From positions 1-37,236 of the forward strand of contig SIBE01000010.1 in assembly GCA_009695265.1 (NCBI GenBank): 37,236 nt of DNA. Direction: 5' to 3'. This document shows, one piece after another, positions 1 to 37,236 of this stretch (position 1 is its first letter; every line of letters begins with the position of its first letter). The translations under genes were made by a program, and so were the position numbers. The notes below the pieces were generated by a model. That model was not told where the DNA came from and made no database searches. It worked only from the letters and a program-made list of their open reading frames with translations. The stretch is from Pedosphaera sp. Lineage in GTDB: Bacteria > Verrucomicrobiota > Verrucomicrobiia > Limisphaerales > SIBE01.

Positions 1-2
1 CC

Positions 3-131
3 GGTGTTCATCGTGGGATGAATTTGCGCAGTTCACCCGAAACCGCCGCAGCCCTTCGGGAGATCATGGCCGCCGCCGGAGTCTCAACCGAAGTGGAACC
101 CGAAACCAACATCAGCGGCGGCACCAAGTAG
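3..131 (+). CDS. C-terminal end of a truncated CDS, unknown function
   Basis: An open frame runs from the window edge to TAG at 129-131 and encodes about 42 residues ending in NISGGTK. It includes an alanine- and glutamate-rich stretch (residues PETAAALREIMAAAG) that would suit an amphipathic helix. No family is recognisable from so short a tail. It converges on the hydrolase gene that ends at 339, leaving about 200 bases in which I see no clear terminator or gene. An ATG at 18-20 could make a separate tiny ORF, but a gene entering from outside the window is more likely. Confidence 0.4.
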   Translation, partial: GVHRGMNLRSSPETAAALREIMAAAGVSTEVEPETNISGGTK

Positions 132-338
132 CAGCATCGGAATTCACACAGCACCGGAAGTGGCATTCTTTTGCCTGCGGCGGAACAGGCCGAATTGCCT
201 GCTCTTGCACCTTTCGGGGAGGCGTCGCTGGGCACCTTGGTCCCTCCATAATGTTGGGTGCCAAGGGCAATTTGAAAAGGGCGCAAAATCGGCGGCCAAA
301 ATTCCGGCGCAATCTTGAGACCTTTATTTCTTAATAGC

Positions 339-2291
339 TCAATGCTGGATGAACCGCAGAATCGCCGCAGCCGTCGGATCATTGTCCTTCGGGACGTTGA
401 CCATTTCTGAAATATGGCTTTCACGCGGCACGAAAAGGATAACCGACGGGATGTTGGCAGCCTCTAATGCGGCGTGAAATTCTCGAGCCTGAGCCGGGAG
501 CGTGAGGTAATCCCATTGACAATAACTGACCAAGAATGGCGGCGCGCCTGTCTTGACGTGAAACAAAGGCGAAGCCTCCCGGCGGATTTGAGGGTCTTTG
601 CCAAACACCGATGGCTGGCCGTCGCCTTCGGTGAAATTATAGACCCCACTGAGCGCAATTGTGCCGCGAATGGCTTTCGAAGAAATCAGATGCTTTTCCA
701 GATGGTGAGGATCGAGTGTGAGCAGAGCGGCCAAGTGCCCACCCGCCGAATGGCCGCCCACATACAGCCGGTTCGTGTCGCCGCCATATTCCGAAATGTG
801 GCGCACTACCCAGGCAAAAGACGCTGCGACATCTTCAATTTGCGCTGGGTGGGGATATTTGGGCGCTAGCCGATAGCTAGGAACAACGGTCAAAACGCCC
901 TGTTTCGCAAAGTGGTTGCCGATGGCTGGATATTGGGAACGGTCGCCGGATTTCCAAGCGCCGCCATGGATGAAAAAGAAAACCGGAGCTGACTTCTTCT
1001 CCTTCGTCGCGTAAAGATCGAGCATGTGTTTACTCGCCTCCTCGTCAGGTCCCTCGGCATAGGTGATATTCTTGCGAACCTCGACGTTCGGTGAGATTTC
1101 GTTGGACGGCAGCCGAAGCGAATCCAACGACGGAGTCTTCAGATAGATCGGATTCGAATAAATCCAAGGCCGCTCTTCCTCATCCACCGTGAGCCATGCT
1201 TCCAAGCGGTAAGTCCCAGGCGACTTGGCTTCGAAGGTCAGATTTGTTCCAAATGTTTCCCGAACCACGGATCCGTTGTGAATCAACTTCAGCTTTGCCG
1301 CGACTGGAGTCAAAGCAACGAGCCGGGTGGTGCCAAGAAAAGGCGCCGGATCGCCCATGGTAAAGACACCGAGATTATTGATCGCGCCAAAAGTAAAACC
1401 GGTCGGATCGCAAAGCCAATCGTGGGAGACATAGACATGGCCTTCACGGAGCGATTGGCGGATCTCGGGCTCGGTCAGCTCGCGCGCCAGGATGTGCGTG
1501 GAAAGATTCCGAAAGCTCACCGCATAAGGATCGAAGGTTGTCTCTTTGAAAATCTGATTTTGATGCGCGTCATTGGCTGCGATGCCAGTGAACGGTTTTT
1601 TCTGAGTCTCCTTATCCCATTTAGAGAAGAATTCTATATGTTGCCGAGTGCCGATAGCAAAGAATTCGTCCGGATACGTTTTGAAATTCTCCACGGCTCT
1701 GCGCCACAGATCGGGATCGCTCGCGGCCGCCAGCAAGTAGGTTTGCAAGCCATGGTCTAGAACGGCATCGCTGTGGCGATTGCAAATTTCCATCCCCACA
1801 AATCCGTCGCTTAAAGCATCGTAACGCTCCTCGATGTGCGAGAGGAATCGCAAGCCGCCCTCAGTTATGGGCTGGCCCTCCGCGCCATAGTCAGGAAAAC
1901 GCAACACGCCGTCTCCATCCTCCGATCCGGCAATGAAGAGAACTCCATCGCGCAGGCCGCGCCATGTCTCCACCTTCGGACCACGGTGATCAGTCCACAT
2001 CACGACGCGGACGCCGGTCTTTTTCGCGGCGACCAAGACTTCCGGGCGCGTTCCCTTGGTGTGGCTGGAGTCCTCGGCGTGAACGTGAATCACTGCGCGA
2101 AAGTCCTCATAGACGCCGAGGTTGGCCAAGGTTTTGCGGGCTTTGGCAAATCTGAGTATCGCTTCGTGGGTCGCTTCCAAGTGCTGAGTTTCGAGGCGCT
2201 CGGCGGTTGTCCATTTAGATCCAGGCGGCTCCTGGGCGAACGTAAAAAAGCAGAGGACCGACAATCCGCTAAGGCAACTGAACAGTTTCAT
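339..2291 (-). CDS. Secreted PHP-like domain fused to alpha/beta hydrolase (esterase/lipase)
   Basis: A 650-residue protein with an N-terminal signal peptide (about residues 1-19). Residues 60-290 look like a PHP-type metallophosphoesterase domain: HxH at 69/71, TDH at 100-102, GSED around 122-125, MEIC around 167-170 and NDAH at 240-243 are the expected metal ligands. Residues 400-650 are an alpha/beta hydrolase of the carboxylesterase/lipase type, with the oxyanion motif HGGAW (442-446), nucleophile GHSAGG (Ser515), probable acid Asp594 and His626. A linker of beta-rich sequence (310-390) separates the halves. It is the last gene of the minus-strand sulfatase array, 80 nt after the preceding sulfatase. 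I infer removal of ester (acetyl or acyl) groups outside the cytoplasm; the job of the PHP half is unknown. Confidence 0.88.
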   Translation of the reverse strand: MKLFSCLSGLSVLCFFTFAQEPPGSKWTTAERLETQHLEATHEAILRFAKARKTLANLGVYEDFRAVIHVHAEDSSHTKGTRPEVLVAAKKTGVRVVMWTDHRGPKVETWRGLRDGVLFIAGSEDGDGVLRFPDYGAEGQPITEGGLRFLSHIEERYDALSDGFVGMEICNRHSDAVLDHGLQTYLLAAASDPDLWRRAVENFKTYPDEFFAIGTRQHIEFFSKWDKETQKKPFTGIAANDAHQNQIFKETTFDPYAVSFRNLSTHILARELTEPEIRQSLREGHVYVSHDWLCDPTGFTFGAINNLGVFTMGDPAPFLGTTRLVALTPVAAKLKLIHNGSVVRETFGTNLTFEAKSPGTYRLEAWLTVDEEERPWIYSNPIYLKTPSLDSLRLPSNEISPNVEVRKNITYAEGPDEEASKHMLDLYATKEKKSAPVFFFIHGGAWKSGDRSQYPAIGNHFAKQGVLTVVPSYRLAPKYPHPAQIEDVAASFAWVVRHISEYGGDTNRLYVGGHSAGGHLAALLTLDPHHLEKHLISSKAIRGTIALSGVYNFTEGDGQPSVFGKDPQIRREASPLFHVKTGAPPFLVSYCQWDYLTLPAQAREFHAALEAANIPSVILFVPRESHISEMVNVPKDNDPTAAAILRFIQH

Positions 2292-2371
2292 CGTGATGTG
2301 AGAGTAGGATTACGAGTAGGAATCACGCTGACAATCCTTAATTCAATGGCAGTGCGACGGGCGGAAGACTT

Positions 2372-4129
2372 TCACCTCCGCAGCGTGAGATTCAACTGGC
2401 GCACATCCATGACGCTCTGGCCGGGAATTTTCAGCGCGCGCATTGTGAGCAGGCCGTGGCCTTTTTCGAGGCGCATCGGCCCGAGGCCGAGCGGTCGGAA
2501 TTCCTTCATCCGTGATTCGCCGTTGGGACGGGGGATGGTGTCCTGGTTGGTGTAGAGCGGCGGGTTCCAACCGGGGGTGACTTGGCCGGTGAGCTTCGCG
2601 CCGTTGAACTCCAGTTCGATGGTCGAGTCGGCGTCGGCAATGGGGCAGGTGTAGAGAATTTCCACGTCGTAAGTGCCGCTCGTATTCACGGCGATGTCCC
2701 AGGTCATCGTGTCGTCGAGGCTCGTCCAGTTGACGAAGTAAGAACTGTTTGGCGCATTCGCGCTGCGCTTAACACCGCCGTGTGGGACGCCGTCGCGCGC
2801 GGGCAGCGGCGTGCGCGGGAACTCTTCGTAGCCGACGGGATACGGGCGGTTGTCCTTGGACTTCGGCAATACCTCAGCCCGCCAAGCAGCCACTGCATCG
2901 GCCATCTGGGTGGCCACGTCCGGTTGGTCGGTCGCGATGTCTTTGGTCTGGCCGGGATCGGCAAGCATGTCAAAGAGAGCGCCGCGCTGGTCGAGACGGT
3001 ATTGCTGCGACCGCGCGCTGACGCTGCCGTTCTGGTGGGAGAAGATAATCCGCTGCTCCCAACCAGCCTCCCGACCGCGCAGCAACAGCGGCGAAAAATT
3101 CCGCCCGTCGAGCGCTTTGTCGCCCACGCGCTTCACGCCGGTCATCGCGGTGAGCGTCGGCAGCAGGTCAATCGCTCCGGTGATTTCCTTCACGACGGTG
3201 CCCGGCTGAATGCCTCCGCCCGGCCAGCGGATGAAGAACACCGAGCGCACGCCGCCTTCGTCCACGGAGCCTTTGGTGCCCTTCATACCGCCATTCCACC
3301 GGTGCCCATTTGGCCCGTTGTCGGAGAAGTAAATCACGATGGTATTGTCGGCGAGGTTCAGTTCCTTGAGCCGCCCGAGCACGCGGCCCACGTTGGTGTC
3401 GAGATTCTCCATCATGGCGAGCGCGCATCGCGTCTGGTCGATGCTCTCCTGTTTGCTGTCTGTGCCACGTAACGCGAGTGGCTGATTACGGAAGCGTTGC
3501 CAGTATTCCTGCGGCACCGCCCACGGCGAATGGGGCGTGTTGAATGGCACATAGCAGAGAAAGGGCTTGGTGCGATTCTTCTCGATGAACTCGATGGCGT
3601 GCGTGGTCAGATCGTCCGCGATATAACCCTTTCCACGCACAGGCTGGCCGTTGTGATCGAGAGGCGGATCAAAGTATTCACCCCAGTGGCCGGAGGTGAA
3701 CCCGTAGTATTCGTCGAACCCGCGTGCGTTCGGGTGATACGGCCACTGGCTGCCGTTGTGCCATTTGCCAAACGCACCCGTCGCATAGCCCGCCGCCTTG
3801 AACGCATCTGCGAAGGTCTTCTCGTCCGTATTCATCCGCTCTTGTCCGGTCGAGACGCCGCGCACGCCGGTGCGCGAGTGATATCGCCCGGTCAGAAACT
3901 CCGCCCGCGTCGGCGAGCAGACGGAGCAGACATAGAAGCGATCCAACGACGCCCCGCCGCGAGCGATGGAATCAATGTTCGGTGTGCGAACCTGGGTGTT
4001 GCCGCTGAAGCTGTAGTCACCCCAGCCCGAATCATCCGCGAGAAAGATGACGACGTTGGGTTTGCTCGCGGCCAAGACCTGGCCGGCCACACCGCACAGG
4101 ATGGCGATTGCGCACAGAATTCTTTTCAT
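2372..4129 (-). CDS. Secreted arylsulfatase (S1 family) with C-terminal carbohydrate-binding-like domain
   Basis: A 585-residue type I sulfatase with a signal peptide (residues 1-20, ending VLA-A). The metal-binding DD pair lies at 32-33 and the formylglycine motif CSPTR at 71-75, followed by the usual AEFLTGR. KGTKGSVDEGGVR is the conserved region before the second metal site. After the catalytic domain, from about residue 455, a beta-rich module (SSYFVNWTSLDDTMTWDIAV and onward) resembles the CBM-like domains often appended to PVC sulfatases. Its ATG overlaps the stop of the upstream sulfatase in an ATGA, so the two should be translationally coupled. Substrate cannot be assigned. Cys71 needs conversion to formylglycine by a maturation enzyme that is not encoded in the window. 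Confidence 0.93.
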   Translation of the reverse strand: MKRILCAIAILCGVAGQVLAASKPNVVIFLADDSGWGDYSFSGNTQVRTPNIDSIARGGASLDRFYVCSVCSPTRAEFLTGRYHSRTGVRGVSTGQERMNTDEKTFADAFKAAGYATGAFGKWHNGSQWPYHPNARGFDEYYGFTSGHWGEYFDPPLDHNGQPVRGKGYIADDLTTHAIEFIEKNRTKPFLCYVPFNTPHSPWAVPQEYWQRFRNQPLALRGTDSKQESIDQTRCALAMMENLDTNVGRVLGRLKELNLADNTIVIYFSDNGPNGHRWNGGMKGTKGSVDEGGVRSVFFIRWPGGGIQPGTVVKEITGAIDLLPTLTAMTGVKRVGDKALDGRNFSPLLLRGREAGWEQRIIFSHQNGSVSARSQQYRLDQRGALFDMLADPGQTKDIATDQPDVATQMADAVAAWRAEVLPKSKDNRPYPVGYEEFPRTPLPARDGVPHGGVKRSANAPNSSYFVNWTSLDDTMTWDIAVNTSGTYDVEILYTCPIADADSTIELEFNGAKLTGQVTPGWNPPLYTNQDTIPRPNGESRMKEFRPLGLGPMRLEKGHGLLTMRALKIPGQSVMDVRQLNLTLRR

Positions 4130-6309
4130 GGCTGGGTAAGTTCAACAATGACAGATTCAATTCTTCCACTGAATTTGTTGGGCGTCGAGTACGGCCCGAC
4201 CGCACCGCCTTGGTCGGAGCCAATGTCCAGGCCGTCAGCAGGCATCGCGACAATGAGGCCGCGCCCCGCCGCGCTCACTGCGGGCTGGCCGTCGAGTTTG
4301 AGCGTGATCGCCCCAGCGGCGTCGAACCGCGCGATGGCGGTGTGCGCACCGGTGATAACGCCGGGCGTGCTCGCGGTCGCTCCACCCGCGCGGCTGCGGA
4401 CGATGAAATGCAGTTTACCGCCCGCGAGATACAGCGCGTAGCCGTGCGTGCTGCCGCCTTGTGCGACGAGAACGCCATCCTTCGCCACGCCCACGTCGAA
4501 CTTCGCGGTGATGGTGAAAGCACGTCCGGCGATGGCGGGAGCCTCGGCACGATCGAGATGATCACCCTCTTTCAACGTAAAGCGGCGTTCCTGGCTCAAG
4601 CCCGGGCTGTTCGTTCCGCCTTTTCCGCGCCAGGCACCGAGGGGCAACACGTCGGCGCGCGCGGCCCACGCATCCCACGTTGCGGCCATGGCTTTCACGC
4701 GATCAGTTTCGATGGAGGCAAGGTCGCGGAGTTCGCTGCGATCGGCGGTCAGGTCGTAGAGTTCCCAAGGCTTGCTTTCTTTCGTGACGAGCTTCCATTG
4801 GCCATCGCGAATCGCACGATTGCCTTCGTGTTCCCAGACCAACGGCTTTGCGCGCACGAGCGTTTGACCCGCGAAAACCGGACGCAGGCTCGCGCCTTCG
4901 AGCGGTTTGATTTTCTCGCCGCGATATTCGCCGGGATAGCTCGCGCCCGCGACATCAAGGCACGTCGCCATGATGTCAACGAGCTGGCCGGGTTGGGATT
5001 CGAGTCGGCCACGGCGCGACGCCGCGACTCCCGCGGGCCAGTGAGCGACGAGCGGCGTGCTGATGCCGCCTTCGTGCGTCCAGTGTTTGTATTCGCGGAA
5101 CGGAGTGTTGCTCACCTGCGCCCAGCTCCGTCCGTAGGCGATGTAAGTGTCCGGCCCGCCTGGCATCACGCCGTAGCCCGAGCGCACCGGCCAGCCGTCC
5201 CGTGTTTGCTTCGGCGTGCTGCCTTGCTGACGATCATCCATGTGCATCGGCGGAAGCCCTGGCCGCTCTGCGCGCGGGCTGAAGTTCGTTCCGCGCCCGT
5301 TCAGTTCCGCGCAACCGCCGTTGTCCTGGAGATAAAGAATCAGCGTGTTCTCGAACTGCCCCTGAGCCTTCAGCTCCGCGACGATGCGCCCGATGCCCTG
5401 GTCCATGCAGTCCAGTTGGGCGGCGTACACTTCCATGCAGCGGCTCTCGAATGCCTTGTTCCTCACATCGTCCCACTTCTCAGACAGCGGCTGCGCGCCC
5501 CACCTATCGTCGAGCAATCCGATCTGTTTCAACTTGGCCCGCCGCGCGGCGCGTATCGGTTCGTAGCCGCCGTCGTATCGCCCTTTGTACTTCGCGATGT
5601 CGGACCCCTTCGCGTGCAACGGCCAATGCGCGGCGGTGAACGCGGTGTAGAGGAAGAACGGTTGCACCTGGTGATCGCGCCCGTGTTCGCGTATGAATCT
5701 CACGGCGTGGTCAGCGATGGCGTCGGTGTAATAAAACTCCCCCGGCTCATACTCAGGATCGTTCGCGACCGTAACGAGCTTGTTGTCGCGCACCAGAGAA
5801 CTCGGATCAAAATAGCTGCCCGCGCCATGAATCGTGCCGTAGAAGCGATCGAAGCCGCGATGCAACGGCCAGTTGCGGTTGTCCTCCAGCGCCTTGTCGG
5901 ACTGCCCGGGCGTGACGTGCCACTTGCCCACGGCGTAGCTGCGATAGCCGGCCGGCTTCAAGGCCTCCGCGATGGTCAGGCAACTGCGATTGAGCGTGCC
6001 CCGATAGCCCTCGTGCCCGTGATCCTCCATCATGTGCCCCACGCCGGCTTGGTGCGGATGCAACCCGGTGAGCAACGACGCGCGAGTGGGACAGCATCGC
6101 GCCGTGTTGTAGAACTGCGTAAAGCGCACTCCGCTTTTCGCCAGCGCATCCAAGTTCGGAGTGGCGATCTCACCGCCGTAGCAGCCGATGTCCGAGAACC
6201 CTATGTCATCGCCGAGGATGACGATGATGTTGGGTCGGGGGGCATTCTCCGCAGCGAGGGACACGCCACAAAACGCAGAGATCAACACGAGTGTAAGAAG
6301 ACGTTTCAT
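4126..6309 (-). CDS. Secreted arylsulfatase (S1 family) with C-terminal LamG/concanavalin-like domain
   Basis: A 727-residue sulfatase with a signal peptide (residues 1-20). The first metal site is GDD at 33-35 and the formylglycine motif is CCPTR with Cys72 as the modified residue, followed by ASLLTG. The WEHEGNRAIRDGQWKLV stretch is typical of the arylsulfatase A-like C-terminal subdomain. From about residue 580 a separate beta-sandwich domain follows (AFTITAKFDV, VLVAQGG, GYALYL, KLHFIVRS), matching LamG/concanavalin A-like modules, and it ends in KFSGRIESVIVEL. The same ending is found in the gene remnant at 10561-10689. It lies 66 nt after the preceding sulfatase and overlaps the next by 4 nt. 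I see no Shine-Dalgarno sequence at this start. Confidence 0.94.
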   Translation of the reverse strand: MKRLLTLVLISAFCGVSLAAENAPRPNIIVILGDDIGFSDIGCYGGEIATPNLDALAKSGVRFTQFYNTARCCPTRASLLTGLHPHQAGVGHMMEDHGHEGYRGTLNRSCLTIAEALKPAGYRSYAVGKWHVTPGQSDKALEDNRNWPLHRGFDRFYGTIHGAGSYFDPSSLVRDNKLVTVANDPEYEPGEFYYTDAIADHAVRFIREHGRDHQVQPFFLYTAFTAAHWPLHAKGSDIAKYKGRYDGGYEPIRAARRAKLKQIGLLDDRWGAQPLSEKWDDVRNKAFESRCMEVYAAQLDCMDQGIGRIVAELKAQGQFENTLILYLQDNGGCAELNGRGTNFSPRAERPGLPPMHMDDRQQGSTPKQTRDGWPVRSGYGVMPGGPDTYIAYGRSWAQVSNTPFREYKHWTHEGGISTPLVAHWPAGVAASRRGRLESQPGQLVDIMATCLDVAGASYPGEYRGEKIKPLEGASLRPVFAGQTLVRAKPLVWEHEGNRAIRDGQWKLVTKESKPWELYDLTADRSELRDLASIETDRVKAMAATWDAWAARADVLPLGAWRGKGGTNSPGLSQERRFTLKEGDHLDRAEAPAIAGRAFTITAKFDVGVAKDGVLVAQGGSTHGYALYLAGGKLHFIVRSRAGGATASTPGVITGAHTAIARFDAAGAITLKLDGQPAVSAAGRGLIVAMPADGLDIGSDQGGAVGPYSTPNKFSGRIESVIVELTQP

Positions 6310-6375
6310 ATTACATGACCGTGAAACTGTAAATCAGGGCTGAGTTGAGGTTCGAGATTGTCATGGTTCGCTTGG

Positions 6376-7821
6376 TCACTTCGCTTCTTGGCTTGCGTTC
6401 ACGGTGGACATTTTCGCGCCGACATCTTTGCGCCACTCGAGGAGTTTCGCTTGCATGGCTTTGGAACGCGACGGCTCCTTCTCCGCCAGGTTCGTCCGCT
6501 CGCTCAGATCGTTGGCGAGGTGATACAATTCCAGAGCGCCTGTCTCGTATCGCTCGATCAGTTTCCAGTCGCCATCCCGCATCGCGCCGCCAGGGAAGCC
6601 TCCTTGATTTCCGTAGTGCGGGTAATGCCAGAAAATCGGTCCTCGCGGCGGTTGCGGATCGCCGCGCAAAGTAGGGAGCAGACTCACGCTGTCCTGCGCC
6701 GACTTCACGGGAGGCAAGCCGCAGGCCTCCATGACGGTGCTGAAGATGTCCGGGGTGCTGATGACACGGTCGCTGATCGCGCCCCGCTTCACCTTGCCAG
6801 GCCAGCGCACGATGAAGGGCTCGCGCACCCCGCCTTCGTAGAGCCAGCCCTTGCCAGCGCGCAAGGGCTCATTGCTCGTGGGCCAGCCTTCGCTCGTGCT
6901 CAAGCCGCCGTTGTCGCTGGTAAAAATGACCAGCGTCTTTTCCGCCAGACCTAGCGCGTCGAGCTTGGCCAGCACGGCGCCGATCGAGCCGTCCATTGTT
7001 TCCACCATCGCCCCATACACAGGGAAATTCTGAGTGAGTCGCACTTTGCGCTCGCCTTCCCTACCCCATGCATCGGCATCAATTTCCTTCGCGCGCTCCT
7101 CGTACTTCTTCGCCAGCTCTGGCTTGCCCATCAGCGGTGTGTGAACGTCGTAGAGCCAGTAGCTCACGAAGAAGGGACGGTCCTTGTTCGCCTCGATGAA
7201 CTTCCCGCACTCTGCCGCCAACCGGTCGGCGATGTGCTCGCCGTCCGGGCCGTCAGACAACTTTGGGTTTCCGTAGGGCGAGAAATACTTTTTTCCGCCG
7301 TAAGGTCCACCGCGATCCAACCCTCCCATGTTCACGTCGAATCCCTGGTTCTCGGGAAGGAAGTTCGGTCCGCCGAGATGCCATTTCCCCGCGTGCATCG
7401 TCGCGTAGCCAGCGGCCTTCAGTGCCTCCGCCAAGGTTGTCTCCTCGAGCGCGAGCTGCTCTGAATAGGGCGCAGGCAACATCTTCGTCGGGCGCTTCCA
7501 TTTGTCTGGCTGGGCTGCGCCGATGTAATCCGTCACGCCTGTCCGTTGCGGCCAGCGGCCAGTGAGTAGCGACGCCCGCGTGGGCGAGCACACCGGACAG
7601 GCCGCATACGCCTGGGTGAACTTCATCCCGTCCTTGGCCATGCGGTCTAGGTTTGGCGTGTCGTAGAACGTGCTGCCATAGCAGCCGAGGTCGCGCTGCC
7701 CGAGGTCGTCGGCGAGGAACACGATGACGTTCGGTCGGTCGGCCGCGGACAAGTTGGGTGCGGTCGCTGCGATAAGAACACAGGCGAGGATTAAGATTTG
7801 TTGGATGTAGCGTGGAATCAT
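6376..7821 (-). CDS. Secreted arylsulfatase (S1 family)
   Basis: A 481-residue sulfatase with a signal peptide (about residues 1-27). ADDL (37-40) supplies the first metal ligands and CSPTR with Cys78 is the formylglycine site, followed by ASLLTGRWPQRTGV. The FTSDNGG motif and GKGWLYEGGVREPFIVRWPG are textbook for the family. Length and architecture are those of a single-domain iduronate-2-sulfatase/arylsulfatase A-like enzyme with no accessory module. The start is supported by an AAAGG sequence 7 nt before the ATG; it lies inside the end of the small upstream ORF. It probably hydrolyses a sulfate ester on a sugar or aryl substrate in the periplasm; the specificity is not readable from sequence alone. 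Confidence 0.94.
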   Translation of the reverse strand: MIPRYIQQILILACVLIAATAPNLSAADRPNVIVFLADDLGQRDLGCYGSTFYDTPNLDRMAKDGMKFTQAYAACPVCSPTRASLLTGRWPQRTGVTDYIGAAQPDKWKRPTKMLPAPYSEQLALEETTLAEALKAAGYATMHAGKWHLGGPNFLPENQGFDVNMGGLDRGGPYGGKKYFSPYGNPKLSDGPDGEHIADRLAAECGKFIEANKDRPFFVSYWLYDVHTPLMGKPELAKKYEERAKEIDADAWGREGERKVRLTQNFPVYGAMVETMDGSIGAVLAKLDALGLAEKTLVIFTSDNGGLSTSEGWPTSNEPLRAGKGWLYEGGVREPFIVRWPGKVKRGAISDRVISTPDIFSTVMEACGLPPVKSAQDSVSLLPTLRGDPQPPRGPIFWHYPHYGNQGGFPGGAMRDGDWKLIERYETGALELYHLANDLSERTNLAEKEPSRSKAMQAKLLEWRKDVGAKMSTVNASQEAK

Positions 7822-7825
7822 TATT

Positions 7826-8026
7826 CTACCTTTGTTTTTGAATTCTGGAATTTAGAAATCTTTCTGGACTCGCCCATTTGCGGTCGAGTTCGAGTCCTTC
7901 CCACACTTTGCCATCGTGGCCGATGTTGGGTCGCGTCACTCGCTTCGACCGACGGTTTGTCGTCGTGTGGCGGGATGTGACCACAGCGCCGGATTCGACG
8001 GTCGGAGCGAGGCAGTTCAGTTTCAT
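7826..8026 (-). CDS. Small hypothetical ORF coupled to the P450 gene
   Basis: A 66-residue ORF whose ATG overlaps the P450 stop as ATGA (8026-8023) and whose TAG (7828-7826) ends 4 nt before the next sulfatase start. The product is basic and polar, starts MKLNCLAPTVESGAVVTSRH, and has one cysteine, no signal peptide and no recognisable domain. It is not a ferredoxin: there is no CX4CX2C or CX2CX2C pattern. The tail coding (NSRIQKQR) is AT-rich and looks like filler. The tight coupling argues for a real gene or the remains of one between P450 and sulfatase; the composition argues against it. Confidence 0.35.
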   Translation of the reverse strand: MKLNCLAPTVESGAVVTSRHTTTNRRSKRVTRPNIGHDGKVWEGLELDRKWASPERFLNSRIQKQR

Positions 8027-9213
8027 AGCGTCATGGAATCGCCGCCGTCATCGCAGCCATGAGCTTGCGGGCGTCGCGGTGTCAGTTTCACGGTCAGCGA
8101 CTCGTAGCCGTTGGAGCGTTGGTAGCGGGCCTCGTTTTCGATGTGCTCCTTCGCATCGAGCACGGTGATACGCCCGACGTGCGCGGTGAGGGCCTGCAAC
8201 AGGCTGCGCACGATCAATCGCGCATGTGGCGCGCCGAGGCAGAGGTGTGTTCCGAACCCGAAGGAAATGTGCGGGTTGGGCTTGCGATCGAGGCGCACCT
8301 CCTCCGGCGCCTCGAACACTGCGTCATCGAAATTCGCCGAGGCCCAGCCCAGCGACACGCGTCCGTTTGCCGGGACAGTGACTCCGTGGACATCGGTCTC
8401 CACCGGGCACACGCGCCCGATGTGCGTCAACGGCATAAAAACGCGGAAGAATTCCTCGCCCGCGTGAACGATGCGCTTTGGATCCTCCCGCAGAGATTCG
8501 AGGGCGGCGGGGTTCCGGCCGAGGTACGCGATGATGGAAGAAATGCTGTGGATGATCGTGTCGCGTCCTCCGGCGAAGGTGAGATTTCCAAAGCCCATCA
8601 TCTCCTCGCGTGTTAGCGTCCGTCCGCGAAAGCTGGCCTTCGTCAGCGCGCTGAAAAAATCCTCGCCCGGATTCGCCTCGGCGCGGTCGAACTGCGCGCT
8701 CAGATAAGCTTCGAGCGACGTGCCTTTCTTGAAAGCGCCGCCCGTGACCTTGAAGACGTGCATGCCCCAGCCGATCCACGTGTCCGCCTCCGACTCGGGC
8801 ACATTCAGCAGGTAGGCGAGCGCACGCGACTGCACCGGCAGCGCAAACTCATTCACGATCTCGACGGATTCCCGGCCGAGCGCTTCGAAAATTCTTCCCG
8901 AGATCAACGCCTCGACCTTCGCGATCACGTTGGGTTGCTTGGCGCGTTGAAAGAACGGCTCGACGATGGCGCGATACTCCGTGTGCTCCGGCGGATTGGT
9001 CTCGATGGGCAATTGCCGCATCGTTCGAACCTCCTCCTCCGAAGGGATCGGCACGCGAAACGGCGCATCCGAGCTGAACGTCTTCCAATCCTTGGCCGCT
9101 TTGCGCACGTCTTCGTGGCGCAGAATCATCGGCACCATTTCGCCCTGAAATGGGCACTTCAGGCCGCCGTCTTTGTTTCGGGCCTCGCGAAAGGGATCGG
9201 GAATATTTTCCAT
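8023..9213 (-). CDS. Cytochrome P450
   Basis: A 396-residue soluble bacterial P450. The heme-binding loop FGFGTHLCLG (318-327) has Cys325 as thiolate ligand. The K-helix ExxR is E254-R257. The I-helix oxygen-activation motif reads AGGRDT (214-219), close to the usual AGxDT with the acid-alcohol pair Asp218-Thr219. PPEHTEYR (74-81) is the conserved C-helix region. The open frame continues upstream for about 160 codons, but that part is antisense-frame coding of the sulfatase. The chosen ATG at 9213 lies 4 nt after the sulfatase stop and gives a normal length. No ferredoxin or reductase gene is nearby, so electrons must come from elsewhere. In a sulfatase cluster it may O-demethylate or hydroxylate the substrate, which is inference. 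Confidence 0.94.
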   Translation of the reverse strand: MENIPDPFREARNKDGGLKCPFQGEMVPMILRHEDVRKAAKDWKTFSSDAPFRVPIPSEEEVRTMRQLPIETNPPEHTEYRAIVEPFFQRAKQPNVIAKVEALISGRIFEALGRESVEIVNEFALPVQSRALAYLLNVPESEADTWIGWGMHVFKVTGGAFKKGTSLEAYLSAQFDRAEANPGEDFFSALTKASFRGRTLTREEMMGFGNLTFAGGRDTIIHSISSIIAYLGRNPAALESLREDPKRIVHAGEEFFRVFMPLTHIGRVCPVETDVHGVTVPANGRVSLGWASANFDDAVFEAPEEVRLDRKPNPHISFGFGTHLCLGAPHARLIVRSLLQALTAHVGRITVLDAKEHIENEARYQRSNGYESLTVKLTPRRPQAHGCDDGGDSMTL

Positions 9214-9217
9214 AAGA

Positions 9218-10564
9218 TTAACGACCCTGATCATTCGATTCTTCGATCCACATCTCCAACTCGACGTGCAAACGCCTCCGCGCGGCCTGATGATCAGGAT
9301 TGACGGAGGCGGCAAGGTTATTGGCTTCATGGGGGTCGGCGAACGTGTCGTAGAGCTCCTCATCGGGCATGCGTGCGGCACAGAGCGCGTCTTGCACTGA
9401 GTTGAGTTTGCCTTCGATGTGAAGCTGCTGGATGAGGTTCCAAGATGGGTATTGCTTCGCCTTGTACGCATTCGGAGCGAAGATCGCGACCTCGGGAGTG
9501 AAGTTGCGAATGTAGCGGTAGCGCGCGTCGCGGACCGTCCGGCAGCGGCGCGCAGTTTCATCGCAACGATCCGCCGCGCCAAAGACGAGCGTGCGCCTCG
9601 GTTCGGCGAGCGGACCGAGGAAGGCGCGGCCTTGCATTTTCGTCGGCTTCTTTGACCCCGCGAGCGAGAGCATCGTTGGGGCAAAATCAATAGCCGCGAT
9701 AAGTTGGTCGCTCACTTTCCCCGCCTCGAAGCCCGACGGCATAGGCACTCCGCGCGGCCACCGGATGAGGAGCGGCACGAGCAAGCCGCTGTCGTAGGCA
9801 AACTGTTTGCCACGCACATGGGCCTGGCCGTTGTCGCCGAAGAAGACGACGACGGTATTGGTCGCAAGACCATCCTTTTCGAGTTGCGCAAGGATGAGAC
9901 CGATCTTGCGATCCACCTCGGTGGCGGCATCGAGATACTCGGCCCAGTCGGCTCGCACCACCGAGTGGTCGGGATAATACGGCGGCAGCTCGACCTTCGC
10001 CGGATCGGCGTGCTTTGGCGCGTGAAAGTCGCGGTGCGTTTCCTGGAAGTTCACCTGCGCGAAAAATGGCTGGCGTCCCTTCAGCGCGCTCCAATCGTTT
10101 CCATCGAAGGGCTTCGCTGGTGCTGTGAAGTTCCAGTCCGTCTTGCCTGTACCCTTGAAGCCCAGTTCGGGCGGAAGCTTCGCCACATTCGCGGTGAAGT
10201 AACCGGCGTCGCGCATCCAGTCGGTGACGAGACGAACGCCTTCGGGCAACGGATGGGCGCCGTCGCGATTCGAGCGATGGTTGTGCGCGCCGAGGGTTGT
10301 CGCATACATGCCCGTCATGAAGGCGGAGCGACTCGGCGAGCACACCGGCGCAGTCGTGAAGCAGCGCGTGAAGCGCATCCCAGCCGCTGCCAGCGCGTCG
10401 AGATTCGGCGTCGAGACTTCCTTGGTCCCGTAGCAGCCGAGGTGCTGGCCGAAATCCTCGGCGATAAGCCAGAGAATGTTTGGCCGCGCCGGTGCGTCGG
10501 CGGCGATGGCGGATCGAGCGCCGAGCATCGTGAGAATCGCTAGCAGGCAGGTGTGAAGTTTCAT
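9218..10564 (-). CDS. Secreted sulfatase, heparan N-sulfatase-like subgroup
   Basis: A 448-residue sulfatase with a signal peptide (residues 1-22). The formylglycine motif is CSPSR with Cys75, followed by SAFMTGMYATTLGAHNHRS. The ILWLIAEDFGQHLGCYG opening and the TTLGAHNHRS stretch are typical of the N-sulfoglucosamine sulfohydrolase-like sulfatases common in PVC bacteria. The first acidic pair is Glu-Asp (35-36) rather than Asp-Asp, as in other members of this subgroup. VFFGDNGQAH is the second metal site. The ATG forms an ATGA with the stop of a decayed upstream sulfatase (10561-10563), and the P450 ATG follows its own stop by 4 nt. Sulfate esters or sulfamates of amino sugars are the likely target class. 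Confidence 0.93.
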   Translation of the reverse strand: MKLHTCLLAILTMLGARSAIAADAPARPNILWLIAEDFGQHLGCYGTKEVSTPNLDALAAAGMRFTRCFTTAPVCSPSRSAFMTGMYATTLGAHNHRSNRDGAHPLPEGVRLVTDWMRDAGYFTANVAKLPPELGFKGTGKTDWNFTAPAKPFDGNDWSALKGRQPFFAQVNFQETHRDFHAPKHADPAKVELPPYYPDHSVVRADWAEYLDAATEVDRKIGLILAQLEKDGLATNTVVVFFGDNGQAHVRGKQFAYDSGLLVPLLIRWPRGVPMPSGFEAGKVSDQLIAAIDFAPTMLSLAGSKKPTKMQGRAFLGPLAEPRRTLVFGAADRCDETARRCRTVRDARYRYIRNFTPEVAIFAPNAYKAKQYPSWNLIQQLHIEGKLNSVQDALCAARMPDEELYDTFADPHEANNLAASVNPDHQAARRRLHVELEMWIEESNDQGR

Positions 10565-10689
10565 TTTGCGTTGAGTTCGATTGTGATGGATTCAATCGTG
10601 CCAGTGAATTTGCTGGACGTCGAGGAAGACCCGATGGCAGCGGCGGCGGAATCAACCGCAAGGCTGTCACCGGGCATCGAGGTGATGGG
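10561..10689 (-). pseudogene. 3' remnant of a deleted LamG-tailed sulfatase
   Basis: The minus strand here encodes MPGDSLAVDS, then AAAAIGSSSTSSKFTGTIES, then ITIELNAK and a TGA (10563-10561). This aligns with the last 40 residues of the sulfatase at 4126-6309 (MPADGLDIGS ... NKFSGRIESVIVELTQP). Going upstream the similarity stops around 10690 and the frame becomes arginine/serine-rich nonsense, with no sulfatase catalytic domain between here and the oxidoreductase stop at 10828. The TGA still overlaps the downstream sulfatase ATG as ATGA, so the original coupling survived a deletion that removed nearly the whole gene. The remaining bases 10690-10827 hold nothing I recognise. Confidence 0.7.
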
Positions 10690-10827
10690 GATATACTTTC
10701 TCGCGGCGGAACAGCGGCGAGAGTTGCGTCGCGGAGAACGTCCGGCGACGAATGGAAATGGAGAATCGCCTCAGAGTTTCAAGTGATCTGGGATGGCGCG
10801 ATGGTCGAAACTGATGCGTCGCGAGGG

Positions 10828-11886
10828 TTACCCTTGAAGTTGCGCTGCCAGCCGGTAGCAGTCTTCGACGAGGGTGATGGTCTTAAGGTAAGCGCGACCT
10901 TCACTCTCGGCCTGCTGGTGGGTGCGCAGGCAGTCGATGAGATGTCGTTGCGTGGCAAAAACGCTGTCGCCTTTGTAACCGGCAGCGGTCGGCTCGAATG
11001 GGAGAGGCATTTCCGGGGCGCCTCGATTCGAGAGAACCAGATAGCCGTCCGGCGCGACGCGCAAGGTCGAACGCTCACCTTCGATGACCAAACCACCCAT
11101 CGCCACCGGCGACGGTAATGGGCCGGTGTGGCGATCGCCATGGATGAACCCTTCCGCGCCGCCGACAAACTGGACATGGATCTCCGCCCAATCCTCTCCT
11201 GCGATAACGGGATTCACTTTGCGCGTCTCGCACGCCGTCACTTCCAGTTCTCCGCCGAGGAAACGGAAGGTGTCGAGAATGTGAACGAGACTCTCAAAAA
11301 TCAGCAGACGCGGCATCTGCCGGAAGTAAGGCTGGGCGGCGTATGGCTCCGAGCCCGTGCCGTCGGCCGTGCGCCAATCGAACGTCAATCGTTTCACCGT
11401 GCCGAGTTCACCCGCGACGATGAGCCGCCGCGCTTCGCGGTACCACGGCTGCCAGCGCCAGTTCTCGTGGACGAGTAGGCGCACGCCCGCAGCTTCGCAG
11501 ACCTCACACATCGCCACGCTCTCCGAAACGGTTGGTGCCATCGGTTTCTGGCAGATGACGTGGATGCCGCGGCCTGCGGCCAACCGGGTGAGCGCCAGAT
11601 GAGTGTCCGGCCGCGTGGCGATGTCCACAAAGTCGGGGTTCTCTACCATGACTGCTTCCTCGGCGGAATCGTAGAAGCGCGGCACACCGAACTCTTTCGC
11701 AAACGCCTGAGCCCGCCCCGGAGCAGAGTCCGCCACCGCGGCCAGGAGCGGCGGCATTCCTGCCACCGAGTCTGGTCCTGTCTGTTCCGGGCAACTGGGA
11801 AGCCGCCCCTCTAATCGCTTCCACGCCTCAGCCTGAAACCGAGCGAAGAAGCCCGCGCCGATGAGGACGCCTTTGAGATGTTTCAC
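10828..11886 (-). CDS. Gfo/Idh/MocA family NAD(P)-dependent oxidoreductase with in-frame REP insertion
   Basis: A 352-residue oxidoreductase starting at GTG 11886. The Rossmann GxGxxA motif is GAGFFA (10-15), VADSAPGRA follows at 51-59, and the catalytic EKP signature appears as QKP (113-115). MTFDW-type and H-rich regions of the C-terminal GFO_IDH_MocA domain follow (EDWAEIHVQF, GFIHGDRHTG). The start is chosen because MKHLKGVLIG places the Rossmann motif at the usual distance; an ATG at 11955 would add 23 residues unlike the family. Residues about 28-47 (RLPSCPEQTG and onward) are extra between alpha-1 and beta-2 and coincide with a REP-like sequence at 11745-11820. It probably oxidises or reduces a sugar-type intermediate in the cytoplasm. 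Confidence 0.9.
   Translation of the reverse strand: MKHLKGVLIGAGFFARFQAEAWKRLEGRLPSCPEQTGPDSVAGMPPLLAAVADSAPGRAQAFAKEFGVPRFYDSAEEAVMVENPDFVDIATRPDTHLALTRLAAGRGIHVICQKPMAPTVSESVAMCEVCEAAGVRLLVHENWRWQPWYREARRLIVAGELGTVKRLTFDWRTADGTGSEPYAAQPYFRQMPRLLIFESLVHILDTFRFLGGELEVTACETRKVNPVIAGEDWAEIHVQFVGGAEGFIHGDRHTGPLPSPVAMGGLVIEGERSTLRVAPDGYLVLSNRGAPEMPLPFEPTAAGYKGDSVFATQRHLIDCLRTHQQAESEGRAYLKTITLVEDCYRLAAQLQG
11745..11820 (-). repeat. REP-like element inside the oxidoreductase gene
   Basis: Bases 11745-11766 match the 22-base REP arm at 12801-12822 and 12057-12078 at 20 of 22 positions. The other end, 11799-11820, shares its first 13 bases (gaagccgcccctc) with the palindromic element at 11975-11996. 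The stretch is in frame and adds about 20 residues to the oxidoreductase where family members have a short loop. Confidence 0.65.
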
Positions 11887-11964
11887 GTTGGCACTTTCAG
11901 TCTGCGGAACGGATTTACCACCAGGCAGCAGCCGATGGTGACGCAGAACGACCACGACTCTTCT

Positions 11965-11996
11965 GGGCGGCTTCGAAGCCGCCCCTCCGACTGCTT
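11965..11996. repeat. Perfect 20-bp palindrome, second REP type
   Basis: The arms gggcggcttc (11965-11974) and gaagccgccc (11975-11984) form a perfect palindrome. The right flank to 11996 matches 18 of 22 bases with 11799-11820. It lies in the 160-base gap between the cyclase-RAYT stop (12047) and the oxidoreductase start. A REP-family hairpin is the best reading; it could also pause or terminate transcription, but there is no T tract on either strand. Confidence 0.6.
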
Positions 11997-12046
11997 CTGT
12001 CGGTTCGCCATGGACCTGCGGACAACGAGAATGAAGCGTTTAGGAA

Positions 12047-13561
12047 TCATGCCATGGGAGCGGCGGCATCCCTGCCGCTGGTTTCTTCTTCAGACTTGGA
12101 TCCAAAGGCGGCTGGGATACCGCTGGTCCTGGCATTGCCACTCGATCCACCTTTGCGGTCAAGCAAGTCCGCCACAAGGTCGCCTTCCCACAAAGTGAAC
12201 TCGCCCGCGCGGAGTTTCGCTTTTTCCGGATTGCGCCGAATGTAACGCGCCACCTTGGCGAAGTGCTCGCGATTGCAAATGCTACGATCAAAATAGTCCT
12301 TCATCCATAGCGCGCCCGTCTGGCCGAGGCACCGATTGATTTCGGTGGCGGTGAAACTCTTCCAGGTGTGCAGCACATCCTCCAAACGGTTTTCCGGAAG
12401 CAGCGAGAACAGCACATGGACATGATTGGGCATGATCACCGAGGAGAGCACGGTGTGTCGCTCTCCGTGAGAGTGGCGCAATACCGCCGCCACAATCTCG
12501 CGGCACTCCGCGCGACGGAGCACGCAGGTGCCGCGGCCTTCATCGAGCCAGCCTTCAATACGTGCGGGAAATCGCTTTTGATATTCGGCCTCCTGCTCCT
12601 TGTTCCACGACGGTGGATTGGCTCGATTCCACGCCTCGTGTTCCGCCTGCCATTGTTCGAGCAACTCTTCCGGAAGGGAATCCGCGAGACGGAAGGTGAC
12701 GAAATAAGTCCCACTGTCCTGACCCCAATGCGGCAGGCGGTTGACGTGGATATCGACTTCCTTGTGGTCGAGAAAGACGAGGTTGGCGAACGGGTCGTTA
12801 GGAGCGGCGGCATCCCTGCCGCTGGTTTGCTTAGCCTTCCCAGAAGGCTCGGCGGCAGGGATGCCGCCGCTCCCATGCTCGATGGCAAAGGCGCGGCAGG
12901 GACAACCATCGCCGCCTTCGATTTTCAAGGGCGCAGCGACGAAGAATACTCTCTCGTGTGTGAGCGCGCCAAGGTTCGCGAGGCCTTCAACGATTGTGAC
13001 ATTCGCGCCCAAAAGAATCTTGTGAATGCGCGTGAGTTCCTCGCGGTTGTTCACGTCAGCGACGGATGGCGGCTCGACGCCGAGGATGTTCACCCGCTTC
13101 TCAACACACCAACGCGCAAGGTCGTCGGCGATGCGCGGAAAGTTGTCGCGGTAATGCTGTGGACTGCCGGCATGACGTGACCAGCCGGTGTGCAGCAGCA
13201 GGCTCTCGCCCGGCGCAAACCTCGCCGCGATGTCACCGAGATGAGCGACGGTGATCGGCGTATTGTCCGCGATGCCGTCGAGACGCACGACCCACGCCCA
13301 ACTCACGCAGCGTTCGAGGGGCGTTTGGTCAATGGTGCCGGGACCGGCGGCGAAGTGCGCCTGTGCATCGATGTGAGTGCCGGCGTGCGAGTAGAGGTGG
13401 AGCGTGCGCGCGTTCCAACCGTCGCGCTCGACAGTGTTCGCCTGTTCAAACGCCACGCCGCGCATTCCATCGCGTAACGTGAGAGTGAGGTCGATGAGTC
13501 GCCAAGAGGGTTGGCAAACCTGTCGCTCGGTTTCATTCACCAGCGCGGGGGCGGCAAGCAT
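12047..13561 (-). CDS. Fusion: metal-dependent cyclase (kynurenine formamidase-like) plus RAYT (REP-associated tyrosine transposase)
   Basis: A single 504-residue frame with two unrelated halves. Residues 20-228 are a cyclase/formamidase of the PF04199 type: HAGTHIDAQAHF (59-70) is its zinc-binding signature and APLKIEGGDGCPCRAFAIE its normal C-terminus. Residues 229-255 are translated REP sequence (SGGIPAAEPSG ... GRDAAAP). Residues 262-470 are a RAYT/Y1 transposase: LPHWGQDSGTYFVTFRLADS opening, HUH pair at H380/H382 in IMPNHVHVLF, probable nucleophile Tyr423, and a YIRRNPEKAKL tail. The end again reads REP (GRDAAAPMA). The start at 13561 is set by AAGGAAGGG 4 nt upstream; frames reach back to 13693 without signal. 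The RAYT half has no ATG or GTG start of its own that I can find in frame. Confidence 0.9.
   Translation of the reverse strand: MLAAPALVNETERQVCQPSWRLIDLTLTLRDGMRGVAFEQANTVERDGWNARTLHLYSHAGTHIDAQAHFAAGPGTIDQTPLERCVSWAWVVRLDGIADNTPITVAHLGDIAARFAPGESLLLHTGWSRHAGSPQHYRDNFPRIADDLARWCVEKRVNILGVEPPSVADVNNREELTRIHKILLGANVTIVEGLANLGALTHERVFFVAAPLKIEGGDGCPCRAFAIEHGSGGIPAAEPSGKAKQTSGRDAAAPNDPFANLVFLDHKEVDIHVNRLPHWGQDSGTYFVTFRLADSLPEELLEQWQAEHEAWNRANPPSWNKEQEAEYQKRFPARIEGWLDEGRGTCVLRRAECREIVAAVLRHSHGERHTVLSSVIMPNHVHVLFSLLPENRLEDVLHTWKSFTATEINRCLGQTGALWMKDYFDRSICNREHFAKVARYIRRNPEKAKLRAGEFTLWEGDLVADLLDRKGGSSGNARTSGIPAAFGSKSEEETSGRDAAAPMA
12057..12130. repeat. REP unit downstream of RAYT, degenerate right arm
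   Basis: The left arm 12057-12078 is identical to 12801-12822. The right arm (about 12108-12130) is recognisable but carries several mismatches, so the hairpin is imperfect. The sequence is translated as the last residues of the fusion protein. Confidence 0.75.
12801..12873. repeat. Compound REP (BIME-like): 22-bp inverted repeat with nested hairpin
   Basis: The arms 12801-12822 and 12852-12873 are perfect 22-base inverted complements. Inside the 29-base loop a second perfect hairpin occurs: agccttc (12833-12839) and gaaggct (12843-12849). The element encodes the linker between the cyclase and RAYT domains. Confidence 0.88.
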
Positions 13562-13597
13562 ACCGCCCTTCCTTTCTTGGGCGGCGGCGAGGATACT

Positions 13598-13613
13598 GTC
13601 ACCCCCGGGTGAC
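13598..13613. repeat. Short palindrome upstream of the cyclase start
   Basis: gtcaccc and gggtgac form 7-base arms around two bases. It lies about 24 nt upstream of the Shine-Dalgarno sequence of the cyclase gene in the 154-base gap after the DUF1501 stop. It could be an operator, an mRNA hairpin or another REP-like unit. Confidence 0.3.
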
Positions 13614-13715
13614 TCAGCGCTCTTCATGATTTCGCGATGATATCGTCGGCCATCTGGGTCGCACTCAGGTTTCCACAGCCAAGCCGACAGCACCCGATGG
13701 GCGACGAGAGTTTGA

Positions 13716-15200
13716 CTAGGCGATAAGGTCCTTCACGACATTTCCATGCACGTCAGTCAGTCGGAAATTGCGACCCTGGAATCGGAACGAGAGGCGTTCG
13801 TGATCGATGCCTAACAAGTTCAATACGGTCGCTTGAAAATCGTGCACATGCACAGCGTTTTGAGCGACGTTCATGGCCAGATCGTCAGTTTCTCCATAAC
13901 TCGTCCCCGCCTTCACGCCGCCGCCAGCCATCCAAACAGTGAATGCGTAAGGATGATGATCACGCCCCCATCGCTTCCTCTCATCGATGTTTCCTTGGAT
14001 AAACGGCGTGCGGCCAAACTCACCACCCCAAATGACGAGCGTGTCCTCAAGCAAGCCGAGCCGCTTCAGATCCTTAATCAGGGCGGCCGAGGGCTGGTCC
14101 GTATCGCGGCATTGGGTGTAAAGCTCCGTCGTGAGGCTGTTGTGCTGGTCCCATCCCGCATGCATCACCTGGACGAAGCGCACACCACGTTCGACAAGGC
14201 GTCGCGCCATCAGGCAATTGTATGCGAAGGTGCTTTGCTCCTTTACTTGCGGGCCATACATGTCGAGCACCTCGGCAGGCTCCTTCGAAATATCGGTCAA
14301 CTCCGGCACGCTCGCCTGCATTTGGTAAGCCATTTCGTACTGAGCGATGCGCGTGGCGATCTCCGGATCACCGAAGTCATGCAGCCGCACTTCGTTCAGC
14401 TTGGCGATATCATCGAGGACCCCTCGCCGCATTTGGCGGCTCATGCCTTCGGGGTTCGAGAGATAGAGTACAGGATCGCCACTGCCGCGGAACTTGACTC
14501 CTTGGAAGCGCGAGGGGAGAAAACCAGAGCCCCAGTAAAAGTCGTAGAAAATTTGGCCGCACGTCGTGCCCTTACTGACGGAGGTCATGACGACAAACGC
14601 GGGCAAATTCTCGTTCCCGCTTCCCAGGCCGTAAGTGAGCCAGGCACCCATGGTGGGACGCCCCGGAAGCTGCGCGCCGCTCAACAAGAAGGAGATCGCC
14701 GGAGCATGGTTCACGGCATCCGTGTGCATGCTCTTAATGAAGCAGAGCTCGTCCGCCACCGAGGCGATGTGCGGGAGGAAAGCGCTGACCCACGCTCCGC
14801 TCTTGCCATGTTGCTTGAACGGCTCGACGGGTTCCAAGAGCAGCTTGCCTTTCGGGTTTCCTGTCATCGTGCTGAAACGTTTTGTCCCAAGATATTCAGC
14901 CGGCACAGGCGTGCCGTGCATCTGCCGCAGCTTGGGCTTGTAGTCGAACAAATCCACATGTGTCGGTGCGCCATTCTGGAAGAGGTAAATCACACGCTTG
15001 GCTTTTGGGGCAAAATGCGGAAGATCCGGCAAGCCACCGAAGCGCCCCAAGCCCGCGGTGTTACTGTGGATCGGCGCCTCCGCGGCGAGGCTATCGCGGC
15101 CGAGCAACCACGCGAGCGCGGCGGTGCCAATTCCGGATGCGCTCCGGCCGAAGAATTCGCGGCGGCTGATGTCTCGATGGTATTGGGAGATTGGATTCAT
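13716..15200 (-). CDS. DUF1501 family Tat-exported protein
   Basis: A 494-residue DUF1501 protein, related in fold to alkaline phosphatase/sulfatase enzymes but of unknown activity. SRREFF at 12-17 followed by a hydrophobic stretch is a twin-arginine export signal. Diagnostic segments are VIYLFQNGAPTHVDLFDYKP, VMHAGWDQHNSL, LVIWGGEFGRTP and GRDHHPYAFTVWMAGGGVKAG. The ATG at 15200 is preferred because AAGGAG stands 8 nt before it; a GTG at 15209 overlapping the upstream stop is possible but would abut the ribosome site. In PVC genomes DUF1501 genes nearly always follow a DUF1549/DUF1553 gene, as here (start 5 nt after its stop), and the pair is thought to act together outside the cytoplasm. 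Confidence 0.95.
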   Translation of the reverse strand: MNPISQYHRDISRREFFGRSASGIGTAALAWLLGRDSLAAEAPIHSNTAGLGRFGGLPDLPHFAPKAKRVIYLFQNGAPTHVDLFDYKPKLRQMHGTPVPAEYLGTKRFSTMTGNPKGKLLLEPVEPFKQHGKSGAWVSAFLPHIASVADELCFIKSMHTDAVNHAPAISFLLSGAQLPGRPTMGAWLTYGLGSGNENLPAFVVMTSVSKGTTCGQIFYDFYWGSGFLPSRFQGVKFRGSGDPVLYLSNPEGMSRQMRRGVLDDIAKLNEVRLHDFGDPEIATRIAQYEMAYQMQASVPELTDISKEPAEVLDMYGPQVKEQSTFAYNCLMARRLVERGVRFVQVMHAGWDQHNSLTTELYTQCRDTDQPSAALIKDLKRLGLLEDTLVIWGGEFGRTPFIQGNIDERKRWGRDHHPYAFTVWMAGGGVKAGTSYGETDDLAMNVAQNAVHVHDFQATVLNLLGIDHERLSFRFQGRNFRLTDVHGNVVKDLIA

Positions 15201-15205
15201 GGGCG

Positions 15206-17770
15206 TCACTCCTTGGTAAGGGCTTCATCCAAATTCAGGATCGCGGAGCAAAGTCCGGCGAAGGCGGCATGCTCGATCGCATCCAGCTTTTCGCTGCGCT
15301 CGGATTGGCCGATGCTGAGAAATTTCTTAGCGGCTTCCGGATCGCGGGCGAATTCGCGTTTCAGCCGTTCCAGGCTTGCACGGAGAACCTGGCTCTCTGA
15401 GGAAGTTGGTGTTCGGGCTAACACGAGTCGAAATGCAAGATCGATGCGCGCGTCGCTGGCCGGCCGCGCAGTTACCAAGACCTTTTCTGCCAGGGCGCGG
15501 GCGGCTTCCACATAGCTGATGTCGTTGAGCGTGGTGAGCGCGTGCAGCGGAGTATTCGTGCGGGGTTGCTTGACTGTGCAGACCTGCCGGGAGGCATTGT
15601 CGAAGAACATGGTCGGCGCGATGATTCGCCGCCAAAACGTGTAGAGACTCCTGCGATAAAGACCCTCGCCTTTGTCTTGCTGATATTTCTTGTTCCCAAA
15701 CGTAGCATCCTCCCAAACGCCCGCGGGCTGATAGGACTTCACGGGCGGACCACCCACCTTAGCGACTAGCAAGCCGCTCGCGGCGAGCGCTTGATCGCGA
15801 ATCATCCAAGAGGGCATCCGAAAACGCGAACCGCGGGCGAGCAGCCGGTTCTCGGGATCGTGCTCTAAAACCGCGGATGACACTTTCGAAGTTTGACGGT
15901 ACGTTGCGCTTGTCACGATCCAACGGCAAAGCTGCTTCACATCCCAGCCGGAGCGGATGAACTCCGAAGCCAGCCAATCGAGCAGTTCGGGATGAACCGG
16001 CGATTCACCTTGCACACCGAAGTCCTCCGGCGTCTTGACCAGTCCGACACCAAAAAACTGCTGCCAGAAGCGATTGACCGTGACCCGCGCGGTGAGCGGA
16101 TTCTCTGCCGACACGAGCCATTGAGCGAGGGCGAGGCGATTCGTCATCCCCTGAGCCGCCAACCCAGGCAGCTTGGCCGGGATCGCTGGATTCACTTCCT
16201 CGCCCGGTTTGTCGTAGATTCCTTTTTCGAGCATGAACGTTTTGCGCGGCTTAGGCATGTCCTCCATGACCATGACCCGAACGATGGAACGGGTCAGGCG
16301 GTCCCGCTGATCAAGCACCTCGCGGAGTTTCTTGACGTGCGTCACGTAGTCACGGGCCGACTTTTCGAATTCCTTTTCAAGCTCTGCCAATTGGCCGCGA
16401 TTCCGTTTGGCGGCTGCCGTTTTGACAATGTTCTTGATTGCGTCGGATACGATGGCGGGTTTATCCAGTTCGGGAGATGGTTTGTCGAGCAAGCGCGGAA
16501 GGAATGTCATCTCGAAGTCGTCTAATTCCTGGGCGGCCGTTTTGATGTCCGACGCAGTTTTCGCCAGCGTAGTCTTCTGGTCACTGCTGGGAAGCTCGAT
16601 ATTCGGCTTGGATTGCGGATCGCCTCCGCCGCCGTCCACTGCTGTCTGATTGAAATATGCAGTCAAGCTGTAGTAATCACGGCGAGTGAGGGGATCGAAT
16701 TTGTGGTCATGACAGCGGCAGCAGTTAAGTGTGAGACCGAGCCACACTGTGCCCATCGTCTCCGTCATGTCCATTACGTAGTCCACTCGATTCTCCTCGG
16801 GAATACGGCCACCTTCGCCGTTGATCGCGTGGTTGCGGCAAAAGCCCGTGGCCAGCCTCTGCTCGAAGGTGGGGTCTGGAAGCAGATCTCCAGCGAGCTG
16901 CCAGATGGTGAAACGATCATACGGAAGATTGCGATTAAACGCCTGCACAATCCAGTCCCGCCAAGGCCACATGGTGCGCTCGCCGTCGCCTTGATACCCG
17001 TTCGAATCTGCGTAGCGAGCTGCGTCGAGCCAGTCCCAAGCCATGCGTTCTCCAAACGCGGGTGAATCGATCAGCCGATCGACGATTTTCTCGTAACTGT
17101 TGGGCGATACATCGGCGAGAAATGCGGTTACTTCCTCCGGCGTCGGCGGCAGCCCGGTTAGATCAAGCGTGGCTCGTCGAATGAGCGTTTCTCGAGGGGC
17201 TTCCGGAGACGGCGTCAGTGTTTCTTTTTCAAGCCGGGCGAAGATGAAGCTGTCAATGGAGTTAACGACCCGGTCGTTCAGCGTTCGTGTGATCGGGGCT
17301 TCCGGGCGGCTCAACTTGCTAAATGCCCAGTGCTCGCCCCAGTTGGCCCCCTGGTCAATCCATCGCTGGATCAACTCGATCTGCCTCGCGGCCAGAACGC
17401 GCTTCGACTTCGGCGGCGGCATCACTTCGTCGGGATCGCGGCTGGAGATGCGTTTGTAAACTTCGCTCTGTGGGCTGTTTCTCGGCACGAAGGGAGCCAC
17501 GTCTTCCTTTATATGAAACGCGCCTTCTTTGGTATCAAGCCGCAGCTTAGCTTTGCGAGCCTTCTCGTCAGGGCCATGGCATTGGAAGCAATTGTCTGAA
17601 AGGATCGGAAGAATCTCCCGACTGAAGTCAACGAGCTTCTCCGCTGAAAAGGATGAGGCCGACTGGAGCACGCCAAAGAGCGCAAACGTAACGGTCCTCC
17701 GCCAAAATTCAGTCGCAGTTCTTGTCCGAAGTTGCTGATGCGGTTGCGAACACATATCAGTCGGCATCAT
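15206..17770 (-). CDS. Planctomycete-type cytochrome c / DUF1549 / DUF1553 protein
   Basis: An 854-residue protein with a signal-anchor region (about residues 24-43), then a single c-type heme site CFQCH (61-65, ligand His65) in a PSCyt1 domain. DUF1549 follows (about 150-360: [23 protein letters not shown]-type segment, [18 protein letters not shown] with a further Cys-rich CCRCHDHK element), and DUF1553 takes the C-terminal third ([38 protein letters not shown]). Such proteins are PVC hallmarks and are assumed to carry out periplasmic electron transfer or substrate binding; no activity has been proved that I know of. It is the first gene of the long minus-strand array, with a 224-base gap upstream in which the promoter must lie; I see no convincing boxes there. 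Confidence 0.95.
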
Positions 17771-17994
17771 CTTCTAAAGTGATCGATTCATCAATCGAAA
17801 GCTCGCTATGCCAGCCACGCACGCCCGACACTCCTTCAGTTTGGGAGTGGGTTGCACCTTGTCTCGCGTTCGCAGGAAGCTCCGTGGCACAAGAGCCCAA
17901 ATACCGCCTCAAAGGGCCGACAACGCTGGCTGCGACACCCACTCGATGCTCTTCAGCGTCGCGCGAAGTCTAGGTTCAAAAAAACGTCCGCAAG

Positions 17995-19224
17995 TCAGAA
18001 CTCGATGAAGATGCATTTCAAATACTCGGCTTCCTTAAACGTGGAGGGGTGATCTGGTGGATGGTGGGTCGTCCGGAGTTCAACGTGCTTGCGCTCTGAT
18101 CGCTGAGCTCCACTGCGGACGATCTGGAAGAACTCCACCGCCGTAACACGAGCGGAACAGGAAGCTGCTACCAGGATACCGCGAGGCCGCAGGAGGCGAA
18201 TCCCATTACAGACCAATTTCTCGTAAGCTTGCAAGGCGCCAGTCCGTTCGGAATCGCGTTTGGCCAACGAGGGCGGATCGAGAATGATCAAGTCGAAGAG
18301 ACGGGACGTGCTGGTTTGAAGCCATTCGAACGCGTCGGCTTTTTCAGTCTGATGTCGGCAATTCCCAACGGCGGTGTCGAGTTGGTTTAGTCTGAAATTT
18401 CTTTGCGCGGCCGCCAGGGCGTGGGAGCTAATATCCAGGTCATGGACGGAGCGGGCTCCGCCGCGCGCGGCATAAAGCGAGAAGGCTCCGGAAAAGCTGA
18501 ATACATTCAATACATCTCGGCCTCGGGCGAGGGATTCGACGAGCCGCCGATTTTCTCGTTGGTCGAGGAAAAAGCCGGTCTTTTGGCCGCGCAAGACATC
18601 CGCTTCAATTTTGAGCCCGGATTCTTCAAAGACTACCGGGGCGCTCAGCGGAGCTCCGGAGATGACTTGCCCATCCATCCGGCAAAACCGCTGTCGAGCC
18701 AGCTCTTGAATATTCCGGCTCAACCGCAAGACAATCCGTTCGATTCTCATCTGGTTATCAATGAGGGTGAGGATTTCTTCCAGGCGCGGCAGCCACGCCG
18801 CGCTGTAGAGTTTTAAGACCAAGGTTGCGGCATAGCGATCCAGCACAAGCCCAGGCCAGCCGTCGCTTTCGCCATTGATCCAACGATAGCCAGTGGTCAA
18901 TGGGTCGAACAGGCCATGGCGTCGTTCAACGGTTTGCTTCAGCCTTCGTTCCCACCAGTTCCGATCAATGGTCTCGGGTTTGCCGGCATGTAGAACTCGC
19001 ACTCGGATCGGCGATTCGGGATCGAAAAGACCTATCGCGAGAAACCGATCTTTTCGATCAAAGACGACGGCGAGCTCACCGAGTTGTCCTTCTCGATTCT
19101 GGTCGCGAATCTTGTCGCTAAAGAGCCAAGGGTGACCGGAGCGAAGAATCGTTTCGGCTGTAGCCGCGACGCGCAATCGGAGGCGATTGCCGGGTGTTGA
19201 GGAATTCAGATCGATGGCGGACAT
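17995..19224 (-). CDS. RlmI-like class I rRNA large-subunit methyltransferase
   Basis: A 409-residue SAM-dependent methyltransferase of the RlmI/RlmK (YccW) type, expected to make m5C in 23S rRNA. An N-terminal PUA-like region carries [12 protein letters not shown] (29-40). [14 protein letters not shown] (118-131) is the family's central signature. Motif I is [18 protein letters not shown] (240-257), motif IV DPPS (316-319), and Cys356 in AASCSA is the likely catalytic cysteine. Length fits the family. It is monocistronic, separated from the sulfatase array by 224 bases, and looks like a housekeeping gene rather than part of the array. Confidence 0.93.
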
Positions 19225-19564
19225 GCCGGGCGGGCTTCTGTTTGGCGGGAACTATTTCTGTCCCGAGATCCATTTATTGGTCACGTTCATGGCAATTCAG
19301 GTTAACAGAACGTTCGAGGAAGACCATCTCGTTACGCTGCCCCGTCCCGGCCGTTGCGCGTGACCACCGGGACGACCATCTCGCGACATGACTTCGTCTG
19401 GACTGCGGGGTGGGGGGAGCTTAAGCCCCGTTGACAGAGAAACAGCTTTGCAATAACCAGATGCGTCGAATCATCGGGTCGTGCTCAAAACATCGTCTTG
19501 AGCAACCTCAATCTCAAATAGGAATGTCAGGTAAACTCAATGTTCGACTTCGGAGATCCAACTT
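19225..19564. other. Intergenic region with inverted repeat and possible promoter
   Basis: A 340-base region between divergent genes. An 8-base perfect inverted repeat (cgtcccgg 19343-19350, ccgggacg 19367-19374) sits between two copies of gaccatctcg (19322-19331 and 19374-19383), so it resembles a REP-like unit. A perfect -35 box TTGACA at 19431-19436 is followed 17 nt later by a poor -10 (taacca). The Shine-Dalgarno GGAG of the next gene is at 19552-19555. No coding sequence is visible. Confidence 0.4.
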
Positions 19565-19780
19565 ATGAAAACAAAATGTTTCAAACCCGCTGGCTGGTTT
19601 TACGTTCCAGTTTCTGCACTCGGAATCACCGTGACCTGTTTGGCTTTTCTTTTTTGCGCGCAAGTTTTCCTGGCGGTGGATCGCCGTTCGCATTCAGTGA
19701 GCGACACACTGTATGGCATTTATCCATTTTTCGTTTGCACGTTTCTTGTGTGGGATTGGATCGCAAGGAAAACGAGATAG
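19565..19780 (+). CDS. Small two-helix membrane protein, hypothetical
   Basis: A 71-residue protein with two predicted membrane helices (about residues 12-37 and 49-65) joined by a short polar loop AVDRRSHSVSD. The sequence ends IARKTR, so both termini are probably cytoplasmic. GGAG lies 9 nt before the ATG. It resembles small conserved proteins I associate with Verrucomicrobiota, with unknown function. It precedes the secreted protein at 19929 by 148 nt on the same strand, so the two may share a transcript ending at the terminator at 20375. Confidence 0.7.
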   Translation: MKTKCFKPAGWFYVPVSALGITVTCLAFLFCAQVFLAVDRRSHSVSDTLYGIYPFFVCTFLVWDWIARKTR

Positions 19781-19928
19781 ACAAACGCGGTGTTTGGGCG
19801 GCGTGAACTCCAGGGTGCAGCATGGAGACGCGCGCGCGCCCATGAAAAAAATAAAAAAAGCCCTTGCGCGTTCTAACCTAACTGCTACAAATCGATCTCG
19901 TTCGGGGAAACTTAACCAAGGAGATGCA

Positions 19929-20348
19929 ATGCAAAAGTCAATCAGTTATCTACTCGCCATCAGTCTGCTCACAGCCATAGGACTCATAGTTCCGGTTGGC
20001 TCTCGTGCCGCGGAAAAGAAGGCTCCTATCGAAGGTGCTGAAAAGGAGAAACCATCGAGCAAAACTCCTTTTCATGGGAAGCTCAATGCTGTGGACAAGT
20101 CCGCTATGACCATCACCCTCGATGGAAAAGAGAGGAAGCGCACGATCCTAGTCACATCGCAAACCCGTATCGCCAAGGCTGGCAAACCGGCCACCTTGGA
20201 AGATGCGCTCGTGGGTGATGAGATTGGAGGTCAGTTGGTAAAAAATGGAGATGGCAAAGAAGAAGCAGTCTCCCTGCGGTTGGGGCCTAAACCTGAGGAG
20301 AAGCCAGCCGACAAAAAAGAAAAGACCGCAAAGAGTGCAGCGAAGTAA
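19929..20348 (+). CDS. Secreted lysine-rich protein, hypothetical
   Basis: A 139-residue protein with a signal peptide (MQKSISYLLAISLLTAIGLI, cleavage after SRA). The mature part holds a small beta-barrel-like region (FHGKLNAVDKSAMTITLDGK, TILVTSQTRIAK, ALVGDEIGGQLVKN), reminiscent of DUF5666-type or OB-like domains, and a charged tail rich in Lys, Pro and Ala. The start is fixed by AAGGAG 7 nt upstream; the open frame reaches back to 19713 but that part has no coding character. A strong terminator follows 27 nt after the stop. Function unknown; the basic tail suggests binding to an anionic surface or nucleic acid. Confidence 0.82.
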   Translation: MQKSISYLLAISLLTAIGLIVPVGSRAAEKKAPIEGAEKEKPSSKTPFHGKLNAVDKSAMTITLDGKERKRTILVTSQTRIAKAGKPATLEDALVGDEIGGQLVKNGDGKEEAVSLRLGPKPEEKPADKKEKTAKSAAK

Positions 20349-20374
20349 AACGCTCTAATTCTCCGCAAGATCGA

Positions 20375-20410
20375 GAGCAGGTCGGTTCCGACCTGCTCTT
20401 TTTCTTTTTT
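20375..20410 (+). terminator. Rho-independent terminator
   Basis: The perfect 11-base stem gagcaggtcgg (20375-20385) / ccgacctgctc (20388-20398) is followed by a T-rich run to 20410. It ends the plus-strand unit 19565-20348 and abuts the 3' end of the convergent kinase gene. Confidence 0.9.
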
Positions 20411-21569
20411 ACCGGTGCCACCAGCTCTTGGCGCTCGCAGTCCGAGGGGCTGCAGGGGTCGCCCGTGTTTGGGTTCGAAAATGGTGCACGAGGAATTGGC
20501 TTCGCGCCGCAGTCAACGCCATGATGAATTCATCGTAACTCTGGAAGCGCTCGGCCGGCTTTTTCGCCATGGCACGATTGAGCGCATCGCTTGTTGGCTG
20601 CGACAATTCCGGAACCACCTGGTTGGGTGGTGTCAACGGGGTATGGATGTGGGCCGCGATCACCTCATCAATGCTGGGAGCTTCGAACGGAACATGCCCT
20701 GTCAACGCGTGGTAAAGTGTTCCGGCCAAGCTGTACATGTCCGATAGAAAATCTTCGCGTTCGCGTTTGATCTTTTCGGGAGCGATATAGTAAGGAGTTC
20801 CCCAGACTGCTTCTTCCTCGGTGTCTGCATCGATGCTGCGGGCCAACCCGAAATCGACTAGTTTAGGCTCTCCATCCGCGTTGAAGAGGATATTACCCGG
20901 CTTGATATCGCGGTGGAGGAGATTGTGTTTCAGCGCCGTATCCAGAGCTGAAGCCATCTTGATTCCGGTATCCAAAACATCCAGCTCTGGCACGCGTTTT
21001 TCCTTTTCGATGCGGCTGTCCAGGCTTCCGCAATCGGCGAGCTCCATCACCAGATAAAGTTGTCCATCGCACTCATCGAACGTGTAGATGTGAATGATGT
21101 TGGTATGATTTAAGGCCGCGCACGCGCGTGCTTCGCGATAGAAGCTGCCCAACGCTTGCGGCTCATCAGCCATCTCTCGTTTCATCAACTTAACCGCCAC
21201 CTCCCGTTCCAGCGTCGTGTCGAAAGCTCGATAGACTGTTCCCATTCCGCCGGAAGCGATCACGGATAACAACTCGAATTGCCTCAGCCTCAGCGGCATC
21301 ATGAGAGGCTTCCCGCATTTCGTGCAAGGAACGGCGGCCAATGGCAGAAGGTCTCCGGGAATGAATACTTTGGCACCACAGCCTCCGCATGTCACCATCT
21401 TCAACGGTTTGCGCTCTTCGATTGATGCAGCCATCACACAGTAGGAATAACAGTTACCACCGCCGCGACAAGTTTGGATATGATCCAAACTCAATTTCCA
21501 GCAAAGTTCATTCCATTTTTGTGAGTTCATCAGGATAAACTTCACTGGCAAATTGCTTTTGACAAACAT
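20409..21569 (-). CDS. Ser/Thr protein kinase with N-terminal zinc ribbon
   Basis: A 386-residue Hanks-type kinase. CGGC...CTKC (Cys61, 64, 82, 85) forms a zinc ribbon directly before the kinase domain. The glycine loop is IASGGMGTVYRA (104-115), the ATP lysine K127 in VAVKL, the catalytic loop HRDIKPGN (219-226), DFG at 239-241, and YYIAPEK the APE motif. No membrane helix or extracellular sensor domain follows, so it should be cytosolic. The start at 21569 has AGGAAG just 2 nt before ATG; ATGs at 21530 and 21434 are alternatives, and the region before residue 48 has its own Cys cluster (C34, C40, C44). No substrate or partner phosphatase is nearby. Confidence 0.92.
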   Translation of the reverse strand: MFVKSNLPVKFILMNSQKWNELCWKLSLDHIQTCRGGGNCYSYCVMAASIEERKPLKMVTCGGCGAKVFIPGDLLPLAAVPCTKCGKPLMMPLRLRQFELLSVIASGGMGTVYRAFDTTLEREVAVKLMKREMADEPQALGSFYREARACAALNHTNIIHIYTFDECDGQLYLVMELADCGSLDSRIEKEKRVPELDVLDTGIKMASALDTALKHNLLHRDIKPGNILFNADGEPKLVDFGLARSIDADTEEEAVWGTPYYIAPEKIKREREDFLSDMYSLAGTLYHALTGHVPFEAPSIDEVIAAHIHTPLTPPNQVVPELSQPTSDALNRAMAKKPAERFQSYDEFIMALTAARSQFLVHHFRTQTRATPAAPRTASAKSWWHR

Positions 21570-21601
21570 CGCTTCCTGGTGTCTTGTATCCTCCGTTAAG
21601 T

Positions 21602-21715
21602 ATGAAGTCCATGTATCAAGCTAACATTGGCCTGTGCCGCAAGTGCGCCCTGAGCTCCGTCGCCCTATGGCATCGCAGCTCCGGTAGCCCCGGCAACGTG
21701 GAGGAGTCTTTCTAG
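21602..21715 (+). CDS. Possible 37-aa leader peptide
   Basis: ATG at 21602 to TAG at 21713-21715 encodes a 37-residue peptide with a CRKC motif, within the structured leader. It has no clear ribosome site. It may be a leader peptide or chance coding across a structured RNA; the RNA reading is preferred. Confidence 0.2.
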   Translation: MKSMYQANIGLCRKCALSSVALWHRSSGSPGNVEESF

Positions 21716-21736
21716 ACCTTAACAAAAGATTTCGCG

Positions 21737-21774
21737 ACCCACGATTGCCAGTCAATCGTGGGTTTTTTGTTTTT
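21737..21774 (+). terminator. Rho-independent terminator ahead of the 115-aa gene
   Basis: The 10-base perfect stem acccacgatt (21737-21746) / aatcgtgggt (21754-21763) with a 7-base loop is followed by ttttttgttttt. It stands 26 nt upstream of the next start codon, not after a recognised gene, so it either ends a small RNA or attenuates the downstream gene. Confidence 0.85.
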
Positions 21775-21800
21775 AACCAACTTTTTTTAAATCCGATAAA

Positions 21801-22148
21801 ATGAAAACTGACGGCTATCATAGCGTTCCAACGCAGTTTGGACCCGATATCGAATTCGAGGTGACGCCTATTCCGCACGCTCAGGTTCGGAACATGCTGA
21901 GCTTGCGATTTCAAGAACTTCAGCGGCGCTTGGTCCAGCAAATCTTGCAAGACATCGGAAATCCGACTCTCCGTAGCCACCTCCAGCAGGCGGCCAACGA
22001 AGCGGCTGCGCTGGCTTGGACTACCGCTTATCCGCTCTTGGTCATGCCAACCCTGCTGGAGGAGAAAGCCCACGCCGCCCGTTACCGAACCGAACGGCAG
22101 AATCGAATCGAGATGCAGAGTCAGGAAATCGTCGAGACGATGATGTAG
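21801..22148 (+). CDS. Hypothetical alpha-helical protein
   Basis: A 115-residue protein, mostly helical and charged (ELQRRLVQQILQDIG, LRSHLQQAANEAAALAW, LLEEKAHAARYRTERQNRIE), with no signal peptide and no family I recognise. There is no Shine-Dalgarno sequence before the ATG (AT-rich leader). The plus-strand frame is chosen over an overlapping minus-strand frame because its composition is protein-like and it follows a terminator-type leader. The preceding RNA elements suggest it is regulated by attenuation. Confidence 0.6.
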   Translation: MKTDGYHSVPTQFGPDIEFEVTPIPHAQVRNMLSLRFQELQRRLVQQILQDIGNPTLRSHLQQAANEAAALAWTTAYPLLVMPTLLEEKAHAARYRTERQNRIEMQSQEIVETMM

Positions 22149-22448
22149 CGACGAAGCACCTATTCCGACTTCCAAGCTCACGCTCCAAGACGGTTTGGGG
22201 CAGGCGAACGCGTTGACTCAAGTTGAAAGGCCATGGGAATGGTGGTGGATGAACTAGAGCCAAGAACTAATAGAGATGGTCGGCCGAACTTGAGGCGCTC
22301 TATCCTGGACTCTTCACACGCGGTCGCAGGACTCCCTTCCGCCGAACGGACTGTGGCCTAGGCCAAAATCAGGATTGCTGCCGGGCTTGTCACAATTCTT
22401 GACGATATCGTACAAAACCTCAACACTCCGGAACACTTTCCTAAGACT
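22149..22448. other. Intergenic region, no gene seen
   Basis: 300 bases between two plus-strand genes. A 12-base palindrome tggcctaggcca lies at 22354-22365 and a TTGACG -35-like box at 22399-22404 without a good -10. Nothing else is apparent. Confidence 0.5.
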
Positions 22449-23753
22449 ATGCGCCAATTAAATATTCTCGCTGTTGCTGGCTTTGCTTTTTCCGTGTCGG
22501 TGCTTGCTCAAACTCTCGAACCAAAGCCTAACGATCCTTATTTTTCGAAGTTTCAACCCATCAAAGCACCGAAGCCCAGCGGTTTGATTTTGAAACCGGG
22601 GGACCGCCTCGCGATCTGTGGCGACTCCATCACGGAACAGAGAATGTACTCCCGAGTGATGGAGACTTACTTGACGGCTTGCGCACCAGAACTCGGCGTG
22701 ACGGTGCGCCATTACGGTTGGAGTGGTGAAGTGGCGCCTGGATTCCTTGCGCGAATGACGAACGACTGTCTCCGTTTTCATCCAACCATCGCGACGACCT
22801 GTTACGGAATGAATGATCATGGCTATCGACCGTACGAAGACTCGATCGGCGAGAAATATAGAGTAGCTTCCGCGGCTATCGTGCGTGCATTCAAGGCATC
22901 TGGCGCGCGCGTGATTCAGGGCTCGCCGGGTAGTATCGGGAAGATTCCTCCTTGGAGTAGGTTTACCAATTCCACGATGGAGCACCTTAACCTGAATCTT
23001 TGTGAGCTACGGAATATAGGCATTGCGATCGCCGACGCAGAGCATGTTGGGTTTGCAGATGTTTTTTGGCCAATGTTAACCTCCGACTTCTCAGCCCGCC
23101 AAAAGTATGGCAGCAGTTTTGCAGTTCCGGGCAAGGATGGTGTTCACCCAGGCTGGGCTGGCCAGGTCGTAATGGCTTATGCGTTCTTGAAATCCTTCGG
23201 GATGGATGGCCAGATCGGCACATTTACCGTGGACCTCGCACGTAATCAAGGCATCGCTTCCGAGGGGCATGAAATACTCAACTTCAAAGACGGCGAACTC
23301 CAAATTAAGAGTCGCCGTTATCCGTTTTGCGCTGCGGGTGGAGATCTTTCGAAGGACGACAACATACGCGCTGGAATGGCGCTCGTTCCATTTAATCAAG
23401 AGCTGAATCGTTTGATGCTCGTTGTGAAAAACGCGGGAGCCAAGGATTGCAAAGTCACTTGGGGTTCTCAGACCAAGATTTACTCGCCAGAGCAACTCTC
23501 CAAAGGAGTCAATCTGGCGGAAGATTTTCTCGTGAATCCATTTTCCAACGCGTTCGCAAACGTGGACGCAGCGGTAGCGGCGAAGCAGGCTTACGAAACG
23601 CGGCAAATTAAGGATCTATTTCATGGACCCGAGGGCAAGATAGACAGCGATTCGACTGGTGTATTAACCGAGAAAGTTCGTGGGCCATTGGCAGCGGCGA
23701 TTAAATCTGCATTCGTTCCGGTAACTCATTCGATAAAAATTGAGCCGCAATGA
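22449..23753 (+). CDS. Secreted SGNH/GDSL hydrolase
   Basis: A 434-residue protein with a signal peptide (residues 1-20). The SGNH blocks are complete: GDSITE with nucleophile Ser60 (58-63), the Gly of YGWSGE (Gly93), YGMND with Asn122, and DGVHPGW with Asp230 and His233. The C-terminal 180 residues form an extra domain without known motifs. These enzymes act as esterases or acetyl(xylan)-type deacylases; in this setting, removal of acetyl groups from a polysaccharide or glycan is plausible but not shown. It stands alone, convergent with the glycosyltransferase at 23833. Confidence 0.93.
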   Translation: MRQLNILAVAGFAFSVSVLAQTLEPKPNDPYFSKFQPIKAPKPSGLILKPGDRLAICGDSITEQRMYSRVMETYLTACAPELGVTVRHYGWSGEVAPGFLARMTNDCLRFHPTIATTCYGMNDHGYRPYEDSIGEKYRVASAAIVRAFKASGARVIQGSPGSIGKIPPWSRFTNSTMEHLNLNLCELRNIGIAIADAEHVGFADVFWPMLTSDFSARQKYGSSFAVPGKDGVHPGWAGQVVMAYAFLKSFGMDGQIGTFTVDLARNQGIASEGHEILNFKDGELQIKSRRYPFCAAGGDLSKDDNIRAGMALVPFNQELNRLMLVVKNAGAKDCKVTWGSQTKIYSPEQLSKGVNLAEDFLVNPFSNAFANVDAAVAAKQAYETRQIKDLFHGPEGKIDSDSTGVLTEKVRGPLAAAIKSAFVPVTHSIKIEPQ

Positions 23754-23832
23754 ACGCGGGGAGTCGGCCTCTCGCATTTCGCGCTGGCGAGTTTGGTCGA
23801 GCAACATCCACCGGATGAAAACCAACCTTGAA

Positions 23833-25008
23833 CTACTTGGCACTGAACATCTCGTCACAGAGCAGCTTCACGACATGCGTCCAGGTAAACCGCTCGCCGG
23901 CAAATCGCGGTCCGGAAAGCCTGGCTTGTTCAACGAAAGCTTCGTTCTCAACCAGATTGCACATCAACTCGATAAGGTGATCTCGGCTAGGCTCCAGATA
24001 TGTTCCTGAGTCCCCTTGCGGGAGTTGGAACGATTTTTTCTGGCTGTCGATGGATAGAGCAAAATCTGAATTGGTAAAATCATCCGTTGATCCTCCCTTG
24101 GTGCAGATCACAGGGAGGCCGGATGCTATGGCTTCGAGAACCGGCATGTTGAATCCCTCGGCGTAGTACGGAGAAACATACGCATCACAGCATTGGTGCA
24201 ACCGAGCCAAGGCATAAAAATCAAGCGTGCCTCCGTAATATATCATCCGCTCCTGAACGATCCGAGTCTCAACCTCTGTTAACCCTTGCGATTGGCTGGT
24301 CAGCCAGTTCTCGGAAGGATAGAGAGAATCCAACCCTTTTAATACGAGTCGAACGTGGGGATGTCGCTGAGCGACTACCGAGAAAGCCTTCAATAATAGG
24401 TGCAACCCCTTGTTGCTCGTCATCGAGCCAACGCTGAGGAAATGGAATCCCTCGAACCCTAGTTTGCTGCGCAGAACCGAGCGCTCCGACGCAGCCAACG
24501 GCTTGAAAAGCCTGGTATCTACTCCATGAGGAATTACCTTAACTCGCTCCGGGTCTGCTCCACTTTGAATAAACCCGCGTCGAGACCAATGGGAAGGCGT
24601 CAACAAAGTGGCCGATCCAGACTCAAGCGCTTGGCGCAACGGTTGATGACGCCGAACGTGATCCGATGGAACATGCCCAAATTCGCTGGTCCCGAAAACG
24701 TAGGTTTTCTTAGCGGATGAATCGGAATAATCGTAAGGGAAAGTCATCCTCAATATGACGTCGGGCTGGGTATCGGCGGGAAGCGTCGTGGGAATTGCCT
24801 CGATTCTATTTTCATATTCAGCCGGAAATAACCCTTTGTGTTGAGACCAACTCGGCGTGAGGTAAGGCATGTCCGTGTGGAAAAGCCGCAAGCTCCTTTC
24901 TTTCAATAATTCGAGACACTGGAATTGATTAACGATCGCGTACGAATGCGGAATGAAACGCCATCCTTCAACCATCAATGTGTGCGTCGCGCGGATCGTT
25001 GTTGTCAC
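23833..25008 (-). CDS. GT4-family glycosyltransferase
   Basis: A 391-residue GT-B enzyme. The C-terminal half has the GT4 signature: SVGSMTSNKGLHLLLKAF (192-209), and the EX7E pair Glu284/Glu292 in YYAEGFNMPVLEAIASGLPVI. VIPHGVDTRLFKP (158-170) is the linker typical of the family. The start is GTG at 25008 with AAGGAG 6 nt upstream, which also overlaps the stop of a short upstream frame. It transfers a nucleotide-sugar residue to an unknown acceptor, probably during surface glycan synthesis. No other glycan genes flank it directly. Confidence 0.92.
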   Translation of the reverse strand: MTTTIRATHTLMVEGWRFIPHSYAIVNQFQCLELLKERSLRLFHTDMPYLTPSWSQHKGLFPAEYENRIEAIPTTLPADTQPDVILRMTFPYDYSDSSAKKTYVFGTSEFGHVPSDHVRRHQPLRQALESGSATLLTPSHWSRRGFIQSGADPERVKVIPHGVDTRLFKPLAASERSVLRSKLGFEGFHFLSVGSMTSNKGLHLLLKAFSVVAQRHPHVRLVLKGLDSLYPSENWLTSQSQGLTEVETRIVQERMIYYGGTLDFYALARLHQCCDAYVSPYYAEGFNMPVLEAIASGLPVICTKGGSTDDFTNSDFALSIDSQKKSFQLPQGDSGTYLEPSRDHLIELMCNLVENEAFVEQARLSGPRFAGERFTWTHVVKLLCDEMFSAK

Positions 25009-25016
25009 TTGTCTCC

Positions 25017-25286
25017 TTAATATCGAGATTCAGTGACCGTCCGGCGCAAGTGGAATTTGATCCGGAATAAGCCGCGGGCCGACCAAATCGAGATTAACGG
25101 AATCCTCAGCACATTTTGAAATAACGCTCTCGTCGTGGGAACCGTAAAATACTCGATGTCTAAACCTTCGTTCATGCAGGCAAACACACGGTGGGGACAA
25201 GGATTGCCAACATCATGTGACAAAGTATGAGAGACGTTTTTGCTCTTCAAGCGATAATTCGCGCGACGCCTATTAATAAAACCCAA
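25017..25286 (-). pseudogene. Possible C-terminal remnant of a gene upstream of the glycosyltransferase
   Basis: The last 55 residues of this frame (from HRVFACMNEGLDIEYFTVPT to RRTVTESRY) look like a real protein end. The TAA is embedded in the sequence TAAGGAG that serves as ribosome site for the glycosyltransferase GTG, a spacing typical of operon neighbours. The upstream part has no coding character and there is no good start, so this may be the tail of a gene whose 5' part was lost. A methyltransferase or glycosyltransferase tail is possible; I cannot identify it. The rest of the gap to 25419 shows nothing. Confidence 0.3.
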
Positions 25287-25419
25287 CTGAACCTGTTAAA
25301 CTCGCCAGTGCGGGAATGACCAATGTTTGTCGCCAATTATCCGTGGAGCGACAATCACTTTTCGAGCGCAGCCTGCTATTGTCATCGCCGTTGATTTGAA
25401 TAGGTGATAGAGCAAGGAC

Positions 25420-26997
25420 ATGAAGCCAACTCTGATTTCCTTCATCGTCCTTCTGAACGCATTTGCCGGGTTGATCGTCCAGGCCGAAACATTTGATCTG
25501 GTGATCCGCCATGGACGGATTATCGACGGCATGGGCAATCCAGCTTTTTTCGGCGATGTCGGGATCAAGAATGGGCGGATTAGTCGCATCGGAAAAGTCC
25601 TTGAACAGTCCCAGATGGAGATCAATGCAACCGGCCTGATTGTCGCTCCTGGATTTATCGACGTCCACACCCACGCCGAAGAAGTCTGCGATTTGCCGCT
25701 CGCGGAAAACTTCGTTCGCATGGGAGTGACCACACTTGTTCTTGGTAACTGCGGTTTCTCCGGCTTGAACATGGCTGACTTTTTTCGGCGAGTCGAGGCG
25801 ACCAACATCTCGGTCAATGTAGCGACGCTGATCGGGCACGGAGCCGTTCGCGGAGAAGCCATGGGCGGCTCGTTCATGCGGCCGCCCACAGCAATCGAGT
25901 TGACGAAGATGAGAAATCTGGTTGATCAAGCAATGAAGGACGGCGCAGTTGGAATTTCAACAGGTTTAATCTATCTCCCGGGCACGTTCGCCAAGACGGA
26001 AGAGATCATCGAATTGGCGAAAGTGGCCAGCAGCTACGGCGGCATCTACGCGAGCCACATGCGCGATGAGGGCCTGGAGGTTTTCAAAGCGCTGGATGAA
26101 TTGTTCATGATTGCCCGTCAGGCAGCAATCCCAGCTCACATCTCCCACATCAAATTGTCGGGTAGATCCGCCTGGGGCCAAGCTGACAAAGTCATTGAGG
26201 TGATCGAACGAGCGCGTGCCGAGGGTTTGGATATTACCCAGGACCAATATCTTTACACTGCCTCGAGCACCGGCATTAGCCAACTCATTCCCGAAGCCGT
26301 ACGGGAAGGCAATACGCAAAAATTCGTGGAACGGCTCCAAGATCCAGAGACTAAAATGAGGCTGATCGAGGAGATGAGAGGTAAGTTGAAGCGGGGCGGC
26401 CGGGACGATTATTCTTACGCCGTGATTGCTTATTACCGGCATGATCCTTCACTCAACGGAAAGAATATCGCCGAAGCCGCGAAGGCAAAACGCGGCTCCG
26501 ATGCGCTCGATGAACAGATCGAATTAATTTTCGAGATTCAAAAGAATGGCGGTGCGTCGGGAGTTTTCCACGGCATTAATGAGGATGATCTCAAGCAGTT
26601 CGCTCGACACCCGAATACGATGTTTGCGTCCGACAGCGGAATTCGCCGGTTGGATGAAGGCGTTCCGCATCCGCGTGGTTATGGAAACAATGCGCGTCTC
26701 TTGTCGCGTTATGTCCGAGAACTGCAAGTCCTGCGTCTCGAGGAAGCCATACGGCGCATGACCGCGCTTCCAGCGGCGACGTTTCGGCTGAAGGACCGCG
26801 GCTTAGTCCGTGAAGGCTGTTGGGCAGATCTCGTGATTTTCGATCCGGCTCAAGTGCGGGACAACGCGACGTTCGCCGATCCTCATCATTACGCCACTGG
26901 CCTGCGCGACGTCATCGTCAATGGCCAGGTGGTCGTCCGGAATGAGAGGCACATCGGAACGAAACCCGGAAAGGCGCTTCGGCTAGGCGCGCCGTGA
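25420..26997 (+). CDS. Secreted N-acyl-D-amino-acid deacylase (D-aminoacylase)
   Basis: A 525-residue amidohydrolase with a signal peptide (residues 1-22). FDLVIRHGRIIDGMGNP and GLIVAPGFIDVHTHAE (72-87) are the conserved openings; His83 and His85 bind metal and Cys111 in LGNCGFSG is the extra zinc ligand of D-aminoacylases. SHMRDEG and AHISHIKLSG give further metal His residues, and FASDSGIRRLDEGVPHPRGYGNNARLLSRYV holds the catalytic Asp. It releases D-amino acids from N-acyl-D-amino acids, for example peptidoglycan-derived or antibiotic compounds. It ends 17 nt from the convergent PIG-L gene. A role beside the nearby M20 amidohydrolase is possible. Confidence 0.94.
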   Translation: MKPTLISFIVLLNAFAGLIVQAETFDLVIRHGRIIDGMGNPAFFGDVGIKNGRISRIGKVLEQSQMEINATGLIVAPGFIDVHTHAEEVCDLPLAENFVRMGVTTLVLGNCGFSGLNMADFFRRVEATNISVNVATLIGHGAVRGEAMGGSFMRPPTAIELTKMRNLVDQAMKDGAVGISTGLIYLPGTFAKTEEIIELAKVASSYGGIYASHMRDEGLEVFKALDELFMIARQAAIPAHISHIKLSGRSAWGQADKVIEVIERARAEGLDITQDQYLYTASSTGISQLIPEAVREGNTQKFVERLQDPETKMRLIEEMRGKLKRGGRDDYSYAVIAYYRHDPSLNGKNIAEAAKAKRGSDALDEQIELIFEIQKNGGASGVFHGINEDDLKQFARHPNTMFASDSGIRRLDEGVPHPRGYGNNARLLSRYVRELQVLRLEEAIRRMTALPAATFRLKDRGLVREGCWADLVIFDPAQVRDNATFADPHHYATGLRDVIVNGQVVVRNERHIGTKPGKALRLGAP

Positions 26998-27014
26998 AGG
27001 TGTATTCAAGCCGA

Positions 27015-27896
27015 TCAGGATCCGCTCCATTGATCGAGCTGCTTTTGGAGTCGCTCCAAATGCGAAGCTTCCGGTGCCACGTTTGGAAAATCGACCATCA
27101 ACTGTTCATAAGTTGGCACGCTCCCCCAAGCCGTGATGGTAAAGACTTCAAATGCGTGCTTCGACGGAATTCCAAGCTCCTTGTTTTGCCGATCGAACCG
27201 CTGGCGCAACGTTTTTTTCCAAGTGTCGAATGACCTGATCTCAGGCATTTGATGACGGGCCACCCACGGGAGCCATTCCAAGATCTGCGACTGATGGCAA
27301 TACGTCATCTCGCAGATTTTCGGAAGCGCTTCTTCTACATCCACCGCCAAATGATGCGAGTTCGCGCCCGCCATATAGCCATCATACAGATTGATAATCA
27401 CCGGCACCTTGCACGGCCTCGATACGGTTTCGTCGGCCGGATACTCCGGGGTAAAAGCGTGCGGCACATTGATCATGTAAGCCACTTTACGGACCGCCTC
27501 GGCCACCGCGACATGATCCACGTGGATCCCAGCCAAGGGATCAGCGGCCATCGGAGGACAAAATAAGTAATCCGGCTCAAAACTCCGGATGGACCTCCAC
27601 AGCGCAGCGAGCAGTGGGATCGTCACCTGCAACGAAGCCTCGCGGGGAACCTGCCCGTCAGGCAGTCGCAGCACCTCCAACTCGTACCCGCCGACGCGTG
27701 CTGACGCCTCCTGTTCCTCCATGCGAAGCCGGCCTGTTTCTTCGCGAGGGCGAAAGTGGTGGCCCGCCTTTCCGTCGGTGCAAACAATGATACGCGCCGT
27801 TAGATCATTCCCGAGCTTGCGTTTCCAAAGCTCGAAAGTGCCCGCTGCGACAAACTCATAGTCGTCAAAATGTGCATGAACACAGAGGATCTTCAT
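27015..27896 (-). CDS. PIG-L (LmbE-like) family deacetylase
   Basis: A 293-residue zinc-dependent N-deacetylase. The signature AHxDD-E is present as AHFDDYE (8-14), with Phe replacing the usual Pro. GIHVDHVAVAEAVRK supplies the HxDH metal/catalytic element. The family removes N-acetyl from GlcNAc derivatives or related compounds. No signal peptide, so cytoplasmic. The start at 27896 lies head-to-head with the truncated haloperoxidase, 90 nt from that gene's likely ATG. Confidence 0.92.
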   Translation of the reverse strand: MKILCVHAHFDDYEFVAAGTFELWKRKLGNDLTARIIVCTDGKAGHHFRPREETGRLRMEEQEASARVGGYELEVLRLPDGQVPREASLQVTIPLLAALWRSIRSFEPDYLFCPPMAADPLAGIHVDHVAVAEAVRKVAYMINVPHAFTPEYPADETVSRPCKVPVIINLYDGYMAGANSHHLAVDVEEALPKICEMTYCHQSQILEWLPWVARHQMPEIRSFDTWKKTLRQRFDRQNKELGIPSKHAFEVFTITAWGSVPTYEQLMVDFPNVAPEASHLERLQKQLDQWSGS

Positions 27897-27985
27897 CGCA
27901 CGAGTTTCATGGTTTTACTCTATCCTGCCAAGCCCTTTGCGCCCACCGTCTGCGGCCCTCTTTTCTTTCCCGAACTGAACGCAAC

Positions 27986-28765
27986 ATGGCGTTTTCGTGG
28001 GAATTTTTCCGTAAAAACGATCTGATGGCCGGTCTCGATGACCGGAGGAAATCGATTGTTGACTATTGGGCTGACAATCCGCCGAAGGCGCTTCCTCCGG
28101 GCCATTGGCTGGAATTTGTCCAAGCCGTTTCACATCGGGAAGCGTACGGCGTCGATGACGATGCCAAGCTGTTTTTCGCAGTCGCCAACGCTACGTTTGA
28201 CGCTGGAATCGCTGTCTGGGATGCCAAACGATTTTATGATTACGTTCGCCCCGTAACCGCAATTCGTTATTTCTTCGCCGGAAAGCAGATCTTGACTTGG
28301 GCTGGCCCGTTTCAAGGGACGCAATGGATTGACGGCGCAAACTTCAGGCCCTATCAGCGCCCTCCAGCTCTCACACCGCCCTTTCCCGAATACCCTTCCG
28401 GCCATAGCGCCTTTAGTGCCGCCTCGGCCGAAGTGATGAAATCGTACACTGGCAGCGATACTTTTGTTGCTTCTGGCACTGTGTTGGCTGGCGCGATTCG
28501 CGTTGAGGCCTACGATCCCGCAAATCTATTGACGTCCAAGGTGCCAGCGACGGATATCATTCTTCCTTGGACCACTTTCTCTCAGGCAGCCGATGAGGCT
28601 GGGATTTCACGACGTTACGGCGGCATTCATTTTGAGGATGGTGACTTGGAATCGAGGAAAATTGGCCGAAAGGTTGGAGCTCAAGTCTGGGAAAAGGCGC
28701 AGACATATTTCGAACCAGGGAAGAAGGGAAAGAAAGATAAGAAGGATAAGGACGAGAACGATTGA
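27986..28765 (+). CDS. Vanadium-dependent haloperoxidase, N-terminally truncated
   Basis: About 260 residues that match only the C-terminal half of vanadium-dependent haloperoxidase/PAP2-type proteins. The vanadate-binding core is intact: YVRPVTAIRY, EYPSGHSAFSAASAEV (Gly-His acid-base element) and SRRYGGIHFEDGD (the Arg and His ligands). The usual N-terminal half with signal peptide and the first vanadate Lys/Arg region is missing; sequence upstream to 27872 stays open but is not family-like and runs into the divergent PIG-L start. There is a lysine-rich tail GKKGKKDKKDKDEND. Probably a decaying gene after a 5' deletion. If translated, it would lack export and part of the active site. Confidence 0.75.
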   Translation: MAFSWEFFRKNDLMAGLDDRRKSIVDYWADNPPKALPPGHWLEFVQAVSHREAYGVDDDAKLFFAVANATFDAGIAVWDAKRFYDYVRPVTAIRYFFAGKQILTWAGPFQGTQWIDGANFRPYQRPPALTPPFPEYPSGHSAFSAASAEVMKSYTGSDTFVASGTVLAGAIRVEAYDPANLLTSKVPATDIILPWTTFSQAADEAGISRRYGGIHFEDGDLESRKIGRKVGAQVWEKAQTYFEPGKKGKKDKKDKDEND

Positions 28766-28774
28766 TTATCGTAA

Positions 28775-29482
28775 TTACCCCTTACGACAAAGAACTTGGT
28801 ATTGCGCGCCGAAGGGCCATCGGGCCACTAACGGTTCGAGCCCTCGAAACCAACTGAGCATCTTCGGAAAAATAAAGATAAAGTCCGTTCGCAACACTTC
28901 AAATCCGCCCTTCCTTAGCAAGGCGCGACTCTCTGGCGGCGTCAACGTGATGGCGTCACGATCAAATGGGATCCGGCTCATGACGTACCGTGTTCCCGGG
29001 TTCCACGGATTGTTTTCCCAAAACGCAAAAAGCCCTCCGGGCCGCAGCGAGCGATAGACGTAATCGACGGCTCCGGCGCGTTCCTTCAGCGGAATATGGT
29101 GGAACACTCCGTTGCAGAACGCCAGATCCGTGGCTTGAGTTGGTTCGTACTGGTTGAACAGAAAGAAGGTCGATCGAGTTGAGCCATGGACACGCCGCGC
29201 CTCTTCCAAAGACCTAGCTGAAATGTCCACACCGACGAGCGAGGAGATCTTCATCAGATCAAAAAGGAATGGCGTCGCGGACCCGGTGCCACATCCAAAA
29301 TCGAGCACGGACGCGGGCTGCACAGCGATTTCCCTGAGAGAATCAGTCAGCCACGCAATTCGGCCTTTGGCAAAAAAGCTCTTATCCTCGCCGCTCACCG
29401 ACAATCCCTGAGCGAGCGCTTCATCGTAGGCCGCTGCATATTCGTCGAAAGCAGGCCCTTGCCGCGGCGAGTTGGAACTCAT
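28775..29482 (-). CDS. Class I SAM-dependent methyltransferase
   Basis: A 235-residue methyltransferase with motif I VLDFGCGTGSATP (59-71), a post-I acidic residue in LVGVDIS, and DLAFCNGVFHHIP as motif IV. SLRPGGLFAFWENNPWNPGTRYVMSRIPFD follows. The type is common in polyprenyl-glycan and lipid-sugar clusters. Its ATG overlaps the stop of the GT2 gene as ATGA, so it is translated with it. The substrate is probably a lipid-linked sugar or a surface glycan; not known. Confidence 0.9.
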   Translation of the reverse strand: MSSNSPRQGPAFDEYAAAYDEALAQGLSVSGEDKSFFAKGRIAWLTDSLREIAVQPASVLDFGCGTGSATPFLFDLMKISSLVGVDISARSLEEARRVHGSTRSTFFLFNQYEPTQATDLAFCNGVFHHIPLKERAGAVDYVYRSLRPGGLFAFWENNPWNPGTRYVMSRIPFDRDAITLTPPESRALLRKGGFEVLRTDFIFIFPKMLSWFRGLEPLVARWPFGAQYQVLCRKG

Positions 29483-30741
29483 TGTCGTCGTATATCGAGA
29501 ATACTGACGAAGAAGCTCGACAGCACGGTCTGAAACCCCAAGACCGTCAGCGTGGCTCCCGGAATGACAAAGCGCATCGTATGCGCGTAATCGAGCCGTC
29601 CAAAATCAGCGAGGCGCCACTGGTTGATTGCGATCAACAACAGAACAATCCCGAACACTAAGGCGAGGGCACCAGCGGTCAGACCGCGTTCAAGATTCAC
29701 GATCCGGAGAAACCGAGCCAGACGCGGGTCTTCCGGCAAGAGCCTTTCGTTGACCGCAAAAGTCTTGGTAAAAATGGCAAACATGATGGACTGATATCCG
29801 CAGATCGCCGCCAGACTTGCGAAGAGCAGTGTGTGCGCGTCAAACGTGACTCCTCTGAACGCCACCCCAGGCAAAGCTAAGGCGTAACCAATTACCCCAA
29901 GCATAATAAGAAAAGCGCCGGGAACGAAAAAGAGCCAGCGCGGACTGCATACCAGAAAGAACCGCAGAGTTCGCCAGCCATCGCGAATCGTCTTCATGTG
30001 CGGCGCATGGGATTTTCGCCCGTCGGGATACAAGGTAATTGGGACCTCTAAAATCTTCGCCCCATAAAGGCTCGACTTAATGATCATCTCGGTCGCAAAT
30101 TCCATTCCTGTGCAGCGTTGATGCAGGCGCGAATAATGTTCCTTCGTAAATCCGCGGAGGCCGCAATAGACATCATGGATAGGGGCATGGAACCACCATC
30201 GGGCCATGATCGAGAACATGGGATTGCCCCACCAGCGATGCGTAAATGGCATCGCGCGAGGCATGACCGTGCCACCGCCGGAAGGCAAACGGCATCCCTG
30301 GACCACGTCGGCTCCTTCCCGCAATTTTGCAACGAACTTGGGTATTTCCAAAAAGTCATAACTATCATCGGCGTCGCCCATGATAATGAACTTGCCGCGG
30401 GCGGCCGCAATACCGCCCATCAGAGCGTTGCCATAGCCTCGGGCGTTTACAGAGACGACTCTGGCTCCCATGCGAACCGCAATTTCCTGCGATCCATCGC
30501 TGCTTCCGTTATCAGCGACGATCACTTCGCCATTGATTTTGTTTTCGCGCAGAGCTCGCATCGCTTTGGCAATGCAGGTGCCGAGGGTATCGGCTTCGTT
30601 CAGGCAGGGCATGACGACGCTGAGTTCGAGGGCTCCCGGCCGTCCTTCTTTGCCTGACGACTCTGTGTCTGCGGGCGAGGTCAAATCCTCTGCCAGTTGA
30701 GGGCTGGTGGAGCGGGCTGACGAAAGATCCGTTGAATCCAT
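29479..30741 (-). CDS. GT2-family glycosyltransferase with C-terminal membrane region
   Basis: A 420-residue protein. A GT-A catalytic domain of the dolichol-phosphate mannose synthase type occupies residues 40-250: VVMPCLNEADTLGTCI, VADNGSSDGS and the metal-binding DADD (123-126). From about residue 262 there are four predicted membrane helices (FFLVCSPRWLFFVPGAFLIM, LLFASLAAICGYQSIMFAIF, GLTAGALALVFGIVLLLIAI, and the terminal segment). It probably transfers a sugar to undecaprenyl phosphate, supplying the GT39-like enzyme encoded 15 nt upstream. The N-terminal 35 residues are low-complexity Ser/Thr/Asp. It overlaps the methyltransferase by 4 nt. Confidence 0.92.
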   Translation of the reverse strand: MDSTDLSSARSTSPQLAEDLTSPADTESSGKEGRPGALELSVVMPCLNEADTLGTCIAKAMRALRENKINGEVIVADNGSSDGSQEIAVRMGARVVSVNARGYGNALMGGIAAARGKFIIMGDADDSYDFLEIPKFVAKLREGADVVQGCRLPSGGGTVMPRAMPFTHRWWGNPMFSIMARWWFHAPIHDVYCGLRGFTKEHYSRLHQRCTGMEFATEMIIKSSLYGAKILEVPITLYPDGRKSHAPHMKTIRDGWRTLRFFLVCSPRWLFFVPGAFLIMLGVIGYALALPGVAFRGVTFDAHTLLFASLAAICGYQSIMFAIFTKTFAVNERLLPEDPRLARFLRIVNLERGLTAGALALVFGIVLLLIAINQWRLADFGRLDYAHTMRFVIPGATLTVLGFQTVLSSFFVSILDIRRQ

Positions 30742-30756
30742 GTTCTCTGTTTCGGT

Positions 30757-32685
30757 TTAACTCAGCTTCACCAGGTACCAATCCTTGGCTCCATGAGTGA
30801 CGGTTAAAGTAATGGAGACCTTACCGATGACCTCCGCTCCAAACCGCTGGAGCCACTGTTTAAGCGTCTGCTTAAAATATGCGTCGAGACCTTCGCTGTT
30901 CACAATGATAAAATTCACACCGTCACGACGGAGACTTTCGGCGGTGTCTGAAGCGAGGATGTATCGGACTTTTCGTTCCCCAAACGGACGCCACAAGGAA
31001 GTTTCCGTGTCACCACCGCTCGAGACCAGGCCGATGACCCGCGCATCCGATGGAATGAGCGCGCGGACCGGAGCCAAGCCGTCGGCACGATCGGCATAAA
31101 CGGAATAAACCTTCTCAGCACGCTGGAGCAACCTGCTTCCAGGCTTCCACGCATTGAGACGAGTCAGGACGGTGCGAGCTGGCCACAGAGGCCGCGCTGG
31201 GGTTAAGATGAGCACCGCCAAGGCCAGCGTAAACATACAGAGCACCGCCGTTCTCCACCACCGTTGCCTCACGACCATCTCATGAGCTGGACCGGCGAGC
31301 AGCGCCGGAAGCAAAAGGGGGTAATAAGGGCAAATCAACCGGGCCGCCGAATTGATTCCCGATTTTGCCATGAACGCGAGAAGCGCCACGTAGGGTGACC
31401 ACAAAACAAGAGTATTGAGAAATTTCCCGTTGCCAATCACTGCGCCTCGCCCCTCGGCTGTCGCTTGCTTGACTCGCCGTTGTCGATAAACAACAGCTGC
31501 AACCACGCTTGCAATCAGGATCAGGCAGAGCCCTAGACCCAGACCTGCGCCTTCCTCCTGTTGCAGTTCTCGAAGCATCAGAAATCCCGGTTCGAGATTG
31601 GCGGCGAGTGGTGTGTAGAGCACGTCGGGGATCAGCTTGGGCGCGGCAGCATTCCAGGCTCCGGCAAAGGGAAAGAACGGTGGAACCAAATTCTGGATGA
31701 ACAACATTAAGGTGTTCCCGGCGACTCCGATGATTGGGTTGCTGGCCATGAAGAGTCGCGCTTCCGTCGCGTAGCCTGTCCAATCGCCAGAGAACTTGTA
31801 GTTGAGCACCGCGTTCGGCAGGAAAGAGATCAGAGCTGCTAGCAGGACGACCGCGACTGAAGCGAGCGGCTTGCGAATTAGCAGGCGGACAGAAGTCAAC
31901 AGCGCAATAAACCAGGGTAAAAGAAGAGGGATGTTGCTCGATTTACTTCCGGTCAACAACGCCGCCGCAAGGATGGAAAGCCACAGAAAGTCAGCCCGTC
32001 GGGCCTGTCGCGCCCGCAGGGCGAAGTCCACGGCCGCCAAAGCATACACCGCCGCAAAAAGATCGTTGGCGATGCTTCCTGCCTGTAAAATGAAGGTGTA
32101 GCCCGACGGCACCACCCACATCCAATTCCAAGCTACCCGCGGACGCGCTCCAAGCTGAGTGAGGAGGCTGAAGACAAGTCCGGGGAGAAATAAAAACGAG
32201 ATGAAATTGACTAGAAAGAAACCACGATCCGATTTACTGAAGACCAAGAGCGGCATCGTCAGCCATTCAAACCCACAGGACCGGCTGTTCATTCGCGAAT
32301 CATAAGTTTGAATCCAATGCCATTGACCTTCCGTCATCCAATGGAGCATGCGCGAGATCCGATAGGCCAACGCATCGAAATTCGTCGGTGCGTATAACGC
32401 CCCTCCAAGCAAAGCCAACGCGGCCAGCACGAGAAAGGCCAATGGAAACGGCCGACTCAACCTGCGGCGCAGCCTTTGTGCGAGCGTCCTCAGCGAACGA
32501 GGCACACGAACTGGCGTCAACGTCGTCTCACGATTCCACCACCAGAAACAACACGCAGATCCCGCGAGCGCGAGGACCGAATAGCCGAGCGAGTTGAGCT
32601 GGTGCAAGGCCGATAAAATCCACCCTCCAGCACACAGCAGTGCCGAGATCCCTATCCAAAGTTGCAGCAGCAACGGAGCGGTCAT
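30757..32685 (-). CDS. Polytopic membrane protein, GT39/ArnT-like glycosyltransferase
   Basis: A 642-residue protein with about 11-13 membrane helices in the first 500 residues and a soluble C-terminal part. NFDALAYRISRMLHWMTEGQWHWIQTYDSRMN after the first loop, with the acidic Asp followed by an Arg-rich stretch, resembles the catalytic loop of GT39/ArnT-type enzymes that use polyprenyl-phosphate sugars. The ATG at 32685 (MTAPLLLQLW) is chosen over a TTG at 32799, whose extra 38 residues are Lys/Arg-rich and unlike a membrane N-terminus; neither has a clear ribosome site. First gene of a three-gene operon with GT2 and methyltransferase. Confidence 0.85.
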   Translation of the reverse strand: MTAPLLLQLWIGISALLCAGGWILSALHQLNSLGYSVLALAGSACCFWWWNRETTLTPVRVPRSLRTLAQRLRRRLSRPFPLAFLVLAALALLGGALYAPTNFDALAYRISRMLHWMTEGQWHWIQTYDSRMNSRSCGFEWLTMPLLVFSKSDRGFFLVNFISFLFLPGLVFSLLTQLGARPRVAWNWMWVVPSGYTFILQAGSIANDLFAAVYALAAVDFALRARQARRADFLWLSILAAALLTGSKSSNIPLLLPWFIALLTSVRLLIRKPLASVAVVLLAALISFLPNAVLNYKFSGDWTGYATEARLFMASNPIIGVAGNTLMLFIQNLVPPFFPFAGAWNAAAPKLIPDVLYTPLAANLEPGFLMLRELQQEEGAGLGLGLCLILIASVVAAVVYRQRRVKQATAEGRGAVIGNGKFLNTLVLWSPYVALLAFMAKSGINSAARLICPYYPLLLPALLAGPAHEMVVRQRWWRTAVLCMFTLALAVLILTPARPLWPARTVLTRLNAWKPGSRLLQRAEKVYSVYADRADGLAPVRALIPSDARVIGLVSSGGDTETSLWRPFGERKVRYILASDTAESLRRDGVNFIIVNSEGLDAYFKQTLKQWLQRFGAEVIGKVSITLTVTHGAKDWYLVKLS

Positions 32686-32881
32686 TTGACAACGATTTTT
32701 CAAGTGCCCAACGCCTTCTAAGAGCGCCTGGATTGAATTGTAATTTCCTCGCAACTTCAACTTCCGTTTCCACTTAGCCCACGAGCTGAGCGAAAGCAAC
32801 CCTTTGGGAAGACCGTCTTATGCCTAGACTCTTCGGTTTTATTGCCGCGCATTGGGACCCTGAAATACGAAGCTTGAAACG

Positions 32882-33394
32882 TCATTCGTAGGCGATGCGA
32901 GTGATCTCCAGTTCCTCCTCGCCTGAGGGAAAGCGAAAGCGGACGCGCTCGCCAAGCCGGGCATTGAGCAGTGCTTTGGCGATCGGCGAAAGCCAGCTTA
33001 CATAGCCGCGGTCGATATCCGTTTCGTCCACTCCCACGATGCGATAGGACGATTCACCCCCGCTCCGCTCTTGCACGGTGACAGTGGCACCAAAGCGAAT
33101 TCGATCTTCGGGCGGAGTGGGCGGCGGCACGACCAATGCCGATTGCAAACTCTGTTGCAAGCGCAGAATCCGTTGGTCCAGCAACTGGCGTTGCCGCTTG
33201 GCATTCGGATCGTCCGTCGATATCGCGATCCGAGGTCGCTCCTCGTGAACGAGATGATCCAGTTCTTCGCGCAACCGTCGGGCGCCATCCGGCGTCATGT
33301 AGTTCTTCGCCCCCGCAGGCAGCGGCGACATTTGACGCAGCGGCGCTGGCGGATCGGGAACATCGTCCGATTCTCGGGTGAATGCTTTGCTCAT
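32882..33394 (-). CDS. GreA/GreB-family factor with shortened coiled coil
   Basis: A 170-residue protein. The C-terminal FKBP-like domain is well conserved with GreB (IRFGATVTVQE, YRIVGVDETD, YVSWLSPIAKALLNARLGERVRF). The N-terminal part opens YMTPDGARRLREELDHLVHEERP like GreB, but the stretch between EERP and the end of the second helix is 13 residues shorter than in E. coli GreB and lacks the acidic tip GDxSENADY that inserts into the RNA polymerase secondary channel. It may therefore bind polymerase without stimulating transcript cleavage. There is also a 30-residue extension in front. Divergent from the M20 gene at 33552. Confidence 0.87.
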   Translation of the reverse strand: MSKAFTRESDDVPDPPAPLRQMSPLPAGAKNYMTPDGARRLREELDHLVHEERPRIAISTDDPNAKRQRQLLDQRILRLQQSLQSALVVPPPTPPEDRIRFGATVTVQERSGGESSYRIVGVDETDIDRGYVSWLSPIAKALLNARLGERVRFRFPSGEEELEITRIAYE

Positions 33395-33551
33395 ACTGAA
33401 ATGCTAAAGACTTGAATTGTTTTAAGGGCGATGAAAGATAGGCAGTATGTCAGTGACCTTCAATCGCGGAGAGGATCATTTCTTATCGATCGAAGGCGAG
33501 CACAAAGCCTCCTGACGTCATCAGCTACGAAAGAAAATAAATATCGAACCC

Positions 33552-34907
33552 ATGAACTACCTACCTAAACAACCCGGCGTGTCCAGCCTTCTGGCGATAG
33601 CGCTTGCTGGTGTGACAGCTCTTGCCCAAGGCGCGGGGCCAGCGGCCCTCCGTGAACCGGTTCAGTCGCGCATCAATCTGGAATCTTCACGTCTCGTCGC
33701 GCTCTACAAGGAGCTGCACGCTCACCCGGAGCTGTCCTATCAGGAGGAGAAAACAGCCGCGCAAATCGCCGATCAATTGAAAGAGGCTGGCTTCGAAGTC
33801 ACGGCCAAAGTCGGTGGCCATGGCGTTGTCGGGGTCCTTCGCAATGGAGCAGGCCCGACGATCCTCATCCGGACTGATCTGGACGCGCTTCCGGTTAAAG
33901 AAGAGACCGGCTTGTCCTACGCCAGCCAAGCTCGAACCAAGGACGACAAAGGAAATGAAGTGAACGTCATGCACGCGTGCGGACATGACATGCACATGAC
34001 GGTCTTTTCCGGAACTGCCCGGGTTCTCGCCTCTCTCAAGGACCAATGGAAAGGAACGTTGGTGATGATTGGCCAACCGGCAGAGGAACGGGTGGGCGGA
34101 GCTAAAGCGATGCTGGCCGCGGGTCTCTTCACGCGATTTCCGAAGCCCGATTATTGTCTGGCCTTGCATGTCAACGCTCAGCTCCCAGCGGGCAGCGTCG
34201 GCTATACTGAAGGTTACATGCTGGCGAATGTCGATGGACTGAACGTGACGATCCGCGGCGTCGGCGGCCATGGCGCCTGGCCGCACACCACCAAAGATCC
34301 GATCGTCCTCGCTGCGCAAACAATCCTCGCACTGCAAACAATCGTGAGCCGTGAGACTCAACCCGGAGAACCCGCCGTCATCACCGTGGGATCGATTCAT
34401 GGCGGGACCAAGCATAACATCATTCCAGATGAAGTTACGCTTCAACTGACCCTCCGCTCCTACTCCGATGAAGTCCGAGCGCATTCGATTGCGGCGGTGA
34501 AGCGAATTACCAAAGGCCTGGCTCAGGCGGCCGGAATTCCGGACAATCGATTGCCCATTGTTGCCGTCGAAAACGAGTCCAGCTCCGCGACCTACAATGA
34601 CCCTGCCCTGACACAGAGGGTGGTTAAAAGCTTTCAATCTTGGTTGGGTGAGCAAAACACCATCCGTGAGAAACCGGTCATGGGAGCGGAAGATTTTGGG
34701 CTTTTTGGGCGAACCGAAGATAAGATTCCGATCTGCATGTTTTGGCTAGGATCGGTGGAACCACAACGCGTCCAGGAAAGCAAGCGTAGCGGGCAACCGC
34801 TTCCGTCACTCCATTCGAGCACCTACCATCCGGTTCCTGAAACAACCATCAAAACGGGCGTAACGGCCATGACGGCCGCAGTGTTGGAATTGGCCGGTAA
34901 CAAATAA
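33552..34907 (+). CDS. Secreted M20-family amidohydrolase (IAA-amino acid/hippurate hydrolase-like)
   Basis: A 451-residue metallopeptidase-like amidohydrolase with a signal peptide (residues 1-25, ending ALAQ). LYKELHAHPELSYQEEKTA (51-69) is the M20D opening. Metal ligands include HACGHDMHM (141-149; Cys143, His145) and GQPAEERVGGAKAM. GVGGHGAWPHTTKDPIVLA marks the dimerisation-domain His. MGAEDFGLF and THYHPVPE-like STYHPVPETTIK are the C-terminal metal site. It cleaves the amide bond of N-acyl amino acids or small conjugates. Its export differs from the mostly cytoplasmic family and matches the secreted D-aminoacylase at 25420. No Shine-Dalgarno sequence is visible. Confidence 0.93.
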   Translation: MNYLPKQPGVSSLLAIALAGVTALAQGAGPAALREPVQSRINLESSRLVALYKELHAHPELSYQEEKTAAQIADQLKEAGFEVTAKVGGHGVVGVLRNGAGPTILIRTDLDALPVKEETGLSYASQARTKDDKGNEVNVMHACGHDMHMTVFSGTARVLASLKDQWKGTLVMIGQPAEERVGGAKAMLAAGLFTRFPKPDYCLALHVNAQLPAGSVGYTEGYMLANVDGLNVTIRGVGGHGAWPHTTKDPIVLAAQTILALQTIVSRETQPGEPAVITVGSIHGGTKHNIIPDEVTLQLTLRSYSDEVRAHSIAAVKRITKGLAQAAGIPDNRLPIVAVENESSSATYNDPALTQRVVKSFQSWLGEQNTIREKPVMGAEDFGLFGRTEDKIPICMFWLGSVEPQRVQESKRSGQPLPSLHSSTYHPVPETTIKTGVTAMTAAVLELAGNK

Positions 34908-35015
34908 GAGATGCGTCGAGGCTGGGCAAAAACATCAGGCTTACGATCACTCGCTTGAGCGCGCGGGAAAATCCTTGAGGATTCTCCGAACGCGTCGAGT
35001 TTGCTGCTCACAAAC

Positions 35016-36977
35016 TTATCGATCGAGCCGATAGCGTTTGCTGACGTAGAGGTCATCAGCGGCTTGGAAGAGAGCAGTGGCATCTTTTTCGAGTTCCCGG
35101 TCGATGGCATCCGGTTGCGAAGTGCGTCCGATCTCCTTTGTCTTTGGGTCACCTTGATAGAACTCCACCGTTTTATTGAGCCCGAATACAACCATTCGCT
35201 CCTGCCTGTAGAGTCCAATATCGCGGTTATGATTGATCAGAACGCGGCCATCCTCCGGCCGAGTATTCAAGAGATCGCTGCCGAAAAACAGGCTTTCATA
35301 GGGCCGCCCCAACAGTCCCAGCACCGTGGGGGCAACATCGAGCGAGCATCCGAGCTGGGAAACTCGGCTCGGATTTTTAACGACCGCAGGGCCGGCGATC
35401 AACAACGGAATCTCGTACGAATGGATGGGAATACTTTGGCTTCCATAGACTCTCGCACCGTGATCGGCGACGACGGCAAAAATCGTGTTCGTGTAGAACG
35501 ACTCTGTTTTCACCGCCTTGAAAAATTGTCCGAGAGCGAAATCGGTGTACTTGACTGCGTGATCGCGCTGTCGCTTATCCGGGTCTTCCGGAATCCTGCC
35601 TTTGGGATAGGTGAACGGCTTATGATTGGAAACGGAAAGAACAGTGGAGAAAAAGGGTTGGCCAGTTTTGGCGAGTGAGCGAAATTCCTCCACAGCGCGA
35701 CGATAAAGGTCTTCATCGCAAACTCCCCAAATCGTGCTGAACGTTGGCTGGTCAAAATCCTTCTGCTCGATGAAACGATCGTAACCATTGTTTATGGCAA
35801 AAGACCGCATGCCATCGAAGAGCCCGCGCCCGCCGTATAAAAATGCCGTGGCATACCCGTCTCTCTTGAGCACACGGGCAATCGTCTCGACGTTGTCGGA
35901 CAGATCGCGTTTCACGATCGAATCGCCTGGCAGCGGCGGAAATGAAGCGAGGACACCTTCGAGTCCGCGCACGGTCCGATTGCCGGACGCGTATAGATTG
36001 GTGAAGAGCATTCCTTCTTCTACGGCGAGGTGGTCCATCTCCGGGGTCAAACTCGCTCCTGGTCGGCCCAATGATCCCCAAAACTCAGATCCAAAACTTT
36101 CTATCAAGAGAATCACCACATTCAATCTTGGACGGTTTGTGTCCCCGGCCACATGTTTTTGAAGTGTGCTCCCATTCGCCACGAATTCGACATTCGGTTT
36201 GGTCAAAAGGCGTTTGGTTCTCTGATGCGCCTCGTCAATTGGGATTGTTTTGTAAAAGGCCGCGAAATCTAAATGGTGAGTCCAAGCCGCAGTGACAAAT
36301 GCGATCGAGCCATTGTTCGCCATCTCATTCAAGACCCGCTCATTGGTCAAACGCGATTCCTTCGGACTGATGCTCATGTAAACGAGAATACTCAATGCAA
36401 ACCCACCCATCACACCACACACGCTGGATCTTCGCGAGATGGGATGCTCCCACATCCGGCCAAATAAGTAGTGCGCCGCCAGCAACCATCCGGCCGAGAA
36501 ACAAACACAGGCGGACAGGACAAAACCCACCGGATACGAATCCTGAATGTTGATGAAAACCTCGTGAGGATAGAGGAGATAATCGACAGCAACGGTGTTG
36601 AATCGCGATTTAAACTCGTCAAAAAAATAGAACTCCGCGACCAGCAAAAAGCTCTGCACTACCCAAAAGAGAAAAAGACCGGCGCAGAATAGGATGCGAT
36701 GCCAGCCCGCTTGACGCCATCGACTGGGAAGAATCGATATCCAACAGAAGATTGGCAGAGTCAAAACCAGCCCCACGAATGAGTCCAAATGGATTCCAAC
36801 CGCAAACGCTTTCAGCAGGTCGGAACCGGATGGCGGGTTTTCTGGTTTGAAACAGAAGAATAAGATCAGCCGCAGAGTCGAATAGACAAGCAGGAGAGAA
36901 ACGAAGTGAAAGCCCGCGAAAGCAAAGTAAGATTGCTTGCGGGAGGGCTTCACGCTCGCACGATCAGGAATCATCAT
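35016..36977 (-). CDS. LtaS-like membrane phosphotransferase (sulfatase-fold)
   Basis: A 653-residue protein with five predicted membrane helices in residues 17-205, then an extracytoplasmic sulfatase-fold domain from about 283. Glu293 in LIESFGSE is a metal ligand, Thr335 in SGNRTVRGLE is the phospho-accepting nucleophile (not a formylglycine), and VVADHGARV the second metal site. This is the architecture of lipoteichoic acid synthase and MdoB/OpgB phosphoglycerol transferases. In a Gram-negative-type cell it probably transfers phosphoglycerol or phosphoethanolamine from a phospholipid to a glycan or lipid A. It is unrelated to the arylsulfatases of the left part of the window beyond the fold. 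Confidence 0.93.
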   Translation of the reverse strand: MMIPDRASVKPSRKQSYFAFAGFHFVSLLLVYSTLRLILFFCFKPENPPSGSDLLKAFAVGIHLDSFVGLVLTLPIFCWISILPSRWRQAGWHRILFCAGLFLFWVVQSFLLVAEFYFFDEFKSRFNTVAVDYLLYPHEVFINIQDSYPVGFVLSACVCFSAGWLLAAHYLFGRMWEHPISRRSSVCGVMGGFALSILVYMSISPKESRLTNERVLNEMANNGSIAFVTAAWTHHLDFAAFYKTIPIDEAHQRTKRLLTKPNVEFVANGSTLQKHVAGDTNRPRLNVVILLIESFGSEFWGSLGRPGASLTPEMDHLAVEEGMLFTNLYASGNRTVRGLEGVLASFPPLPGDSIVKRDLSDNVETIARVLKRDGYATAFLYGGRGLFDGMRSFAINNGYDRFIEQKDFDQPTFSTIWGVCDEDLYRRAVEEFRSLAKTGQPFFSTVLSVSNHKPFTYPKGRIPEDPDKRQRDHAVKYTDFALGQFFKAVKTESFYTNTIFAVVADHGARVYGSQSIPIHSYEIPLLIAGPAVVKNPSRVSQLGCSLDVAPTVLGLLGRPYESLFFGSDLLNTRPEDGRVLINHNRDIGLYRQERMVVFGLNKTVEFYQGDPKTKEIGRTSQPDAIDRELEKDATALFQAADDLYVSKRYRLDR

Positions 36978-37088
36978 AAGTCTAGAACAATATTATCCAG
37001 CGGCTGGGATTAGCTTCAACCGGACTTCGAGCGAGAATGAAACCTAACCCAATCTGGCCTTGGATCAAACTCTGCCGAACCCCGTCGG

Positions 37089-37236
37089 TCAGTTTTTTAA
37101 GCCTCCTGGGGGTTTCTTTTTTGCCTTAGGTTCCGCTTTTACCGACTGCTGTCCTCCGGCCTCAGCTTTCTTCTTTAGGTCGTCGATCTCTTTTCGCATC
37201 TCGCGATTAATTTTTTTCAGATCGAGAACTTCGTCT
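37089..37236 (-). CDS. C-terminal end of a coiled-coil protein, partial
   Basis: About 49 residues of a minus-strand gene that continues past the right edge, ending at TGA 37091-37089. The sequence is a charged heptad-like helix (DEVLDLKKINREMRKEIDDL, then KKKAEAGGQQ) followed by a Lys/Pro-rich tail KAKKKPPGGLKN. No family can be named from this tail. The stop lies 111 nt upstream of the LtaS-like gene. Confidence 0.6.
   Translation of the reverse strand, partial: DEVLDLKKINREMRKEIDDLKKKAEAGGQQSVKAEPKAKKKPPGGLKN

Follow-up and report, generated by a model that had tools for sequence, protein, structure and literature searches.

A single minus-strand gene encodes both a cyclase and a RAYT in the 37,236-nucleotide stretch of Pedosphaera sp. 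DNA that was analyzed (hereafter the window), and the locus most probably represents an in-frame "translated REPtron," belonging to a lineage of RAYTs that reside within protein-coding genes. Along the minus strand the order is cyclase, REP pair, RAYT, REP, and stop (Table 1), and one frame matches both the Cyclase family PF04199 (E = 5.9e-26) and the Y1_Tnp family PF01797 (E = 2.7e-8) of Pfam. The initial annotation had described such an uninterrupted frame without assigning it a strand; in the window it is open on the minus strand, the plus strand of 12047 to 13561 containing stops. In the sister species, a genome of the same genus (G001), the same fusion is in frame, open over 572 codons, with 93% nucleotide identity over 3.8 kb. 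AlphaFold2 models both the cyclase and the RAYT domain with confidence and predicts the linker and the tail to be disordered.

Table 1. Features of the cyclase-RAYT fusion locus (window coordinates)
Feature	Coordinates	Strand	Details	Basis
Longest open frame, stop to first possible start	12047..13693	-	548 aa	ORF listing
Fusion gene: cyclase, REP linker, RAYT, REP tail	12047..13627	-	ATG 13627; stop TGA 12047-12049	Frame conserved in G001 contig C92 (L006)
Cyclase/formamidase-family domain	12878..13501	-	Complete to last conserved residues GDGCPCRAFAIE; metal motif SHAGTHIDAQAHF	PF04199
REP-like in-frame stretch in cyclase N-terminal leader	13544..13603	-	SILAAAQERKGGMLAAPA	Homologue comparison
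REP pair translated as linker	12801..12873	.	HGSGGIPAAEPSGKAKQTSGRDAAAP; perfect 22-bp arms	AlphaFold2-predicted disorder
RAYT (Y1 HUH transposase) domain	12128..12799	-	NDPFAN... to ..ADLLDRK; without own start codon	Pfam, NCBIfam, Foldseek
HUH motif	12416..12424	-	H-V-H of MPNHVHVL	Positions invariant in family alignment
Predicted catalytic Tyr	12242..12244	-	In RYIRRNP (Y---NP)	Invariant in family; signature per PMC6006769
Translated 3' tail	12053..12127	-	Includes distal REP arm (12053-12078)	Inverted-repeat analysis
Remnant of isopropylmalate/isocitrate-dehydrogenase-like C terminus	13624..13660	-	..TQMADDIIAKS and stop	Relatives
First eight codons of deleted MFS transporter gene	12026..12050	-	MIPKRFIL..; old cyclase/MFS junction	Relatives

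The start of the fusion is best placed at ATG 13627, which is common to all three known copies, whereas ATG 13561, previously credited with a strong ribosome site, reads ATC in the sister species. From the shared start the product has 526 amino acids and a mass of about 58 kDa, not the 55 kDa once expected. ATG 13627 overlaps the stop of the upstream dehydrogenase-gene remnant as ATGA, and translation from it looks coupled; the TGA of the fusion overlaps the first codon of the MFS transporter gene, also as ATGA. The earlier suggestion of a RAYT without its own start codon is borne out: its frame contains no ATG, GTG, or TTG from the last one in the cyclase to a TTG 88 codons on, and this TTG falls past the first beta strand of the RAYT, so that initiation there would delete that strand. 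The RAYT itself thus supplies neither a start codon nor a stop codon.

The RAYT half carries the features expected of this transposase class. In the family alignment (A1), residues N125, H126, and H128 of the HUH motif, Y186, and N190 and P191 are invariant, giving the HUH plus Y---NP combination; Y---NP is the signature of class 2 TnpA-Y1 proteins (PMC6006769). The initial annotation had noted an HUH pair; its candidate catalytic residue, Tyr423 (the Tyr of KDYFD, at about 12293-12295), is not invariant, the invariant one being that of RYIRRNP. The fold matches TnpA-REP bound to a REP hairpin (4er8) by Foldseek (E = 2.9e-6) and by profile search (E = 2.6e-6). The NCBIfam model REP_Tyr_transpos gives 63.4 bits, under its curated cutoff of 80, which is a database threshold and no biological definition. 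By motif, REPs, and fold, and not by the NCBIfam model, the window protein is assigned as a divergent RAYT member.

The cyclase half belongs to its superfamily by a PF04199 score of 91.8 bits (cutoff, 23.1) and by the HxGTHxDxxxH metal motif (SHAGTHIDAQAHF). Its relatives in the PDB are 1r61, 5nnb, and 4cz1, and the cyclase domain matches the cyclase-family hydrolase 3krv by Foldseek; the arylformamidase model TIGR03035 scores 52.4 bits, below its curated cutoff of 223. Cyclase homologues begin directly at RLIDLTL, without the REP-like stretch of the window leader.

The RAYT is flanked by two inverted REPs. The arms of the linker (12801-12822 and 12852-12873) form a perfect 22-bp inverted repeat, and the distal arm (12053-12078) forms with 12852-12877 a perfect 26-bp inverted repeat that spans the RAYT. 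The GT(A/G)G heads of the REPs are GTAG/GTGG in the second copy of the fusion in the sister species (GTAGGAGC in contig C115 and GTGGGAGC in contig C146) and are degenerate in the window copy. No target site duplication was consistent across the copies compared. Nearly all matches of the window's REP family in G001 fall in the open frames of recognizable genes, including those encoding PSCyt2/PSD1 proteins, a protein kinase (between its catalytic and activation segments), an isopropylmalate-dehydrogenase-like protein, Gfo/Idh oxidoreductases, and the cyclase, the last having matches at either end. Within the window, the Gfo/Idh-type oxidoreductase gene next to the fusion (minus strand, 10828-11955) has a REP-derived in-frame stretch, PSCPEQTGPDSVAGMPPLLAAV, near its N terminus (11740-11830), and the homologue of this gene on G001 contig C115 has a fuller one. 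A REP pair is translated in a Ser/Thr protein kinase between DFG and the APE segment on two near-identical G001 contigs (L191 and L193, about 216-275), and the same REP pair is also translated, at matching positions, in two PSCyt2/PSD1 (DUF1549/DUF1553) proteins (L189, about 1507-1560; L192, about 1437-1490).

Comparison with relatives locates the point of entry. The sister species has a second, diverged, older copy, split over two contigs whose junction is deduced from the linker that they share. At the end of contig C146 stands a cyclase (78% amino acid identity) followed by the same kind of REP linker, and contig C115 starts inside that linker and continues with the RAYT (85% amino acid identity) and an intact MFS gene with an ATGA overlap. 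At its terminus, C146 repeats the cyclase end in inverted orientation (L070, 1-143); this hairpin at the REP is probably an assembly or library artifact at the palindrome. Length differences among the fusion copies are whole codons throughout, and the reading frame runs unbroken through the transposase in both species, as had been proposed for the window. Two relatives have empty alleles (G006, locus L007; G043, locus L008), in which the cyclase ends on an ATGA or GTGA junction a few codons past GDGCPCRAFA(I/V)E. The element therefore entered the variable tail of the cyclase, just past its last conserved codons as the initial annotation had placed it, and exited in frame onto the old stop; measured against the empty alleles, it displaced at most about nine cyclase codons. 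At the same place upstream, the dehydrogenase gene is intact on G001 C146 and in L007, L008, and L010; downstream, the MFS gene follows the cyclase in the empty alleles, by ATGA or GTGA. The operon around the window fusion has decayed, the dehydrogenase and MFS genes being reduced to remnants, and both are intact at the second G001 copy. In other lineages (L009 and L010) the gene after the cyclase encodes not an MFS protein but one starting ..VVLDDDPTGTQTV.., so the operon partner of the cyclase varies.

The window RAYT is not alone in its residence. Within the same order, most related RAYTs occupy open frames of roughly 1000 codons, a length due to their position inside other genes, and scans of public genomes and of the window's order and phylum bore this out. 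A Y1 domain with Pfam host domains on both sides was found in at least 15 unrelated host families: HsdR, EcoEI-type R, LeuRS, ValRS, MmeI, SNF2, CarB, CCA/poly(A) polymerase, exonuclease VII large subunit, a dehydrogenase followed by Gfo/Idh, an adenosine deaminase-like protein, DinG-like helicase, PriA, ClpB, and DnaE. The host sequence picks up almost at the residue where it was interrupted; on solved structures, interruption and resumption map to 368|376 in Thermus thermophilus LeuRS (1h3n), 474|479 in Escherichia coli CarB (1bxr), 194|198 in ExoVII (8txr), and 517|522 in ClpB (6dju). Of 32 ClpB genes in one genus, 3 (in three species) are filled and about 25 have full length without the element; the alignment resolves the junction to single residues. 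A translated hairpin or inverted repeats flank nearly every copy inspected. Carriers belong to the Verrucomicrobiota, Planctomycetota, and Kiritimatiellota and, among metagenome-assembled genomes (MAGs), to several further phyla; most carrier genomes are MAGs, and two loci (L116 and L129) come from records not labeled as such. One locus that groups by sequence with LeuRS (L112) was left out of the counts, being only about 30% identical to the others and perhaps another synthetase, and a structure model of a LeuRS-RAYT protein (pTM = 0.30) was too poor to be used as evidence.

The initial annotation regarded RAYTs as normally stand-alone, a description that does not suit this clade, in which about half of the detected members appear to lie in frame inside host genes. 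Taking open-frame length as a proxy, 38 of 48 order-wide matches of at least 220 bits fall in open frames of more than 430 amino acids, as do 41 of 88 matches at E of ≤1e-68 in an even sample of the phylum; these rates lean upward for the clade because in-host members made up most of the input to profile A1. The surroundings of 24 stand-alone copies, all with complete flanks, served as a control: 17 lie between opposite-strand genes, 6 lie between different complete Pfam genes, and 1 could not be assigned. Out-of-frame gene splitting was seen in none of these 24, while random orientation and frame would be expected to leave about 1 in 18 insertions in frame at both ends. In two Verrucomicrobiaceae MAGs (L126 and L138), a stand-alone RAYT occupies the intergenic region between the Sua5-like and MurJ genes, at the same position in each.

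RAYTs also group by host gene, with 18 changes compared with a shuffled mean of 42, and this grouping holds even across phyla; each lineage thus tends to keep to one gene and site. Between the window and the sister species, the RAYT core has a dN/dS of 0.35 (bootstrap 95% interval, 0.18-0.70), compared with 0.11 for the cyclase; against the second copy the RAYT value is 0.14-0.17, and cyclase values are 0.10-0.11 throughout, a stronger constraint than that on the RAYT. The RAYT half is accordingly judged to be under purifying selection. In ten further host pairs that could be scored, RAYT dN/dS was 0.07-0.30, close to that of the hosts. For Eco57I-type methylase hosts in the Planctomycetota, RAYT dS is 0.16-0.38, compared with 1.4-2.0 for the surrounding gene, making the RAYT far younger than its host, whereas two HsdR genes have the opposite age relation. 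These differences in age suggest reinsertion or conversion at the same site in a homing-like manner. The methylase-borne RAYTs of three Planctomycetota MAGs (L136, L142, and L146), far younger than their hosts, are candidates for recent horizontal homing.

In one alternative, internal initiation or reinitiation would yield most of the RAYT as a free protein, and the in-frame linkage would be mainly a by-product of the need to keep the host frame open. An ATG, GTG, or TTG lies within 25 codons upstream of the LPHW motif in 38 of 73 in-host copies, and some host REPs have an in-frame ATG just before the RAYT, as this account would have it. The remaining 35 of 73 lack any such codon, compared with 9 of 48 stand-alone copies, and in the window the 88 codons without a start, followed by a TTG whose use would cost the first beta strand, also speak against it; overall this reading is unlikely.

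That the cyclase and transposase form a domesticated chimera, as the initial annotation had raised, with the RAYT recruited for a cyclase-linked function such as REP binding or regulation, is more doubtful still. The fusion is conserved in two species and at two loci under purifying selection, and it was kept despite the loss of both operon neighbors, as recruitment would predict. However, hosts of at least 15 unrelated families house the same RAYT lineage, other genes of the genus carry REP insertions just as the cyclase does, and the RAYT is less constrained than the cyclase. Domestication is therefore not needed, and recurrence in so many families points to the element's way of life and not to recruitment by the cyclase.

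Improbable to much the same degree is a decaying passenger, a dead element whose frame is open through youth or high G+C content. Degenerate REP heads, the lost neighbor genes, and the highest dN/dS of the set would suit it. Against it, the dN/dS of the RAYT core has an interval that stays below 1. The HUH and Tyr residues are intact, indels comprise whole codons, and over the element region the other two sense frames contain 2 and 8 stops. A decayed pseudogene was rejected on the dN/dS values, the whole-codon indels, and the catalytic residues together. The window copy may nonetheless be losing mobility, given its degenerate REP heads, the deletion of both operon neighbors, and a RAYT under weaker constraint than any other in the set. 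An assembly chimera or sequencing error, to which a draft MAG (61% complete, 153 contigs) and a repeat-rich site might have lent themselves, is ruled out as an artifact by the second species, the independent genome G001 having the identical junction and frame, and retains next to no probability.

The translated REPtron reading would work as follows. Insertion of single-stranded DNA is established for HUH elements, and the REP-RAYT-REP element presumably inserts in this form. The host frame, both REP hairpins, and the transposase thereby make up one frame, closed by the stop codon that the host gene already had. Insertions that disrupt a gene would be lost, whereas those that preserve the frame in a loop, in a linker, or at a terminus may persist in needed genes; survivorship, and not an insertion mechanism that chooses the frame, would be the simplest account of the in-frame bias. 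In the window, the cyclase start would be the only source of RAYT translation, the transposase being made as one domain of the cyclase protein, with flexible REP-encoded linkers and without splicing, so that no free RAYT would arise from splicing or separate initiation. The fused RAYT may act on REPs in trans or on empty alleles, and through its residence the transposase would be expressed and protected along with a gene that the cell needs. The steps of insertion, frame keeping, and translation fit the anatomy of the window copy, and its degenerate heads and lost neighbors hint that mobility is possibly gone. More tentatively, and with somewhat less than an even chance of being right, the lineage as a whole may home like an intein without splicing, occupying fixed sites in conserved genes, spreading between empty and filled alleles, and being tolerated as a domain of essential proteins; this reading is drawn from the clustering by host gene across phyla, the identical sites, the ClpB polymorphism within one genus, and the young RAYTs in Eco57I-type hosts.

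Inteins with homing endonucleases place a DNA-cutting protein in frame at fixed sites of conserved genes, with empty alleles in relatives. The RAYT clade shares with them the in-frame DNA-cutting protein in conserved genes, the fixed sites, and the empty alleles. It differs in that Pfam reported no Hint domain for any host scanned, the insert appears to stay in the protein, and the enzyme is an HUH transposase between hairpins. In Pfam scans, the Hint/intein splicing domain was absent from the window protein and from every host frame scanned, and on these Pfam scans an intein was rejected and a group I intron considered unlikely. IStrons, which combine a group I intron with IS605, likewise have an IS200/IS605-type transposase resident in genes without destroying them, but a ribozyme removes the IStron from RNA, (PMC4227781), whereas the frame stays open across the entire RAYT element. 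The window element resembles RAYT/REPtron systems (Nunvar 2010, PMC2817692; Quentin 2018, PMC6006769; structure 4er8) in its HUH plus Y---NP core, its two inverted REPs, and its fold, and the second copy of the fusion also has their GT(A/G)G heads; known RAYTs, however, are described as free genes between REPs, whereas the window RAYT is a domain of a host protein without start or stop. Intragenic REPs are themselves known, with Opitutus terrae the richest case, the Verrucomicrobia among the richest groups, and many replication and repair genes among the hosts, in the parts of Di Nocera et al. 2013 consulted (PMC3733652). Like Rickettsia palindromic elements, these REPs are palindromes in frame in protein genes; unlike the RAYT element, such inserts encode 20-82 residues and no transposase, and the consulted parts of that study do not mention a RAYT within a gene (PMC3733652). 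The pattern may have escaped notice because Quentin et al. 2018 left out Y1 proteins of excessive length, taking them for fusions or misannotations (PMC6006769). A search that covered the open-access literature yielded no account of RAYTs residing in frame within host genes. In-frame and apparently unspliced residence of a RAYT in conserved genes was thus found nowhere described, which falls short of proving priority.

REPs and RAYTs are regarded as extragenic, and what makes cells retain RAYTs is still a puzzle. A RAYT lineage translated inside LeuRS, CarB, PriA, DnaE, or ClpB suggests upkeep by linkage to a gene that cannot be lost. The clade offers natural domain insertion experiments and a marker for misannotated "transposase" hits in essential genes, and its pairs of filled and empty alleles provide direct material for the study of RAYT mobility. 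Its insertion sites may also serve protein engineering as naturally permissive positions.
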